Assembly: GCA_903834515.1 (NCBI GenBank)
Contig: CAILJM010000011.1
Span: forward strand, 62,001 to 126,000
DNA from: an uncultured Actinomycetes bacterium
Lineage (GTDB): Bacteria > Actinomycetota > Actinomycetes > Nanopelagicales > Nanopelagicaceae
Direction: 5' to 3'
DNA: 64,000 nucleotides
Both the position numbers and the translations under genes were made by a program. The notes beneath the pieces are model-generated. The model was not told the origin of the DNA. It searched no databases and saw nothing but the letters and a program-made list of their open reading frames with translations. How positions within the stretch are numbered: position 1 is the first letter of the stretch; each line of letters opens with the position of its first letter. This document shows positions 1 through 64,000 of this stretch, in pieces.

Positions 1-1140
1 AACCGACTTCATGGTTGTCGTTAAACGCTCGTCCGCTTCTGGGAATTTTTCAAATGCAAATCGGGGTACTTTCACAACTATGTAATCAAGGGTGGGTTCA
101 AAGGAAGCCGGTGTTGACTTAGTAATGTCATTTTGAATCTCATCAAGCGTATAGCCGATTGCTAACTTGGTTGCAATCTTTGCAATCGGAAAACCGGTTG
201 CTTTCGAAGCTAACGCCGAAGATCGAGAGACGCGCGGATTCATCTCGATAACAATAATTCGTCCATCACGAGGATTGACGGCAAATTGGATATTGCAGCC
301 TCCTGTATCCACTCCTACTTCGCGAATAATATTGATTGAGAGATCGCGCAATTTTTGATACTCAACATCTGTGAGCGTGAGCGCAGGGGCGACCGTAATT
401 GAATCACCAGTATGAACTCCCATGGGGTCAACATTTTCGATACTACAAACAATCACTACGTTATCTTTGTGATCGCGCATGACTTCAAGTTCGTACTCTT
501 TCCAACCGATGATCGACTCTTCCAAGAGAACCTCAGTGGTGGGGCTATGACGTAGACCAGCGCCAGCGATAAGTTCGAGTTCCGATTGATCGTAAGCTAT
601 CCCCGATCCCAACCCGCCCATTGTGAAAGATGGCCGCACGACAACGGGGTAATTCAAAACTAACGCTGCTGCCAAGCACTCCTGCATCGAGTGACAGATG
701 ACAGATTTAGCCGACTCTCCCCCGATCTTTTCAACAATTCCCTTGAAGGTTTCGCGGTCCTCGCCTCTCTTAATGGCGTCAATATTTGCGCCAATCAGCT
801 TAGTTCCATACTTCTCAAAGGCCCCACGTTCAAAGAGACCCATCGCTGCATTGAGTGCCGTCTGACCGCCTAGAGTCGCTAACACCGCATCTGGCTTCTC
901 TTTAGCGAGAATCTTTTCAATAATCTCAGAGGTGATGGGTTCGATATAGGTTGCATCAGCAAATTCAGGATCGGTCATAATCGTTGCGGGATTAGAGTTG
1001 ATCAGGATCACCCGGATACCCTCTTCTCGAAGGATACGACAAGCTTGAGTACCCGAATAATCAAACTCACAAGCCTGTCCGATCACGATTGGTCCAGAAC
1101 CAATCACCAATACGCTCTTGATTGAAATATCTCTAGGCAT
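1..1140 (-). CDS. carB: Carbamoyl-phosphate synthase large subunit, N-terminal part (runs off window)
   Basis: Makes carbamoyl phosphate from bicarbonate, ATP and the ammonia released by CarA, for pyrimidine and arginine synthesis. Only the first 380 codons are present; the frame is open to base 1, so the C-terminal two thirds lie outside. Seen: the N-terminal motif [18 protein letters not shown] (residues 13-30) and [13 protein letters not shown] near residue 167, both typical of the first ATP-grasp half of CarB. The ATG at 1140 sits inside the end of carA (8-bp overlap), which suggests translational coupling. Last visible gene of the pyrR-pyrB-pyrC-carA-carB operon. Confidence 0.96.
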
Positions 1141-2284
1141 GCGATTGAACCGCCTTCTTCTTACTCATCATTTCGGCAAAGTGATCAAAAAGGTAGGCGG
1201 CGTCATGGGGTCCGGCTGCCGATTCCGGGTGGTATTGGACGCTAAATGCAGGACGCTCGAGTAGTTCAAGACCTTCAACTACGCCATCATTGAGGCAGAT
1301 GTGGCTGACATAGCCTGCGCCGAAAACTGTCGTGAAATTTGAATCAATGGGAGCGTCCACTGCAAAACCGTGGTTGTGCGCCGTTATTTCAACAGTCCCC
1401 CTCTGTAAATTCTTCACTGGTTGATTGATTCCGCGATGACCGAAAGGTAATTTGTACGTACTAAATCCGAGCGCTCTTCCAAGTATTTGATGACCAAAGC
1501 AAATTCCAAAGACTGGCACGGATTCCATTAAGAATTCTCGAACCAATGTGACCATTTCATCCATGGTTGAAGGATCGCCCGGACCGTTAGAAAGGAAGAT
1601 TCCATCCGGTTTGATCGACATAATCTCTTCAAGAGAAGTCGTCATCGGGAATACATGAACCTCCATGCCTCGTTCTGACATATGTCGAGGCGTTGCCGAT
1701 TTAATACCCAAATCGATCGCCGCAACTGTATATCTCTTCTCTACCCCGGGTGGAGGTGAGACGATATACTGGGTCGAAGTGGTCACATCGGCCGCCAAAA
1801 AAGAGCCTGACATTGCCGGCGTGGCACGAACTTTCATGACCATCTCCTCGCGAGAGAGTTCTTCTCCTGAGAAAATTCCGACGCGCATCGAACCTCGATC
1901 ACGAAGGTGACGAGTTATGGCTCGAGTATCAACACCTTGAATTCCCACGACGCCTGCATCAATAAGTGCAGATTCCAATGAGACCTCTGACCGCCAGTTC
2001 GAGGTACGGGGCGAAGGGTTGCGAACAACAAATCCAGAGACCCAGATCTTCTTGGATTCCATGTCCTCCGAATTCATCCCCGTATTTCCAATATGTGGAG
2101 CGGTCATCACGACAGTTTGCTTGTGATAGCTCGGATCCGTCAGAGTCTCTTGGTATCCCGTCATCCCTGTCGAGAAGACAGCTTCTCCAAAAGTTTCGCC
2201 CTTACACGCCCACGAGAAGCCTTCAAATATGGCGCCATCATCGAGGACAAAGAAAGCCTTAGTAAGTTGAGAGTTATTAACCAT
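1133..2284 (-). CDS. carA: Carbamoyl-phosphate synthase small (glutamine amidotransferase) subunit
   Basis: Hydrolyses glutamine and channels ammonia to CarB. 383 aa, usual family length. The N-terminal CarA-specific domain (about 1-150) carries [17 protein letters not shown]; the class I amidotransferase domain follows, with DLGIK near 190, the nucleophile in VFGICFGHQ (Cys about 262) and the His/Glu partners in VQYHPE (about 345-350). Starts with ATG and overlaps the end of pyrC by 8 bp and the start of carB by 8 bp, so the three are probably one translationally coupled unit. Nothing unusual in the active site. Confidence 0.97.
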
Positions 2285-3575
2285 GTACCGCTCCAGTCAG
2301 CTTTCTATCTTGAAGAACGACCGCTCCTCGATAAATCGTATGGACTACTTCTCCGCGTAGAGACATTCCATGAAAGGGCGTATTTCGACTCTTCGACGCC
2401 ATCATCTCTCGATCGACAACCCATTCAGCCTTCGGGTCGACAATCACGAGGTTTGCAAAAGCGCCCACCTCTATCGACTGGCCTTGATCAGAATATCCAG
2501 CGATCTTCGCAGGGGCGGTGGAGAGGACTTCGATCATGCGATCCCAACCCATTAATCCCGTTTCAATCATCGTGGTGACCAGAATGGAGAAGGCGGTCTC
2601 TAACCCAACCATGCCGAAGGCCGCTGCGCTCCATTCGCAATCTTTATCTTCTTGCGGATGTGGTGCATGGTCCGTCGCCACTACATCGATAATTCCATCG
2701 GCTAGCGCTTCTCTCAATGCAATGACATCTTCTTGAGTGCGAAGTGGTGGGTTAACTTTGAAAATTGGATCGTAACTCTTCGCCAACTCCTCGGTTAATA
2801 TCAAGTGGTGTGGCGTCACTTCTGCAGTGACATTCATCCCCTGCGATTTAGCCCATCGTAAGATCTCAACCGAACCCTTTGTTGAAACATGACAAATATG
2901 AAGACGACTTGAAACGGTATTTGCCAGGAGGATATCTCGCGCAATGATCGACTCTTCCGCTACCGCTGGCCATCCAGTTAGACCTAACTCCGAAGCGGTT
3001 GAACCTTCGTTCATTTGAGCATTTATGGTTAACCGAGGGTCTTGGGCGTGCTGGGCGATGACACCTCCAAAACGCTTTACATATTCCAAGGCGCGGCGCA
3101 TGAGCAGCGGATCACTTACACATTTGCCATCATCACTAAAGATGCGAACGTTCGCGATTGAATCCGCCATCGCACCAATCTCTGCAAGTTTATTTCCTTC
3201 CAGGCCTTCGCTTACCGCGCCGATTGGATAAACATCACAGAGCCCGGCGCTCTTACCTAGTCGCCACACTTGTTCAACAACACCTGCAGTGTCGGCAACC
3301 GGAAAGGTATTTGCCATGGCAGAGATGGCAGTGAATCCACCACGGACGGCCGATTGCGATCCTGTCAGTACAGTTTCAGCATTCTCTTTACCTGGCTCTC
3401 GAAGATGGGTGTGGAGATCAACAAAGCCCGGAAGTAGCAGAAGGCCCTCACAATTGATCTCTATCTCTGCAGATGGAAGATCTCTTCCGATAGCGGTGAT
3501 TCGCCCATCTGTTATTAACAGATCCACAATTTGCTCACTGACAAGTGAAACACTTCTTAGAATTATCGAACTCAT
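2277..3575 (-). CDS. pyrC: Dihydroorotase (class I)
   Basis: Cyclises N-carbamoyl-aspartate to dihydroorotate, third step of pyrimidine synthesis, in the cytoplasm. 432 aa. Amidohydrolase fold: metal-binding [10 protein letters not shown] near residues 53-62 following [14 protein letters not shown] in the middle, and DHAPH near residue 303 carrying the catalytic Asp. The length and the REPGKE motif match the longer class I enzymes that usually sit beside pyrB, not the short E. coli type. Overlaps pyrB by 4 bp and carA by 8 bp. Confidence 0.96.
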
Positions 3576-4525
3576 AGCGAGCCTCCAGTGTTTAATAATT
3601 CGGGCCCGCCAAGTAGTCGATAAAGAACTGCCATTCGAACCAAAACTCCATTTGTTACTTGTTCAAGAACAACAGAACGAATCGAATCTGCACTCGAGGC
3701 GCTGATTTCCAAACCGCGGTTCATTGGACCGGGGTGCATAACGATTGCGGACTTTTTCAATCTGTTAAGGCGAAGATCATCTAATCCATAGGCACGTGAA
3801 TACTCGCGACCATTCGGGAAATATGCCTCGTTCATGCGCTCAAGTTGAACACGAAGCATCATGACTACATCGAATTCCTCAAGTTCTCTATCAAAATCAT
3901 AAGAGTAGTCGACTCCCCATGCTTCAATTCCAACAGGTATAAGAGTTGGCGGAGCAATCACCGTTACCTTCGCTCCAAGTTTCTTCAACAAGAGAATATT
4001 GCTACGAGCTACACGAGAGTGCGTAATATCGCCAACGATTGCGACTCGAACCCCATGAAAGTCTCTTTCCTGGTCTACAAGATGCTTGCGAATTGTGAAA
4101 GCATCCAAGAGAGCCTGAGTTGGATGTTCATGAGTACCATCACCAGCATTAATAATATGAGCGTCGACCCAACCACTCTCTGCTAGCCGAACAGCGGCAC
4201 CTGAAGCGGAATGTCGAATAACCATGGCATCTGCTCCCATGGCTTGCAACGTTTGAGCCGTATCCTTCAGGCTCTCCCCTTTGCTTACACTGGAACCTTT
4301 GGTGGCAAAATTTGTCACATCAGCAGAGAGGCGTTTTGCAGCCGCATCAAATGAAAGTCGAGTGCGTGTTGAATCTTCAAAGAAGAGGTTGACGACCGTG
4401 TATCCCCGAAGCGTGGGCAACTTCTTCATATTTCCTTGGGTAAGGGTTTCAAGCTGTGATGCTGTATCTAGGATCGCAATGGCTTCTTCGCGCGAGAGAT
4501 CATTGATCGAGAGCAAGTGCTTCAT
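3572..4525 (-). CDS. pyrB: Aspartate carbamoyltransferase catalytic chain
   Basis: Condenses carbamoyl phosphate with aspartate. 317 aa. Phosphate-binding motif STRTR at residues 52-56 within [22 protein letters not shown] near 133, and HPGPMNRG near 262, all standard. No pyrI regulatory chain is adjacent, as usual outside enterobacteria. The ATG overlaps the pyrR stop by 4 bp (ATGA-type), so translation of pyrB probably depends on pyrR translation and hence on PyrR repression. Confidence 0.97.
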
Positions 4526-5052
4526 AGCCGACCCGCCTCAATCTCAACACTTTCTCTTCCATCAACCTCTGTAAGGTAGACCTTTACCGTCTCTTTTAAC
4601 GAGGTGGGGATATTTTTGCCGACATAATCGGCTCGTATTGGAAGTTCGCGATGACCTCTATCTACAAGCACTGCAAGTTGGACCGAGCGCGGCCTACCAA
4701 GTTCACCCAAGGCATCGAGAGCAGCGCGGATTGTTCGGCCAGAGAAGAGGACATCGTCGATGAGAACGACCTCTCGACCCTCTATGCCACCTAAAGGAAG
4801 CACAGTTTCCACCAAGGCACGTGGCGCCCTCAGGCGAAGATCATCGCGATGCAGAGTGATATCCAAGGTGCCCCAAGAGATTGGAGATTCAATATCGCTG
4901 ATCATCTCGGCGAGACGTTTCGCCAGAGTTGCACCGCGTGTTGGAATTCCCATTAATACGACAGAGTCCACCCCATGATTACGTTCAATTATTTCGTGGG
5001 AAATGCGCTTTAAGGAGCGAGTGATCTCTGCCCCATCTAAAACCATACTCAT
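4522..5052 (-). CDS. pyrR: Bifunctional pyr operon RNA-binding regulator / uracil phosphoribosyltransferase
   Basis: Binds its own pyr mRNA in response to UMP and has weak uracil phosphoribosyltransferase activity. 176 aa. The PRPP loop is [18 protein letters not shown] (residues 95-112). First gene of the pyr operon. The ribosome-binding site AAGGAG (5058-5063) lies 5 bases before ATG and inside a hairpin that matches the PyrR target (5058-5092), so PyrR is expected to repress translation of its own message and, through ATGA coupling, pyrB. The start is fixed by that ribosome-binding site. Confidence 0.96.
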
Positions 5053-5119
5053 TTTCGCTCCTTCGCCGCCTCACAGGACGGTTCGTTAAAGGATCACCTG
5101 GGCCGAGGCCCAAGCTCAT
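4985..5119 (-). CDS. Putative leaderless upstream ORF overlapping pyrR start
   Basis: A 44-codon frame starts ATGAGC at 5119 and ends at TGA 4985-4987, 67 bases inside pyrR in another frame. Its peptide begins [10 protein letters not shown] and has an Arg run (RPVRRRRSE). A TAATCT -10-like hexamer (5127-5132) lies 7 bases before the ATG, the same spacing as other leaderless starts here, so the transcript could begin at or next to this ATG. Ribosomes on it would cross the GC hairpin, the PyrR site and the pyrR ribosome-binding site. No homology is recognised; it could be a chance frame. Confidence 0.35.
5058..5092 (-). promoter_or_regulatory. PyrR-binding hairpin over the pyrR ribosome-binding site
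   Basis: The minus-strand RNA contains GUCCUGUGAGGC, which fits the known PyrR loop consensus ARUCCNGNGAGGYU at every core position. It is enclosed by CCG/CGG, and outer CCUU (5') pairs with AAGG (3') of the AAGGAG ribosome-binding site. A bound PyrR should lock the site away. No terminator follows, so control by translation, as reported for mycobacterial pyr, is more likely than attenuation. Confidence 0.85.
5097..5114 (-). promoter_or_regulatory. Strong GC hairpin in the pyr leader
   Basis: RNA CUUGGGCC-UC-GGCCCAGG forms an almost perfect stem (one G-U pair) directly upstream of the PyrR hairpin. There is no U-run after it, so it is not an obvious terminator. It may stabilise the 5' end or slow a ribosome on the leader ORF that crosses it. 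Confidence 0.5.
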
Positions 5120-5126
5120 TGGAGGC

Positions 5127-5132
5127 AGATTA
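5127..5132 (-). promoter_or_regulatory. -10 element of the pyr operon
   Basis: TAATCT on the minus strand, fitting the actinobacterial TANNNT core; predicted transcription start about 5120. No clear -35 element. Confidence 0.5.
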
Positions 5133-5173
5133 GCACCTGTGGATACATTCCAGCGAAATCCACGCTTAGCCCC

Positions 5174-5179
5174 TAGCCT
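5174..5179 (+). promoter_or_regulatory. -10 element of bldD, leaderless
   Basis: TAGCCT followed by exactly 6 bases and the bldD ATG; no Shine-Dalgarno sequence is present, so transcription probably begins at the A of the ATG. Confidence 0.55.
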
Positions 5180-5185
5180 GCCGAG

Positions 5186-5677
5186 ATGATAAATAGTGAT
5201 GCAGAGTCGAACCGAACTGAGATCTTGGAGTTGGGGGCCTCGCTGAGGCGGATCCGGGAGCAGAAAAAACTCACCCTCAGAGCGGTTGAGCGGGAATCCC
5301 TCGGAGTGTGGAAGGCGGTGGTGGTCGGTTCTTACGAACGAGGCGATCGAGCACTCACTCTCAAACGTGCCGTCGGATTGGCTAAATTTTATGGAGTGCC
5401 CCTAGAACATCTTTTGGGACTCCCGACACAACCAGTCGCCTCAGAAGATGACCTAAGATTCAATCTCGGCGAAATTAGAAGAAGATGGAGCTCGATTCCA
5501 CCTGAGTTCAATCGCTTTCTTCAAGAGATATGCAGAATGAGATCAGATTGGAACGGCGAAGTCCTCTCTCTTCGAAGAGATGATCAGATCGCTCTATCTG
5601 CCTTGCTGAATATGGAGAGGACGGATATTCACCACTGGGCGAGCTCCGAAAAGATCCTATTTGAGATTAATCGATGA
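5186..5677 (+). CDS. bldD: BldD-like transcriptional regulator (c-di-GMP responsive)
   Basis: DNA-binding regulator; in Streptomyces BldD is dimerised by tetrameric c-di-GMP and represses developmental genes. 163 aa. N-terminal Xre-type helix-turn-helix (about 13-77; LGASLRRIREQKKLTLRAVE, SYERGDRALTLKRAVGLAKFY). The C-terminal domain keeps the c-di-GMP signature RxD-x8-RxxD exactly: R119-S-D121, eight residues, R130-R-D-D133. The next region (134-163) is short. Predicted leaderless. Converges on nusB with 11 bp overlap, and diverges from the pyr operon; this location beside nusB/efp and pyrR is typical for actinobacteria. Confidence 0.9.
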   Translation: MINSDAESNRTEILELGASLRRIREQKKLTLRAVERESLGVWKAVVVGSYERGDRALTLKRAVGLAKFYGVPLEHLLGLPTQPVASEDDLRFNLGEIRRRWSSIPPEFNRFLQEICRMRSDWNGEVLSLRRDDQIALSALLNMERTDIHHWASSEKILFEINR

Positions 5678-6074
5678 GAGTACTTTTAATTGCAATGACT
5701 CGACCTAGGATTCCATTGATATAGGTAGCTGAATCCTCTGTTGAAAGCTCCCCCGCCAACTCAATTGCTTCATTTACAGCAATCTTGTCATCCAAATCGC
5801 TCTCCCAGAGAACCTCATAAATGCTTATTCGCAAGAGATTGCGGTCGATCGCCGGCATTCGATCCATATCCCAGCCTTCGGCATAAGTAATGATGATGTC
5901 ATCAATTTTTTCGTGATGAAGCGCGACGCCCTCAAGAATAGTTCGCACATACCCCTCTTGCGAAAGGTCATCGGCAGGTCTCGCGTCGTAAAGTGCTAAG
6001 GCGCCAGTGGCTCTTAAATCCGATTCATATAAGAAATCAAGCGCCCTCTTGCGAGCTTTTCTTCTAGCACTCAT
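5667..6074 (-). CDS. nusB: Transcription antitermination factor NusB
   Basis: RNA-binding factor that joins NusE (S10) on boxA for rRNA antitermination. 135 aa, normal length. All-helical NusB family: ARRKARKRALDFLYESDLR at the N-terminus and the conserved NEAIELAGELSTEDSATYINGILGRV region near the C-terminus. Its ATG overlaps the efp stop by one base (TAATG). Its 3' end overlaps the convergent bldD by 11 bp. Confidence 0.93.
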   Translation of the reverse strand: MSARRKARKRALDFLYESDLRATGALALYDARPADDLSQEGYVRTILEGVALHHEKIDDIIITYAEGWDMDRMPAIDRNLLRISIYEVLWESDLDDKIAVNEAIELAGELSTEDSATYINGILGRVIAIKSTLID

Positions 6075-6634
6075 TAGTTAGCGCGGCCGAGATAAGCTCC
6101 GGTTCGAGTATCAACAAGGATCTTCTCATCTTGCTTAATGAAGAGCGGAACCTGAACGGTTATGCCAGTCTCTACCGTTGCTGGCTTATTTCCACCTGAG
6201 GAGCGATCGCCTTGCAATCCAGGTTCGGTGTAGGTAATCACTAACTCTACAGAAGCAGGAAGTTCAACATAAAGTGGGTTTCCTTCGTGAACTGCCACTA
6301 TCGCTTCACAGTTTTCGAGCATGTAATCAACCGCATCGCCAACAACGGCAGCAGAGATAGTCATCTGGTCGTAATTCTGAGTATCCATGAAGACAAAATC
6401 TTCACCATCCTTGTAGAGAAATTGCATATCTCGCTTCTCGAGGATTGCGATCTCAACCTTGATGCCAGCATTGAAGGTCTTTTCAACTACCTTGCCAGTA
6501 AGAACTTGCTTCATCTTGGTTCGAACAAATGCTGGACCTTTGCCCGGCTTGACATGTTGAAACTCGATAACAGTCCAGAGTTGGCCGTCGATATCCAAGG
6601 TCATGCCATTCTTTAGATCATTTGTCGTTGCCAT
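6074..6634 (-). CDS. efp: Elongation factor P
   Basis: Relieves ribosome stalling at proline runs. 186 aa, three beta-barrel domains. The loop that enters the peptidyl-transferase centre is PGKGP (residues 30-34, Lys32). This PGKGP type belongs to the EF-P subfamily described in actinobacteria as working with an unmodified lysine, so no epmA/earP-type modification would be required. Follows aroQ by about 80 bases with its own promoter candidate (6659-6686) and is coupled to nusB. Confidence 0.96.
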
Positions 6635-6658
6635 GATTAATCCATTTCCGTGTAAAGG

Positions 6659-6686
6659 AGCCTACGATTTCTGTAAGTTCTCTCAA
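6659..6686 (-). promoter_or_regulatory. Candidate efp promoter
   Basis: Minus strand TTGAGA (6681-6686), 16 bp spacer, TAGGCT (6659-6664). Transcription would start about 6652, leaving a short leader with a weak GGA ribosome-binding site. This would let efp-nusB be expressed apart from the aro genes. Confidence 0.45.
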
Positions 6687-6713
6687 GGTTGAAGAAAGTT
6701 CGTTATAGGTCGG

Positions 6714-7178
6714 TCAAAGGTTGAAGGATACCTTCTCGACGATGCCTTTTAATGCAATCAGGGCTAAGCGATACGAATCGGGTCCAAATCCACCAATTGT
6801 CCCTGTAACCACGCCTGAAATCACCGAAGTATGGCGAAACTCTTCACGGGCGAGCGGGTTGCTTAAATGCACCTCAATCACCGGTCCCTTAAGCATCTCT
6901 ACGGCATCTCGAATGGCATATGAATAATGCGTGAAAGCGGCAGGGTTGATAATGACAGGAAGAGTGGCATCGGCCGCTTCGTGTAACCACGTTATAAGAG
7001 TTGTCTCTGAATCCGATTGCCTGACATCAGCTTCAAAGCCAGACTCTCTCGCATGAATTTCAATAAATTCTTTAAGTTTCTCGAAGTTCATATCCCCGTA
7101 GATAGAACTATTTCGAAGGTCTAGACGCCCAAGATTAGGTCCATTGAGGACAAATACCTTGGCATGTGATGAACTCAT
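6714..7178 (-). CDS. aroQ: 3-Dehydroquinate dehydratase, type II
   Basis: Dehydrates 3-dehydroquinate to 3-dehydroshikimate in the shikimate pathway. 154 aa. Dodecameric type II family: VLNGPNLGRLDLRNSSIYG with Arg22 and catalytic Tyr27 at the N-terminus, INPAAFTHYSYAIRDA in the middle, and EVHLSN followed by the FRHTS motif. The family's usual 'TREP' is LRNS here, a mild variation. ATGA overlap with aroB. Confidence 0.93.
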   Translation of the reverse strand: MSSSHAKVFVLNGPNLGRLDLRNSSIYGDMNFEKLKEFIEIHARESGFEADVRQSDSETTLITWLHEAADATLPVIINPAAFTHYSYAIRDAVEMLKGPVIEVHLSNPLAREEFRHTSVISGVVTGTIGGFGPDSYRLALIALKGIVEKVSFNL

Positions 7179-8236
7179 TGGAGAATTCTCTCATAGATCG
7201 TTTTTGCTAGCTCTCTCTCTACGCCTTCAAACCAGACTGGCTTTCCAACCTCACTCACACCCACAAATCGTAGTTGTTCGGCTCGAACCTTCTTATCCCC
7301 CTGCATGAGTAGAAAGAGCGCCTCAAAAGTCCCGACAGATACCTTCGTCGGTAGGCCATATTTTTCGAGAAGTTGAGCGATTCGCTTCGTCTGCGTCGAA
7401 GGTAGCTGCGCAAGAGATTCCGAGAGAAAGAGGGCATACATGATCCCTATTGAAACCGCTTCACCATGGCGAAGTGAGTAGTCATTGAATTTCTCGATGG
7501 CATGGCCAAAGGTATGTCCAAAATTCAAAATCTCGCGCAGTTTCCCCTCTTTGAAATCAGAGGAGACCACTCTTGCCTTTACCGCGACGCTCTTGGCGAT
7601 CAGATCCGCCGAGTGGGCTCTCGCACCTTCAACGCCTTCTGCACTCTCTAATAATTGAAGAATCGACTCATCAGCGATAATTCCTGTTTTAATAACTTCG
7701 GCTAGGCCGGCCGAGAAATCTCGATCAGAGAGAGTGGACAAGAAGGAAAGATCGATCGATACAGATTGAGGTGAGTGAAAAGCTCCCACAAGATTCTTGC
7801 CCGCAGGAGTATTAATTCCTGTCTTTCCTCCCACCGAAGCATCGACCATTGCCGCGAGAGTTGTTGGGATTGCATACCAATCGATACCGCGCAGCCAAGT
7901 GGCGGCGGCAAATCCTGCAAGATCGGTTGTGGCTCCGCCACCGATACCGATGATCGCGTCTTTGCGGCCGATCTGTGCAGCGGCGAGCGAGTTCCAGATA
8001 TCAACAAGTGTTTCATAACTCTTCTGCGACTCACCATCAGGAGAGTAATAGATCGAATGAGTTGCCGTGCCATCTAGAGCGAGGAGATCTCTCAACGATT
8101 GCGGTGCGACAATAAAAATTTTTGAGTGCTTTTGCGTTATCCGAGCAATCTCCTCGCGCCAATCCGAACCGATCGAGACCGTGTATCGATGCTCAGCATT
8201 TACCTCTATATTGATCATGTTAGCCATGTTAGTCAT
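7175..8236 (-). CDS. aroB: 3-Dehydroquinate synthase
   Basis: Converts DAHP to 3-dehydroquinate with NAD and a metal ion. About 353 aa. Seen: GGGATTDLAGFAAATWLRGI, TTLAAMVDASVGGKTGIN, EVIKTGII and the metal-ligand motif NFGHTFGHAIE. The start is uncertain: a 9-bp repeat creates in-frame ATGs at 8236, 8227 and 8218, and a GTG lies at 8254. 8236 is preferred because a GAAGG-like site lies upstream; family similarity only begins at the 8218 ATG (MINIEV). Overlaps the end of aroK. Confidence 0.94.
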   Translation of the reverse strand: MTNMANMINIEVNAEHRYTVSIGSDWREEIARITQKHSKIFIVAPQSLRDLLALDGTATHSIYYSPDGESQKSYETLVDIWNSLAAAQIGRKDAIIGIGGGATTDLAGFAAATWLRGIDWYAIPTTLAAMVDASVGGKTGINTPAGKNLVGAFHSPQSVSIDLSFLSTLSDRDFSAGLAEVIKTGIIADESILQLLESAEGVEGARAHSADLIAKSVAVKARVVSSDFKEGKLREILNFGHTFGHAIEKFNDYSLRHGEAVSIGIMYALFLSESLAQLPSTQTKRIAQLLEKYGLPTKVSVGTFEALFLLMQGDKKVRAEQLRFVGVSEVGKPVWFEGVERELAKTIYERILQ

Positions 8237-8242
8237 GTTGCT
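8216..8242 (-). repeat. Three 9-bp tandem units at the aroK/aroB junction
   Basis: Plus-strand units catgttagc, catgttagt, catgttgct. On the coding strand each gives an in-frame ATG, so repeat number alters the number of candidate aroB start codons and the aroK C-terminus. Confidence 0.7.
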
Positions 8243-8762
8243 CAACGCCTTCACGCGCTTCTCCTAGCGCAACCGCTATCTCTTCAGCGACTTCATATGC
8301 CTTCTTGGAATCGGTCGAGAAGGTTCGATCTGCCAAACGTCGATAGATGGGCAGGCGTACCTGCATAAGCGAGATCCATGTCTGCCGAGGATTTACCAAC
8401 AACATTGGCCGATCCTGATTAAATCCAATACGTGGCGCAGCCTGAGCGATTCCTACCTCTAGAAAGATCTTTAGCGCGGAGCTGGCTTCTATGAGAGATT
8501 GCGTTTTTGGGTTCATGACCGCTCCGCCCCCTAGTGCCAGAACTCCAGTCTCATTGCGAAGCGCCTTAGCGACCATCTCTGCTTCGAGTTCGCGAAAAGC
8601 CGATTCACCATCCTCTACAAATATCGCCGAGATCTTTTTGCCGGCCTGTGCCTCTACAAGCGCATCCGTATCAGAAAATGTCGTACCAAGAATCTTGGAG
8701 AGTGCTTTACCTACCGTGGATTTTCCGGATCCGGGTGGACCAAACAAGAGAACCTTCGGCAT
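8229..8762 (-). CDS. aroK: Shikimate kinase
   Basis: Phosphorylates shikimate at the 3-hydroxyl using ATP. 177 aa. Walker A GPPGSGKST at 8-16; substrate-binding Asp and Arg in FSDTDALVE and FRELE; GGGAVMNP in the middle, all family hallmarks. ATG overlaps the aroC stop by one base (TAATG). Confidence 0.94.
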   Translation of the reverse strand: MPKVLLFGPPGSGKSTVGKALSKILGTTFSDTDALVEAQAGKKISAIFVEDGESAFRELEAEMVAKALRNETGVLALGGGAVMNPKTQSLIEASSALKIFLEVGIAQAAPRIGFNQDRPMLLVNPRQTWISLMQVRLPIYRRLADRTFSTDSKKAYEVAEEIAVALGEAREGVEQHD

Positions 8763-9946
8763 TACTTAATCGTTAAATTCTCAAGGTATGCGAGGTAATT
8801 TCGCTTCGTCTCAGAAACGCTATCTCCACCAAATTTCTCTAGAACTGCGTCGGCCAGAACAAGTGCAACCATGGCCTCAGCCACAATTCCTGCTGCCGGC
8901 ACGGCACATACATCCGAGCGCTGATTGATCGCCTTAGCTGCTTCGCCAGTTTTCACATCGATAGTGTCAAGCGCCTTAGGTACAGTGGAAATTGGTTTCA
9001 TTGCTGCACGAACACGTAAGACTTCACCGTTTGACATTCCGCCTTCTGTACCACCGGCTCGATCAGTTCTACGTACTATCCGGCCATCAGCACTGCGCTC
9101 GATTTCATCATGCGCAACTGAACCGCGTCGTCTAGCCGTCGTAAATCCATCACCAATCTCAACACCCTTAATCGCTTGAATTCCCATCACCGCACCAGCT
9201 AGACGTGAATCTAATCGGCGGTCCCAGTGAGTATGTGATCCCAATCCTGGCGGCAGATCAAAGACCAAGACCTCAATCACTCCACCTAGGGTGTCCCCTG
9301 AGCTATGCGCATCTGCAATCTCTGCAACCATCACTTCGCTTGTATGCGGGTCGAAGCAGCGAACTGGATCGCTATCCACTTGTGATCGATCTGAGAAACT
9401 TGGTAGAGGTGAATCTTCCGGAACTGAGACAGCGCCGATTGAAAGAACATGTGACATGAGAGTTACGCCGATACTCTGTTCCAAAAATGCCCTAGCTATC
9501 GCACCTAGCGCAACTCGTGCCGCAGTCTCGCGTGCACTTGCTCGCTCAAGAATAGGTCTGGCATCATCAAAATCATATTTTTGCATTCCCACTAAATCTG
9601 CATGTCCTGGACGAGGTCGACTCAATGGTGCATTTCGAGCAAGTGAGGCAAGCTCATCGAGATCGACAGGATTAGGAGACATAACCTTCTCCCATTTTGG
9701 CCACTCTGAATTGCCTACCGTTAAGGCGATTGGGCCCCCTTGGCTGCGTCCATGTCGCACCCCACCCAACAAGGTCACAAGATCAGCTTCGAAATTCTGA
9801 CGTGCACCACGGCCAACTCCTAGTCGACGACGTTCCAAATCACTATCAATGGCAGCGCTATCGATGATCACGTGCGCAGGCATGCCCTCAAGTATCGCAG
9901 TGAGCGCTGGTCCATGAGACTCTCCAGCAGTTAACCATCTCAGCAT
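8762..9946 (-). CDS. aroC: Chorismate synthase
   Basis: Uses reduced FMN to make chorismate from EPSP, last step of the shikimate pathway. 394 aa. Conserved GESHG (8-12), [18 protein letters not shown] region (40-52), [15 protein letters not shown] and GIEIGDGF-like segment. The ATG is preceded by a GAAGGA ribosome-binding site. A 203-bp gap separates it from aroE, so it may head its own aroC-aroK-aroB-aroQ transcript. Confidence 0.96.
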
Positions 9947-10070
9947 CTTCGATCCTTCACTTTACGGCGCACTAGCGTGGTTCCCGTTGGTTCGCCTTGG
10001 TTTGCATCTGCCCTATCTTGGCTTAATTCTTGCAGATAGAGAGGCCCTCCCGCTCCAACTTCGGTCAAGT

Positions 10071-10110
10071 TTGGGAGAGTTGGGGCGAGTTGGGGCGAGT
10101 TAGGGCGAGT
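10071..10110. repeat. 10-bp tandem repeat upstream of aroC
   Basis: Four units of 10 bp, tTGGGaGAGT, TGGGGCGAGT, TGGGGCGAGT, TaGGGCGAGT, in the 203-bp aroE-aroC gap (9947-10149). The unit is close to one helical turn, so the copies face the same side of the DNA. The rest of the gap holds a TTGACC box (10063-10068, minus) without a convincing -10 and no ORF. Confidence 0.7.
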
Positions 10111-10149
10111 TCATGCATCAGCCAGATAAATCCATCCTCGTTCATCAAT

Positions 10150-10950
10150 TTACGATGAGATTGAGGCTAGGGCAACCTCCAAGAGAGCACTTCTCATGCT
10201 CGTAAAATCAAAAGAGTGAGCCGTCATCAATTCGATGGCATCCAACGCTTGTTCTACGAGCAAATCCACTCCATTGAGAGTTCCGCCACCAAGCTCCTTC
10301 CAAGCAAACGAGAGTTCGGTTGGCCAAGGTTTATAGAGTGATTCAAAGTAGAGTCCATCCGCACTTGCAAGAGATTGGGCCAAATGATCTGTCGCACCAG
10401 CGGGCGACGTATTTATGACAACGTCATAACCCTCAATCGAACTATCCATAGATAGAACTTTGAAGTGCGACTCTGGAGAGATGGCTTGCAGCAGGTCTAC
10501 CCGCGAAGGTGTACGAAGTAGTACGTCAAAGAATTTTGTTCGACCCGAAAGGGCGCCAACAGCCGCTCTAGCGGTGCCGCCTCCCCCAATCAGTGCAACT
10601 CGTTCAACAGAAAACTCTGCCAAAAGTCTTTTGAAAGCTCTCATATCAGTTGAGGTGGCAAAATACTCATCACCAGATCTCACCACAGTGTTGACGCTCT
10701 TTATACGTTTCGCATCCTCATCAATGGTGCATTTCTCATATGCGAAGATCGTTTCTTTCAGCGGCATGGTGAGATTAAACCCACTCCATTCATCGCGCAA
10801 ACCCATATCTAAACGATCAGCAAGAGTTACTTCACTCGTTTCCAAAGCGGTGTATTCGCCTTGAATATTGAGTAATTCATATGCTCGAGCGTGGAGCAAT
10901 GGTGAGAGTGAGTGGGCAATCGGAGATCCGAGCACGGCTGCTTTGATCAC
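10150..10950 (-). CDS. aroE: Shikimate dehydrogenase
   Basis: NADPH-dependent reduction of 3-dehydroshikimate. 266 aa. Substrate motif SLSPLLH (14-20), catalytic Lys65 in NLTMPLKE, nucleotide-binding IGGGGTARAAVGAL near 121 and NTSPAGA near 180. Starts with GTG and overlaps the mltG stop (GTGA). Confidence 0.93.
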   Translation of the reverse strand: MIKAAVLGSPIAHSLSPLLHARAYELLNIQGEYTALETSEVTLADRLDMGLRDEWSGFNLTMPLKETIFAYEKCTIDEDAKRIKSVNTVVRSGDEYFATSTDMRAFKRLLAEFSVERVALIGGGGTARAAVGALSGRTKFFDVLLRTPSRVDLLQAISPESHFKVLSMDSSIEGYDVVINTSPAGATDHLAQSLASADGLYFESLYKPWPTELSFAWKELGGGTLNGVDLLVEQALDAIELMTAHSFDFTSMRSALLEVALASISS

Positions 10951-11948
10951 TTGAATGCTCCATTCGCGAGATTATTGTTGTAGAGAGTAACCCAGCCTTC
11001 AAATTCAGCATAGCTACTTGTGAATCTTGTGTCATGTGGCTTTACAGTGACGAAATAGAGCCAATCTCCATCTGCGGGATCGAGTGAAGCCTGTACAGCT
11101 CTAGAGCTTGGATTTGATATTGGAGTAGGCGGAAGTCCAGTGTGTAAATAGGTGTTATAAAGAGATGGACGAGAGATGGAATTTTTAGAGAGAGCGATCT
11201 TTCCACGGGTATGGTTTGCATATTGCACTGTTGAATTTAACTGAAGCGGCATATTGATCTTAAGTCGGTTATAAATCACTCTAGCGGCTTTTGCGAAATC
11301 GATCGGATCCGCTTCTATCTGCACCATCGAGGCTATCTTTAAAACATCATAAGGTGAGTATCTTTTATAACCGCGATCCAGTCCAAGATTCTTTGATTGG
11401 CTCATGAAATGGGAGATCATCTCTCGCAAAGCTGCAGAAGTGGTTATCTCGGTGCCAAAAGAGTATGTAGCCGGGGCAAGTAAGCCTTCAAGAGAGCCAC
11501 TGTGAGAGTACATCTCTGGGACTTTGATTACCCCAGGATCTCCCTTGACTCCCGACCTATGGAGTAGTGAGAGCACATCTGAAAAAGTCGATCCCTCTGG
11601 TACGCGCACTAGGCCCGAATTTAGAGCGGGGTCCAGAAGCTCCGCCAGCGCCTTTGCAGATGTGATGTGCTTTTCAATTCTATGAATTCCTGGCGAAATG
11701 GAGAGGGCGCGTGAATCGTGAGTTGCAAGGCTCAAGAAGGTAGAGCTCCTCAGAATCACGCCTAGTCGTGCGAGATCTTTCGCAATCGTTGCGCCAATTT
11801 CACCTGAACTAATAGAGATCTCCGTTGTCGAAGTTGCCGTATTCGGTGGAAAATCCTTTGAAGGTGCAGATAACGAAATCGCAATAGTGGAGAGGAAGAA
11901 GAGAGCGATCAAAGAAAGGGCGACTGCCTTTACCCTTGACTTACTCAA
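10947..11948 (-). CDS. mltG: Endolytic murein transglycosylase MltG (YceG-like)
   Basis: Membrane-anchored enzyme that cuts nascent glycan strands and may terminate them. 333 aa: one transmembrane segment (about 7-27), an extracytoplasmic LysM-like part (about 42-145), then the YceG catalytic domain with Glu212 in IASMVQIEADP and VIYNRL, equivalent to the E. coli catalytic Glu. TTG start overlapping the ruvX stop. The alaS-ruvX-mltG-aroE order is common in actinobacteria. Confidence 0.91.
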   Translation of the reverse strand: MSKSRVKAVALSLIALFFLSTIAISLSAPSKDFPPNTATSTTEISISSGEIGATIAKDLARLGVILRSSTFLSLATHDSRALSISPGIHRIEKHITSAKALAELLDPALNSGLVRVPEGSTFSDVLSLLHRSGVKGDPGVIKVPEMYSHSGSLEGLLAPATYSFGTEITTSAALREMISHFMSQSKNLGLDRGYKRYSPYDVLKIASMVQIEADPIDFAKAARVIYNRLKINMPLQLNSTVQYANHTRGKIALSKNSISRPSLYNTYLHTGLPPTPISNPSSRAVQASLDPADGDWLYFVTVKPHDTRFTSSYAEFEGWVTLYNNNLANGAFK

Positions 11949-12382
11949 CGTGCGCTTCCTTCATTTCTTGCCTTTTGAAGAGCAGCACCGAGAATCTCGG
12001 CTGCCGCTGCAGAATCAATCACGCTGCGATTATTGCGGGAATTTTTTCCCGCTTCGCGAAGTCTCGCCGCCGCGCTCACTGTCGAGAGGCGTTCATCAAT
12101 CATTTCAATCGGGAGTTGTGAAATCTCCGAAAGATCTTTCACAAAAATTCTCACCGATTCCATCTTCTGACTCTCGTGACCAGAGAGATGACGAGGCTCG
12201 CCCACAACCAAGCAAATTGGCTCGTACTCCTCGATGAGGGCAGATATCTGTGCATTCAAATCTTCAGATTGTGCAGCCAAAGCGCCAAGCGGGGTCATAA
12301 CGATCCCATCGGGATCACAGACCGCTACACCGATACGAACATCCCCGTAATCAAAGGCTATCCGACGGCCACGAATCATCAC
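11945..12382 (-). CDS. ruvX: YqgF/RuvX-type putative Holliday-junction resolvase / pre-16S rRNA nuclease
   Basis: RNase H-like fold; the family processes the 5' end of 16S rRNA in E. coli and has been proposed as a resolvase. 145 aa. [13 protein letters not shown] with Asp11, VVGEPR, and DERLSTVSA, the three acidic/basic motifs of the family. GTG at 12382 or ATG at 12379, both overlapping the alaS stop. Confidence 0.9.
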
Positions 12383-15063
12383 TTCACCAAAATTGTCGAA
12401 AGCGACTCTTTCATTTCAGATAAAGCTAATGCAATCGCCTTAACATCGACTCCTCCGCCTTGGGCAAAGTCATCCTTGCCACCCCCGCCGCCACCAAGGG
12501 CAGTCGAACCAATCTTTACGAGAGAACCGGCCTTTACACCAGCTGCTCTCGCTGAATCTGATACGGCGACGACCAAAGTAACTCGCTCACCCGTAATCGA
12601 AAGCAATGAAACCACTGAATCATTAGATCTATTTCGAAGGTCCAACGCCATCGCTCTTAGATCCTCAACAGATATTCCATCAGCAACCTGTTCACAAATG
12701 AAATCGTGCGCGCCTATTAGGACCTTCTTTTCAAGAAGGAGCGAGGCAGAAGCGAGTGCTTGAGCGGATTTGAATGCGGCAAGTTCGCGTTCGATATCCC
12801 GCATTTTCTCAAGAAGATCAGAGATACGTTCTGGAAGCTCTTCAACCCGAGAACCTTTTATTAAATCAGTCAGAGAATTAAGAAGGAGGTGCTCACGTGC
12901 TAAGAAATTGAATGCATCTGCACCAACAAGCGCTTCAACGCGTCGAACTCCCGCACCGATTGACGTCTCGCTCAAAAGTTTTACGACGCCCAATTGCCCG
13001 GATGATGAGACGTGAGTTCCTCCGCAGAGCTCTCGCGCCCACTCTCCTACCGAAACTACACGCACGCGATCGCCGTACTTCTCACCAAAGAGTGCCATGG
13101 CACCAAGTGCTTTTGCCTCCGGCTGACTCATCTCCTGCGCAGTGACTTCAAGATTTTCCAAGAGAAGCGAATTCACCCGAGACTCAACATCGTTTAATAC
13201 CGAGAGAGGCACTGCTCCTGTTGAAGGGAAATCAAAGCGGAAGCGACCAGGTGAGTTTTCAGAACCTGCTTGGGTCGCACTGTCGCCAAGTGCTTCTCGA
13301 AATGCCTTGTGCACCATGTGGGTGGCGGTATGTGCTCGAGAGATCGCCATCCGGCGTTCATTGTCGATTCGAGCTAGGGCTTTGCCTTCAAGTTCAATCG
13401 CGCCCTCAGAGATACGACCACGATGGATGTAGAGACCCGGCACTGGACTCTGAACATCATCAACTTCAATGCTCGCTCCGTTGGCCAGAGAGATAATACC
13501 ACCGTCAGATAACTGGCCGCCGGCCTCTGAGTAAAAGGGTGTTCTATCGAGAACTACTTCAACCTCAGCACCGATTGATGCCTCTCGAACCTCTTTGCCA
13601 TCAACCAGAATTGCGCGAACTTGGCTCTCCGATTCCACCTGTGAATAGCCTAGGAACTTCGTGGCGCCAACTCGGTCAATAATTTTCCGATATTCGCTGA
13701 GATCGGTGTGGCCAGTCTTCTTCGCTCGAGCATCTGCCTTTGCGCGATCCTTCTGCTCTTTCATTAGGCGTCTGAATCCAGATTCATCTATCGATAGGCC
13801 CTGCTCTGAGGCCATCTCAAGTGTGAGATCGAATGGAAAACCATACGTGTCATGGAGCTTGAAAACTGTATCGCCAGTCAGAAGAGGGGCAGCTTGCTGC
13901 TTCACTTCAGTTACTGCTAGATCAAAGATGGATGTACCACTCTTGAGCGTGGCTAGGAAAGAATCCTCTTCAGCCTCTGAAACCGAAATAATTCTCTTTG
14001 ATCCCTCAATCAACTCAGGATACTGAGGTCCCATGGCTCCGATAGATGCCGTGATGAGCTCTGCGAGATTGTGATCTGGTGCGCCAAGAATTCGCATATT
14101 ACGAATCGTCCGACGCATCATTCTACGAAGTACGTAACCTCTACCTTCATTGCCAGGCAGAACTCCATCTCCGATAAGCATCATTGCAGTACGAGCATGG
14201 TCTGCAACTACGCGCAAAGCAACGTCAGATCTCTGATCTACGCCATATTTCGCTCCGGAGAGTTCGCTTGCGCGCTGAAGAATCTGCATCGTTGTATCAA
14301 TTTCATAGATATTTTCGACACCCTGAAGTAGTGCCGCCATTCGTTCTAAGCCAAGGCCGGTGTCAATATTTTTAGCAGGCAGTTCGCCGAGAATTGGATA
14401 GCTATCTTTGCCTCCGCCTTCGCCACGAACATTCTGCATAAAGACGAGATTCCAGACCTCGAGGTATCTATTCTCATCCGCGATTGGACCACCATCGGAT
14501 CCGTATGCCGGTCCGCGATCGTAATAAATTTCAGAGCATGGACCGCATGGGCCCGGGACACCCATGGACCAGAAATTATCTGCCATATCTCGACGTTGAA
14601 TACGCTCACGCGGAACACCAATTTTGTGGTGCCAAATATCTGCAGCCTCATCATCATCAAGGTAGACCGTGACCCAGAGTTTCTCCTCGGGGAAGCCATA
14701 ACCACCATCAGCTATTGGCTTGGTGAGTAATTCCCAAGCAAGGGAGATTGCACCTTCTTTGAAATAATCTCCAAAGGAAAAGTTGCCGCACATTTGGAAG
14801 AAGGAAGCATGTCGAGTGGTCTTGCCAACCTCATCGATATCCAAAGTGCGAACACACTTTTGAACCGATGTTGCTCGCGCATACGGAGCCTTAACTTCGC
14901 CGAGGAAGAAGGGTTTGAAGGGGACCATGCCAGCATTAACTAAGAGAAGATTTGGGTCGTCCGCTACCAATGAAGCCGACGGGACCACGGTATGGGTCAA
15001 ACCTTGACTATTCCCCGACTCAAAGAAGCGCAACCATCGGGTTCTGATTTCTGCGGAATCCAC
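12379..15063 (-). CDS. alaS: Alanyl-tRNA synthetase
   Basis: Charges tRNA-Ala and hydrolyses mischarged Ser/Gly. 894 aa, full length. Class II aminoacylation core at the N-terminus ([36 protein letters not shown]), editing domain with HTATH near 575-579 and CGGTH further on, coiled-coil, and a C-Ala domain ending in the Gly-rich [18 protein letters not shown] start at 15063, 3 bases after the DUF948 stop. Confidence 0.97.
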
Positions 15064-15066
15064 GGA

Positions 15067-15351
15067 CTATTCATGATCCTTCGAAGAGGAGCGTTTACGA
15101 CCTAAAAAGGTTGACGCTGCACCAGTAATAATTTTTAAGATATTTGTATTTTTATCAACCAGAGTTGAAAGCGCCTGATTAATCTTCTCGGTTGCCTGTT
15201 CTGCAGAAGTAGTAATTCGATTGACGCTACGTACAGTTTTTTGCACTTCATCGATCAATCGCGCAACTCTAAATACTGCGTATGCGACCGCACCAGCGAT
15301 TAATAGGAGCGATACAGCGGCAATAATTGCGGCAATTCCACCAGGACCCAT
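15067..15351 (-). CDS. DUF948 membrane protein
   Basis: 94 aa of unknown function. One N-terminal transmembrane segment (about 5-29), then a coiled-coil stretch (about 30-75) and a basic tail (GRKRSSSKDHE), typical of DUF948 proteins often placed before alaS in Gram-positive bacteria. The start has both an AGGA site and a TAGGAT-N6-ATG arrangement, so it may also be transcribed as a leaderless message. Confidence 0.8.
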   Translation of the reverse strand: MGPGGIAAIIAAVSLLLIAGAVAYAVFRVARLIDEVQKTVRSVNRITTSAEQATEKINQALSTLVDKNTNILKIITGAASTFLGRKRSSSKDHE

Positions 15352-15363
15352 GCTGGAATCCTA

Positions 15364-17601
15364 CTAGAAGCGCGGTATCGAAATGTCTGGTTTCTCGTGA
15401 CCTTTATGAGCCTTCAGCGCCGCTTCGTGATAGCGCTCAATCGCCTGGCGATTATTCTCGTCAAGGTACGGCCGCCCATCAACAAGTGGACCTACTCCCC
15501 CTTGCATCACCGCCACTACATCTTCCCCAGAGATTGTCTTATGAATCTCCAAGGCATGAGCTAGGGCGAGCACCTTTTCCCGATTTTCACGAAGAATTTG
15601 CTCCGCCTTCTCAAGAAGGTTCGCCAAGTTTTCCTCGATGCGATCGGCGAGAGCCATCCGAAGATCTCTTACGCCTTCATCCTTCGGTTTTCCGCCACCA
15701 GGGGCTCCAATTTCATTTCGGCGGTTGGATGCGTGAGAACTCACTGTAGATCCCATACCCCAATGGCCTTCCATGAAGCTCGCCACCGTGGTTGCACTCT
15801 CAAGGTCACCGGATACGCCGGATGAATTATCGCCATCAAAGAAGAGTCTCTCGCCAGCCAAAGATGCAAGTGAGACCAAGATGTCAGCCTCGTACTCTGT
15901 GCGCCATCGAGTGAATTGATCATCCGGTGGAATCGATGCAACCATTCCAAGATAATCAGAGCCCTTCTCAATCGTCGCCAGGTCAATCGCCATGTGGTGT
16001 CGGACAAGATAAGCCATCGTGCCGTGACAAGCCTCATGAACCGCCACTGCATGTCGTTCTCTCTCGATGTACTCAACATCCTCGGCAGGGCCGAGGTCTT
16101 TAAGCTGCTTTGCCTTAATGACATCGGTCCATGTGATTGCCGTACGACCATTTCGAATTGCCATGATCAGCGCTTCATTGATCGTATCTTTAATCGTCGC
16201 GCCTGTCGCATAAGGCGTAATTGTCGCCAACTTATCGATCTCAGAATCTGTTAACGAGTGCGAGACCTTATCGAGATAGCCTTGATAAGTACGAATTCGA
16301 CCAGCCTTACTTGGATAACCCACACGATAGATTCGATCAATTCTTCCGGGACGCAATAGCGCCTCATCCAGAGCCTCTGGCAGGTTAGTTGCCATCACAA
16401 CCAATATTCGATATTTCGGTGGATTCTTCGGACGCATTCCTAGAGTGCGGCGAACAATTCGATTAAAGAATCCGCGCGGCTTTTTTAACCCTGATAACTC
16501 CGTCAAGAGCGCTTGGAGCGTTCCCATCCCTCCGCCACCGCCGCCGCCCATAGCTGTGCCTGCAACGAACTTCTCTTGGAAGAGAAGATTTACCGCTGCA
16601 TTTGATAGGTAATTCCCGCCATGGCACGCAGAGCCGAATACCGATTCCTCAGAGTGGCGATTTGAGCTTGTCGAGATTCCTCGGTTGCCTAGCGAATCTG
16701 CTTCATCAAAGAAGACCACTACTCCGCCGTAGCGAAGAGCAAGTTTGCGCAATTTTCTAAAGAGAGATTTCACTTTGAGAACGCCAACACCAAAGAACAT
16801 ATTATTGAAAGCGCCTGGATCCACGAAGACAAAGGGCTTGCCTGTTTCTCCAGCCATCGATTCGGCCATCAAAGTCTTACCGGTTCCGGGAGGTCCCCAG
16901 AGGAGAATTCCACCAGGCACATATCCGCCATGCTCTTCGATAGCTTCTGGTGACTCTAGGAACATGAGGTTCTCACGGATGCGGTTGAGAACATGATCCT
17001 GTCCCCAGACATCAGTGAACCGAGTGCGGATGTCATCGGGGAAATAGGTATCTATGCCACCGCGACTGAGGAACCAAAACATTGCAAAAAATTGAATGAC
17101 GATAAAAACAACAGCGAAGGCAAGTTGGCCCAGCATTGGTAAAGCGCTCCATAGGGCTTGCGGCGCCAGGAAGAGGGCTTTTATCGGAGTCTCCTTGTAA
17201 ATCGCCCCAAGCACTACTGAAAGAAGGACGAGAAAGAGCAAGGCCTTGATCGCGCGTGAGAGCCGATAACGATTCCAGTCGCTTATTTTATGAATTGTCC
17301 GATCGACAAAGGAGAAATATCGCTGCCATAAACCGTGGTAGGAAGAGGCATTCTCTGCGAAAAGGAAGTGGATCTGTCGGGCTATCTCGATGAGAGCTAA
17401 GGAGATCAGCCACCATCTTTGGTTGAATTCTGCGACTGCGCTATCTTTCAAAGAGAGAAGCGGGTCGCTCGCCATTGCCGACCAGATCAAGACTAAGAAG
17501 ACAAGTGAAAATATGATTGTGAACTTGAATCGATCAAAGAGTGAGAGGTGAACTCTCGTCGATCTATCAGAATCTCGTGGTCGACTACTTTGTTCGGACA
17601 T
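15364..17601 (-). CDS. FtsH-like membrane AAA+ metalloprotease with Gly-rich insertion
   Basis: Probable membrane ATP-dependent M41 protease, divergent from housekeeping FtsH. 745 aa. About four hydrophobic segments in the first 180 residues (FtsH has two). AAA+ core: Walker A GPPGTGKT near 234-241, pore-loop like MFFGVG, Walker B VVVFFDEAD, arginine-finger region LLRPGRIDR. Between Walker B and sensor 1 lies an insertion of about 90 residues with a run of glycines (about 350-357). Peptidase motif HEACH near 522 (HExxH) and third-ligand region SGDLESAT are intact, so it should be active. One-base overlap with the upstream lipoprotein gene suggests joint function. Confidence 0.85.
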   Translation of the reverse strand: MSEQSSRPRDSDRSTRVHLSLFDRFKFTIIFSLVFLVLIWSAMASDPLLSLKDSAVAEFNQRWWLISLALIEIARQIHFLFAENASSYHGLWQRYFSFVDRTIHKISDWNRYRLSRAIKALLFLVLLSVVLGAIYKETPIKALFLAPQALWSALPMLGQLAFAVVFIVIQFFAMFWFLSRGGIDTYFPDDIRTRFTDVWGQDHVLNRIRENLMFLESPEAIEEHGGYVPGGILLWGPPGTGKTLMAESMAGETGKPFVFVDPGAFNNMFFGVGVLKVKSLFRKLRKLALRYGGVVVFFDEADSLGNRGISTSSNRHSEESVFGSACHGGNYLSNAAVNLLFQEKFVAGTAMGGGGGGGMGTLQALLTELSGLKKPRGFFNRIVRRTLGMRPKNPPKYRILVVMATNLPEALDEALLRPGRIDRIYRVGYPSKAGRIRTYQGYLDKVSHSLTDSEIDKLATITPYATGATIKDTINEALIMAIRNGRTAITWTDVIKAKQLKDLGPAEDVEYIERERHAVAVHEACHGTMAYLVRHHMAIDLATIEKGSDYLGMVASIPPDDQFTRWRTEYEADILVSLASLAGERLFFDGDNSSGVSGDLESATTVASFMEGHWGMGSTVSSHASNRRNEIGAPGGGKPKDEGVRDLRMALADRIEENLANLLEKAEQILRENREKVLALAHALEIHKTISGEDVVAVMQGGVGPLVDGRPYLDENNRQAIERYHEAALKAHKGHEKPDISIPRF

Positions 17602-18266
17602 TATGCGCCTCTCACGGTAAACGAACTAACTATCTTCTCAACTATTTGTCGATTTTTATTGAAACATGCCTCTGAACAACGAACAATCATGATGTAGATC
17701 ATCGAGTGATCATCCGACATGAGCGCAGATTGATCGATCGTCTGAGCTTTGCCATCCGAAGAGGTGAAGGTGTACTGAGTATGAATACCTCTTCCCCCGC
17801 GTTCCACTATCTCTGAATCATCTGAAATCGATAGGGCCGGCGCGGAGGCGCTGGTCCCCGATGACCAAGAAGTGATGGGGACAACAAGATCTCGCAAAGT
17901 GTTATAGGAGATTGAATTAATCTCCTCTGGCATGAGCGAGCGAACCCGAACGTAAACCATCGGTTTTTCTGGTGTCTTCAAGCTGAGCACTTGAGAAGAT
18001 TTAAAAGCCGGATCCGCCGAATAAGCCTCTTGCCAATGGACCGCTGCGAGACGATCTGCGGCTCCACTCGACGTTGATTTAGCTTCTTCAGCGTTAAGTG
18101 CTAACTGGCTCACCTTCACCCAATGATTGGGGACGGTGAAGTAAACGCCATCACCTTTGTCGGTCGCATACTGTTGTGAAACCGTGCCACATGCAGTGAG
18201 AGTCAACGCCATAATGGCAGTCAGGATTACTCCCGCTTTAAAATATTTTCCACGAACGTGATTCAC
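17601..18266 (-). CDS. Putative lipoprotein of unknown function
   Basis: 221 aa. N-terminal signal with lipobox LTAC (Cys about 26), so probably anchored on the outer face of the membrane. The mature part shows no family I recognise; it has one CSEAC-like cysteine pair near the C-terminus. GTG start. Its stop overlaps the start of the FtsH-like protease by one base, so it may be a partner or substrate adaptor of that protease; this is inference. Confidence 0.7.
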   Translation of the reverse strand: MNHVRGKYFKAGVILTAIMALTLTACGTVSQQYATDKGDGVYFTVPNHWVKVSQLALNAEEAKSTSSGAADRLAAVHWQEAYSADPAFKSSQVLSLKTPEKPMVYVRVRSLMPEEINSISYNTLRDLVVPITSWSSGTSASAPALSISDDSEIVERGGRGIHTQYTFTSSDGKAQTIDQSALMSDDHSMIYIMIVRCSEACFNKNRQIVEKIVSSFTVRGA

Positions 18267-18310
18267 GTCGCTGATTCTGCCGCATGAGGGCGCTTCTGTC
18301 TCGATTTCGG

Positions 18311-20062
18311 TTATGACAACTTCTCGGGGACAAAATCGACGCCGGCTTCCTTGCGTTGAGGCGCTGTGATTGGTGTCGGTGCACCCGTCAGCGGATCTCC
18401 CCCACTTGCGGTTTTCGGGAAGGCAATGACTTCACGAATCGAGTCGGCTCCTGCTAGTAAAGCGCAGAGTCGATCCATACCCAGAGCAATGCCGCCATGC
18501 GGAGGTGGTCCATAATTAAATGCTTCAAGCAGGAATCCAAATTTACTCTCTGCCTCGGCTGGGGTTAGCCCAATGGTATTGAATACACGTTGCTGAACCT
18601 TGCGATCGTGGATTCGGATCGAACCGCCACCAATTTCATTTCCGTTCAGGACGATGTCATAGGCATATGCCAAAGCTTCACCGGGATTGGTATCAAAGTT
18701 AGCTTCAAATTCTGGCTTTGGACCAGTAAAGGGATGATGAACTGCCGTCCATCCGCTCTCTACATTCTCTGGATCATTCTGCTCAAACATAGGTGCGTCG
18801 ACAACCCACAAGAATTTCCACTCCCCTTGTGGAATCAGATTGCAACGCGCGCCGATCTCGAGTCGAACAGCACCGAGCAGGTTCTGCGAAGAGATCCGAT
18901 TTCCCGCCGCAAAGAATATTGCGTCACCCGGTTTAGCACTTACCTGCGCTGCGATACCACTCGCTTCAGATTCCGAGAGGTTCTTGGCAACAGGTCCCCC
19001 GAGGGTTCCATCCTCTTGAACTAAAATGTAGGCAAGGCCCTTTGCACCACGTGCCTTTGCCCAATCTTGCCAAGCATCGAGCTCGCGACGTGCCGAGGAT
19101 GCGCCTCCTGGCATAACAACCGCTCCAACGTAATCGGCTTGGAATACTCGGAACGTGGTCTCTTTGAAAAATTCAGTGAGGTCATTAAGTTCCAGACCGA
19201 AACGCAGGTCCGGTTTATCTGAACCAAATCTGCGCATGCATTCTGCATAGGTCAGGCGAGGAATCGGCATCGGAATTTCGTAATTCACTACCTTCTTGAA
19301 GACTGTGGTGAGGACCTTCTCTGCAACCTTGAGCACATCCTCTTGATCGACAAAGGACATTTCGATATCTAACTGAGTAAATTCTGGTTGGCGATCTGCT
19401 CTGAAATCCTCATCACGGAAACAGCGAGCAATTTGATAGTAACGCTCCATTCCAGCCACCATCAAAAGTTGCTTAAAGAGCTGTGGTGACTGAGGAAGCG
19501 CATACCAGGAGCCTGGCTGCAATCTCACTGGAACTAAAAAGTCACGAGCACCTTCGGGAGTAGAGCGAGTGAGGTACGGAGTCTCAATTTCTAGGAAATT
19601 TAGATCATCCATAACGGTACGAATTGCCGAGGTGACTTTCGAACGGAGTCGAAGGTTTCGCGCAGGTTCTTCACGTCGCAAATCCAAATATCGATACTTC
19701 AAGCGGACTTCTTCAGAGATATTAGATGTATCTCCACTATCAACGGGAAACGGAAGAGGGGCAGCTTCACTCAATACCGTTAACTCTCGGCAATCAATCT
19801 CAATTTCACCCGTCGGGATATTTGAGTTCTCGTTTCCGCTTGGACGCTCAGTGACGGTTCCCGAAATCAGCACACACCACTCTGCGCGAAGCGCGCCTGC
19901 GATTTCGTCTTTGATGACGACCTGGACCGAGCCGGATGAATCACGGAGATCAATAAATGCGACTCCACCATGATCACGGCGTCGAGCAACCCATCCAGCA
20001 AGAGTTACCTCTGAACCAACATCACTCTTTCGCAACGATCCAGCATCGTGAGTTCTTAACAT
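18311..20062 (-). CDS. aspS: Aspartyl-tRNA synthetase (bacterial type)
   Basis: 583 aa, class II synthetase with OB-fold, catalytic core ([37 protein letters not shown]) and the bacterial GAD insertion. Residue 31 in RRRDHGGV is His, the state found in non-discriminating enzymes such as those of Pseudomonas and Mycobacterium, which also charge tRNA-Asn; a GatCAB amidotransferase would then be expected elsewhere. AGGAG ribosome-binding site; starts the base after the hisS stop. Confidence 0.96.
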
Positions 20063-21412
20063 CTAGCGATCTCCTGTTTTCATTTGGAAAAATTGAGCAA
20101 TATTCTCGTGCAAAGTCGATATCTTAATGGAAATACTCTCGCCGGTTTTCATATTCTTAAGGGACGCTAGATCACTAGCTAGTTCATCATCCCCGAGTAC
20201 AAGGCTAAATCGAGCTCCACTCTTATCTGCAGCCTTCATGCCGCCTTTGAGAGAGCGATCTCCATAGGCCAGATCTACGCGCAAGCCTTCCTTTCGAAGG
20301 TCTTCAGCGACGATAAGTGCCAATCCTTTCGCCTGCACAGAAATTGGGACGAGAAAGAGGTCGAGCAAATATGAATCAGGTAAGAGAATTCCCTCCGCCT
20401 CACAAGCCAAGACGCAGCGATCTACCCCAATGCCGAAGCCGATGCCAGAGAGATCAGAACCGCCAAGTTGGGCCATCAGCCCGTCATATCGGCCACCACC
20501 ACCGATGCCCGATTGAGCACCCAAGCCATGATGTACAAATTCAAAAGCGGTTCCGGTGTAGTAATCCAATCCGCGCACCATTCGATTATTGACCGAGAAG
20601 GCGATTCCAAGTTTGGTCAGCAAGCTTTGAACTCGTTCAAATTCACGTGCGCTATTCTCGTTGAGATATTCCAAGAGGATAGGAGCACCGCTCATTAGAG
20701 ATTTGATCTCTTCGCGCTTATCGTCAAAGAGGCGTAGTGGATTTATCTCAGCCCTTCGCGCCGTCTCGTCATCAAGATCGAGGGTCGAAATGTACTTTCG
20801 CAACTCAAGCGTGTAGCGATTGCGACTCTCTCTATCGCCGAGTGAGGTAATTTCTAAAGTGAAATTCTTTAGACCCAAGGCCTTGAAAGCTCGATCTGCG
20901 ACAGCGATTACTTCTACATCAATCTCAGGATCAGCAAGCCCAATCGATTCGATTCCGACTTGATAGAACTGGCGATAACGGCCTGCTTGTGGGCGTTCGG
21001 CGCGGAAGAAAGCACCCGAGTACCACACTTTGACCGGGAGTTGTCCCCTATCCAAATTGTGCTCAATGACCGCGCGCATGACGCCAGCCGTCCCCTCGGG
21101 TCGAAGAGTGATTGAGCGGCCGCCGCGATCCTCAAAGGTGTACATCTCTTTGCTGACCACATCAGTAGATTCACCGACTCCTCGCTTGAAAAGTTCGGTA
21201 TCCTCAAAGACCGGAAGCTCGATTAATCGATACCCTGAAAGTTTGGCGGATTCAATCAATGTCTCGCGAACGTATTCAAAGGTTTGCGAACGGTCTGGAA
21301 AGTATTCACTCACGCCCTTCGGCGCCTGAAGAGGATGCAATCTCGCGCTTCTGGTACTCGTGTTGCTCGTGTTGCTAGTGTTGCTCGTGGAAGCACCGGA
21401 ATCACTAGTCAT
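20063..21412 (-). CDS. hisS: Histidyl-tRNA synthetase
   Basis: 449 aa, class II. Motif 2 region FRAERPQAGRYRQFYQ, histidine-A motif RGLDYYTGTAFEF, C-terminal anticodon domain (LRKEGLRVDLAY). The first 22 residues are an added low-complexity tail with three NTS repeats before the conserved PKGVSEYFPD. GGAGG ribosome-binding site before the ATG, so the tail is probably translated. Overlaps the MBL hydrolase gene by 8 bp. Confidence 0.95.
   Translation of the reverse strand: MTSDSGASTSNTSNTSNTSTRSARLHPLQAPKGVSEYFPDRSQTFEYVRETLIESAKLSGYRLIELPVFEDTELFKRGVGESTDVVSKEMYTFEDRGGRSITLRPEGTAGVMRAVIEHNLDRGQLPVKVWYSGAFFRAERPQAGRYRQFYQVGIESIGLADPEIDVEVIAVADRAFKALGLKNFTLEITSLGDRESRNRYTLELRKYISTLDLDDETARRAEINPLRLFDDKREEIKSLMSGAPILLEYLNENSAREFERVQSLLTKLGIAFSVNNRMVRGLDYYTGTAFEFVHHGLGAQSGIGGGGRYDGLMAQLGGSDLSGIGFGIGVDRCVLACEAEGILLPDSYLLDLFLVPISVQAKGLALIVAEDLRKEGLRVDLAYGDRSLKGGMKAADKSGARFSLVLGDDELASDLASLKNMKTGESISIKISTLHENIAQFFQMKTGDR
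21357..21389 (-). repeat. 9-bp tandem repeat at the hisS start
   Basis: Plus-strand units ctcgtgttg, ctcgtgttg, ctagtgttg and a partial fourth encode the NTSNTSNTST segment at the N-terminus of HisS. Confidence 0.7.
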
Positions 21413-22112
21413 GGCTTCCTCCTTTACGCATTCTCTCTAAGTAATCGATCGCCAAATATGGGCTGCGTTTACGCTCTCGCCCAATTGTAGTTACTGGCCC
21501 ATGACCTGGAAGAACATTGAGTTCATCATTCAATGTCAAAACTTTTGACATGAGAGTCTCAGCCATCATCTTCGAGGAGCCCGTAGGCATATCGGTCCTG
21601 CCGATTCCATCGTGAAAGAGAACATCCCCAGAGATGAGGTAATCATCATTCACGATAAACATCGCCGATCCGGCGGTATGGCCCGGGGCATGAATCGTCT
21701 CGATATCGAATCCTGCGAGGTTAAAGCGTTCACCGCCCACAAATTCCCGGACGTCGCTTGGCTCTTTAAATGAGGTCACGCCCATCTGTTCCATGATCAC
21801 AGCGCTCTGGCCGCCTGGGGTCAGGGCCAAAAATGGCTTTTCGAGCAATCGTCGATCTCGGCTCTGGATATAAGTTGGCACGCCGTACTCCTCGGCGAAT
21901 GGGAGGACCGAGAAGGTGTGATCGAGGTGTCCGTGTGTGACCAGGGTTGCAATTGGCTTGAGGTTATGGCGCTTAAGTATCTCCGTGAGCGCGGGGACGA
22001 GCGAAGGCGGAGTGATTCCCGGATCGACGATAAAGCACTCAGAATTCTTCTGAGGAGCAAAAATCCAACAATTAGTGGCAAAGGCCTGCGCTTGAAGTAC
22101 CTCGAGAATCAT
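21405..22112 (-). CDS. Metallo-beta-lactamase-fold hydrolase (glyoxalase II-like)
   Basis: 235 aa. Binuclear zinc motifs are complete: THGHLDHT near 77-84, APGHTAGSAMF, SGDVLFHDGIGRTD, and LPGHGP. Family includes hydroxyacylglutathione hydrolases; in mycothiol-using actinobacteria the thiol substrate is likely different, so the substrate is not assigned. ATG at 22112 is preferred over 22118 because AGGAG lies 7 bases before it but only one base before the other. The neighbours hisS and aspS are a conserved actinobacterial context. Confidence 0.85.
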   Translation of the reverse strand: MILEVLQAQAFATNCWIFAPQKNSECFIVDPGITPPSLVPALTEILKRHNLKPIATLVTHGHLDHTFSVLPFAEEYGVPTYIQSRDRRLLEKPFLALTPGGQSAVIMEQMGVTSFKEPSDVREFVGGERFNLAGFDIETIHAPGHTAGSAMFIVNDDYLISGDVLFHDGIGRTDMPTGSSKMMAETLMSKVLTLNDELNVLPGHGPVTTIGRERKRSPYLAIDYLERMRKGGSHD

Positions 22113-22196
22113 GCCCATACTCCTACTGTTTACTCATAGTGCATTCGCAGTGCCCGAAGGGCCTAACCTGAGGGGCCGACGCTTTCGTCCCTGGAA

Positions 22197-22237
22197 GGTT
22201 TAAGGGTACCTTTAACCCCGCTAGATTCTCGAAATCT
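22197..22237 (+). promoter_or_regulatory. Inverted repeats and candidate promoter upstream of the DUF349 gene
   Basis: An imperfect inverted repeat (22197-22217, centred on GGGTACC) and a perfect 5-bp stem AGATT-ctcga-AATCT (22223-22237). TAGATT at 22222-22227 could be a -10, giving a leader of about 75 bases before the GAAGGAG ribosome-binding site. Confidence 0.35.
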
Positions 22238-22309
22238 CGCGGACCAGGCAATCAAAAGCACCCAATAACGAACGGTCGCCCCGACCATCGCGCAATAGAA
22301 GGAGTCTTC

Positions 22310-23596
22310 ATGGATATTCACACCAGCCCAGCCTCAGCACTCATCGGTGATCCGGCCCAATTCGGCCGCGTCGCAGAAGATGGGACTGTCTACGTCATCA
22401 CCCCACAAGGTGAGCGCGCTGTAGGTTCATATCCAGGAAAGAGTCCAGAAGAGGCGCTCTCATATTTTGTCCGAAAGTTTGAAGCGCTAGCTTCAGAAGT
22501 AGCCCTGCTCGCGGCTCGTATCAAAAGTGGTGCCATGGTTCCTGATGATGCGCTCGCTGCTGTTTCAAAGCTGCGTGAACAAGTTGCAACGCTCAATGGC
22601 GTCGGCGATCTTGCGACTTTGGCCCAAGAAGTGGAACAAATTCCACAGCTTATAGAAGGCCACAAAGCTGCATATGAGGCGAAGCAGCAAGCTGAGAACG
22701 TTGCGAAGCAAGCCAAGCGTGAAGCAGCAGTCGCACAAAAAGAGAAGATCGTCGCTGAAGCAGAGTCGCTTGCCCTCTCTGAAAATTGGAAAGTAACCTC
22801 CGAACGCCTCAAGGTACTTTTAGATGAGTGGAAGAGCGCTCCACGATTGGATAAGAAGAGCGATACCGAACTCTGGAAACGCTTTTCATCTTCACGAAAT
22901 AAATTTGATAAACGACGCCGCACGCATTTTGCGCAACTAGAGGCTGATAGCGCCGTCGTTGTAGCTCGTAAACAGGCAATTATCGATGAGGCCCAAAAAT
23001 TGGCCACTTCGCGCGAATGGCTCCCAACTGCAAATCGTTTTAAAGCTTTGATGACCGAGTGGAAGGGCGCCGGACGAGGAAAGCGCCATGTTGATACCAA
23101 GATGTGGGAGCAATTTAAAGCCGCTCAAGATCAATTCTTCGCCGCCAAAACCGCCGACCTCGAAAAGCGTCAAGGCACAATGTCTGAAAATCTCAAGAAG
23201 CGTGAAGAATTAATACTCGAAATTGAGGCGCTATCACCAATCTCAGACCTTGGATCTGCCCGCAAAGCATTTAGAGAACTCTCTGAAAAATGGCACAAGA
23301 TTGGAATGACGGATCGATCAAAGCGAGCTGCTCTTGATGCTCGATTCGAAAAGATTGAGGCAGAAATTGCTGATCTTCAAGCCTCCCACGAACGTCGTAC
23401 CGATCCAACCGCCATCGCGCACGCAAATAGCGTTGTCTCTGGCCTCCAAGAAGCGATCGAAAATTACGAGAAGCAAGCAGCAAAGGCGGAGGCTGCAGGC
23501 AATACTGCTAAGGCACTCATTGCGAAAGAAGCAGCCGCGGCTCGTCGAGTCTGGTTGGCTGAGGCTCAAAAGGGCCTTTCGGAATTCGGGAAGTAG
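22310..23596 (+). CDS. DUF349 coiled-coil protein
   Basis: 428 aa, function unknown. Helical and charged, with repeated DUF349 units, visible as ENWKVTSERLKVLLDEWK, REWLPTANRFKALMTEWKG and a third near 310, each with W...F..r..k..kdWK and LW..F patterns. No signal or membrane segment. The locus next to relA is common in actinobacteria. SD-led start (GAAGGAG). Its stop is 4 bases from the convergent relA stop. Confidence 0.85.
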   Translation: MDIHTSPASALIGDPAQFGRVAEDGTVYVITPQGERAVGSYPGKSPEEALSYFVRKFEALASEVALLAARIKSGAMVPDDALAAVSKLREQVATLNGVGDLATLAQEVEQIPQLIEGHKAAYEAKQQAENVAKQAKREAAVAQKEKIVAEAESLALSENWKVTSERLKVLLDEWKSAPRLDKKSDTELWKRFSSSRNKFDKRRRTHFAQLEADSAVVVARKQAIIDEAQKLATSREWLPTANRFKALMTEWKGAGRGKRHVDTKMWEQFKAAQDQFFAAKTADLEKRQGTMSENLKKREELILEIEALSPISDLGSARKAFRELSEKWHKIGMTDRSKRAALDARFEKIEAEIADLQASHERRTDPTAIAHANSVVSGLQEAIENYEKQAAKAEAAGNTAKALIAKEAAAARRVWLAEAQKGLSEFGK

Positions 23597-23600
23597 TCAG

Positions 23601-25793
23601 TTAATTATTTGTAATGCGGTAGACGTCATAGACGCCTTCGACATTGCGAACTGAACTAAGAACCGCGTCCAAATGTGACGCGTCAGCCATTTCAAAGGTG
23701 AACCTTGATATCGCGACGCGATCTTTACTGGTGCTTACCGCTGCGTTGAGAATATTTACATGCTGATCTGAGAGAGTTCTTGTAACATCAGAGAGTAGGC
23801 GCGCTCTATCCAACGCTTCGACCTGAATATTTACCAAGAAGAGTGTCTTAGCTCCGGCATTCCATTTCACTGTAACTAGCCGATCCCCTTGATGCTCTCG
23901 AAGATCAACAATATTTATACAGTCGGATCGATGAACGGATACTCCGCTACCTCGAGTAACGAACCCTGTGATGAGATCACCTGGAACCGGAGTGCAACAC
24001 CGTGCCAATTTAACTAAGAGATCTTCTACGCCTTCAACATCGACACCAGTTGTGCTTCTCTTTGTAGAAGTGGAGTGAGCGACAAATATCTCTTCGTGAA
24101 GGTCATGAGCTAGATCTTCGCTCTCGCCAATCGCCGCACTCAATTTCTCAATGATTGATGCCGAAGATACGTGTCCATTACCAACCGCTGCGTAGAGTGA
24201 TTCAATATCTGGGTAGTGCAAATCGTGTGAGAGTTCAAGCAATGCGTGGCCCGCGAGTATTTTTTGGAGCGGCAAACCAGCTTTACGCATCTGGCGTGCG
24301 ATTGACTCTTGGCCAGCTTCTATCGCTTCTTCTCGGCGTTCCTTTGAGAACCAAGCCTTGATCTTAGATCTAGCTCTAGGTGACTTTACGAAATTGATCC
24401 AATCGCGACTTGGTGCTGCATTGGGATTCTTATTTGTCACTACATCGACGACGTCACCGTTCGCCAACGAAGACTCAAGCGGCACTAACTTCCCATTAAC
24501 CTTTGCGCCAACACATCGATAACCAACCTCTGTATGCACTGCGAAGGCAAAATCAACGGGGGTCGATCCAGCCGGAAGTGCAATCACTGAACCTTTTGGA
24601 GTAAATACGAAGACTTCTGGTGTCTGCAGGTCGTAGCGAAGAGTGTCGAGGAACTCCCCCACATCTTCAGTCTCCTGTTGCCATTCATGGAGCTGTTTCA
24701 ACCACATCATCGCCGGCCCTTGATTCGGCTCAGCCCCCTTGGATTTGTATTTCCAATGCGCAGCGATTCCATATTCTGCTCGGGAGTGCATGTCGAAGGT
24801 GCGAATTTGAATCTCGACTGCTTTTCCGTTTGGTCCAATCACGGTGGTGTGAAGTGATTGATAGAGATTAAATTTCGGCATTGCAATGTAATCTTTGAAC
24901 CGACCTGGGATCGGGTTCCACCGCGCGTGGATAGCACCCAGTACGGCGTAACAATCACGAACATCTTCAACTAAAACTCGAATACCAACCAGATCATAAA
25001 TATCGTTAAAGTCGCGGCCCCTGACAACCATCTTCTGATAGACGCTGTAGTAATGCTTCTGACGACCAGTGACCTTTGCGGCAATACCTTCGGTAGCCAA
25101 ATCTTCGTTCACTGCTTCAATCACTTCGGAGGTAAGGGCATCTCGCGATGGAGAGCGATCTGCGACGAGACGTTCGATCTCCTCAAATTTCTTTGGTTCC
25201 AGAACCTTAAATGAAAGATCCTCCAACTCCCACTTAATCGCATTCATGCCCAATCTGTGTGCTAGTGGTGCATATATATCGATCGTCTCACGTGCTTTTC
25301 GTTCTGCGCTCTCAGCTGGCACGAACTTCCAGGTGCGCGCATTGTGAAGCCGGTCTGCTAATTTGATCACAAGAACACGAACATCCTTAGACATCGCAAT
25401 TACCATTTTACGAAGTGTCTCGGCTTCTGCAGTGGGTCCGTATGTCAATTTATCTAACTTGGTTACTCCATCGACCAGGGTCGCAACTTCGACTCCAAAT
25501 TTGCTGCGCAGTTCCTCTAATGGATACCCGGTATCTTCCACCGTATCGTGTAAAAGGGCTGCGATGACGGTTGCTTGATCCAGCCCTAGTTCCGCCAAAA
25601 TTTCGGCTACTGCAACGGGATGAGTGATGTAGGGATCACCTGATTTGCGAAATTGGCCATCATGACGCTGCGATGCTGTATCAAAGGCAGTAACGAGCAT
25701 TTGCAGATCGGCATCAGAATGATGAGCGATGAGTTTTTCTGCAAGTGGAGCCAGCAAAGGCACAAGATCGCTCATCACTTTAGAGCTAGCCAT
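23601..25793 (-). CDS. relA: Bifunctional (p)ppGpp synthetase/hydrolase RelA/SpoT
   Basis: Makes and degrades (p)ppGpp. 730 aa, full-length Rel. HD hydrolase domain with HDTVEDT (about 82-88) intact, synthetase domain with [25 protein letters not shown] domain ([28 protein letters not shown]-type), helical/zinc-finger region with [10 protein letters not shown], and a C-terminal ACT domain. Both activities look competent. ATG at 25793 chosen; the base triplet before it is TTG. Confidence 0.95.
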
Positions 25794-25808
25794 CAAGCTT
25801 CGAAGCCG

Positions 25809-26885
25809 TTAACGTCGGCGAGATTTTCGCTTCGGTTGGTTTCGTGGCCCGCGTTCGTGAGATTCCTTAGAGTGAGTCGAAGTGACGACTCCAGCGGTGT
25901 TCTTATCTATGGAGCTCTCGGGGGCTGTGCCTCGTACTGCGACGCGCTTAGCTAAAGCCTGCATCGCAGGTTCGCGCTCGCGCAGAGTTGCCAATAGCGG
26001 TGTCGCAACGAAAATAGATGAGTACGTTCCTGTTGCTAATCCAATAAAGAGTGCAAGGGATAGATCTTTCAATGTGCCAGCGCCTAACAACCCAGCACCC
26101 ACAAAGAGAATCGAAGCAACAGGCAGGAGCGCGATCAACGAGGTGTTGAAGGATCTCACTAGGGTTTGATTCACTGCAAGGTTTGCCGCCTGCGAGTATG
26201 TTTGTTTCGCAGTCGATGTAATTCCCTTTGTATTCTCACGAACCTTGTCGAAGACAACAACGGTGTCATAGAGCGAGTAACCAAGAATCGTAAGGAATCC
26301 GATGACAGTTGCCGGAGTGACATCAAAGCCCACGAGCGCGTAAATCCCAACGGTAATAAAGACGTCGTGAATCACGGCAACGATCGCTGAAATAGCCATC
26401 TTTGGCTCAAAGGCCATTGCTAGGTAGAGCATTACTACCAAGAGGAATCCGAGTAGGCCATAGATCGCCTTATGAGTGATCTCTTTACCCCATGATGGTC
26501 CGACGGTTTGGACATCGATATTCGAGGCATCGACCTTAAATGTCGATGAGAGCGCAGTACGCGCTGCAGAGATCGTTGATTGAGGAAGATCAGAGGTCTG
26601 AAGTCGCAACTTATTCGAACCGATCTTCTGGACAATAGTCTCGGTGGTGACACCAGCGCTCTTCAGTGCGCTCTGTCCATCAGCAACACTGACCGAAGGT
26701 GATTGAACGGTGAAGACCGATCCACCCTTAAATTCAATACCAAGCTTTAAGCCTTGGGTACCTAGCGCGATCGCTGAGATAACAATCAAGAGACCTGAGA
26801 AGGCATACCAACGACGGCGCTTAGCGATGAAATCTATCGACGTCTCGCCACGATAAAGGCGCCCACCAATTCCTGAAAGAACCAT
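25809..26885 (-). CDS. secF: Protein translocase subunit SecF
   Basis: 358 aa. First membrane segment near 32-50, then FKGGS signature, periplasm-side domain, five more segments (VVMLYLAMAF, FDVTPATVIGFLTILGYSLYDTVVVFDKVREN). The basic tail RNQPKRKSRRR is cytoplasmic. Works with SecD to pull secreted proteins off SecYEG using the proton gradient. Follows secD with TAAATG junction. Confidence 0.95.
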   Translation of the reverse strand: MVLSGIGGRLYRGETSIDFIAKRRRWYAFSGLLIVISAIALGTQGLKLGIEFKGGSVFTVQSPSVSVADGQSALKSAGVTTETIVQKIGSNKLRLQTSDLPQSTISAARTALSSTFKVDASNIDVQTVGPSWGKEITHKAIYGLLGFLLVVMLYLAMAFEPKMAISAIVAVIHDVFITVGIYALVGFDVTPATVIGFLTILGYSLYDTVVVFDKVRENTKGITSTAKQTYSQAANLAVNQTLVRSFNTSLIALLPVASILFVGAGLLGAGTLKDLSLALFIGLATGTYSSIFVATPLLATLREREPAMQALAKRVAVRGTAPESSIDKNTAGVVTSTHSKESHERGPRNQPKRKSRRR

Positions 26886-28448
26886 TTAGAGGACTTCCTT
26901 TCCATCAACAGTGAGAACACCCAAGCTTTTGGCCGACAATCCAGAGAGGCGATGTCCGTGAGCGTAGAAACCTACGCGCGACAACAAGGTCACAAATGGT
27001 TTTGTGAAGAAGAAGACGACAATCAAATCAACGAAGGTCGTCAATCCGAGGGTGAAGGCAAATCCACGAACGCCGCCAACGGCAAAGAAGTAAAGCAGGG
27101 CTGCGGCAATCAACGAGACAAAGTCTGCGACCAGAATTGTCCGACGGGCGCGTTGCCAACCGGTCTCCACAGCAGTTCTCAACGAACGGCCATCACGGAC
27201 TTCATCTCGAAGGCGTTCGAAGTAGACAATAAATGAGTCCGCAGTGATACCAATCGAGACGATCGCTCCGGCGATTCCCGCAAGCGTCAAAGTAAATCCG
27301 ATCCACTTTGCCAACAACAGGAATGAAAGGAAGGTAATCGAGCCGGCAACAACAAGTGAACCAACCGAAACGAGACCAAGACCTCGGTAGTAAAGAACTG
27401 AATAAAGTACTACCAAGATCAGACCGATCAATCCTGCAAGTAAACCTGCATGGAGTTGATCAGAACCTAGCGTTGGCGAAATTTGATTGATCTCTTGGAC
27501 GGTTAACGCCAATGGAAGCGCGCCATACTTGAGTTTGTTAGCAAGATCGGTTGAATCAGTCTGAGTGAAATTTCCTGTGATTTGTGCCGAGCCACTGTTA
27601 ATTGCTTCATTAATACGAGGTGCGCTTACGACCAAACCATCAAGAACAATAGCTGCCTGATTTTGTGGTGATGCGAGTGAAGTAACGCGTGATGTCATTT
27701 TTCCAAATGCAGTTGTACCCGCGCCATTAAAGCTGAGGAGAACCATCCAGCCATTTCCGTTCGTATTATCAAGAACAGCACTCGCCTTTGAAACTTGATT
27801 TCCTTCTACCTCTGCAGGAGCGAGGATGTACTTTGCTGATCCATCTCGTGAACACGATACAAGTGGTGCTGCAGGATCATCGATCGCCCCACCTTGGCGA
27901 TTTGCCGCAAGGGTGCAATCTAAATTCTTGAATTGCGCATCGAGTGAAGCATCGACGCCATTTGGATACGAGGCAGCAGGCGCACTCGTAACCTTCTTGC
28001 CATTCTTAGTTGTGGTCGTTGTAGCCGATGAAGTCGAAGCGCTCTTTGCATTTCCTGATCCCACAGCGAGAACCTGACGGAAGCGAAGCTGAGCCGTTGC
28101 GCCGACGAGATCAACAACTCGACTGCTTGAGTTACCTGGAACAGAGACAATGATGTCGCCATTACTTTGAGAGGAGACTTCACTCTCGGCTACACCAAGT
28201 GAATTCACGCGCTGGCGGATGATTGCAACGGCTTGATCGACCGCCGCCTTATCGAGCTTCGTCCCTGCTGCCACCTTTGGCGCAAGAGTCACGCTCGTTC
28301 CACCTCGAAGATCAAGTCCTAACTTGAGCTTGGTATCACCCTGGAAGATCGCGACCGCGGAAAAGGCGATCAGGATGACCAAGAGAACTGCGAGCGTCCG
28401 GCCTGATTTGGCCGGCTTCTTCGTGGCTTTTGAAATATTTGCAGACAT
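26886..28448 (-). CDS. secD: Protein translocase subunit SecD
   Basis: 520 aa. N-terminal membrane segment (about 17-36), LGLDLRGGTSVTL near 44-56, extracytoplasmic P1 domain with a low-complexity Ser/Thr/Lys insertion (about 148-172), then five membrane segments (GITADSFIVYFERLRDE). Lies directly after ruvB: the usual intervening yajC is absent. A TAGACT hexamer 8 bases before the ATG, on the ruvB stop codon, may be a separate promoter. Confidence 0.95.
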   Translation of the reverse strand: MSANISKATKKPAKSGRTLAVLLVILIAFSAVAIFQGDTKLKLGLDLRGGTSVTLAPKVAAGTKLDKAAVDQAVAIIRQRVNSLGVAESEVSSQSNGDIIVSVPGNSSSRVVDLVGATAQLRFRQVLAVGSGNAKSASTSSATTTTTKNGKKVTSAPAASYPNGVDASLDAQFKNLDCTLAANRQGGAIDDPAAPLVSCSRDGSAKYILAPAEVEGNQVSKASAVLDNTNGNGWMVLLSFNGAGTTAFGKMTSRVTSLASPQNQAAIVLDGLVVSAPRINEAINSGSAQITGNFTQTDSTDLANKLKYGALPLALTVQEINQISPTLGSDQLHAGLLAGLIGLILVVLYSVLYYRGLGLVSVGSLVVAGSITFLSFLLLAKWIGFTLTLAGIAGAIVSIGITADSFIVYFERLRDEVRDGRSLRTAVETGWQRARRTILVADFVSLIAAALLYFFAVGGVRGFAFTLGLTTFVDLIVVFFFTKPFVTLLSRVGFYAHGHRLSGLSAKSLGVLTVDGKEVL

Positions 28449-28459
28449 AAGAGGTGAGT

Positions 28460-29503
28460 CTAGGCATCAAAGGCGGGCGTGTCGAAAAGGTTCGGCATAT
28501 CCGCGCCGAGCGTGGCGGGTGGGTTTAACCCAAGGTGGTGCCAGCCCGCGAGGGTCGCAACCCGTCCTCGAGGTGTCCGAGCAATCAACCCAGTTCGAAC
28601 TAAGAATGGCTCGGCCAAGGTTTCGACCGTCTCAGCCTCTTCCCCAATGGACATCGCAAGTGTTGAGAGTCCGACGGGGCCCCCGTTAAAGCGTTTGATG
28701 AGGACCTCGAGAAAGGCGCGATCGAGCCGATCCAAGCCAATCTGATCAACCTCGTACATCGCCAAGGCGGCGATTGCATCATCGAGAGTAATAGTTCCTG
28801 TTCCATGAACCTCTGAATAGTCCCGCACTCGTCGAAGAAGCCTATTTGCGATACGAGGCGTCCCCCGCGAACGAGAGCCAATCTCCTCCACCGCATCAGT
28901 TGAGATCCCAATACCCAGAAGGCGAGCGCTTCGATCGACAATTCGAGAGAGTTCAGCGCTCTCGTAATAATCAAGCTGAGCAGTAAAGCCAAATCGATCC
29001 CGAAGCGGACTTGGTAAAAGTCCAGCGCGCGTCGTCGCTCCTATCAATGTGAAGTGTGGGAGCTGTAGTGGAATCGCGGTTGCTCCCGCCCCCTTACCGA
29101 CGATGATATCTACTCGAAAATCTTCCATTGCAAGATAGAGCAACTCCTCGGCAGGACGCGACATTCTGTGGATCTCATCGAGGAAGAGGATCTCACCCTC
29201 GCTCAGCGAAGAAAGTATCGCCGCCAAATCCCCTGCATGCTGAATCGCCGGTCCGCTAGTCACGCGGATTGGCGCTTGCATCTCTGCTGCAATAATCATT
29301 GCGAGTGTGGTCTTGCCAAGTCCCGGTGGGCCTGAGAGCAGCACATGGTCTGCCGATGCGCCACGCGCCCGCGCAGCTTTCAATAAGAGATCTATCTGAT
29401 TGGCAACACGTTGCTGTCCAACAAATTCGCTCAGATCACTCGGGCGGAGTGCTAGTTCTTGTGAACGCTCTTCATCATCGGCCGAACTTTGAGAAATTGT
29501 CAT
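28460..29503 (-). CDS. ruvB: Holliday junction branch-migration helicase RuvB
   Basis: 347 aa AAA+ motor. Walker [10 protein letters not shown] (58-66), Walker [26 protein letters not shown] with the arginine finger, and a C-terminal winged helix (TPRGRVAT). Overlaps ruvA by 4 bp in the ruvC-ruvA-ruvB operon. Confidence 0.97.
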
Positions 29504-30093
29504 GGTCGGCGCCCGCGAAGTTGAAGCGCTGCTTTCAAGAGAAGATCAATAGGTTCCGTTGAAGCATCTGCGAATTGATCTTGAACTCCATCGATTGCCT
29601 CCAATGAATCTTTCGCATTGAAGCCAAGACCGAGGAGCGCCTCGTTGAGTTGATCTCGCCAGAGATCCGTGACAGAAGATTTTGACCCCACGCCCCCAAC
29701 GACCTTCTCTTTTAATTCCAGAACGACTCTCTGAGCGCCCTTCTTACCAAGGCCAGGAATTTTCTCCAACGGAGAGAGTTCGCCACGTTGGATAATGCCG
29801 GCGAGTTCCGGACTTTCATAAATATTGAGCGCCGATTGGGCTACTTTGGGACCAATCCCCGTGACTGTTTGCAAGAGCTCAAAGAGCGCACGATCCTCGA
29901 CGCTTTCAAAACCATACAAGGTAAGTGCATCTTCTCGCACCAAGAGCGATGTGTGGAGCGAGGCGGATCTTCCGATATGTAAAGAGGAAGAAATCCGTGG
30001 TGGAACTTGCACGAGGAGTCCAACTCCACCAACCTCGATCACGATCGTCGAATGATGAATCGCTTTGACGATCCCGCTCAGTGAAGCGATCAT
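29500..30093 (-). CDS. ruvA: Holliday junction DNA-binding protein RuvA
   Basis: 197 aa. OB-fold domain I, paired helix-hairpin-helix motifs in domain II ([35 protein letters not shown]) and a C-terminal domain III that contacts RuvB. Overlaps ruvC by 4 bp. Confidence 0.96.
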
Positions 30094-30626
30094 CGAGAGA
30101 GAACCTTTAATCGAGCCTTCTCATTTTTAAGGGCCTCTGCAATGCGTGCATCACCGTTACCGCGCCAGAGGTGACAAATAGCTAATGCGAGGGCATCCGT
30201 ACTATCGACAGGTTTAGGAATCGATTCCAATTTCAAAATGCTTTGAACCATCGTCGCTACTTGCTTCTTATCTGCGCGCCCCGAACCTGTCACCGCAGCT
30301 TTAACTTCTGTTGGAGTATGCATCGCAACAGGAATTCCCCTTCGAGCAGCCAACAAGAGAGCTACGCCAGCAGCTTGGGCCGTTGACATCGCAGTCTTCA
30401 CGTTGAGTTGCGAGAAAACCCGCTCTACCGCGATTACATCTGGTTGAAATTCATCGATCCATACCGTGAGCTCGCGCTCGAGTTCTAAAAGTCTGTAATG
30501 AAGTTCAAGATCAGTTGAAGTTCGAATTACACCCACGCCAAGCATTTCAAGGTTCTGATAGGAACGGCTTTTAACAATACCTAGCCCACATCTGGTTAAA
30601 CCAGGGTCGACCCCAAGAACTTTCAC
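30090..30626 (-). CDS. ruvC: Crossover junction endodeoxyribonuclease RuvC
   Basis: 178 aa. RNase H-like resolvase: Asp7 in [10 protein letters not shown], the second acid in AVERVF (about 68), and the C-terminal [12 protein letters not shown] (about 140-152). GTG start; TAGGCT lies 6 bases before it with no Shine-Dalgarno sequence, so the ruvCAB message is predicted to be leaderless. Confidence 0.96.
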
Positions 30627-30632
30627 CTCGTT

Positions 30633-30638
30633 AGCCTA
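30633..30638 (-). promoter_or_regulatory. -10 element of ruvC, leaderless
   Basis: Minus-strand TAGGCT, then AACGAG and the ruvC GTG. Confidence 0.5.
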
Positions 30639-30657
30639 TCGACCAGAGAAAGAAGAA

Positions 30658-31413
30658 CTACCCGAGGCTCGCCATAACTTCATCAGAGACGTCGAAGTTT
30701 CCGTAGACATTTTGAACGTCATCGAGCTCTTCGATTGCATCGATGAGGTCGAAAACCTTTTGGGCCGTTGGAGCGTCCAATGGAATCACCATGGATGGCA
30801 GGAAGGATGAGTCGGCGGATTCGTAATCCATCCCGGAATCCTGAAGTGCAGTTCTCACCGCAACAAGATCCGACGCCTCGCACACTACCTGCCAGTTATC
30901 GCCAAAATCATTAATTTCCTCGACGCCATGCTCGAGCACCGCTTCAAGGATCGAATCCTCAGTCACTTTTCCTGATGCCTTCGAGAGAAGGACCGTTCCC
31001 TTGCGATTGAAAAGATATGCCACTGATCCTGGATCAGCCATATTTCCGCCATTTCGGGTGACGGCGACGCGCACCTCTGAAGCGGCGCGATTGCGATTAT
31101 CCGAAAGACATTCAATCATGAGGGCGACTCCGCCCGGGCCGTAGCCTTCATACATAATGGTCTGATAATCAGCACCACCCGACTCAAGTCCAGCGCCGCG
31201 CTTGATTGCACGCTCAATATTGTCCGATGGGACCGAACTCTTCTTTGCTTTGGTAACTGCGTCATAGAGCGTCGGGTTGCCATCCATATCGGCCCCGCCA
31301 TTGCGAGCCGCTACTTCAATACCCTTGATTAGCTTTGCAAAGTTCTTTGCACGGCGTGAATCAATGATCGCCTTCTTGTGCTTAGTCGTCGCCCATTTGG
31401 AATGGCCTGACAT
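30658..31413 (-). CDS. yebC: YebC/PmpR family protein (TACO1-like)
   Basis: 251 aa. [21 protein letters not shown] at the N-terminus and [20 protein letters not shown] in the middle are the family signature. Members are described as regulators and, more recently, as translation factors acting on polyproline stalling. AAAGGA ribosome-binding site. About 100 bases separate it from pdxT (31414-31510), where I see nothing distinct. Confidence 0.93.
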
Positions 31414-31510
31414 TGAACACCCATCCTTTACTTCCCTGGCTTAGATCCAGAAACGCTATGTGAGATAAATCGAGCACCTTTGGGAACGCGACTATTGGTG
31501 CAGTTTAGCG

Positions 31511-32113
31511 TCAACCCTTTGAGAGTATCTCCTCGATGAAATAACGGTGTACGCGAGTGTCAGAGGTAATTTCAGGGTGGAATGAGGTGGCGAGAAGGCT
31601 CCCTTGGCGAACTGCGACGGCGTGCTCAACCCCATCTGTTGCCACGGTGGCCAAAACGTCGACCCCTTCACCCACGCTTTCAACCCATGGTGCACGAATG
31701 AAGAGGCCGCGAATAGGCGGGTTCGATATTCCTTTGAATTCGATATCGCTTTCAAAAGAATCAACTTGTCGCCCAAAGGCATTTCTCCGGACTCGCATTG
31801 AGATGCCTCCAAAGGTCTCTTGACCAATTGCTGCACCCTCAATCTCTGAGGCTAAAAGGATCATTCCGGCGCAGGATCCGTAGACCGGTAGCCCCGCCGC
31901 GATCGCACTCTGGATGGGTGAGAAGAGATCAAAACTCTTCGCAAGTTTGGCGATCGTCGTCGATTCTCCACCTGGAAGAATCAAGCCATCAATTCCACTC
32001 AGCTCTGATGATCGATTGAGGGCAAATGCTTCGTGACCGCAAGCCTGAACGCTCGCTATGTGTTCGCGGAAATCACCTTGAAGTGCAAGTACGCCGATTC
32101 TCTTAAGAGACAA
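31511..32113 (-). CDS. pdxT: Pyridoxal 5'-phosphate synthase, glutaminase subunit
   Basis: Supplies ammonia to PdxS. 200 aa, class I amidotransferase: LPGGEST (47-53), Cys81 in YGSCAGMI, and FHPEIT (His/Glu about 178-180), a complete triad. TTG start immediately after the pdxS TAA. Adjacent pdxS makes the operon certain; the enzyme makes PLP directly from ribose 5-phosphate, glyceraldehyde 3-phosphate and glutamine. Confidence 0.95.
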   Translation of the reverse strand: MSLKRIGVLALQGDFREHIASVQACGHEAFALNRSSELSGIDGLILPGGESTTIAKLAKSFDLFSPIQSAIAAGLPVYGSCAGMILLASEIEGAAIGQETFGGISMRVRRNAFGRQVDSFESDIEFKGISNPPIRGLFIRAPWVESVGEGVDVLATVATDGVEHAVAVRQGSLLATSFHPEITSDTRVHRYFIEEILSKG

Positions 32114-33013
32114 TTACCAACCGCGCTCGGCAAGACGATGAGGAACTGGAATATCGGCAACGTTAATGCCGACCATAGCTTCACCCAGGCCGCGTGAAAC
32201 GTCAGCGATGATCTTGGCATCGTTGAAATACGTGGTCGCCTTTACACATGCCGCTGCGCGTTGAGCAGGGTTTCCTGATTTAAAGATTCCCGAGCCAACA
32301 AAAACGCCATCTGCGCCAAGTTGCATCATCATCGCCGCATCCGCTGGAGTCGCAATACCTCCGGCAGTAAAGAGAACTACTGGAAGCTTTCCAGTCTCTG
32401 CAACTTCTTTCACGAGTTCGTATGGAGCCGACATCTCTTTCGCTGCAACATAAATCTCGTCTTCGCGCATAGAAGAGAGGCGACGAATCTCGCGAAGGAG
32501 TGTTCGAATATGTGTTGTTGCATTTGAAACGTCGCCGGTACCTGCTTCTCCCTTTGAACGGATCATCGCTGCGCCCTCGTTGATGCGTCTAAGCGCTTCT
32601 CCGAGATTTGTCGCACCGCATACGAAAGGCACGGTGAAATTCCACTTATCAATATGATTTTCGTAATCTGCAGGGGTCAGGACTTCTGATTCGTCGATGT
32701 AGTCAACACCTAGCGATTCAAGAACCTGGGCCTCTACAAAGTGGCCAATGCGCGCCTTTGCCATAACCGGAATAGATACAGCGGCTTGAATCGCTGCGAT
32801 CATGTCTGGGTCGGACATGCGAGAAACTCCACCTTGGGCTCGGATATCTGCAGGTACACGCTCAAGCGCCATCACTGCAACCGCACCAGCCTCTTCAGCA
32901 ATCTTCGCCTGCTCAACATTCACGACATCCATGATGACGCCACCTTTGAGCATCTCAGCCATTCCGCGCTTAACGCGTCCTGAACCAGTCACTTTGCCAG
33001 TAGCTTCACTCAT
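32114..33013 (-). CDS. pdxS: Pyridoxal 5'-phosphate synthase, synthase subunit
   Basis: 299 aa TIM barrel. [47 protein letters not shown] and [15 protein letters not shown] are diagnostic; catalytic lysines are in these segments. ATG at 33013 is preferred, with GGAG 8 bases upstream; a TTG four codons earlier is less likely. Confidence 0.96.
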
Positions 33014-33049
33014 TGATATCTCCAAATGTTCGAGGTCTTAACGTGAAGT

Positions 33050-34096
33050 CTACTTCGTTGCCGCTGGAGATGCAGACGCAGAAGTGACCGGGGTGAGAGC
33101 TGGGTCGGTATCGGTAAGTGCGATCCAAATCTGTCCCGTAGCAAAATTCGCCGGAGCGCCATCCTTCATTGTCCACGAGGTAGGCGTCTCTGGGCTCACT
33201 CTGTTCCAGAATATTGGGAAAGCCCGTCCGTCTCGCAAAAGGTATGCAGTTCCCGATCCCACGGTCTGGCTAAATGGCGTCACTCCCCCGACTTTGTCGT
33301 GATAGATCGAGGGGGTAATGGAAACTTTCTGGATGATCAGGGTCGGGGAACCTAATTGAACGCCGCTCGCGGCCATATCTGGTGATCCATTGTATGAAAG
33401 CAGCCAACGTTTTTCTGTCGATGACCACGTTGCGGAATACTTCGAAGCCGGCCACTTGAAGGAGGCGGAAGAGATCGCTGTTCCGCCTACGGGAGCCTTG
33501 CCAAATGTCCAGCCAGGGTTCTTCGGTAATCCAATTGTTCTCTTCTCGGTCTCCACTGTCTTTGTGATCAAGAGTTGTGGATGGAGAATCAAATTCGTTG
33601 GAGCCTGGCGACTTCCATCGCGTGAATATATTGAAGCGGGCTCTCGATCGGCGCTGATATTCTCGAGATTTGCTTCGTTTATCTTCGGATAGAAGAGTCG
33701 CTGTGCGCCACTGAATGCAAAGCCAACATGTCCATACTGAGCCAAAATATCTAGATCACTGATCCGCGCTGAGCGAACTGGGCCTACCTCAGATGGCAGG
33801 AGGGCTGGATTCGAATAGATGGCAGCGATTCGGCTAAGCCCGCCCTCGACCTGTTCGATGTAGATGACATCTGCCTTTTCAAGATTTATCTGTGGATGTG
33901 CTGCCTGGGTATCATCAATTTTGACCGCAAGAATTGGGCCGTTCCCGCCAGGCAGATTGCTATACAAATTTGGAACATCGGGTTGAGAATTTCCGGACGA
34001 TTTGCTTGACGATTTATTCGCAGCTCCTCCGCACGAGGTCAATATGAGCGAGGAGAGAAGAAAGGTCGCGGCGATAGCAATTTTGATCTTTTTCAT
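33050..34096 (-). CDS. DUF3048 lipoprotein (YerB-like)
   Basis: 348 aa. Signal peptide with lipobox LTSC (Cys about 22), then a Ser-rich linker and the DUF3048 domain: VKIDDTQAAHPQINLEKADVIY-type start, GPVRSARISDLDI, FAFSGAQ, a second domain from about 200 (WPASKYSATWSS) and a low-complexity SASASPAATK tail. Exported, membrane anchored; function unknown. Overlaps the preceding membrane-protein gene by 4 bp. Confidence 0.85.
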   Translation of the reverse strand: MKKIKIAIAATFLLSSLILTSCGGAANKSSSKSSGNSQPDVPNLYSNLPGGNGPILAVKIDDTQAAHPQINLEKADVIYIEQVEGGLSRIAAIYSNPALLPSEVGPVRSARISDLDILAQYGHVGFAFSGAQRLFYPKINEANLENISADREPASIYSRDGSRQAPTNLILHPQLLITKTVETEKRTIGLPKNPGWTFGKAPVGGTAISSASFKWPASKYSATWSSTEKRWLLSYNGSPDMAASGVQLGSPTLIIQKVSITPSIYHDKVGGVTPFSQTVGSGTAYLLRDGRAFPIFWNRVSPETPTSWTMKDGAPANFATGQIWIALTDTDPALTPVTSASASPAATK

Positions 34097-34596
34097 AGTT
34101 GATCATCCTCAAATGAGTAGTGATAGGGCAGCTTTGCTCGACCAGCCAACCTAAATACTTTAAAAATTAACTTTGATCTTAGGTTCTCGACTGCCGAAAC
34201 CGCTTCAAGATGGATCGCGATTGAGACCTTGATTTTCTCAGTGATATCCACAAGTCGATCAAGTAGAGAAAGTTTGATTGAAATCTCACCATCCTGCGCC
34301 GAAGTTCTCAAAACCTTGAGCGATTCAGAGAGCAAAGATTCTGCTTCGTTGCGATCAGACATTGGCGCCTCTCTACTTTCGTAGGCAGAGGCGGTGAGGA
34401 TGAGATCAAGCGCCGGGTCGAGATCACTCTGATGGGCGATTTCTAGCGCGAGTGCCGCTCTTCGTTGAAGGAGTGCATCAAGATGTTCCCATGAAGTCTC
34501 CACTCTGTGGTGGAGGCGATCAAGCCTTGAAGCTGAAAATGAGAGATACCAGGCAAAGATCAAGGCAATCAAAATAGCGACTAGGTATCTACTCAT
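34093..34596 (-). CDS. Small membrane protein, LemA-like
   Basis: 167 aa. One N-terminal transmembrane helix (about 3-20), then a helical region with RVETSWEHLDALLQRRAALALEI, resembling the LemA family signature, and a long coiled stretch. ATG at 34596 overlaps the stop of the glycosyltransferase (ATGAGTAG, 8 bp). The open frame continues upstream to 34878, but that part lies opposite phase inside the glycosyltransferase and is not part of the protein. Function unknown; LemA assignment is tentative. Confidence 0.6.
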   Translation of the reverse strand: MSRYLVAILIALIFAWYLSFSASRLDRLHHRVETSWEHLDALLQRRAALALEIAHQSDLDPALDLILTASAYESREAPMSDRNEAESLLSESLKVLRTSAQDGEISIKLSLLDRLVDITEKIKVSIAIHLEAVSAVENLRSKLIFKVFRLAGRAKLPYHYSFEDDQL

Positions 34597-35767
34597 TGGG
34601 TCTAAACCTCTTCCTTGAACGATTCTCCGAAGCCAGAGAGACCCCTGCTCCTGATGCAAGTGCCAATTCATAAACATCCGATATTTCTGATGCCACATTG
34701 GCCCAGTCGTAACGTTGAGAGGCCACGAGGGCCGCCTCACGTTTTTGATTCTTGCCTTCTGGATTCTTGAATAGAGCTGAAATTTCGCGAGCGAGCGAGA
34801 TTGAATCTTCGGAATTAAAGAGCGTTCCGTAATCGCCGTGGGAAAGCACCTCTGCAAAGGCAGGTATATCGCTTGCAATTATTCCTGCACCAGCCGACAT
34901 GGCTTCAGTGAGAATAATTCCGAAAGATTCACCGCCTGTATTGGGAGCGACATATACCGAGAGAGATGCAAGAAAATCAGCCTTCTCTTTCTCGGATAAT
35001 TTTCCAACGAAATGAACTTTGCCTTTCACGGCAGGTGAAAGTCCTTTTTCAATCAACGTCCCATCCCCTGGCCCAGCGATAAATAATTGAGAATGAGGAA
35101 ATTCTTTGAGAATGATAGGAAATGCTTTGAGGAGAACATCTAATCCTTTGCGAGGCTCTGCAAAGCGTCCTAAGAAGCCGATCGAAAACGGGGAGGACCA
35201 TTCCGCTCTTCGATCTGCATGGCGATACTTTGCAGTCTCAATGCCATTTGGAATTACCACGGCATCTGTTTGAAAATGTTCCTTCAATGTCGAGCGAGCC
35301 ATTTCCGAGACAGCAATACGTGCAGTCAGCTTTTCAATAATAGGCTCAAGGATTGGGCTTGCCGCAAGCAGAGTGCGCTGTTTTGGAGATGCGGTGTGGA
35401 AAGTCCCAACCATTGGTCCTTCGGCTGACCAACAAGCAAGGAGCGAGAGCGACGGCACTTCTGGTTGGTGAAGATGAAGAAGGTCAAAGCTATTTGTCGC
35501 AATCCATTGGCGCACGCGCGAAGTAGCAACGGGGCCAAAAGCAACTCGCGCGACTGAACCGTTGAACGGCACAGCAAGTGGGCGACCGGCTGAGACGAGC
35601 CAGGGTTCAAGTTCAATCGACTCATCGCTTACTGGAGCGATCACCGAGACCTCATGGCCTTTAGCAATGAAATGTTCCGCGAGTTCCTTGATATGAATTT
35701 GAACTCCACCTGGTGTATCCCACCCATATGGACAGACCATTCCGATTCGTGAGCGTGGAAGCGTCAT
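34589..35767 (-). CDS. pimA: Phosphatidylinositol alpha-mannosyltransferase (GT4), PimA-like
   Basis: Transfers mannose from GDP-mannose to phosphatidylinositol at the cytoplasmic face. 392 aa, GT-B fold. RIGMVCPYGWDTPGGVQ at the N-terminus closely matches PimA; donor-site motifs GFLGRFAEPRKGLDVLLKAF and NTGGESFGIILTEAMSAG in the C-terminal half. ATG at 35767 is chosen because it gives the PimA-like start and a 4-bp ATGA overlap with the acyltransferase; an upstream in-frame codon at 35821 is unlikely. Confidence 0.88.
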   Translation of the reverse strand: MTLPRSRIGMVCPYGWDTPGGVQIHIKELAEHFIAKGHEVSVIAPVSDESIELEPWLVSAGRPLAVPFNGSVARVAFGPVATSRVRQWIATNSFDLLHLHQPEVPSLSLLACWSAEGPMVGTFHTASPKQRTLLAASPILEPIIEKLTARIAVSEMARSTLKEHFQTDAVVIPNGIETAKYRHADRRAEWSSPFSIGFLGRFAEPRKGLDVLLKAFPIILKEFPHSQLFIAGPGDGTLIEKGLSPAVKGKVHFVGKLSEKEKADFLASLSVYVAPNTGGESFGIILTEAMSAGAGIIASDIPAFAEVLSHGDYGTLFNSEDSISLAREISALFKNPEGKNQKREAALVASQRYDWANVASEISDVYELALASGAGVSLASENRSRKRFRPNE

Positions 35768-36654
35768 GACACTCTCTCCACAAAATCTCCATCGATCCAG
35801 ATACGTTGCAACATATGCCAATCAGCTGTGTGCTCTGCGATCAATCGACCGAAGCGATTCGCACACTCTTGCGTCATCATTGCAATCTTTTCCGCCTGAG
35901 TACCTTCCGAAGGAATTTCAATCTTCTCCTCGAAAATGATACGAATTCCGCGCTCTTCATACTTTACAAATGCGGTGATTAAAGGAGCCCCAGTTTGAAT
36001 AGAAAGAAGGGCTGGCCCAATAGGCATTCGCGAAGGGGCACCAAGAAACATGACATCGACGCCAGATTTTGAGAGGTCGCGATCGGCGACTAGAGCGATC
36101 AGTCTATTGTTGCGTAGTCGCTGTGAGAGGGTTGCAAGTGACCGAGCATTTGCATCGAGGACCTCCATGCCAATTCTATTTCTGTATTCGAGAAATTTGC
36201 GGAAGAGTTTCTCTGGTTTGAGATGCTCGGCGACTGTGACTAATGGAGCTCCGCTTGCACAAAAATAGGCTCCTGCATGATCCCAATTCCCTGCATGGGG
36301 CAGCGAGACGATCAATCCCCTACCCTCTTTGAGGGGACCACGGAGTAGGTGCTCATTCTCAACTACGACATTCTCCATCGTTTGCGAGACGCTCCAAGAG
36401 GGCAGTCGAAATGTGTCACACCAATATCGCAGATATGAGCGCATGCCACGGAAAACGAGCGCATCAAGTTCTATCGAAGATAATTCGGGGTGAACACGCG
36501 CATAGTTCGATCGCATTCGACGAACTGGGGCCGGATTTCTTCTGACAATAAAATCCGCGATCTTCTCAAAAAGTTTATAAGAAAGTTTGGCCGGAAGAGC
36601 TCTCGTAACTTTCCAGGCGATTGAATACGCGTGATATGAAATCCATTCGTTCAT
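35764..36654 (-). CDS. Lysophospholipid-type acyltransferase (PIM acyltransferase / LpxL-HtrB family)
   Basis: 296 aa. HTRB/LpxL-type acyltransferase with the catalytic HxxxxD in LPHAGNWDHAG and VADRDLSKSGVDVMFLGAPSRMPIGPA. Position between pgsA and pimA is that of the mycobacterial phosphatidylinositol mannoside acyltransferase (Rv2611c, PatA), so it probably acylates the mannose of PIM. ATG at 36654 overlaps pgsA by 4 bp; a longer upstream frame only overlaps pgsA. Confidence 0.85.
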   Translation of the reverse strand: MNEWISYHAYSIAWKVTRALPAKLSYKLFEKIADFIVRRNPAPVRRMRSNYARVHPELSSIELDALVFRGMRSYLRYWCDTFRLPSWSVSQTMENVVVENEHLLRGPLKEGRGLIVSLPHAGNWDHAGAYFCASGAPLVTVAEHLKPEKLFRKFLEYRNRIGMEVLDANARSLATLSQRLRNNRLIALVADRDLSKSGVDVMFLGAPSRMPIGPALLSIQTGAPLITAFVKYEERGIRIIFEEKIEIPSEGTQAEKIAMMTQECANRFGRLIAEHTADWHMLQRIWIDGDFVERVS

Positions 36655-37244
36655 CGTGATCCTCGATAGACAATAATCATTCTTTGAACCACGGTGATAA
36701 TTGACAAGAACAAGAGCAGCCACAACCCGATTGTGAAGATCCAGCCCTTGCCTAAACCATAAAATCCGGAGGCGATCAAAATGATAATTAGTCTTTCGGT
36801 CCGCTCTGCGATTCCGCCATCGCATGCGATATCAAGGGCCTCTGCTCGAGCTTTGATATACGAAATAAGCGAACCCGAAATAAGGATAAGAAGGAGAAGG
36901 GTTACACGTGAATCATGGTTCTTGTTGAGCCAGTAAGCGATCGATCCCAGGATTGCAGCATCTGCTACCCGGTCGAGCGTTGAATCCAGAAGTGCGCCCC
37001 ACCGAGATGTCGATTCTGAAATCCTCGCCATTGTTCCGTCAAGAAGGTCGAAGAGTACAAAAAAGGTAGCGACGAGAGCTCCAGCGAAGAAGTGACCGCT
37101 CCCGTAGAGAAATACCGCCGAGCTGGATGTACCAATTCCCCCGGCGGCGCTCATGAGATTCGGGGTTATCCCAGCACTTATCAATCCGCGGCATAGAGGC
37201 GTAATTATGCGGGTGACAGGCGCCTTGATTGATCTCTGAAGCAT
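36651..37244 (-). CDS. pgsA: CDP-alcohol phosphatidyltransferase (phosphatidylinositol-phosphate synthase-like)
   Basis: Forms phosphatidylinositol phosphate from CDP-diacylglycerol. 197 aa, about six membrane helices. The full signature DxxDGxxARxxxxxxxxGxxxDxxxD is present as DLLDGTMAR...GALLDSTLD near 67-93. Neighbours (acyltransferase, PimA) make the inositol enzyme more likely than phosphatidylglycerol-phosphate synthase. Predicted leaderless: TACGAT lies 7 bases before ATG. Confidence 0.9.
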   Translation of the reverse strand: MLQRSIKAPVTRIITPLCRGLISAGITPNLMSAAGGIGTSSSAVFLYGSGHFFAGALVATFFVLFDLLDGTMARISESTSRWGALLDSTLDRVADAAILGSIAYWLNKNHDSRVTLLLLILISGSLISYIKARAEALDIACDGGIAERTERLIIILIASGFYGLGKGWIFTIGLWLLLFLSIITVVQRMIIVYRGSR

Positions 37245-37251
37245 TGATCAC

Positions 37252-37261
37252 ATCGTAGAGT
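37252..37261. promoter_or_regulatory. Overlapping divergent -10 elements of pgsA and the EF-G-like gene
   Basis: ATCGTAGAGT reads TACGAT on the minus strand (7 bases before pgsA ATG) and TAGAGT on the plus strand (8 bases before the other ATG). The two hexamers share the TA step, within an intergenic gap of only 25 bp. Confidence 0.55.
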
Positions 37262-37269
37262 TCGGATCT

Positions 37270-37851
37270 ATGGCAAACCTAATCTCACACGATCTTTCCG
37301 TTCATTTCGTCGGAAGATGGAGCGAAGAGTTGGCACGGGCACTTGGGGTCGATAATGCCGCCCTGGAAGAGGCTGATGTCGCAATATTTTTGGTCAGCTC
37401 GAAGGATGGCATCGTTCGCGCAGATTCAGATACCTGGCTGACTGCTCGAGAGCTCTACATTCCATCTATCGTTGCCATCACAGATCTTGCCGCTGAAAAT
37501 GAGACCGACTTCGAAGATATGTCCGCCATAGCCGGGCGAATACTCGACCCAGTTGTGACTCCATACCTAGTACTTCATCTCGACGATGGCACGCCCATCG
37601 CCCTTATCGATCTCATCACCTTAAAAATTCGGGATTACAGTTCCGGTTCGTTGCAGATTCGGGAGAGCGATCACGAACATCAAGAAGTTATCTCCGAATT
37701 TCGCGATGAATATCTTGAAGCGCTTGAGGCAGCAGGAGAAGATGCTTTTGAGAATGCGCTTCTCTACCCTGCCCTTCCTTGGATCGTTGGATCTGAGATC
37801 GGTCTGATCGAGATTGGCGAATACTTAAACCGAATCCCAGTTATCAGCTAA
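37270..37851 (+). CDS. Degenerate EF-G-like G/G' domain protein, no GTP-binding motifs
   Basis: 193 aa. The protein tracks EF-G from the end of the G3 region to the end of the G' insert: VHFVGRWSEEL corresponds to VDF after DTPGH; DVAIFLVSSKDGIVRADSDTW to the GVEPQTETVW strand; VVTPYLVLHLDDGTPIALIDLI to the KPLPIQLPIG...IDLV start of G'; and EFRDEYLEALEAAGEDAFENALL to the EKLIEAA...DDEALEAYL helix. There is no P-loop or switch I, and NKxD is replaced by TDLA, so it should not bind GTP. Predicted leaderless, divergent from pgsA. Ends inside the convergent HIT gene (27 bp overlap). Function unknown. Confidence 0.6.
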   Translation: MANLISHDLSVHFVGRWSEELARALGVDNAALEEADVAIFLVSSKDGIVRADSDTWLTARELYIPSIVAITDLAAENETDFEDMSAIAGRILDPVVTPYLVLHLDDGTPIALIDLITLKIRDYSSGSLQIRESDHEHQEVISEFRDEYLEALEAAGEDAFENALLYPALPWIVGSEIGLIEIGEYLNRIPVIS

Positions 37852-38367
37852 CTCACTTCTGGTTTGCGAGAGCAGAACTGGGAGTACTTTTGTCTGACCA
37901 ATAATCGGCATGAAGTTTGCATCACCTGACCACCGCGGAACAACGTGTTGATGGATGTGATCAGCCACGCCGGCTCCGGATATCGCTCCTTGGTTCATGC
38001 CAAGATTAAATCCCTTAGCGCCAGAGACCTTGCGCAGTACCTTCATCGCGTGGGCTGTTAAGGCAAAAATTTCATTACGCTCGTCCTCGTTGAGATCTGT
38101 TAAATCTGCAACATGTCGATAGGCGCATATAAGAAGATGCCCAGCGTTATATGGGTAGAGATTCATCACGACATAAGCATGGAGACCGCGGTAAACAATC
38201 AGTCCCTCTGCGTCGTCGAGATCTGGCACTCGACAGAAAGGACACGGAATTTCATTCCCAGGTAGCGGCCTATTTTCTCCTGATAAATAGCTCATCCGAT
38301 GCGGCGCCCATAAGCGTGACCATGAGTCCGGCATTCCGGCTCCACCTTGCAGCTCTTCGGCGCTCAT
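37825..38367 (-). CDS. HIT-family hydrolase (Ap4A phosphorylase-like)
   Basis: 180 aa. HIT triad HIHQHVVPRW near 145, plus CPFC near 41-44 that may bind zinc. Similar in order and context to mycobacterial Rv2613c, an Ap4A phosphorylase located between thrS and pgsA. Weak ribosome-binding site; an alternative ATG at 38334 has GGAG 5 bases upstream. Follows thrS after 3 bases. Confidence 0.85.
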   Translation of the reverse strand: MSAEELQGGAGMPDSWSRLWAPHRMSYLSGENRPLPGNEIPCPFCRVPDLDDAEGLIVYRGLHAYVVMNLYPYNAGHLLICAYRHVADLTDLNEDERNEIFALTAHAMKVLRKVSGAKGFNLGMNQGAISGAGVADHIHQHVVPRWSGDANFMPIIGQTKVLPVLLSQTRSELADNWDSV

Positions 38368-38370
38368 CTT

Positions 38371-40362
38371 TTATACCTGCGAACGCTCGGAGATCACCTT
38401 TGTAACTTCTGCGATCGCTTCATCGAGTGGGATTCCATTTCGCTGTTCACCGTTTCGGTAGCGGAATGAAACTGAACCCGCATTTTGATCTTCTTCACCT
38501 GCGATCATCATGAACGGAATCTTCTCAAGCTGAGCGTTTCGAATCTTCTTTTGCATGCGGTCATCGGAAGTATCCAACTCAATACGAATCCCCGCTTTGC
38601 GCATCTTCGCTGCCACGTCTTGAAGGTACGGCAAGAACGCATCTGCAACTGGGATTCCACGAACCTGCACTGGTGCCAGCCATGGAGGGAATGCACCTGC
38701 ATAGTGTTCGGTCAGCACCCCAAAGAACCGTTCAATCGATCCGAAAAGGGCGCGGTGGATCATAACTGGTTGTTGGCGAGAGCCATCGGTTGCCTGGTAT
38801 TCAAGATTGAATCTCTGTGGAAGTTGGAAATCGACTTGGATTGTAGACATCTGCCAGGTGCGACCGATTGCATCCTTCGCCTGAACCGAAATCTTTGGAC
38901 CATAAAAGGCTGCTCCGCCTGGATCATCCACCAATTCAAGATTTCTTTTTTCGGCTACTACGCGCAGGGCGTTTGTCGCTGCTTCCCAATCCTCATCGGA
39001 TCCAACTGACTTTGCTGGATTTCGCGTTGAGAGCTCTAGGTAGAAATCCTCTAGCCCATAATCGCGAAGCAAATTGAGTACAAAGGTCAAGAGAGAATCG
39101 AGTTCCTCTTGCATTTGATCCTTAGTGCAATAAATGTGCGCATCATCCTGGGTAAACCCGCGTGCGCGTGTAATTCCATGAATAACTCCTGATTTCTCGT
39201 AACGATAGACCGTTCCGAATTCAAAGAGACGAAGTGGCAACTCTCTATAAGAGCGTGGTCGTGATCTGTAGATGAGATTGTGGAAAGGGCAATTCATGGG
39301 CTTCATGTAATACTTCTGCCCAGCTTTCTTCACTGTTCCATCAGCGTGATATTCCTCGTCCATCACCATTGGTGGGTACATGCCCTCGGAGTACCAATCC
39401 AAGTGACCAGATGTCTCGAAAAGTGCCGCCTTCGTCAGATGCGGTGAATATACAAATTGATAATTTTCTTCTTCGTGGCGACGACGCGAATAATCTTCCA
39501 TCGCTCTGCGAATGATTCCACCCTTGGGATGAAAAACCGCTAGCCCGCTACCAACTTCTTCCGGAAAGGAGAAGAGATCGAGCTCTGCGCCCAGCCGGCG
39601 ATGATCGCGCTTCTCGGCCTCTGCGAGTAAATGCAGATACCCATCCAGCGCCTCCTGCGAAGGCCACGCTGTTCCATAAATACGTTGAAGCATCGGATTC
39701 TTCTCTGAACCACGCCAGTATGCTCCGGCTGATCGCATCAATTTAAAAGCAGGAATGTGTTTCGTCGATGGCAGGTGTGGACCACGACAGAGATCGGACC
39801 AAGCCGGTTGACCATCCCGTCCCAAATTGTCATAGATTGTGAGCTCGGTTCCGCCCACTTCGACATTTGATTCATCATCATGACCGGATTTCAACCCAAT
39901 CAATTCACATTTAAATGGCTCATTCTTGAGTTCGGCGAGAGCTTCTGCTTCTGAGACAACACGTCGACGAAATCTCTGACCCGCCTTCACAATCTTGCGC
40001 ATAGCCGATTCAAGCTTCTCTAGATCATCAGGCGTGAAAGGCTTCGCAGGGTCAAAGTCATAATAGAAACCATCCGTGATCGGCGGCCCAATACCGAGTT
40101 TTGTTTCAGGAAATACTTCTTGAACTGCCTGTGCGAGCACATGGGCCGTTGAGTGGCGAAGTACCGCCAATCCTTCGGGAGAATCAATATCTACCGATTC
40201 GATCTGATCGCCATCAAAGAGTTCGCTCCAAAGATCTCGAATTTCTCCATTGATGCGAGCTACGACGACCGTACTCTGTTCAGCAAAGAGGTGGGTTGGA
40301 CGTTGGTCTGGCGCGATCTCTGTGAGAACGCCGTTCACCGTGACTTTGATCAATCCACTCAT
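38371..40362 (-). CDS. thrS: Threonyl-tRNA synthetase
   Basis: 663 aa. TGS domain (1-60), editing domain with HSTAH, class II core with zinc ligands MNCPFH (Cys about 358), [12 protein letters not shown], and the C-terminal anticodon domain ([22 protein letters not shown]-like). TAACCT-N6-ATG upstream and no Shine-Dalgarno site suggest a leaderless thrS-HIT transcript starting 13 bases after pabC. Confidence 0.97.
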
Positions 40363-40368
40363 GGGCTC

Positions 40369-40374
40369 AGGTTA
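40369..40374 (-). promoter_or_regulatory. -10 element of thrS, leaderless
   Basis: Minus-strand TAACCT, then GAGCCC and the thrS ATG; it abuts the pabC stop codon. Confidence 0.5.
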
Positions 40375-41157
40375 TCAAGAATTTGGATCTGAATCCGATC
40401 GTTCTTGAAATTCGGCGCGAAGGGCTTTGACTTCAGCCGAATCGGTAAATATAAATTCAGAATCCCCATCAATAACCGAGTTGATCGGATGAATTTCCCG
40501 GATGCTGGAGAGCAGATAGAGACCTGAAACAGAACCGAGCTCTACTCTATGAATCTCCCTCTCTGAAATAACTGGGAACCAATCCAAAAGAAGTTCACGG
40601 ACTATTCCTGGCAAGGCACCCGAGTTCACAGGAGGTGTCACCAACTTCCCATCGATTTCGATGAGTAGGTTCGCGAAACCAGTTTCGACAATCTCTTCGC
40701 GCTCATTGAGATAGAGCAGATCTTCATATCCGTGTTCATCGGCAATTCGCTGCCCAAAACTCGCCTCGGTATATGCCAGCGTTTTGTGTCCGGCGAGGAA
40801 GCCCTTGGAGTATCGAGGGTACGGAGCGATTCCCAACCGATATGTGGCAGTCCGGTCAATATCGATCGCATGATGAGTGATGAGGTAATCCCCATTGGAG
40901 AAGTAGGTAATTCTTAACCTGCCACGTGAGAACTTATCGTTCTTCGCCATCTCTAGAACCATGGCTGCGATCTGAGCGATATCTCCGCCAATATATTTCA
41001 ACTCCGAGATCGAGCGAGACAACCTTGCAAGGTGGCGATTGAGAAAATATGCATTTCCATCAATCGTCTTCAGCGTTTCGATAAGTGCATCTGCTCGTAA
41101 CCACGGATGGTTCAGCGAAGGAAGTTCAAAATTGCCGCCACTCCAAAACTCGCTCAT
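40375..41157 (-). CDS. pabC: Aminodeoxychorismate lyase / class IV aminotransferase
   Basis: Releases pyruvate from aminodeoxychorismate to give p-aminobenzoate for folate. 260 aa, fold type IV PLP enzyme: Lys125 in GHKTLAYTEA, ETGFANLLIE (about 158-167) and VNSGALPGIVREL. ATGA overlap with pabB. A D-amino-acid or branched-chain transaminase is the alternative, but the pairing with pabB favours PabC. Confidence 0.87.
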   Translation of the reverse strand: MSEFWSGGNFELPSLNHPWLRADALIETLKTIDGNAYFLNRHLARLSRSISELKYIGGDIAQIAAMVLEMAKNDKFSRGRLRITYFSNGDYLITHHAIDIDRTATYRLGIAPYPRYSKGFLAGHKTLAYTEASFGQRIADEHGYEDLLYLNEREEIVETGFANLLIEIDGKLVTPPVNSGALPGIVRELLLDWFPVISEREIHRVELGSVSGLYLLSSIREIHPINSVIDGDSEFIFTDSAEVKALRAEFQERSDSDPNS

Positions 41158-42152
41158 GATAGAAATCTACCGTCTGCAATTGCCAATAATCTGGCGGCCT
41201 TCAGTTCAGTCTCATCCCATTCGATCGAAGCATCACTGCCCCATGTAATCCCAGCGCCGGTACCAAAATGGAGTCGCCCTGATTCCTGCCAGAAGGTGCG
41301 AATCGCAACGGCCAAGACCGCCTCATCGCCATGAACCCAGCCGATTACTCCTGTGTATGGCCCGCGTGTTGATTCATTCGCTGCGATCATCTTGATCGCA
41401 CTTGACTTGGGGGCGCCTGAGATCGATCCCGCGGGAAGTAACCGATCAGAGATGGTTGGCCAATCGACATCGGCCCGAAGTCTTCCTACTACATCCGAAA
41501 CGAGATGATAGAGACCCGGGTGTTGCTCCACCGCCAAGACTCTCGGTGTCTCTATCGAACCGACCTCGCATACGATTCCAAGATCGTTTCGAATGAGATC
41601 GACGATCATGATGTTCTCTGGACTATCTTTCTCGAGGAATGTTGGTGTTCGCGAAGTTCCCTTGATCGGAGAACTCTTTACTCTCCTCGCACCATCTCTT
41701 ACCTTGATTTCCAGGAAGAGTTCTGGCGATGCCGATGCAATCTCTTTGTGAGGCGTGCGTAAGAAGCTTGCATATGGAGAAGGATTTTCCTTCATCAACT
41801 CGACGAAGAGAGATTCCATAGGTTGATCGTTCGGTCGTGAAAATTTTCGACAGGCATTGCATTGGTAGAGATCACCTTGTGCAATCGCGTCTCTTATTCG
41901 CTCCACATAGAGGATGTACTCCTCGCGTGACATTTCACTCTGCCATGGCTCGAAGGACGGCCGCCAAACTTCTGTCGGGGGAAATGGATCGTCATAAACA
42001 TCGGCAAACTTTGCACAATGCCAATTCCCTTCGTAATCAACGGTAACCGCCCAAAAATCACCGTCATGCAGGTCTGCTGGATCGGTCGAAATCTGAGTCA
42101 GAGTCGTCGCAGACTTACCCTTCATCCAGAAGCGAGGCTCTCGGGAATTCAT
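41154..42152 (-). CDS. pabB: Aminodeoxychorismate synthase component I
   Basis: Aminates chorismate in p-aminobenzoate synthesis. 332 aa, chorismate-binding domain with a shortened N-terminal region. SSPIKGT (Lys164) distinguishes PabB from anthranilate synthase, which has PIAGT. Also SPELFLE, DLIRNDLG, LPAGSISGAPK and TGVIGW. No pabA glutaminase is nearby. TACCGT-N6-ATG suggests a leaderless pabB-pabC transcript, divergent from the tRNA cluster. Confidence 0.9.
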   Translation of the reverse strand: MNSREPRFWMKGKSATTLTQISTDPADLHDGDFWAVTVDYEGNWHCAKFADVYDDPFPPTEVWRPSFEPWQSEMSREEYILYVERIRDAIAQGDLYQCNACRKFSRPNDQPMESLFVELMKENPSPYASFLRTPHKEIASASPELFLEIKVRDGARRVKSSPIKGTSRTPTFLEKDSPENIMIVDLIRNDLGIVCEVGSIETPRVLAVEQHPGLYHLVSDVVGRLRADVDWPTISDRLLPAGSISGAPKSSAIKMIAANESTRGPYTGVIGWVHGDEAVLAVAIRTFWQESGRLHFGTGAGITWGSDASIEWDETELKAARLLAIADGRFLS

Positions 42153-42158
42153 TTCTAC

Positions 42159-42164
42159 ACGGTA
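42159..42164 (-). promoter_or_regulatory. -10 element of pabB, leaderless
   Basis: Minus-strand TACCGT, then GTAGAA and the pabB ATG. Confidence 0.5.
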
Positions 42165-42259
42165 GCCGATTCCACCCCGAAGGGCGGTTGGCGCACATAC
42201 GGGTATTTGCGCTAGATTTCACCCTCTGCCAGTTGGGGTAAATCCCAGCGAACAGTATG

Positions 42260-42332
42260 CGGACGTAGCGCAGTTGGTAGCGCGGAACCTTGCCAAGGTT
42301 CAGGTCGCCGGTTCGAACCCGGTCGTCCGCTC
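42260..42332 (+). tRNA. tRNA-Gly (anticodon GCC)
   Basis: Acceptor GCGGACG pairs with CGTCCGC; D-arm GCGC/GCGC; anticodon arm GAACC-TTGCCAA-GGTTC with GCC at 42293-42295; T-arm CGCCGGTTCGAACCCGG. CCA is not encoded. Confidence 0.95.
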
Positions 42333-42344
42333 GCAGGAAAAATG

Positions 42345-42417
42345 GTCGGATGGCCGAGAGGCGAGGCTCAGGACTGCAAATCCTGCCACACGGGTTCAAA
42401 TCCCGTTCCGACCTCCA
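42345..42417 (+). tRNA. tRNA-Cys (anticodon GCA)
   Basis: Acceptor GGTCGGA pairs with TCCGACC; anticodon arm CAGGA-CTGCAAA-TCCTG with GCA at 42376-42378; T-arm CGGG-TTCAAAT-CCCG; CCA encoded. Confidence 0.95.
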
Positions 42418-42501
42418 TTCTGCAAAGAGTGAGGAATGAAGAGAAAGAAAAGGGAAAAAGAAGTACCACCGTTGTTCTTCTAGCGATAGAGGAAACAGTA
42501 T

Positions 42502-42576
42502 GGATCGTTGGCTCAGCGGTAGAGCACCACATTGACATTGTGGGGGTCACTGGTTCGATCCCAGTACGGTCCACCA
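42502..42576 (+). tRNA. tRNA-Val (anticodon GAC)
   Basis: Acceptor GGATCGT pairs with ACGGTCC (one G-U); anticodon arm CCACA-TTGACAT-TGTGG with GAC at 42534-42536; T-arm ACTGG-TTCGATC-CCAGT; CCA encoded. Gly-Cys-Val is a frequent actinobacterial tRNA order. Confidence 0.95.
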
Positions 42577-42692
42577 AAAATAATGAATGAGTCGAATATC
42601 CATCATTTTCCACTTCCCTTTGATGAGATCAAGATCAAATTAATAATAGTGCTGTCTCTCGCCATATCGGCTAGATGATTCTTTCGCGGTTC

Positions 42693-42698
42693 TACGCT
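42693..42698 (+). promoter_or_regulatory. -10 element of the nitronate monooxygenase-like gene, leaderless
   Basis: TACGCT, then CGTGAC and ATG at 42705; it decides the start in favour of 42705 over 42675. Confidence 0.5.
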
Positions 42699-42704
42699 CG
42701 TGAC

Positions 42705-44132
42705 ATGAAGAGCGCTACGACGAAAAGGTACCCCAAGATCATTCAGGGCGGCATGGGAATTGCTGTCTCCTCCTGGCAACTTGCGCGCCAGATTTCTCTT
42801 GCCGGCGAATTAGGTGTTGTTTCTGGAACTGCAATTGATTCGGTTATTGCTCGTCGACTCCAAGATGGCGATCTTTCAGGTGACATCAGGCGAGCCCTCG
42901 CTCACTTCCCTGACAAGGCGATCGAGTGCGAAATACTGAAAAGGTATTTCAGCGAAGGCGGCAGAGATGAAACGACGCCGTATATCGATCTGCCGAAACT
43001 CACGCTTAAACCGACAAAGATGACTGCGGACCTCTTGGTCGCAGCAACCTTCGTCGAAGTCTGGCTCGCAAAAGAGGGTCACGATGGAATCATTGGCATC
43101 AATTTGCTAGAGAAGATACAACTAGCAATACCCGCCCAAATATTTGGAGCGATCCTCGCTGGTGTTGATTACATTTTGATGGGTGCGGGAATTCCGGCAC
43201 AAATCCCCAAATTAATTGATGAACTTTCTCAGGGCAATCCAGTCTCAATGCGCGTAGACATCGCTGATACTCAAGATAAATACACGATCACATTCGATCC
43301 GCATGCGGTTCTCGGTACAACACCGCCATTCGCTCGCCCTCGCTTTTTAGCAATAGTTTCATCGCATGCGTTGGTCGCATATCTCAACAGGGATAGTGAA
43401 ACCAAGCCTGATGGCTATGTGATTGAAAACCACATGGCTGGTGGCCACAATGCACCTCCGCGAGCGAAGAACTCGATAGATGACCGCGGTGAATCAATAT
43501 ATACAGAGTTGGATACTCCGAATATTGAAAAAATTAGGTCGTTGGGCTCCCCCTTCTGGCTTGCTGGTGGATATGGCACACCGGAGAAAATTGAAGAGGC
43601 AATAAAACTTGGCGCTCAAGGCGTGCAGGTAGGTTCGCTCTTCGCGCTAGCCAAGGAATCTGGATTTACCGATGAGATTCGAACCCAACTCAGACGCTCG
43701 TTGACTCTTAACACTTTGCAGATCATGACTGATGCCGCGGCTTCTCCCACCGGATTTCCTTTCAAGGTTGCGCAATTGCCGCACACTCTCTCTGGCGAGA
43801 ATCTCTTTGCCGAACGAACGAAGATTTGCGACCTGGGCTATCTTCGCCAACCTTTCAAGCGACCAACTGGTGGTATCGGCTATCGCTGTCCGGGCGAACC
43901 AGATGCGAGCTTCGAATTTAAAAATGGCGACCTCGATGCATCTGCGGGTTCGAAGTGTCTCTGCAATGCGCTCATGGCTGATATTGGCCTTGGCCAAGTG
44001 CGGCCGGATGGAAGAGTTGAGTTGCCGCTCGTGACAATCGGATCTGATCTCGATGGTCCAAGTCGCATGGCTAAGAGCCATCCCTTCGGGTGGGATGCGC
44101 TCGAGGCTATTAAATTCTTACGCCAAAAGTAA
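42705..44132 (+). CDS. Nitronate monooxygenase-like FMN oxidoreductase
   Basis: 475 aa, 2-nitropropane dioxygenase TIM-barrel family. KIIQGGMGIAVSSWQLA at the N-terminus, YILMGAGIP, ENHMAGGHNAPPR, the FMN-phosphate region WLAGGYGTPEKIEEAIKLGAQGVQVGSLF. The C-terminal extension carries YRCPGEP and SKCLCNAL, three cysteines that could bind metal. The ATG at 42705 is supported by the promoter and by similarity beginning just after it. Substrate unknown; related enzymes also serve in fatty-acid or polyketide reduction. Confidence 0.82.
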   Translation: MKSATTKRYPKIIQGGMGIAVSSWQLARQISLAGELGVVSGTAIDSVIARRLQDGDLSGDIRRALAHFPDKAIECEILKRYFSEGGRDETTPYIDLPKLTLKPTKMTADLLVAATFVEVWLAKEGHDGIIGINLLEKIQLAIPAQIFGAILAGVDYILMGAGIPAQIPKLIDELSQGNPVSMRVDIADTQDKYTITFDPHAVLGTTPPFARPRFLAIVSSHALVAYLNRDSETKPDGYVIENHMAGGHNAPPRAKNSIDDRGESIYTELDTPNIEKIRSLGSPFWLAGGYGTPEKIEEAIKLGAQGVQVGSLFALAKESGFTDEIRTQLRRSLTLNTLQIMTDAAASPTGFPFKVAQLPHTLSGENLFAERTKICDLGYLRQPFKRPTGGIGYRCPGEPDASFEFKNGDLDASAGSKCLCNALMADIGLGQVRPDGRVELPLVTIGSDLDGPSRMAKSHPFGWDALEAIKFLRQK

Positions 44133-44152
44133 GGAAGTAAGCGCGCGAAGTT

Positions 44153-44605
44153 TTAACTCAGAAAGTCTGAGAGTTGAATCTTTCCCATATCGCGCAATAT
44201 TCCCCAATTTTTCTGAGCCTTTTCGGGATCTGAGTGGCCTAAATACTCCCGCATTTGAAGAGGGGTTATTTGCCAACTCACTCCCCATTTATCCGTGCAC
44301 CATCCGCATTGCCCTGCTTCGCCTTCTGCAATAATCGCCGCCCAGAGTCGATCGGTTTCTGCTTGACCATCGCATTGAATCGAAAGAGAAATCGAGGAGT
44401 TGAACTTTGGACCGCCCTCTATACACATGCCGATAAATTCGTGGCCAAAGATTGTGAAATCTGCAGTGAAGAGTGGGGCACCCTCACCCATGCGATTCTC
44501 TTCCTTGATGACAACATCTTTAAAGGTTCGCTTATAGAAGTTGAGCGCTTCCTCAAGATCATTTTGGAACCAGAGAAAAGTCTTAAGAACAGTTGGCTCT
44601 GTCAT
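44153..44605 (-). CDS. VOC-family protein (PhnB / 3-demethylubiquinone methyltransferase-like fold)
   Basis: 150 aa. Starts with TFLWFQNDLEEALNFYKRTF, ends with QCGWCTDKWGVSWQITP, the typical PhnB-like glyoxalase/bleomycin-resistance fold signature. No clear metal triad is visible, and the biochemical role of these proteins is generally unknown. Its ATG overlaps the esterase stop by one base, so the two are co-translated. Converges with the nitronate monooxygenase-like gene. Confidence 0.8.
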   Translation of the reverse strand: MTEPTVLKTFLWFQNDLEEALNFYKRTFKDVVIKEENRMGEGAPLFTADFTIFGHEFIGMCIEGGPKFNSSISLSIQCDGQAETDRLWAAIIAEGEAGQCGWCTDKWGVSWQITPLQMREYLGHSDPEKAQKNWGILRDMGKIQLSDFLS

Positions 44606-45363
44606 CAGGACCTCGATTGAACAAAGGCAAGGGACTTTTCGAATATCTCCTGCGCGTCGTAGTCCAGATTGGCTACGTGATAACTATTCGTTAGCTCCAC
44701 TCGCACTTTAGACTCAGAGCCAATCTCATTCATGATGATCTCGGTATTTGAAACCGGCAATACATGATCCTCTGTGGAATGAAAGAGAAGCAGGGGTGAC
44801 TTTATTTTTGCGAGAGACTTTCGCGTTGCCTTGAGCAATTTGTTGAGCTGAACAACGCCTTTAGTCGGCAGTACGTCATATCCCCATTCAGTGACACCAG
44901 GCTTCTTAATATCATCACCGACAGATGATCGACCGGGTTGAAAGAGTGCGATCACGGGTGCGAACTTTATGAGATTTCCCGGAATATGAATCATAGGATT
45001 TACAAGAACTATTCCATCCACATCATGTTTGCTTGCAACTTTAAGAGTTGTGCCGCCGCCCATTGAGAGGCCGAAGATGAAAACCTTTGTGCATGAAGCT
45101 TGTAGGAGAGCGAGCTCGGCTGCCGCCTTCGCTGGCCACTCTTCCCACTTGGTTGCATTCAAGTCCTGCCACTTGGTTCCATGACCAGGCAAGCGAGGAA
45201 CGCGGACTGAATATCCGTGTTCGCTCATGAAGTGAGCCCATGGGCGCATAGAAGCCGGAGAGCCCGTAAAGCCATGGATGAAGAGGATTCCTGTCTCTTT
45301 GTGAGATGTTCCCTCAGCTGAATAATCTTGAAGCCAGCCCTCTGGTGCTTGTGACGTAGACAT
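44605..45363 (-). CDS. Alpha/beta hydrolase, carboxylesterase/monoacylglycerol lipase type
   Basis: 252 aa. Catalytic triad can be placed: Ser100 in GLSMGG, Asp199 in HSTEDHVLP, His229 in NSYHVANLD; oxyanion motif HGFTGSP near 30. Similar to the Est30 type of thermostable esterases and monoacylglycerol lipases. TAGATT-N6-ATG gives a predicted leaderless start. Confidence 0.87.
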   Translation of the reverse strand: MSTSQAPEGWLQDYSAEGTSHKETGILFIHGFTGSPASMRPWAHFMSEHGYSVRVPRLPGHGTKWQDLNATKWEEWPAKAAAELALLQASCTKVFIFGLSMGGGTTLKVASKHDVDGIVLVNPMIHIPGNLIKFAPVIALFQPGRSSVGDDIKKPGVTEWGYDVLPTKGVVQLNKLLKATRKSLAKIKSPLLLFHSTEDHVLPVSNTEIIMNEIGSESKVRVELTNSYHVANLDYDAQEIFEKSLAFVQSRS

Positions 45364-45369
45364 GTCGGA

Positions 45370-45375
45370 AATCTA
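45370..45375 (-). promoter_or_regulatory. -10 element of the esterase gene, leaderless
   Basis: Minus-strand TAGATT, then TCCGAC and ATG; directly downstream of the EamA transporter stop. Confidence 0.5.
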
Positions 45376-46215
45376 TTACCCAGCAGAGATAAGAGCAACG
45401 CCCGCGACGGCAAAAACCACGCCAATGTACTGAAGGCCGTAGAGTCGTTCGTGAAGGAATCGGTATGCAAGCAGTGTTGTCACTACCGGAAAGAGTGAGC
45501 CAAGCACCATGGCAATTGAAACCAATCCGTGCGTCGTCGATACGCCAAGGAAGAAATTTGCCAAGAAGTCAGCTGCGCCAATTGCAGCTAAGGCAAGAAA
45601 TTCTGGTCGACCAAGACCGCCAATACTCTTGTATCTCCAAGCCAACATGCCGCAAATGGAAACCGTGAATACCCTCATGCTCGTCATGGTGAGCAGGGCT
45701 CCATGCACCGAACCCCGTGCCATAAAAACCAGAGCGATGCCAAACATCACGGCAGTAAGACCGCCAAGTGCAACGGGTTTGAGGCTTAGTCCCGATTTAA
45801 CTTCTGGCCCCGAGGCGAGGAAACATCCGATCAGCGCAATTGCCATCCCAATAATTTGAATCAGCGAGGGGCGCTCCCCTTTCAGTAATCCATAGATGAG
45901 TGGAATCACAGCGCTCAACGAGGTAATCGGTGCGACCACTCCCATCTTTCCTGTTGATAATCCAGCGTAATAACTCACCAACCCAATGAACCCAGCGATG
46001 CCAGCAAAGAGACCCGAAAGAAAATATCCGCCAAGACTCAACGTTGGACTCACCCAACTCGATGAGACAGTAAGCATCGCTAACCCAATAAATAATCCGA
46101 TTGCCTGCGATGCGCCTGTGACGGCTAGCGCTGGAAAACGCTTCGAGAGTTTTCCTCCTAGAAAATCTGAGGAACCCCATAGAAAACTAGAGAAGAGTGC
46201 GAGTCCGGCGAACAT
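45376..46215 (-). CDS. EamA/DMT-family transporter
   Basis: 279 aa with about ten hydrophobic helices in two five-helix EamA halves (LWGSSDFLGGKLSKRFPAL... and VALGGLTAVMFGIALVF...). Drug/metabolite transporter superfamily; substrate cannot be told. The ATG at 46215 is preferred to the TTG two codons earlier. Confidence 0.83.
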   Translation of the reverse strand: MFAGLALFSSFLWGSSDFLGGKLSKRFPALAVTGASQAIGLFIGLAMLTVSSSWVSPTLSLGGYFLSGLFAGIAGFIGLVSYYAGLSTGKMGVVAPITSLSAVIPLIYGLLKGERPSLIQIIGMAIALIGCFLASGPEVKSGLSLKPVALGGLTAVMFGIALVFMARGSVHGALLTMTSMRVFTVSICGMLAWRYKSIGGLGRPEFLALAAIGAADFLANFFLGVSTTHGLVSIAMVLGSLFPVVTTLLAYRFLHERLYGLQYIGVVFAVAGVALISAG

Positions 46216-46241
46216 GTGCAAAGTATGTCAGTGAAAAACGA

Positions 46242-46247
46242 TAAATT
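46242..46247 (+). promoter_or_regulatory. -10 element of the exonuclease gene, leaderless
   Basis: TAAATT, then TGTTGA and GTG at 46254; this supports the GTG start. Confidence 0.5.
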
Positions 46248-46253
46248 TGTTGA

Positions 46254-46961
46254 GTGAATTCCATAGCCCTATCCAAGGATTTGTCAGAGACGATCTTCGT
46301 TGTCGTTGACCTTGAGACAACGGGTGGTTCTCCAAAGAACGGCTGCGGTATTACCGAAATCGGCGCGGTAAAAATTCAAGGGGGCCAAGTATTAGGCGAA
46401 TTCAAAACCTTCGTAAACCCCCTATCGCCAATTCCATCTTTTATCACCGCGCTTACCGGGATTACCGATCTGATGGTCGCGACCTCACCCATAATTGATG
46501 AGGCCTTGCCACAGTTCTTAGAGTTTTGTGGTGCGAACGATTCGACTGTCCTCGTGGCCCACAACGCACCCTTTGACATTGGGTTTTTGAAGGCGGCCGC
46601 TTCTGATTGTGATATTGCCTGGCCCGATTATCTTGTGATCGATACTGCGCGACTTGCACGGAGACTGCTAAGTCGCGATGAGGTGCCCAATTGCAAACTA
46701 GGGACTCTCGCTATCTTTTTCAACACAGAGGTAAAACCCACACACCGAGCCCTCGACGATGCACAAACAACCGTTGATGTTCTCTATGGTCTCTTCGAAA
46801 GATGTGGCTCGCTGGGAATCACAACTCTCGAAGCCTTACTCGCAAAGAGCCAGAAGCGTCATAAGCGATCTCCTCGGGGTGAATACGCAGTGCATTGGGA
46901 GATCCGCGAAGAATCTATGCACGCCGAGATCCAGAATTGGGAGGCTACGAACGACGACTAA
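46254..46961 (+). CDS. DnaQ-like DEDDh 3'-5' exonuclease
   Basis: 235 aa. All five DEDDh residues are present: Asp19 and Glu21 in VVVDLETTG, Asp108 in HNAPFDIGF, His164 and Asp169 in HRALDDA. The C-terminal 60 residues are basic and unrecognised. Many actinobacterial homologues are fused to a UvrC-like GIY-YIG domain; that domain is absent here. GTG start. Converges with trpD (17 bp overlap). Confidence 0.85.
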
Positions 46962-47997
46962 CGATCTCTTGGGTAAGTTTTGACCAGTTCTCAAGCAGGG
47001 CGGTTGCTTTGCCTGAATCGACGGCTTGAGCCGCTAGCACAAGACCATTTGCAAATTGCTGTTCAACGCTTAATGAGAAATCCCCTTTAAAGGCAGCGAT
47101 TCCCGCTGCGGCATTCAGCAAAACTGCATCTCGAGGTGCACCTCGCTCCCCCGCAAAAATCCTTCGACTTACTTCGGCGTTGTATTCCGCCTCGCCGCCC
47201 ACTAACTCTGAGATCGGGGAAGAATCAATATTGAGGTTTCGAGGATCAAAGATCTCCTCCCGGATTTTCCCATCATGAATCTGCAAGACCGTTGTTGTTG
47301 TCTCAAGTGAGATTTCATCTAACCCATCATCGCCGCGGAAAATGAATCCCTCACATCCGCGATCTAGTAGAACCTTCGCCATAACTGGCATCATCTTTGG
47401 GTTCGCTACGCCAAGGGCGATCGCCTTTGGCTGAGCCGGGTTTGCCAGCGGGCCAAGAACATTGAACATCGTTGGCACGGTTAATTCCTTGCGAGCGGGG
47501 GCCGCAAATCGAAGTGATGAATGGAACTTTTGCGCAAAGCAAAATCCAATGCCTAATTTGTAGACAGTCTCCTCAACTTCTTTTCCGTCGAGATCGATAT
47601 TCACCCCAAGCGCCTGCAAGCAGTCAGCCGCGCCGGATTTCGAGGTTGCTGCCCTCGAACCATGCTTCACCGTGCGCGCACCCGCAGCCGTTGTAATGAT
47701 CGAAGCTGTCGTAGAAATGTTGATCGTATGGGCGCCATCGCCACCAGTGCCGACGATATCAACTGCGCGTTCTGTGATCGAAATTGGAAGTGAGAATGAG
47801 AGCATTTCACGGATCGCCGATTCAATTTCGACAGCTGCCTCACCCTTGGAATACATGGCGAGGAGAAACTCTTTGAGCTCGTCTTTGGGTGCTCTATCGC
47901 TCAAGAGTTCGTGCATTGCCCATTGCATCTCTTCGGACTGCAGGTTGATCCCTGCGCGAAGTTGGCTATTGAGGTAATCCCAGGTGTAAACGGTCAT
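46945..47997 (-). CDS. trpD: Anthranilate phosphoribosyltransferase
   Basis: Transfers the phosphoribosyl group to anthranilate in tryptophan synthesis. 350 aa. [18 protein letters not shown] (80-97), [21 protein letters not shown] and [11 protein letters not shown] are diagnostic. Stands alone, away from other trp genes, four bases after the receiver-like gene, as is usual next to ctaE in actinobacteria. Confidence 0.96.
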
Positions 47998-48000
47998 GCG

Positions 48001-48402
48001 TTAGGCAGTCGCCACGGCATGCGATCGCAATAAATCAGCGACTTTATGGGCGAGAGTGAAAGGGTCTATCGGATGGACGACCATTGCATCGGCCTTCGAC
48101 CATGACGCCAACCAAGCATCTTGAGCCCTTCCGGTAATGACGAGTGTTGCTGGACAGTTATAAATTTCGTCCTTCAATTGGCGAGCGAGACCCAGTCCGC
48201 CTTCAGGTGTGGACTCACCATCGAGTATGAACAGGTCTATTTGGCGCTTCTCATCAAGATAGAGTCGAAGGGCCGGGCCGGTCGCAAACTCCACCACTTT
48301 GTGTGGCGATAGGTCTGCCGCGACCTGGGTTCCTAGCGCGGAGATGATGCTTTGGCGGACAGTTTGGTCATCCGAGTAGATCGCAATCACGGGCGTTCTC
48401 AT
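48001..48402 (-). CDS. Stand-alone response-regulator receiver-like protein
   Basis: 133 aa. Receiver fold: acidic pair Asp11-Asp12, phospho-acceptor Asp61 in LFILDGE, and Thr90 in LVITG. The conserved Lys of the KP motif is replaced by His110 (VVHPIDP). No output domain. Whether it is phosphorylated is doubtful. Predicted leaderless; followed by trpD and divergent from ctaE. Confidence 0.75.
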   Translation of the reverse strand: MRTPVIAIYSDDQTVRQSIISALGTQVAADLSPHKVVEFATGPALRLYLDEKRQIDLFILDGESTPEGGLGLARQLKDEIYNCPATLVITGRAQDAWLASWSKADAMVVHPIDPFTLAHKVADLLRSHAVATA

Positions 48403-48408
48403 GGTGAA

Positions 48409-48414
48409 AGTCTA
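48409..48414 (-). promoter_or_regulatory. -10 element of the receiver-like gene, leaderless
   Basis: Minus-strand TAGACT, then TTCACC and ATG. Confidence 0.5.
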
Positions 48415-48459
48415 GCGAGAATGGGGCTAATTTGAGCGTGATCAGTCTCACCCGAGGGG

Positions 48460-48487
48460 GCCGACGAACCGAGTGCTCTTGGTCGGC
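48460..48487. promoter_or_regulatory. Long imperfect hairpin between the receiver-like gene and ctaE
   Basis: GCCG pairs with CGGC and ACCGAG pairs with CTTGGT (one G-U) around a TGCT loop, with a small bulge. It lies 18-45 bp upstream of the ctaE -10-like hexamer, where a regulator could bind. Confidence 0.4.
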
Positions 48488-48505
48488 ATTTGAGCCCAAA
48501 TCGGG

Positions 48506-48511
48506 AATAAT
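48506..48511 (+). promoter_or_regulatory. -10-like element of ctaE, leaderless
   Basis: AATAAT followed by CACCCC and the ctaE GTG. The first base deviates from TANNNT, but A2 and T6 are kept and no ribosome-binding site is visible. Confidence 0.4.
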
Positions 48512-48517
48512 CACCCC

Positions 48518-49141
48518 GTGAGCACAACAGCAACCCATAAAGCCCCGACCCGCCCGAATCTCGTGGCCGTCGGTACGATCGTCTGGCTCTCCAGCGAATT
48601 GATGTTCTTCGCAGCGCTCTTTGCGATGTACTTCACCACTCGCGCCGTCCAAGGTCCAAAGATCTGGGCAGAGTCAACTGGCATGTTGAACGTAAAGTTC
48701 GCCGCGATCAATACGACCGTCCTCGTTCTCTCCTCTGTGACATGCCAATTCGGTGTCTTCGCTGCAGAGCGATTCCAAGCGCGACGCACGAGTTCGCTCT
48801 GGAGTTTCTCTAAGTGGGGAATGCGCGAATGGTTCGCACTCACCTTCCTTATGGGCGCATTCTTTATCGGCGGCCAAATTTATGAGTATGCGAATTTAGT
48901 CCGCGATGGTTTGAGCTTCTCTTCACGGGCCTATGGATCGGTCTTCTACATCACAACTGGCTTCCACGGCTTGCACGTTACTGGCGGACTTATCGCCTTT
49001 CTTATCGTTCTCGTACGCGTATTTAAAGCACAGCGCTTTGGTCATTCGCAAGCGACCACAGCGATTGTTGTTTCTTACTATTGGCACTTCGTCGACATTG
49101 TCTGGATCGCGCTCTTCTCTGCGATCTACCTGATTAAGTAG
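48518..49141 (+). CDS. ctaE: Cytochrome c oxidase subunit III
   Basis: Subunit of the aa3-type oxidase. 207 aa, five predicted membrane helices ([39 protein letters not shown]). The short five-helix form is usual in actinobacteria. GTG start. Heads ctaE-qcrC-qcrA-qcrB, which encodes the cytochrome bcc part of the bcc-aa3 supercomplex. Confidence 0.95.
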
Positions 49142-49155
49142 AGAGTTGATAACAG

Positions 49156-49947
49156 ATGCGCCTATCTAACTTCCGTCGCAAAAAAATCGCAGGGCCTGTC
49201 CTTGTTGTTACAGCTCTTCTCACCGTCGGTTCAGCATTCTCAATCGCATCGGCACTTCCTAGTGCCCAGCGAACTGAGGTCTCGGCGCAATCCACACTTG
49301 TTGACGAAGGCAAACAGATCTTCCTTAAGGGTTGTTCTTCTTGCCATGGACTTAACGCAGAAGGTGGAGCAGTTGCACCTAGTTTGATTGGCGTCGGAGC
49401 CGCCGCAGTTGATTTTCAAGTAGGCACTGGACGTATGCCAATGGCCGATATGAGCCAGCAAGCAATGCGTAAGAAGCCCGTCTATGACGCTACCCAAACC
49501 GCTGCGCTAGCGGCATACGTGGCATCACTTGCTCCGGGCCCAGCCGCCGTTGATTCAGCATCCCTCACGTGGGAACGCGATGGAAATGTTGCCCAAGGTG
49601 GCGAGCTTTTCCGTACAAACTGCGCAATGTGCCACAACTTTGCAGCACAAGGTGGAGCGCTCACAAATGGTAAATACGCACCATCATTGATGGGCGTTGA
49701 GCCGCAACACATTTACGAAGCAATGATTACGGGTCCGCAATCTATGCCGAAGTTCTCTGACAAGACGATCACCCCTGCAGAGAAACTATCGATCATCAAG
49801 TGGATCAAATCCGCACAATCCGAACCCGCAATTGGTGGAGCCTCACTCGGTCGCGTTGGACCCGTAACTGAAGGTCTTCTCGTATGGACCCTTGGTCTTG
49901 GATTACTAATTGGCATTGCCGTATGGCTTGCAACGAAAGCGAGATAA
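49156..49947 (+). CDS. qcrC: Cytochrome bc1 complex diheme cytochrome c subunit
   Basis: 263 aa. N-terminal membrane anchor (about 11-34), two heme c sites, C60SSCH64 and C156AMCH160, and a C-terminal membrane helix (about 238-258). Having two hemes replaces the separate soluble cytochrome c in actinobacteria, handing electrons straight to CtaC. Confidence 0.96.
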   Translation: MRLSNFRRKKIAGPVLVVTALLTVGSAFSIASALPSAQRTEVSAQSTLVDEGKQIFLKGCSSCHGLNAEGGAVAPSLIGVGAAAVDFQVGTGRMPMADMSQQAMRKKPVYDATQTAALAAYVASLAPGPAAVDSASLTWERDGNVAQGGELFRTNCAMCHNFAAQGGALTNGKYAPSLMGVEPQHIYEAMITGPQSMPKFSDKTITPAEKLSIIKWIKSAQSEPAIGGASLGRVGPVTEGLLVWTLGLGLLIGIAVWLATKAR

Positions 49948-49951
49948 GTAG

Positions 49952-50947
49952 ATGAGTAACGAAGTAACGCGTTTCCAGGATCCAGGATTGCCAGAGCATG
50001 CGCATCGCAAAAGCGATCATGATGCAATCGCTGCCAATCGCGCGGAGCGTCAAGTCGCGATTCTCTTTCTTCTCTCTGCAGTTGGAACGATCGGAACAAT
50101 CGCCTCATATATTTTGATCGATTCAAAGAAATTTATTTACCTGCCTATCCTCGGCGATACAAATGCACAACAGTTAGCTCTTGGTACTGGGCTTGCAGCT
50201 TCACTCTTCTTCATTGGAATTGCCGCTGTTCATTGGGCAAAAACTCTGATGCCTGATCAAGAAGTCATTGCCGAAAGACATGAATTCCGGTCATCAGATG
50301 AAGACCGCGCAGATTTCGTCACCACTGTTAAGGAACGCGCTGGAGCAGCTGGCTTGGGTCGACGTTCACTCATCAAGCGCACTATGGGCGTCGCCCTTGG
50401 GTTGATCGGACTCTCCCCGCTCGTTTTACTTCGCGATCTTGGACCGCTTCCAAAGAATGATCTCTCCACAACAGATTGGTCTGCTGGAGTTCGACTCGTG
50501 ACAGATCCAGGCGATCGTCCAATAAAGCCATCGGATCTTGAAGTCGGAGCTGTCGCTCAGGTCCTTCCCGCCCTCCCTCAAGGTACAGAACGCACACTTG
50601 AAAATATCGGTAAGGATGCAGTGCTTCTCATTCGCATCCGTCCCGAGGAATTCAATCTTGATGCAGAGCGCCTCTCATGGACACATGATGGAATTATCGC
50701 CTTCTCGAAGATTTGTTCTCACATGGGCTGTGCGGTCGCCCTCTATGAACAGCAGACTAAACACCTCCTCTGCCCTTGTCATCAATCAACCTTCGATGTA
50801 ACTCGTGCTGCAAAGGTAATCTTCGGACCAGCTGCGCGCCCACTTCCACAATTAGCACTCACCTTAGATTCTGAAGGCTATTTAGTGGCTAAACAAGGAT
50901 TCACTGAACCTATCGGACCTAGCTTCTGGGAGCGTAACTCAGCATGA
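49952..50947 (+). CDS. qcrA: Cytochrome bc1 complex Rieske iron-sulfur subunit
   Basis: 331 aa. Three N-terminal membrane helices (about 32-110 and 150-170), as in actinobacteria, then the Rieske domain with CSHMGC near 254 and CPCHQS near 273. The stop overlaps qcrB by 4 bp. Confidence 0.96.
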   Translation: MSNEVTRFQDPGLPEHAHRKSDHDAIAANRAERQVAILFLLSAVGTIGTIASYILIDSKKFIYLPILGDTNAQQLALGTGLAASLFFIGIAAVHWAKTLMPDQEVIAERHEFRSSDEDRADFVTTVKERAGAAGLGRRSLIKRTMGVALGLIGLSPLVLLRDLGPLPKNDLSTTDWSAGVRLVTDPGDRPIKPSDLEVGAVAQVLPALPQGTERTLENIGKDAVLLIRIRPEEFNLDAERLSWTHDGIIAFSKICSHMGCAVALYEQQTKHLLCPCHQSTFDVTRAAKVIFGPAARPLPQLALTLDSEGYLVAKQGFTEPIGPSFWERNSA

Positions 50948-52536
50948 AAAAAAGCGAACGCGTAGCAGGTAACGTCGCAAGTTATATTGATGATCGTACT
51001 GGCGCAGCAGGGTGGGCAAAGAAGAACCTCACAAAGGTCTTCCCTGATCACTGGTCCTTCATGCTCGGAGAAATTGCTCTCTACTCTTTCATCATTCTCT
51101 TGCTCTCGGGCACCTTCCTTACATTCTGGTTTGATCCTTCACAGCAAGAAGTGATCTATAACGGCACATATGCCCCACTCTCACACGTCTCTATGTCTGC
51201 TTCCTACGCATCCACGCTTCATATCTCTTTTGATGTGCGCGGTGGGTTGCTAATGCGACAGATTCACCACTGGGCTGCACTCATCTTCATGGCAGCGATC
51301 GTGGTCCACCTACTCCGAGTCTTCTTCACTGGCGCTTTCCGTAAGCCGCGCGAAGCAAACTGGCTCATCGGTATTGGTCTTCTGACGCTTGGTATTGTCG
51401 AAGGATTCCTGGGTTACTCCCTCCCAGATGATCTACTTTCAGGAACAGGTATTCGTATCGCCGAGGCAATTATTCAAGCGATTCCTGTCGTCGGTTCTTA
51501 CCTTTCCTTCTTCGCCTTTGGAGGAGCCTTCCCTGGACATGTATTTATTCCGCGTATCTACATTGTTCACGTTCTCCTATTGCCGGGAATCTTCCTCGCT
51601 CTGATCACTGTTCACTTGATGCTCGTCTGGTACCAGAAGCACACTCAGTACCCTGGTCCAGGACGCAAAGAGACAAACGTTGTTGGTTATCCGCTTATGC
51701 CGGTCTACATGGCAAAGGCAGGTGGCTTCTTCTTTATCGTCTTCGGCGTAACTGCCTTCCTCGGAGCCGTAGCTTCGATCAACCCAATCTGGCTCTATGG
51801 TCCTTACACCCCGGGTCAGATTTCGGCTGGATCGCAGCCTGACTGGTACATGGGTTGGCTCGATGGTCTGGTTCGCATGGCACCCCCACTTGAGACCCAC
51901 GCATTTGGGCACACAATCTCTTGGAATATTTTGATTCCTGGCCTGATTATTCCTGGCATTCTCTTTACTGGAATGGCCCTCTATCCATTCATCGAATCAT
52001 GGATGAGTAGAGATAACCGCGAGCATCATCTCCTTGATCGTCCTCGCAACGTTCCGAATCGCACCGCACTCGGCGCAATGTCATTGAGCTTCATGATCAT
52101 CTCCCTCGCTAATGGTGGAAATGACATTATCGCCACGCACTTCCACCTCACGATCAATGGCATCATGTGGTTTACTCGTTTTGGCCTCTTCATTGTTCCG
52201 CCAATTGTCTTCATCATCACGAAGCGAATCTGCCTCTCGCTACAACGTGCAGATCGAGAGATCGTTCTTCATGGTCGGGAAACCGGTCGCCTGGTAATGA
52301 CTCCAGAGGGCGAATTCCTTGAAGTCCACGAAGAGCTCACTCCAGAGAAGAAGTGGACTCTGACACAGCACGAGCAACCTGCTGCGCTTACGGCACCTAG
52401 CGAAGATGCAAATGGCACTCGCTCAAAGGCTGGGATCAAAGGCAAGGTGCGTGCACGCATGAGCGAAGCGCATGTAGAGCAAATCACCTCCCCAACAGCC
52501 ACCGAAGCTCATGAGCTCGAGGGTGGTCATCACTAA
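50944..52536 (+). CDS. qcrB: Cytochrome bc1 complex cytochrome b subunit
   Basis: 530 aa. Eight-helix cytochrome b with heme-ligand histidines in RQIHHWAALIF and VHVLLLPGIFLALITVHL, and the Qo region PDWYMGW. A C-terminal cytoplasmic extension (about 450-530) is rich in Glu/Ala, as in other actinobacteria. Confidence 0.96.
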   Translation: MKKSERVAGNVASYIDDRTGAAGWAKKNLTKVFPDHWSFMLGEIALYSFIILLLSGTFLTFWFDPSQQEVIYNGTYAPLSHVSMSASYASTLHISFDVRGGLLMRQIHHWAALIFMAAIVVHLLRVFFTGAFRKPREANWLIGIGLLTLGIVEGFLGYSLPDDLLSGTGIRIAEAIIQAIPVVGSYLSFFAFGGAFPGHVFIPRIYIVHVLLLPGIFLALITVHLMLVWYQKHTQYPGPGRKETNVVGYPLMPVYMAKAGGFFFIVFGVTAFLGAVASINPIWLYGPYTPGQISAGSQPDWYMGWLDGLVRMAPPLETHAFGHTISWNILIPGLIIPGILFTGMALYPFIESWMSRDNREHHLLDRPRNVPNRTALGAMSLSFMIISLANGGNDIIATHFHLTINGIMWFTRFGLFIVPPIVFIITKRICLSLQRADREIVLHGRETGRLVMTPEGEFLEVHEELTPEKKWTLTQHEQPAALTAPSEDANGTRSKAGIKGKVRARMSEAHVEQITSPTATEAHELEGGHH

Positions 52537-52542
52537 TACACT
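52537..52542 (+). promoter_or_regulatory. -10 element of the GNAT gene, leaderless
   Basis: TACACT, then TGCCGA and ATG; it starts at the base after the qcrB stop codon. Confidence 0.5.
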
Positions 52543-52548
52543 TGCCGA

Positions 52549-53034
52549 ATGAAAATTCGCAACGCAGATCCCGGTGATATTCAGGTAATTCTGGATTTGA
52601 TCCGGGATCTCGCCATTTACGAGAAGGAAGAAGATCAGGCTAAGGCCACAGCAGCTCAACTAGAAGCTGCACTCTTCTCTTCTCATCCCACCGCCCACTG
52701 TGAACTGGTAGAAGGTGATGATGGTGCAATTGCAGGCTTCGCACTCTGGTTTAAGAACTATTCAACCTGGACCGGGACTCCTGGGATCTACCTAGAGGAC
52801 CTCTTCGTGAGACCTGAATTCCGTGGCCTGGGATATGGAAAGGCCTTGCTCGTGCACTTGGCAAAGAAGTGTGTTGAGAACGGTTGGCACCGCTTCCAGT
52901 GGTGGGTTTTAGATTGGAATGAGCCGTCTATTGAGTTCTACAAATCATTGGGAGCTGTACCGATGGATGAGTGGACGGTTTTTAGAGTCAGTGGTGAGGC
53001 CCTTCATCGACTTGCGAACTCTCAGCCGAAATAG
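52549..53034 (+). CDS. GNAT N-acetyltransferase (diamine acetyltransferase-like)
   Basis: 161 aa. YLEDLFVRPEFRGLGYGKALL holds the acetyl-CoA loop (RGLGYG), followed by WVLDWNEPSIEFYKSLGA, as in spermidine/spermine-type acetyltransferases. It sits 12 bases after qcrB but has its own predicted leaderless promoter, so it may be a passenger in the respiratory locus. Substrate not known. Confidence 0.85.
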   Translation: MKIRNADPGDIQVILDLIRDLAIYEKEEDQAKATAAQLEAALFSSHPTAHCELVEGDDGAIAGFALWFKNYSTWTGTPGIYLEDLFVRPEFRGLGYGKALLVHLAKKCVENGWHRFQWWVLDWNEPSIEFYKSLGAVPMDEWTVFRVSGEALHRLANSQPK

Positions 53035-53051
53035 GCGATCCGAAGTAACAA

Positions 53052-53092
53052 CTGCCGCAGTGGGGTTCGGAAAAAACTCCCCGCTACGGCAG
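53052..53092. terminator. Bidirectional hairpin between GNAT and ctaF
   Basis: CTGCCG/CGGCAG closes an extended stem continuing to TGGGG/CTCCCC around a 10-base loop. It separates two converging operons. A run of A's (T's on the minus strand) lies in the loop, and no clean U-tract follows. Confidence 0.6.
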
Positions 53093-53098
53093 AAATGA

Positions 53099-53497
53099 TC
53101 AATGCGTTGAGGTGGAAGGTTTCTCGTACTCGAGCACAAAGCCAAAGATTGAAACGAAGAGTGAACCAATGGCGATCAAAGTGAGCCACCAGCCCATGAG
53201 CAATCCAAGTCCAGCTGCGCACGCTGAGAGCGCCACAGGCAGAGGCCACCATGAATGTGGTGAGTAGAACCCAAGTTCACCGGCGCCATCAGCGATCTCT
53301 GCTGAGAGGTTATCCTGAGGAAGTACACCCATGCGCTTGCTGTTGAACCAGACATAGAATCCGACGATCGCCGCAAGTCCTGAGCTGAGTGAAATACACG
53401 TGATGCCCACAGCTTCGCCACCAACCGCGTAGTAGATAACGGCCATAACTGCGTAAAAGAGTGAGAGACCTACGAAGAGGCGGTAACTAGCTTTCAT
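53099..53497 (-). CDS. ctaF: Cytochrome c oxidase subunit IV (actinobacterial CtaF)
   Basis: 132 aa, four predicted membrane helices; GFYSPHSWWPLP and FVLEYEKPS are typical. Structural subunit at the QcrB/CtaC interface of the supercomplex. One-base overlap with ctaD (TAATG). Confidence 0.93.
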   Translation of the reverse strand: MKASYRLFVGLSLFYAVMAVIYYAVGGEAVGITCISLSSGLAAIVGFYVWFNSKRMGVLPQDNLSAEIADGAGELGFYSPHSWWPLPVALSACAAGLGLLMGWWLTLIAIGSLFVSIFGFVLEYEKPSTSTH

Positions 53498-55170
53498 TAG
53501 TGGTCTTCCTCCAAGTTGGCGGCTTCTGGATGGTGAAGGTCAAATGCTGGTCGCTCTGAACGGATACGAGGCATTGATGTGAAGTTGTGGCGTGGCGGCG
53601 GACAGGAAGTCGCCCATTCGAGGGAGGCTCCGTAGCCCCAAGGATCATCTACTCCGACCATTGGTGACTTGCGCGTGATCCAGATGTTTACGATAAACGG
53701 AATCATCGACAATGCGAGGAGGAAGGATCCGACCGTTGATACCTCGTTCATGAAGGTGAAACCATCATTAGAAAGGTAATCCGCGTATCGACGTGGCATT
53801 CCCTTGATACCAAGCCAGTGCTGGATCAGGAAGGTCAGGTGGAAGCCGAAGAAGAGTGTCCAGAAGTGAATCTTTCCAAGACGTTCATTGAGCATCTTGC
53901 CTGTCATCTTTGGCCACCAGAAGTAAAAGCCACCAAACATCGCAAAGACCACAGTTCCGAATAGAACATAGTGGAAGTGGGCAACGACGAAGTAAGAAGC
54001 TGAAACCGCGAAGTCCATTGGAGGGCTTGCAAGAATAATTCCAGTCAATCCGCCGAAGAGGAATGTGACTAGGAATCCGAGGATGAAGAGCATTGGGGTT
54101 TCGAAGGTGAGAGAACCCTTCCACATAGTTCCGATCCAGTTAAAGAACTTCACACCGGTTGGTACGCCGATTAAGAAGGTCATGAACGAGAAGAATGGAA
54201 GAAGAACCTGCCCGCTTGCGAACATGTGGTGTGCCCAGACAGAGACAGAGAGTGCGGAGATGCCAATTGTCGCGGCAATCAATCCCTTATAACCAAAGAC
54301 GGGCTTACGACTAAATACTGGAAGAATTTCTGTTGCAATTCCAAAGAATGGAAGGGCAAGAATGTAAACCTCTGGGTGGCCAAAGAACCAGAAGAGGTGC
54401 TGCCAGAGCATCGCGCCGCCATTCGCTGGATCAAAGATATGTGATCCGAATAGACGATCTGCTTCCAGACCCAAGAATGCTGCAGCCAATGGTGGGAAGG
54501 CGAGCAAGACAAGAATAGAAGTCAACAATACGTTCCATGAAAAGATCGACATGCGGAACATAGTCATTCCAGGGGCGCGCATTGTGAAGATTGTCGTAAT
54601 GAAATTCACGCCACCGAGAATTGTTCCGAGACCACCGATCGCCAAACCAATCACCCAAAGATCGCCACCAATGCCTGGTGAGTATTGGGCGCTTGAGAGC
54701 GGAGCGTATGCAGTCCATCCAAAGGAGGCCGCTCCCCCTGGTGATAGGAATCCTCCGAAGGCCATGAGTCCACCGAAGAGGTATAGCCAGTAAGAGAGCA
54801 TATTTAAACGTGGGAAAGCCACATCTGCCGCGCCGATTTGAAGCGGCATGATCACGTTTGCAAATCCCACAAAGAGCGGCGTAGCAAACATCAGAAGCAT
54901 GATGGTCCCGTGCATAGTGAAGATTTGGTTGTACTGCTCAGTGCTCAAAAATTGAAGTCCTGGGCGAGCAAGTTCAGCTCGAAGGGCTAGAGCAAGCAGG
55001 CCAGCGACTAAGAACCAGGTAAAGGAAGTAATCAGGTAGAGATAACCGATTGTCTTGTGATCGGTTGAAGTAATCCACTTGACGAATAGGCGACCCTTAG
55101 AAGAGTGAGAAGATTTAGCCGGCGCGGTAACTGAACCTACTGGTGCCGTGCGCTCTGCATATGTAGTCAT
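53497..55170 (-). CDS. ctaD: Cytochrome c oxidase subunit I
   Basis: 557 aa, twelve helices. Heme a ligand in TMHGTIMLL, Cu-B site [14 protein letters not shown] and HHMF, heme a3/a ligands in [13 protein letters not shown]; the K-channel YSTVGS-like region appears as FGYKGLI. Follows ctaC after 2 bases. Confidence 0.97.
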
Positions 55171-55172
55171 GG

Positions 55173-55937
55173 TTAAGCCGCCTTCAGTGATGTGAGGTAT
55201 GCCTGATACTGCGCTGGTGTAACTACTTTAACTTTGAAGAGCATCTGCGAGTGATCACGGCCGCAGAGTATGTTGCAACGGCCAGGATAAGTGCCGAGCT
55301 TCTCTGCTGCGAATTCGAGATGGTTCTCAACGTGCGGCAGAGTTTGAATTTGAATCATGAAGGCTGGGATCCAGAAGCCATGTACAACATCGTTTGAGGT
55401 GAGAGTGAATCGAACTTTCTCACCAAGTGGCATCACGAGCGTTGGAGGCTGCGCCGGTGTTCCTGTAACAGTGGTATTCGGGCCAGTCCCTGCATCATCG
55501 TAAGTGAATTGCCATGACCACTGAATTGCGTTGACATGAATGTTATGTGGTGCAGTAGCTGCCGAATCAAGATGAGTGATTTTAGATTCGCCTCGCGCAG
55601 TAAATCCGAAGAGCACGAGAACGATGATAAAGGCGATAGCAGTGAGGGAAAGTTCGACCTTGTTGTTATGTCGGAATTGACGCGGAAGGCCATCGCCCTT
55701 GCGACGATTGAAGAGAACCGGATAAAAAATGGCAATCGCTGTAAGAATTCCAACAACTGCGGCGGTTATCCAAGCGCCTTGCCATAGTGGCAAAGTCGTA
55801 TCGTTGACTGAAGAGAGGCCCTTGTCATAACCAAGCCCTGAAATGTTCTTTGATTGACATCCGGTGAGCACGAAGGCGAGGCTAGAAATCGCTATTACGA
55901 GGGCGGCCTTTTTGGCAGCAGAGGGGCGCATTTGCAT
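55173..55937 (-). CDS. ctaC: Cytochrome c oxidase subunit II (lipoprotein)
   Basis: 254 aa. Lipobox LTGC (Cys27), two membrane helices, then the cupredoxin domain with the CuA ligands C221-NIL-C225-GRD-H229-SQ-M232 and WSWQF. Predicted leaderless from ATG 55937 (TAAACT-N7). Operon ctaC-ctaD-ctaF. Confidence 0.96.
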
Positions 55938-55944
55938 GACGGGA

Positions 55945-55950
55945 AGTTTA
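55945..55950 (-). promoter_or_regulatory. -10 element of ctaC, leaderless
   Basis: Minus-strand TAAACT, then TCCCGTC and ATG 55937. Confidence 0.5.
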
Positions 55951-55983
55951 TCGGGCGAACTCGCGCTCCGCTCCCGACGGGGG

Positions 55984-55989
55984 TAGCGT
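55984..55989 (+). promoter_or_regulatory. -10 element of the NifS-like gene, leaderless
   Basis: TAGCGT, then TCGAACT and ATG 55997. Confidence 0.5.
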
Positions 55990-55996
55990 TCGAACT

Positions 55997-57055
55997 ATGG
56001 GCTCAATCACAGGGATTTTCACGCGTGAAAATAGCCTCCACCCTGCCGCCCGAGAGGTCATGCTCGAGGCCATCGATCGAGGCTGGGCCGACCCTCAAAA
56101 AATTCACCATCCCTCTCGGCAACTCAGCCAGCTGCTCGACTCAAGTCGAGAATCACTCGCTCATTCGCTAGGAGCACGGCCAGAAAGCCTCCACTTCCTC
56201 GGGGAACCACACCTTGGTTTCTTCTTGGGGATTGCCGGACTTCAACTCCCCCGCGAACGGAGCTTTTATCCATCGACCGCCCGCTTAGAGGCGATCGCCG
56301 TAGCACAGGCAATGGAAGATCCCCGAAGAATCGATGTGGACTTAGATGGCCTCTGGTCGATACCTGACCATTCTGAGCGAGATCTCCTGATTCTTCCCAC
56401 CGCAAACCTTGAGACGGGAAACATCTCGCCCGAATCGACTCACTTTCAGGGACGGATTTTCGTCGACGCAACGGCTGGGCCATGTGAAAAAATGCCCACA
56501 TCCTGGGGCGCTGCCCTCTGGGAGGCGAGCAGCTGGCGGGGACCAGCAGGTCTTGGAATCTTTGCAGTCCAGGATGAGGTCTCGTGGAGAAATCCACTTC
56601 CGCATCTCGATGGTCGCAAGACGCCGGCCTCCTTCAGTCCTTCCCTCGCAATTGCCGCCGCAGTCGCACTCGAGGGTTCGATGAAAGATATTGAGCGTTC
56701 GCGTACGGAGACGCTTCGGCTCAATTCTCTGCTTCGGCGCTTTATCGATGAAGAAATTGGAGATGTCGACATCGCTTCATCGCAGAGCGCTCTTCCACAG
56801 ATGCTCTCGTTCTCATTTCTCTATGTGGATGCCGAACAACTTGTTGATCGTATGTCTCGTTCCGGGTTCCTAATCGATTCGGGCTCAGCATGTACGAGTG
56901 CAAATCTTGAGCCAAGTCATGTTCTTGCCGCGATGGGTCGGCTTACTCATGGAAATGTACGAGTTCATCTCTATCCAGAACTCACCGAGGATGAGCTACT
57001 TAAGATGCTACAAACCCTCAAGCAACATGTGCTCGATCTGCGATCAACTCTATGA
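55997..57055 (+). CDS. Degenerate cysteine-desulfurase-like protein lacking the PLP lysine
   Basis: 352 aa, class V aminotransferase (NifS/IscS) fold by overall alignment: HPSRQLSQLLDSSRESLAHSLGA, LPTANLETGNISP (from NNETG), RIFVDA, and the sulfur-carrying SGSACTS with Cys299. However, the SxHK site is EASSWRGPAG (176-185), so the Schiff-base Lys is Ser179 and the His is Ser178; the phosphate-binding SGATE is LGEPH; and the first His of the TEH motif is lost. It should not bind PLP covalently. The catalytic Cys is kept. Its stop overlaps the TusA-like start (ATGA), suggesting a joint sulfur-handling role. Confidence 0.75.
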   Translation: MGSITGIFTRENSLHPAAREVMLEAIDRGWADPQKIHHPSRQLSQLLDSSRESLAHSLGARPESLHFLGEPHLGFFLGIAGLQLPRERSFYPSTARLEAIAVAQAMEDPRRIDVDLDGLWSIPDHSERDLLILPTANLETGNISPESTHFQGRIFVDATAGPCEKMPTSWGAALWEASSWRGPAGLGIFAVQDEVSWRNPLPHLDGRKTPASFSPSLAIAAAVALEGSMKDIERSRTETLRLNSLLRRFIDEEIGDVDIASSQSALPQMLSFSFLYVDAEQLVDRMSRSGFLIDSGSACTSANLEPSHVLAAMGRLTHGNVRVHLYPELTEDELLKMLQTLKQHVLDLRSTL

Positions 57056-57255
57056 AAGACCTTGATTACAGAGGGTTGCGTTGCCCGATCCCTATCATCA
57101 ACTTATCTCGCGAGATTCTCGATTTACCTAACGGCGAGGTAGTGAAACTAGTAAGTGATGATCCGGCCACATGGCCCGATCTACAAGCGTGGGCGAGAAT
57201 GACCAAGCGAGAAGTGGCCAAAATTGACGAAATCACATTCACGATAAAGAAATAG
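57052..57255 (+). CDS. TusA/SirA-family sulfur-carrier-like protein
   Basis: 67 aa, a single TusA fold: DYRGLRCPIPIINLSREI with the persulfide Cys11 in CPxP, GEVVKLVSDDPATWPDLQAWA, then the final strand. Normally receives sulfur from IscS. ATGA coupling to a desulfurase-like gene without a PLP lysine makes the donor question open. Converges with the kinase gene. Confidence 0.85.
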   Translation: MKDLDYRGLRCPIPIINLSREILDLPNGEVVKLVSDDPATWPDLQAWARMTKREVAKIDEITFTIKK

Positions 57256-57288
57256 GAAAACGTTCTACTTCAAGTGAATCAAGAGTAT

Positions 57289-58278
57289 TTAGCCAACGAG
57301 TCTTGGCGAAATCTTCGTTGCAATCTCTGAAGCAGCCGATTCGCCATAACTCTCGGTAAATCGAGACATGAAGCCAGCCTCATCGAATCGATACTCCTGG
57401 GTCCCTACCGTCTCCAGGCAGTAAGTCGCCAACATTGAACCGAGTTGAGCGCTTCGTTCATGATCAAAGCCCCACGATATACCGGCGAGGAATCCGGCTC
57501 GGAAGGCATCGCCTACACCTGTTGGGTCTGTCTTAGAGCGCTCTTGCGCGCATGGGACTTTAATCGTCGGCTTGCCGTGCTCTTCAATACGAGCACCAAA
57601 TGAACCTAGGGTTACGACTCGTACTTCGACTTCATTGAAGAGCTCTTCATCGCTCCAGCCAGTCTTTTGAAGTGTGAGCGCCAGCTCATACTCGTTCATC
57701 AAGAGATATTGCGCTCCACGAACAAGATTCTTAATATCTTCACCCTCCATGCGAGCAAGTTGTTGGGAGGGGTCTGCTGCGAACGGAATTTTCAAATCTC
57801 GGGCCGCTTGTGAATGTCTCAGCATCGCAGCCGGATCATCGGGTGAAATAACCAAGAGATCTAGTCCGCCAACAGCAGAAGAGATCGGACCAATTTCAAT
57901 CTCACGAGCTTCACTCATCGCACCTGGAAAAAATGAGGCGATCTGATTGAGCGACTTATCTGTTGTCACCATAAATGTTGCGGTGTGCAGCTCTTTAGAA
58001 ATTTGTGCATGTGAGGTATCTACGCCGTGGCGCGTTAACCAAGAATCGTAATCTGCCCAATCCTTACCGACGGCAGCGATAAGAATGGGATTAAGTCCGA
58101 GCACCCCCATGCCAAATGCAATATTTCCAGCAACTCCCCCGCGACGAATCTCAAGGGTATCCACGAGGAATGAGAGTGAGACCTTCGCCAGTGAACCCTC
58201 CACCAAGGAGTCAGTGAATTCTCCTGGAAAGGTCATTAAGTGATCGCGACCAATAGACCCTGCAACACCAATTTTCAT
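57289..58278 (-). CDS. PfkB-family carbohydrate kinase, adenosine kinase-like
   Basis: 329 aa. GGVAGNIAFGMGVLG near 47-62 and anion-hole DPTGVGDAFRAGFL near 257-270 are the two PfkB signatures. Closest in position and look to mycobacterial AdoK (Rv2202c), which also lies beside ctaC. Substrate is inferred, not shown. TACCTT-N6-ATG suggests a leaderless message. Confidence 0.82.
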   Translation of the reverse strand: MKIGVAGSIGRDHLMTFPGEFTDSLVEGSLAKVSLSFLVDTLEIRRGGVAGNIAFGMGVLGLNPILIAAVGKDWADYDSWLTRHGVDTSHAQISKELHTATFMVTTDKSLNQIASFFPGAMSEAREIEIGPISSAVGGLDLLVISPDDPAAMLRHSQAARDLKIPFAADPSQQLARMEGEDIKNLVRGAQYLLMNEYELALTLQKTGWSDEELFNEVEVRVVTLGSFGARIEEHGKPTIKVPCAQERSKTDPTGVGDAFRAGFLAGISWGFDHERSAQLGSMLATYCLETVGTQEYRFDEAGFMSRFTESYGESAASEIATKISPRLVG

Positions 58279-58284
58279 AGGTGA

Positions 58285-58290
58285 AAGGTA
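58285..58290 (-). promoter_or_regulatory. -10 element of the kinase gene, leaderless
   Basis: Minus-strand TACCTT, then TCACCT and ATG. Confidence 0.5.
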
Positions 58291-58316
58291 ATAGCGTTAA
58301 GAACTAAAAGATGATT

Positions 58317-58691
58317 TTAGTTAAATGAATCGCCGCAGGCACATGAACCTTGTGCATTTGGATTATCAATGGTGAAGCCCTGCTTCTCGATTGTGTCAAC
58401 GAAATCAATCGAAGCGCCCATGAGATATGGAGTACTCATCTTGTCGGTAACGACTTTAACGCTTCCGAAAGTTGAGACGGTATCGCCATCAAGTGCCCGG
58501 TCGTCGAAGTAGAGCTGGTAACGAAGCCCAGAGCATCCACCAGGTTGAACAGCGACGCGAAGTGAGAGATCGGTGCGACCTTCTTGGTCGAGCAAAGCCT
58601 CTACCTTTGCGGCGGCGACATCAGTGAGAAGAATGCCAGTCGCAGTGCTTACAGATTGGATTGAAATATCAGTAGTTGTCTCGGTGCTCAT
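58317..58691 (-). CDS. erpA: Iron-sulfur cluster carrier protein (ErpA/HesB A-type)
   Basis: 124 aa. A-type carrier with the three cluster-binding cysteines: Cys53 in GGCSG, Cys117 and Cys119 in SCACGD. Delivers Fe-S clusters to target proteins; nadA, which needs a 4Fe-4S cluster, is the divergent neighbour. ATG at 58691 is supported by TAAAGT 7 bases upstream; a longer frame to 58733 would cross the nadA start. Confidence 0.92.
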   Translation of the reverse strand: MSTETTTDISIQSVSTATGILLTDVAAAKVEALLDQEGRTDLSLRVAVQPGGCSGLRYQLYFDDRALDGDTVSTFGSVKVVTDKMSTPYLMGASIDFVDTIEKQGFTIDNPNAQGSCACGDSFN

Positions 58692-58698
58692 GGGGGAA

Positions 58699-58714
58699 AC
58701 TTTACCCCTAAGAT
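58699..58714. promoter_or_regulatory. Back-to-back leaderless promoters of erpA and nadA
   Basis: ACTTTA (TAAAGT on the minus strand, 7 bases before erpA ATG) and TAAGAT (6 bases before nadA ATG) lie 4 bp apart, so the two promoters must compete for RNA polymerase. Confidence 0.6.
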
Positions 58715-58720
58715 CTCTAT

Positions 58721-59869
58721 ATGGCTTCTCCATTGACAGACCTGCTACTCATGGGTCGCGAACGGGATCTCGATAGCGAGCGTGGGGTCTCTTGTGAAGG
58801 AGCCTTGCCCCTCGCCTCAGATCCGGCGCTCGTGGAGCGTGCGAAAAAGGCCCGAGCGGCGCTTGGCTCGCGAGCAATGATTCTCGGACACCATTACCAA
58901 CGTGATGAGGTCATCGAATTTGCCGATATCACCGGAGATTCTTTTAAGTTGGCACAGGCCGCAGCCTCTAACCCCGAAGCAGAGTTGATTCTCTTCTGCG
59001 GCGTCCACTTTATGGCCGAGAGCGCAGATATCCTCACCACCTCTGAGCAGAAGGTAATCCTCCCGGATCTGGCGGCGGGTTGCTCTATGGCTGATATGGC
59101 GGCAGCAAACCAAGTTCAAGATGCCTGGCAGACCTTCCAGCGATTAGGAATCGCCTCTCGAACTATCCCCATTACTTATATGAACTCCACGGCAGCAATC
59201 AAGTCATTTACGGGCGAGAATGGCGGCACGGTCTGCACATCCTCGAATGCCGAACGCGCGATGAGTTGGGCCCTTGAACGCGGTGAGAAAATATTTTTCT
59301 TACCTGACCAACATTTGGGCCGGAACACGGCAGTTCTTAAACTTGGCCTATCGCTCTCTGATTGTGTCGTCTGGAACCCTTGGCAGAAGAATGGTGGTCT
59401 CACTGATGATCAACTTCTTCGGGCGAAGATTATTTTATGGCGAGGACACTGCTCGGTTCATGGCCGCTTCTCTCTCCAGAACATCAATGATGTCCGCGCC
59501 CGAGTATCGAATGTCCAAGTTTTAGTCCATCCAGAATGCCAGCATGAAGTGGTCTCACATGCCGATCTCGTGGGGTCAACCGAATTTATTATTCACAGCA
59601 TCGAGAACTCGGCACCAGGCTCTCGTTGGGCGATTGGAACTGAACTCAATCTTGTCCAGCGCCTTGCGCGCAAATTCCCAGATCGAGAGATCCTCTTCTT
59701 AGATAAAACAGTCTGCTACTGCTCAACAATGAATCGTATTGATCTGCCGCACCTCGTCTGGGCGATGGAAACACTCCTTACCGGTCGGATCGTAAATCAG
59801 ATCAAGGTGGAGTCATCCATTGCCCACTTCTCGAAAGTTGCACTAGATCGGATGCTGGCCCTACCGTAA
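58721..59869 (+). CDS. nadA: Quinolinate synthase
   Basis: Condenses iminoaspartate with dihydroxyacetone phosphate in NAD synthesis; uses a 4Fe-4S cluster. 382 aa. LGHHYQRDEVIEFAD, ILFCGVHFMAESA, YMNSTAAIKSF, HPECQHEV and KTVCYCSTMN provide substrate and cluster residues. The start ATG 58721 fits a leaderless mRNA. No nadB or nadC is adjacent. Confidence 0.95.
   Translation: MASPLTDLLLMGRERDLDSERGVSCEGALPLASDPALVERAKKARAALGSRAMILGHHYQRDEVIEFADITGDSFKLAQAAASNPEAELILFCGVHFMAESADILTTSEQKVILPDLAAGCSMADMAAANQVQDAWQTFQRLGIASRTIPITYMNSTAAIKSFTGENGGTVCTSSNAERAMSWALERGEKIFFLPDQHLGRNTAVLKLGLSLSDCVVWNPWQKNGGLTDDQLLRAKIILWRGHCSVHGRFSLQNINDVRARVSNVQVLVHPECQHEVVSHADLVGSTEFIIHSIENSAPGSRWAIGTELNLVQRLARKFPDREILFLDKTVCYCSTMNRIDLPHLVWAMETLLTGRIVNQIKVESSIAHFSKVALDRMLALP
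59862..59867 (+). promoter_or_regulatory. -10 element of the DUF3043 gene, leaderless
   Basis: TACCGT overlaps the last codons of nadA; AACCTC and ATG 59874 follow. Confidence 0.45.
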
Positions 59870-59873
59870 CCTC

Positions 59874-60404
59874 ATGAGCGAGAACACAGAAGATAAAAAA
59901 GGTCGCGCAACACCAAAGCGCAAAGATGCCGAGGCACGCCTTAAAGTGAATTCGTTGGCTCCTTCAGTCAGCAAGGAGGCAAAGGCCCGCGATCGAGCTT
60001 TAGAGAAGTCTCGTCGAATCGAAGGCCGAGCTGCATTTATGCGTGGCGACGAGAACGCCCTTCCAGCTCGTGATCGTGGTGCCGCTCGCAAATGGGTTCG
60101 CAATTACATCGATTCGCGTCGAACGATTGGCGAATATTTCCTACCAACAATCATGATTGTTCTTGTGCTCACAGCAATCCCCGTAAAGGGAGTTCAACTT
60201 CTCGCAATCCTCTTCATGTACGGCGCGATGCTCTATTCGCTCTTCTCGGCCTTTTTCATCGGCCGCAAAATCAAGAAGCTCGTCGCTGAGAAATTCCCTA
60301 ACGAGCCGCTCAAAGGTATTGGTATTTATGGTTGGTTGCGCTCGACTCAGATGAGAAGAATGCGCGCGCCTGCACCACAGGTAAAGCGCGGCGATTCAAT
60401 TTAA
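59874..60404 (+). CDS. DUF3043 membrane protein
   Basis: 176 aa, actinobacteria-specific family of unknown function. Basic, Lys/Arg-rich N-terminal third, the conserved ARDRGAARKWVRNYIDSRR before two membrane helices (about 91-137), and a basic C-terminus. Topology suggests both ends in the cytoplasm. Starts 4 bases after nadA. Confidence 0.85.
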   Translation: MSENTEDKKGRATPKRKDAEARLKVNSLAPSVSKEAKARDRALEKSRRIEGRAAFMRGDENALPARDRGAARKWVRNYIDSRRTIGEYFLPTIMIVLVLTAIPVKGVQLLAILFMYGAMLYSLFSAFFIGRKIKKLVAEKFPNEPLKGIGIYGWLRSTQMRRMRAPAPQVKRGDSI

Positions 60405-60460
60405 GATTCTCTAGCTAACGGTTTTTAGCTAAAACCTCTAGATAAAGAGACCGGATTAAA

Positions 60461-60485
60461 AGCCCTAAGCCCGAGGCTTAGGGCT
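60461..60485. terminator. Bidirectional terminator between DUF3043 and the aldo/keto reductase
   Basis: Perfect 11-bp stem AGCCCTAAGCC/GGCTTAGGGCT with a 3-base loop; on the minus strand TTTTAA follows, on the plus strand CTCTCTGTTTT. It includes the stop codon of the reductase gene. Confidence 0.85.
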
Positions 60486-61463
60486 CTCTGTTTTGAGCGG
60501 ATCGCGCTCTGGCAGAGCCCCTAATGCAAGGTCGATCGACTTTAATGTCGCTGCATCCAAAACAATTCCTGACGCTTTCACATTATCTTTTACTTGGCTT
60601 GGTTTAGTTGCGCCCATAATTACCGAAGCAACATTCTTATTCTGAAGAGCCCATGCAAGTGCCAGTTGACCCATTGTGAGATCGAGTGACTCTGCAATCG
60701 GTTTCAACTTCTGAACGGTCTCTAGAACCTCATCGCGCATCCATCGAGAGATCATGGCAGAGCCCGACTTATCTCGAGCGCGCGAACCGACAGGTGCTTT
60801 CTTGCCCGGTAAATATTTTCCGGTGAGAACGCCTTGTGCCATCGGTGACCAGACGATTTGGCTGATTCCCTCTCTTTCGCAGAGTGGAACGACTTCACTC
60901 TCGATAACCCGCCACAACATCGAGTATTGAGGTTGGCTCGAAACGAAACGATCAAAGTTATTCTCTTTCTGATATTGCAGTGCTGCCGCAATCTGCGGAG
61001 CGCTCCATTCAGAGAAACCGATGTAGTGAACCTTGCCTTGACGCACGAGATCTTCAAAAGCCTTCAAGGTCTCTTCGAGAGGGGTCTCATAATCGAAACG
61101 ATGTGCCTGGTACAAATCAATGTGATCAGTTCCCAACCGCTTGAGCGAGGCGTGAGCGGACTCCATGATGTGCTTACGAGAAAGTCCGCGGTCGTTCTTT
61201 CCACTACCCGTAGGCCAGTAAACCTTCGTGAAGAGTTCGTATGACTCTCGTCGGACGCCTTTGAGCGCTTTACCGAGCACAGTCTCAGCCTTGGTTCCGG
61301 CGTAGACATCGGCAGTGTCAAGGGTGGTTATTCCGAGGTCAAGAGCAGTTCGAACACAACTTATCGCTGCCTCTTGCTCGACCTGGCTACCGTGAGTAAT
61401 CCAGTTCCCATAAGAAATTTCCGAGACATACATTCCACTATTACCAAGGCGACGATATTCCAT
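60465..61463 (-). CDS. Aldo/keto reductase (potassium-channel beta-subunit-like)
   Basis: 332 aa TIM barrel. Catalytic tetrad visible in LDTADVYAGTKAETVLG (Asp, Tyr), LFTKVYW (Lys) and YQAHRFD (His); C-terminal NADPH site GATKPSQVKDN. Closest to the YghZ/KvBeta group of NADPH-dependent aldehyde reductases. Predicted leaderless (TACTCT-N7-ATG). The gene ends within the terminator hairpin. Confidence 0.9.
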   Translation of the reverse strand: MEYRRLGNSGMYVSEISYGNWITHGSQVEQEAAISCVRTALDLGITTLDTADVYAGTKAETVLGKALKGVRRESYELFTKVYWPTGSGKNDRGLSRKHIMESAHASLKRLGTDHIDLYQAHRFDYETPLEETLKAFEDLVRQGKVHYIGFSEWSAPQIAAALQYQKENNFDRFVSSQPQYSMLWRVIESEVVPLCEREGISQIVWSPMAQGVLTGKYLPGKKAPVGSRARDKSGSAMISRWMRDEVLETVQKLKPIAESLDLTMGQLALAWALQNKNVASVIMGATKPSQVKDNVKASGIVLDAATLKSIDLALGALPERDPLKTESPKPRA

Positions 61464-61470
61464 ACGCTAG

Positions 61471-61480
61471 AGAGTACTCT
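61471..61480. promoter_or_regulatory. Palindromic divergent leaderless promoter core
   Basis: AGAGTACTCT is a perfect 10-bp palindrome that gives TACTCT on both strands, 7 bases before the reductase ATG and 6 bases before the small membrane protein ATG. The whole gap is 23 bp. Confidence 0.6.
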
Positions 61481-61486
61481 GTAGAT

Positions 61487-61708
61487 ATGAAGATGCCATC
61501 CCCCTTGGTTACCCGATTCGGGATTTTTTTGGGCTTACTCGCACCTGCTCTCCTTTTTGCAGCGCCAGCCTTTGCTGAAAGTGACGGCGGGCCCCACGTC
61601 CAGGAAGAGCGGTTAAGTCTGGAAGGCCTGCCGATTCTCCTCGTGATTTTTGCGCTCATCATCGCCGTCGGACTCGCCTATGTAATTGGGAGACGTTCTC
61701 GAAAATAG
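61487..61708 (+). CDS. Small secreted/membrane protein of unknown function
   Basis: 73 aa. Signal-like hydrophobic stretch (10-28) ending in APAFAES, a short acidic extracellular segment, then a transmembrane helix (about 47-67) and a basic end GRRSRK. Topology: outside loop, inside tail. No family recognised. It precedes the cobalamin riboswitch but is separated from it. Confidence 0.65.
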   Translation: MKMPSPLVTRFGIFLGLLAPALLFAAPAFAESDGGPHVQEERLSLEGLPILLVIFALIIAVGLAYVIGRRSRK

Positions 61709-61734
61709 ATTTACCTTCATGCTAAGTTTCATCT

Positions 61735-61870
61735 GCTCGGGGATCGGGAGCTCACGCTAACGACCTCAGAGTGTTTCTTGAAAGAGCGAAGTCCGGTGAA
61801 ATTCCGACGCTGTCCCGCAACTGTAAAGAAGTGCAATTTGCGCTTCTAAGCCAGGTCGCCTCTCTCACGA
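61735..61870 (+). ncRNA. Cobalamin riboswitch aptamer
   Basis: Core elements are clear: GAAGTCCGGTGAAATTCCG, GCTGTCCCGCAACTGTA and the B12 box AAGCCAGGTCGCC (61848-61860). TAAGTT at 61723-61728 may be the -10. Boundaries are approximate. Controls btuF-btuC-btuD. Confidence 0.9.
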
Positions 61871-61880
61871 ATCGAAGTAT

Positions 61881-61902
61881 CCGACCTCGGAGGAAGGTCG
61901 GG
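61881..61902 (+). promoter_or_regulatory. Switching hairpin of the cobalamin riboswitch
   Basis: CCGACCT pairs with AGGTCGG. CGACCT (61882-61887) could equally pair with AGGTCG (61853-61858) inside the B12 box, giving a mutually exclusive structure. Confidence 0.55.
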
Positions 61903-61960
61903 CCTTTCACTGAATCGGTTCGTGTTTCAAATACAGACCGTTCATCGAATAGCCCCCTTT

Positions 61961-61988
61961 CTCCCTCATTCTCGTGAGGGAGTTTTTT
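61961..61988 (+). terminator. Intrinsic terminator overlapping the btuF ribosome-binding site
   Basis: CTCCCTCA/TGAGGGAG stem, 6-base loop, then six T's. The 3' arm GAGGGAG is also the only Shine-Dalgarno candidate, 7 bases before the btuF ATG (61990). Confidence 0.85.
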
Positions 61989-61989
61989 A

Positions 61990-62841
61990 ATGCGCAAGAT
62001 AGTAATCCGATCGATCGTGCTCGCGCTTTTCGTAATTCCAACATCGGGCGTACCGATCGCATTCAGCGCGAACTCATCCCCGCAGCGGATCGTCTCGTTA
62101 TCTCCAAGTGCGACAGAAGATCTCTTCGCTCTTGGTGCCGGCAAACAAGTAATCGCGGTCGATTCACTCTCAAATTATCCAACCCGAGTACCGATTTCAG
62201 ATTTAGATGCATTCTCTCCAAACGTGGAAGCTATCGCTTCGCGCAAGCCTGATCTTGTAATTTTGCAATCATCTGCCACCAAGGCGCAATCAGTAAAGCA
62301 GGCGCTTGAAAAACTTCATATACCTGTCTATTTTGAAGTAACTCCAGATACGGTTGATGGTGCTTACGCAGAAATTCTTGCTCTCGGCAATGCCACAGGT
62401 CATTCTGCACAATCCAATCGACTTGTTACTGCAATGAAGGCTTCGATCGCCAAGGCAATCGCGGTTGGGCGTAGATCATTTCCTCTGACAATTTTTCATG
62501 AAGTAGATAACACCCTCTACTCGGCAACATCGAAAACTTTTATTGGTCGTGTCTATTCAGATTTCAATACGATAAATATTGCCGATGCTGCCGATACCGC
62601 CGATAGTTATGGGTATCCACAGCTCACAAGTGAATATGTCATTAAGGCTAATCCGGCTGTTATTTTTCTATCCGATGGAGAGAAGGTAAAAAACGTAGCC
62701 TCTCGTGCGGGTTGGAATACTGTCGCTGCCGTTGCGAACCGCCACGTTGTTGTATTGCCGGACGATATTCCTTCTCGATGGGGGCCACGCTTGGTGAATT
62801 TTTATCAATTTGTCTCCACTCATGTGAAAGCAATTAAGTAG
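61990..62841 (+). CDS. btuF: Cobalamin ABC transporter substrate-binding protein
   Basis: 283 aa. Cleavable signal peptide (about 1-26, ending AFSA), then the BtuF/FhuD-type helical-backbone fold: RIVSLSPSATEDLFALGAGKQVIAV, NVEAIASRKPDLVIL, and the C-terminal NRHVVVLPDDIPSRWGPRL. No lipobox cysteine, unusual for a binding protein of a monoderm. The riboswitch upstream identifies B12 or a precursor as ligand. Confidence 0.88.
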   Translation: MRKIVIRSIVLALFVIPTSGVPIAFSANSSPQRIVSLSPSATEDLFALGAGKQVIAVDSLSNYPTRVPISDLDAFSPNVEAIASRKPDLVILQSSATKAQSVKQALEKLHIPVYFEVTPDTVDGAYAEILALGNATGHSAQSNRLVTAMKASIAKAIAVGRRSFPLTIFHEVDNTLYSATSKTFIGRVYSDFNTINIADAADTADSYGYPQLTSEYVIKANPAVIFLSDGEKVKNVASRAGWNTVAAVANRHVVVLPDDIPSRWGPRLVNFYQFVSTHVKAIK

Positions 62842-62850
62842 GAGTCAGAC

Positions 62851-63882
62851 ATGATCAACGTGCGCCGCGAGAAAGAATCAGGGATCGAGCCAATTTGGAA
62901 TTGGCAAATCACTGCCGCTTGCGCTCTTGTGCTTCTATTCGTGGGAATTGCGGCGATCAGTTTCGGTCCAATTAACATCGCCTTCGCTGACATCGTTCGC
63001 ACCGTCTTAGGAATTCACGGAGGCCTATCCGGACAAGATCGGACCGTACTCCTCGATCTTCGGTTGCCAAGGGTTTTGTTGGCAGCCCTCGTTGGAGCAG
63101 CACTTGCGACAAGTGGAGCGGTATATCAATCTGTCTTTCGCAACCCCCTCGCCGACCCGTACTTGTTAGGTGCAGCGAGTGGCGCAGGACTGGGGGCCAC
63201 GATTGCAATAATCAATGCACACGGAGACGTGTACAGCCTTCTTCCTATCTTCTCTTTTGTCGGCGGGACTTTGGCTGTCCTTACATCGTTCTTCATATCT
63301 GGTCGTTTTTTTGCCGAACCTCAATCGTTGCTTTTGAGCGGGATAGCGGTTGGCTCATTTGCGACGGCAATTCAAACCTACCTCCAACAGCGACATAGTT
63401 CGTCCTTGAGACCGGTCTACTCCTGGATATTGGGCGAACTCACTGTTGCCAACTGGCAAATAGTCACATGGTCGTCAATCTACATTTTACTCGCCCTCGC
63501 CATTCTGATCTCGATCTCAAAACAACTCGACGGACTGATGCTCAGCGATGAAGAATCTTTCTCGCTCGGTATCAATCCAAATCGACTGCGTATCATCGCA
63601 GTGAGCGCGGCAACGCTGGCGACCGCCACCGCGGTCTCGGCATCCGGCCTGATCGGATTCGTGGGAATCGTCGTGCCTCATCTTGTTCGAGGGATTACTC
63701 ATCGCGTTACAAATCGGAACTTACTTACTGTTGCTCTCGCTGGCGCCGGTTTTCTTGTATTGGCTGACCTAGGAGCTCGAACTCTTCTCTCTCCCGCCGA
63801 ACTCCCCATTGGAGTTATAACCGCCTTCGTAGGCGCACCCTTCTTCCTAGTAGTTCTTCGTCGCCGAAGGAGCGCATCTTAA
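62851..63882 (+). CDS. btuC: Cobalamin ABC transporter permease
   Basis: 343 aa, FecCD family with about ten membrane helices. LRLPRVLLAALVGAALATSGAVYQSVFRNPLADPYLLG is abbreviated here as RLPRVL...NPLADPYLLG; GLIGFVGIVVPHLVRG is the ATPase-coupling region. AGGAG ribosome-binding site 9 bases after btuF. Confidence 0.92.
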   Translation: MINVRREKESGIEPIWNWQITAACALVLLFVGIAAISFGPINIAFADIVRTVLGIHGGLSGQDRTVLLDLRLPRVLLAALVGAALATSGAVYQSVFRNPLADPYLLGAASGAGLGATIAIINAHGDVYSLLPIFSFVGGTLAVLTSFFISGRFFAEPQSLLLSGIAVGSFATAIQTYLQQRHSSSLRPVYSWILGELTVANWQIVTWSSIYILLALAILISISKQLDGLMLSDEESFSLGINPNRLRIIAVSAATLATATAVSASGLIGFVGIVVPHLVRGITHRVTNRNLLTVALAGAGFLVLADLGARTLLSPAELPIGVITAFVGAPFFLVVLRRRRSAS

Positions 63883-64000
63883 TGATCACTATTTCTAATT
63901 TAGATTTCTCAATCGCTGGGAGAAAGATTCTTAATGACATCTCCCTCACCATCCCTTCGGGCAAATGGAGTTGCCTCGTTGGACCAAACGGTGCTGGCAA
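63882..64000 (+). CDS. btuD: Cobalamin ABC transporter ATP-binding protein, N-terminal part (runs off window)
   Basis: First 39 codons only: ITISNLDFSIAGRKILNDIS and Walker A GPNGAGK at the window edge. TAATG overlap with btuC. Confidence 0.9.
   Translation, partial: MITISNLDFSIAGRKILNDISLTIPSGKWSCLVGPNGAG

Follow-up and report, generated by a model that had tools for sequence, protein, structure and literature searches.

The gene considered here encodes a protein that aligns with cysteine desulfurases, retains their persulfide cysteine and has lost the lysine that holds PLP, which raises the question of what a desulfurase fold still does once its PLP site is gone. We analysed a stretch of 64,000 nucleotides (the window) from a 1.48-Mb actinobacterial genome. 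The named relatives among its matches include Candidatus Planktophila and other acI-type MAGs, from which we label the window's family "Nanopelagicales-type". Both open reading frames of the preliminary description were found as claimed: a gene of 352 codons, termed here the pseudo-desulfurase, overlaps through an ATGA a 67-residue TusA-like gene with a CPxP motif (Table 1). The TusA-like protein scores 38.7 bits on the NCBIfam equivalog model for E. coli-type TusA, below the cut-off of 78. The 59-bp region upstream is presumably a promoter region common to ctaC and the pseudo-desulfurase gene. Ser178 (56528-56530) and Ser179 (56531-56533) are both encoded by AGC and Cys299 by TGT. At window positions 61990-63882, a pair of neighbouring genes with products of 283 and 343 aa resembles, by eye, the binding protein and permease of an ABC importer for iron or cobalamin.

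Table 1. Features of the pseudo-desulfurase locus, in window coordinates.
Feature	Position	Strand	Basis
Pseudo-desulfurase of the class I IscS/NifS fold, without its PLP site, 352 aa	55997..57055	+	ORF, PF00266, AlphaFold2, Foldseek
LGEPH (residues 68-72), at the place of the PLP-phosphate loop SGT of active enzymes	56198..56212	+	Alignment
Arg96, replaces the PLP-stacking His (IscS His104)	56282..56284	+	Alignment; PMC9978102 for the role of His104
Glu139, aligned with pocket residue IscS Glu156	56411..56413	+	Invariant, lysine-bearing and lysine-less
Asp157, aligned with IscS Asp180	56465..56467	+	78/82 lysine-less orthologues
Ser178-Ser179, for His-Lys of SxHK (Lys = IscS Lys206)	56528..56533	+	Alignment
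Cys299 in the SGSAC loop, persulfide cysteine (IscS Cys328)	56891..56893	+	162/162 orthologues
Arg322 (IscS Arg354, substrate carboxylate)	56960..56962	+	81/82 lysine-less orthologues; PMC9978102
TusA-like sulfur carrier, 67 aa	57052..57255	+	PF01206, E 4.4e-15; sole TusA of the genome
CPIP motif of TusA (Cys11)	57082..57093	+	CPxP in 132/132 adjacent or fused TusA
Intergenic region between the pseudo-desulfurase gene and divergent ctaC, 59 bp	55938..55996	.	ORF coordinates
ctaC, cytochrome c oxidase subunit II, conserved divergent neighbour	55173..55937	-	

Family models recognise the protein in part. Pfam Aminotran_5 (PF00266) matches above its cut-off, covering only the C-terminal third, and the NCBIfam equivalogs fall far below theirs (TIGR03402, 82.5 versus 530.75 bits; TIGR02006, 51.6 versus 643.2 bits). 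Among sequences of solved structure, the IscS of Mycobacterium tuberculosis (4isy) is the closest; E. coli IscS and human NFS1 come next, and A. fulgidus IscS ranks lower. AlphaFold2, run with 61 sequences, gave a model with a mean pLDDT of 94.4 and a pTM of 0.92, its confidence being lower (block means 70-81) at the N-terminus and around the Cys299 loop. Foldseek assigned this model to the fold-type I aminotransferase class V fold, with TM values of 0.81-0.87 to the best IscS/NifS/Nfs1 matches and of 0.83-0.86 to the E. coli IscS of the IscS-TusA complex 3lvj; the lysine-less A. fulgidus IscS (4eb5, 4eb7, 4hvk, 4r5f) is among the close matches. Of the marks of an active class I desulfurase, the protein has the fold and the SGSAC cysteine and lacks the PLP lysine, the phosphate loop, the stacking histidine and a score above the NCBIfam cut-off. 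It shares with the PLP-less IscS of the A. fulgidus type the replaced lysine and the kept loop cysteine.

Alignment with canonical IscS of the same class, including that of the window's own genome (L049, with SAHK), bore out the residue assignments made earlier. The histidine and lysine of SxHK correspond to Ser178 and Ser179, LGEPH aligns with the SGT of the phosphate-binding loop, the stacking histidine has given way to Arg96, and the persulfide loop SGSACTS with its cysteine is intact. The conserved Asn137 was rejected as the substrate-binding asparagine, since IscS Asn155 aligns instead with Leu138, where Asn is not kept. A stand-in lysine, which would have counted against the preliminary description, was also looked for, and none is general: the candidate, Lys35, is Arg in 72 of the 80 lysine-bearing orthologues described below and in 25 of 29 other lysine-less ones. 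This Lys35 (window 56099-56101) is fixed in the Nanopelagicales-type proteins (48/48). In E. coli IscS, changes at Lys206 or His104 reduce desulfurase activity to nil, and the K206A variant still binds some PLP (PMC9978102). We infer that the pseudo-desulfurase neither binds PLP nor acts as a desulfurase.

Orthologues came from three sources (relatives, named genomes and a sample across the class Actinomycetes) and were aligned with the canonical IscS of the same genomes. No search required the cysteine, and the DNA pattern that was run against the named genomes sits just downstream of Cys299. Relatives matched at E <= 0.001 in 56 of 60 genomes, some of these by canonical IscS only. We counted 162 near full-length orthologues, including five lysine-less ones that are second copies within the same genomes. 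The split between them is unusually clean for one locus: the lysine at the PLP position is present in 80 and absent in 82, and a mutated Cys299, for which we looked throughout, never occurs in either group. Every orthologue read from the Nanopelagicales-type family is lysine-less, and the same state is found in Cellulomonas/Promicromonospora, Terrabacter, Friedmanniella and others. An error of sequencing or a frameshift confined to this one gene was discarded as an explanation because every orthologue that was read in the family shows the same state. Orthologues with a normal lysine, which the preliminary description would have taken as counter-evidence, do exist, only in other families; their presence there shows the descent of the pseudo-desulfurase from a real desulfurase. 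Two records carry unexpected versions and are probably mislabelled or mixed bins: L095 (JANWJC010000165.1, titled Acidobacteria bacterium) has the actinomycete version, and L065 (QYPT01000044.1, titled Streptomycetaceae bacterium) the Nanopelagicales-type one.

The rest of the cofactor site follows the lysine. Gly71 of the phosphate loop is present in 80/80 lysine-bearing versus 10/82 lysine-less orthologues, and the stacking histidine in 80/80 versus 12/82, with Arg at that position in 62 of the 82 (His to Arg in 44/48 Nanopelagicales-type and 11/11 Cellulomonas/Promicromonospora proteins). The lysine-less set retains the PLP-site Gln in 3/82 and the Ser of SxHK in 9/82. Going by the alignment and the roles assigned to residues in PMC9978102, the equivalents of IscS Lys206, His104, Gln183 and Asn155 are replaced. 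The lysine position itself is occupied by Ser (43), Ala (17), Asp (13), Thr (5), Gly (2), Val (1) or Met (1). Kept in this set are Glu139 and Cys299 (82/82 each), Arg322 (81/82) and Asp157 (78/82), and ten further sites besides Cys299 are invariant across deep divergence. Position 176 (window 56522-56524) is Glu in the window and Asp in 49/82 lysine-less proteins. The changes at positions 96 and 176 may have refilled the emptied PLP pocket, in the case of Arg96 by salt bridges. Judged from the alignment, the loss of the PLP site with retention of Cys299 is more than chance.

The lysine-less genes are under strong purifying selection, and their constraint is no weaker than that of lysine-bearing pairs: by a simple Nei-Gojobori count, dN/dS is 0.055-0.136 in four near lysine-less pairs and about 0.11-0.25 in lysine-bearing pairs. 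In trees with canonical IscS as an outgroup, the lysine is ancestral. A 115-row tree gave five changes at this site; across the bootstraps of a careful 44-row tree the number was six to seven. No bootstrap tree has a single origin of the loss; strongly supported branches force only two changes, and the AU test of one lysine-less clade gave p 0.132. Several losses, five to seven by parsimony, thus appear likely in these trees and are not proven, one loss being compatible with the AU test. A stepwise series, from loss of the lysine to loss of TusA to loss of the gene, is visible inside one family. In one sister genus, 5 of 15 genomes (G105, G128, G210, G219, G269) have lost both the desulfurase homologue and tusA and kept ctaC, which shows that the pseudo-desulfurase is dispensable.

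The neighbourhood is well conserved upstream and less so downstream. An adjoining, divergent ctaC was found at 140 of the 154 loci with enough upstream sequence (69/79 lysine-bearing, 71/75 lysine-less), and erpA is often a neighbour. Where at least 500 bases of downstream sequence were available, TusA follows in 78/81 lysine-bearing and 52/77 lysine-less loci; one of the three lysine-bearing exceptions, G044, does have a TusA by genome search. TusA is fused to the desulfurase in Streptomyces and Kitasatospora (lysine-bearing) and in one lysine-less genome (L155) and, where present, is a single copy at this locus in nearly all genomes. The coupling to TusA proposed at the outset therefore holds in most lineages, but TusA is not an obligatory partner: there are close relatives that retain the protein and have no TusA anywhere in the genome. 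Twelve complete single-contig relatives have the pseudo-desulfurase without TusA, and in the seven that were read the lysine is absent and Cys299 present. A genome-wide search of the TusA-less genomes found none elsewhere, which rules TusA out as their acceptor. That it is the acceptor everywhere is thus not supported, and the suggested link to nadA or erpA chemistry likewise lacks support. The lysine-less homologue without tusA was recorded in L021, L024, L026-L029, L062, L137-L142, G032, G061, G078, G165, G174 and G244; the cysteine is kept wherever it was read in these cases, and several of these genomes, each complete in one contig, lack TusA throughout.

Possible sulfur donors are encoded at other loci of the genome. 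A canonical SufS, which scores 575.9 bits and exceeds the cut-off, adjoins the sole NifU_N/SufU-like gene, on another contig than the pseudo-desulfurase. A canonical IscS adjoins mnmA (G000:C27:47962-49746), the two likely forming a pair devoted to tRNA thiolation and distinct from the TusA locus, and rhodaneses are also present. Two candidate clients were rejected. PF02597 (MoaD/ThiS) has no match in five TusA-bearing relatives, each at least 95% complete, and the carriers for molybdopterin and thiamine are thus not the general client in this lineage. MnmA occurs with and without TusA, next to canonical IscS, and is therefore not tied to this locus.

We tentatively favour the view that the pseudo-desulfurase is a PLP-free persulfide relay or docking scaffold with an IscS fold, descended from a class I desulfurase paired with TusA. 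The ancestor would have been an actinobacterial class I cysteine desulfurase encoded with TusA and divergent from ctaC, and its PLP site would have been lost by the Nanopelagicales-type bacteria as well as by further lineages of actinobacteria. Cys299 would still be presented on a mobile loop, would be loaded by SufS, by the IscS next to mnmA or by a low-molecular-weight persulfide, and would give its sulfur to TusA where present and to another acceptor where TusA is absent. We infer the persulfide on Cys299 and its transfer to TusA, as well as the donor and the final client, from the following. The lysine and the cofactor site were lost while Cys299 was absolutely retained, and the lysine-less genes show purifying selection. 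TusA with its CPxP motif lies downstream of two-thirds of the lysine-less loci or, in L155, in the same protein, and nearly always as the only copy. Canonical SufS and IscS are available as possible donors, and the fold matches that of the E. coli IscS of 3lvj, which hands sulfur to TusA (PMC8300815, PMC11446229). Against the relay stand the twelve complete relatives without TusA and the loss of the gene in a third of the sister-genus genomes. Nor is there, to our knowledge, a precedent for sulfur passing from SufS or IscS to a second protein of the IscS fold. The original interpretation, a persulfide scaffold or relay supplied from elsewhere, thus keeps its basis in the uniformly lysine-less family, the fixed cysteine and the selection on the gene, and loses TusA as universal acceptor. 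On a broader scale, and with slightly less assurance, the desulfurase fold may have been turned, probably repeatedly, into a PLP-independent persulfide carrier in Actinomycetes, giving up its chemistry, retaining the loop that carries sulfur and in most cases the TusA partner, and forming a second relay tier downstream of SufS/IscS next to the respiratory ctaC locus.

Next in rank after the persulfide relay, though unlikely, comes a role in which Cys299 carries no sulfane sulfur and serves as ligand to a metal, or to an Fe-S cluster under assembly, that a partner also binds. The candidates would be SufU, ErpA from the gene nearby, or copper destined for the CuA site of CtaC. In PMC7585200 and the papers that it cites, A. 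fulgidus IscS is described as lacking the lysine and desulfurase activity and as giving a cysteine ligand to the [2Fe-2S] cluster on IscU, and Methanosarcina acetivorans IscS1 as likewise without the lysine. The close fold match to the A. fulgidus structures fits this role, as do the conserved ctaC and frequent erpA, and it would explain why the cysteine is retained where TusA is lost. However, the genetic partner is TusA and not an IscU-like scaffold, the SufU-like gene lies with sufS elsewhere, and ctaC is kept in genomes without the gene. Whether by relay or by ligation, the lysine-less homologue now probably passes sulfur on, or holds metal, instead of releasing sulfur.

A non-catalytic partner or regulator, such as an inactive hetero-oligomer subunit, that directs sulfur flux through its binding to TusA or to an active desulfurase seems quite improbable. 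Its fold is that of the live enzymes, an inactive paralogue activates a live one in trypanosomatid deoxyhypusine synthase (PMC3663545), and competing partners control IscS and SufS (PMC11446229), but such a role leaves the invariant Cys299 unexplained, also in TusA-less lineages. That the old pocket retains some catalysis or has gained a new activity, with PLP bound non-covalently or another ligand held by Glu139, Asp157, Arg322 and the new Arg96, is doubtful to a like degree. The conservation of the first three residues, the recurrent arginine, the PLP retained by IscS K206A and the Lys35 fixed in the window's family could all accommodate it; the phosphate loop, the stacking histidine and the Ser/His of SxHK were nevertheless lost together, position 179 varies among seven residues, and Lys35 is Arg in most other lysine-less proteins. 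Transient decay, with the lysine lost first, TusA next and the gene last, has all three stages among the relatives but is very improbable, and unlikely already from the selection data, given intact reading frames, low dN/dS, eleven invariant sites including Cys299 and a lysine-less state that spans whole families.

Lysine-less homologues are spread across many actinobacteria and are most typical of very small freshwater species; such proteins, present as they are in very abundant freshwater bacteria, should not be tallied as cysteine desulfurases. Proteins that lose a cofactor and keep one functional residue are natural experiments on which part of a protein matters, and here the carrier or scaffold role of class I desulfurases, separate from their chemistry, becomes directly testable. 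We found no description of this actinobacterial locus, lysine-bearing or lysine-less, in the open-licence papers searched, which does not in itself prove novelty, and no annotation of it in plasmid records.

Among known systems, A. fulgidus IscS and M. acetivorans IscS1 resemble the window protein in their class I fold and replaced PLP lysine. The A. fulgidus protein is archaeal, has IscU as its partner and is proposed to ligate a cluster, whereas the window protein has TusA as its partner and lies beside ctaC; unlike in the archaeal cases, lysine-bearing orthologues at the same locus indicate a separate loss of the lysine within Actinomycetes. The E. coli IscS-TusA complex (3lvj) has in common with the window the fold, the pairing of an IscS-type protein with a CPxP-bearing TusA and the SGSACTS loop, but E. 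coli IscS carries PLP on Lys206 and makes its own persulfide. PLP-free persulfide carriers such as TusA and rhodanese-type proteins would share with it a mode of action through a carrier cysteine alone, and their folds are unrelated to that of the window protein. A further counterpart is the lysine-bearing desulfurase encoded with TusA at ctaC, an orthologous locus that shares the cysteine loop and TusA. This version, fused in Streptomyces and Kitasatospora and separate in Nocardioides, Streptosporangiaceae and Micromonosporaceae, has SAHKWGGP, SGT and EHS, and its members are presumably PLP enzymes.
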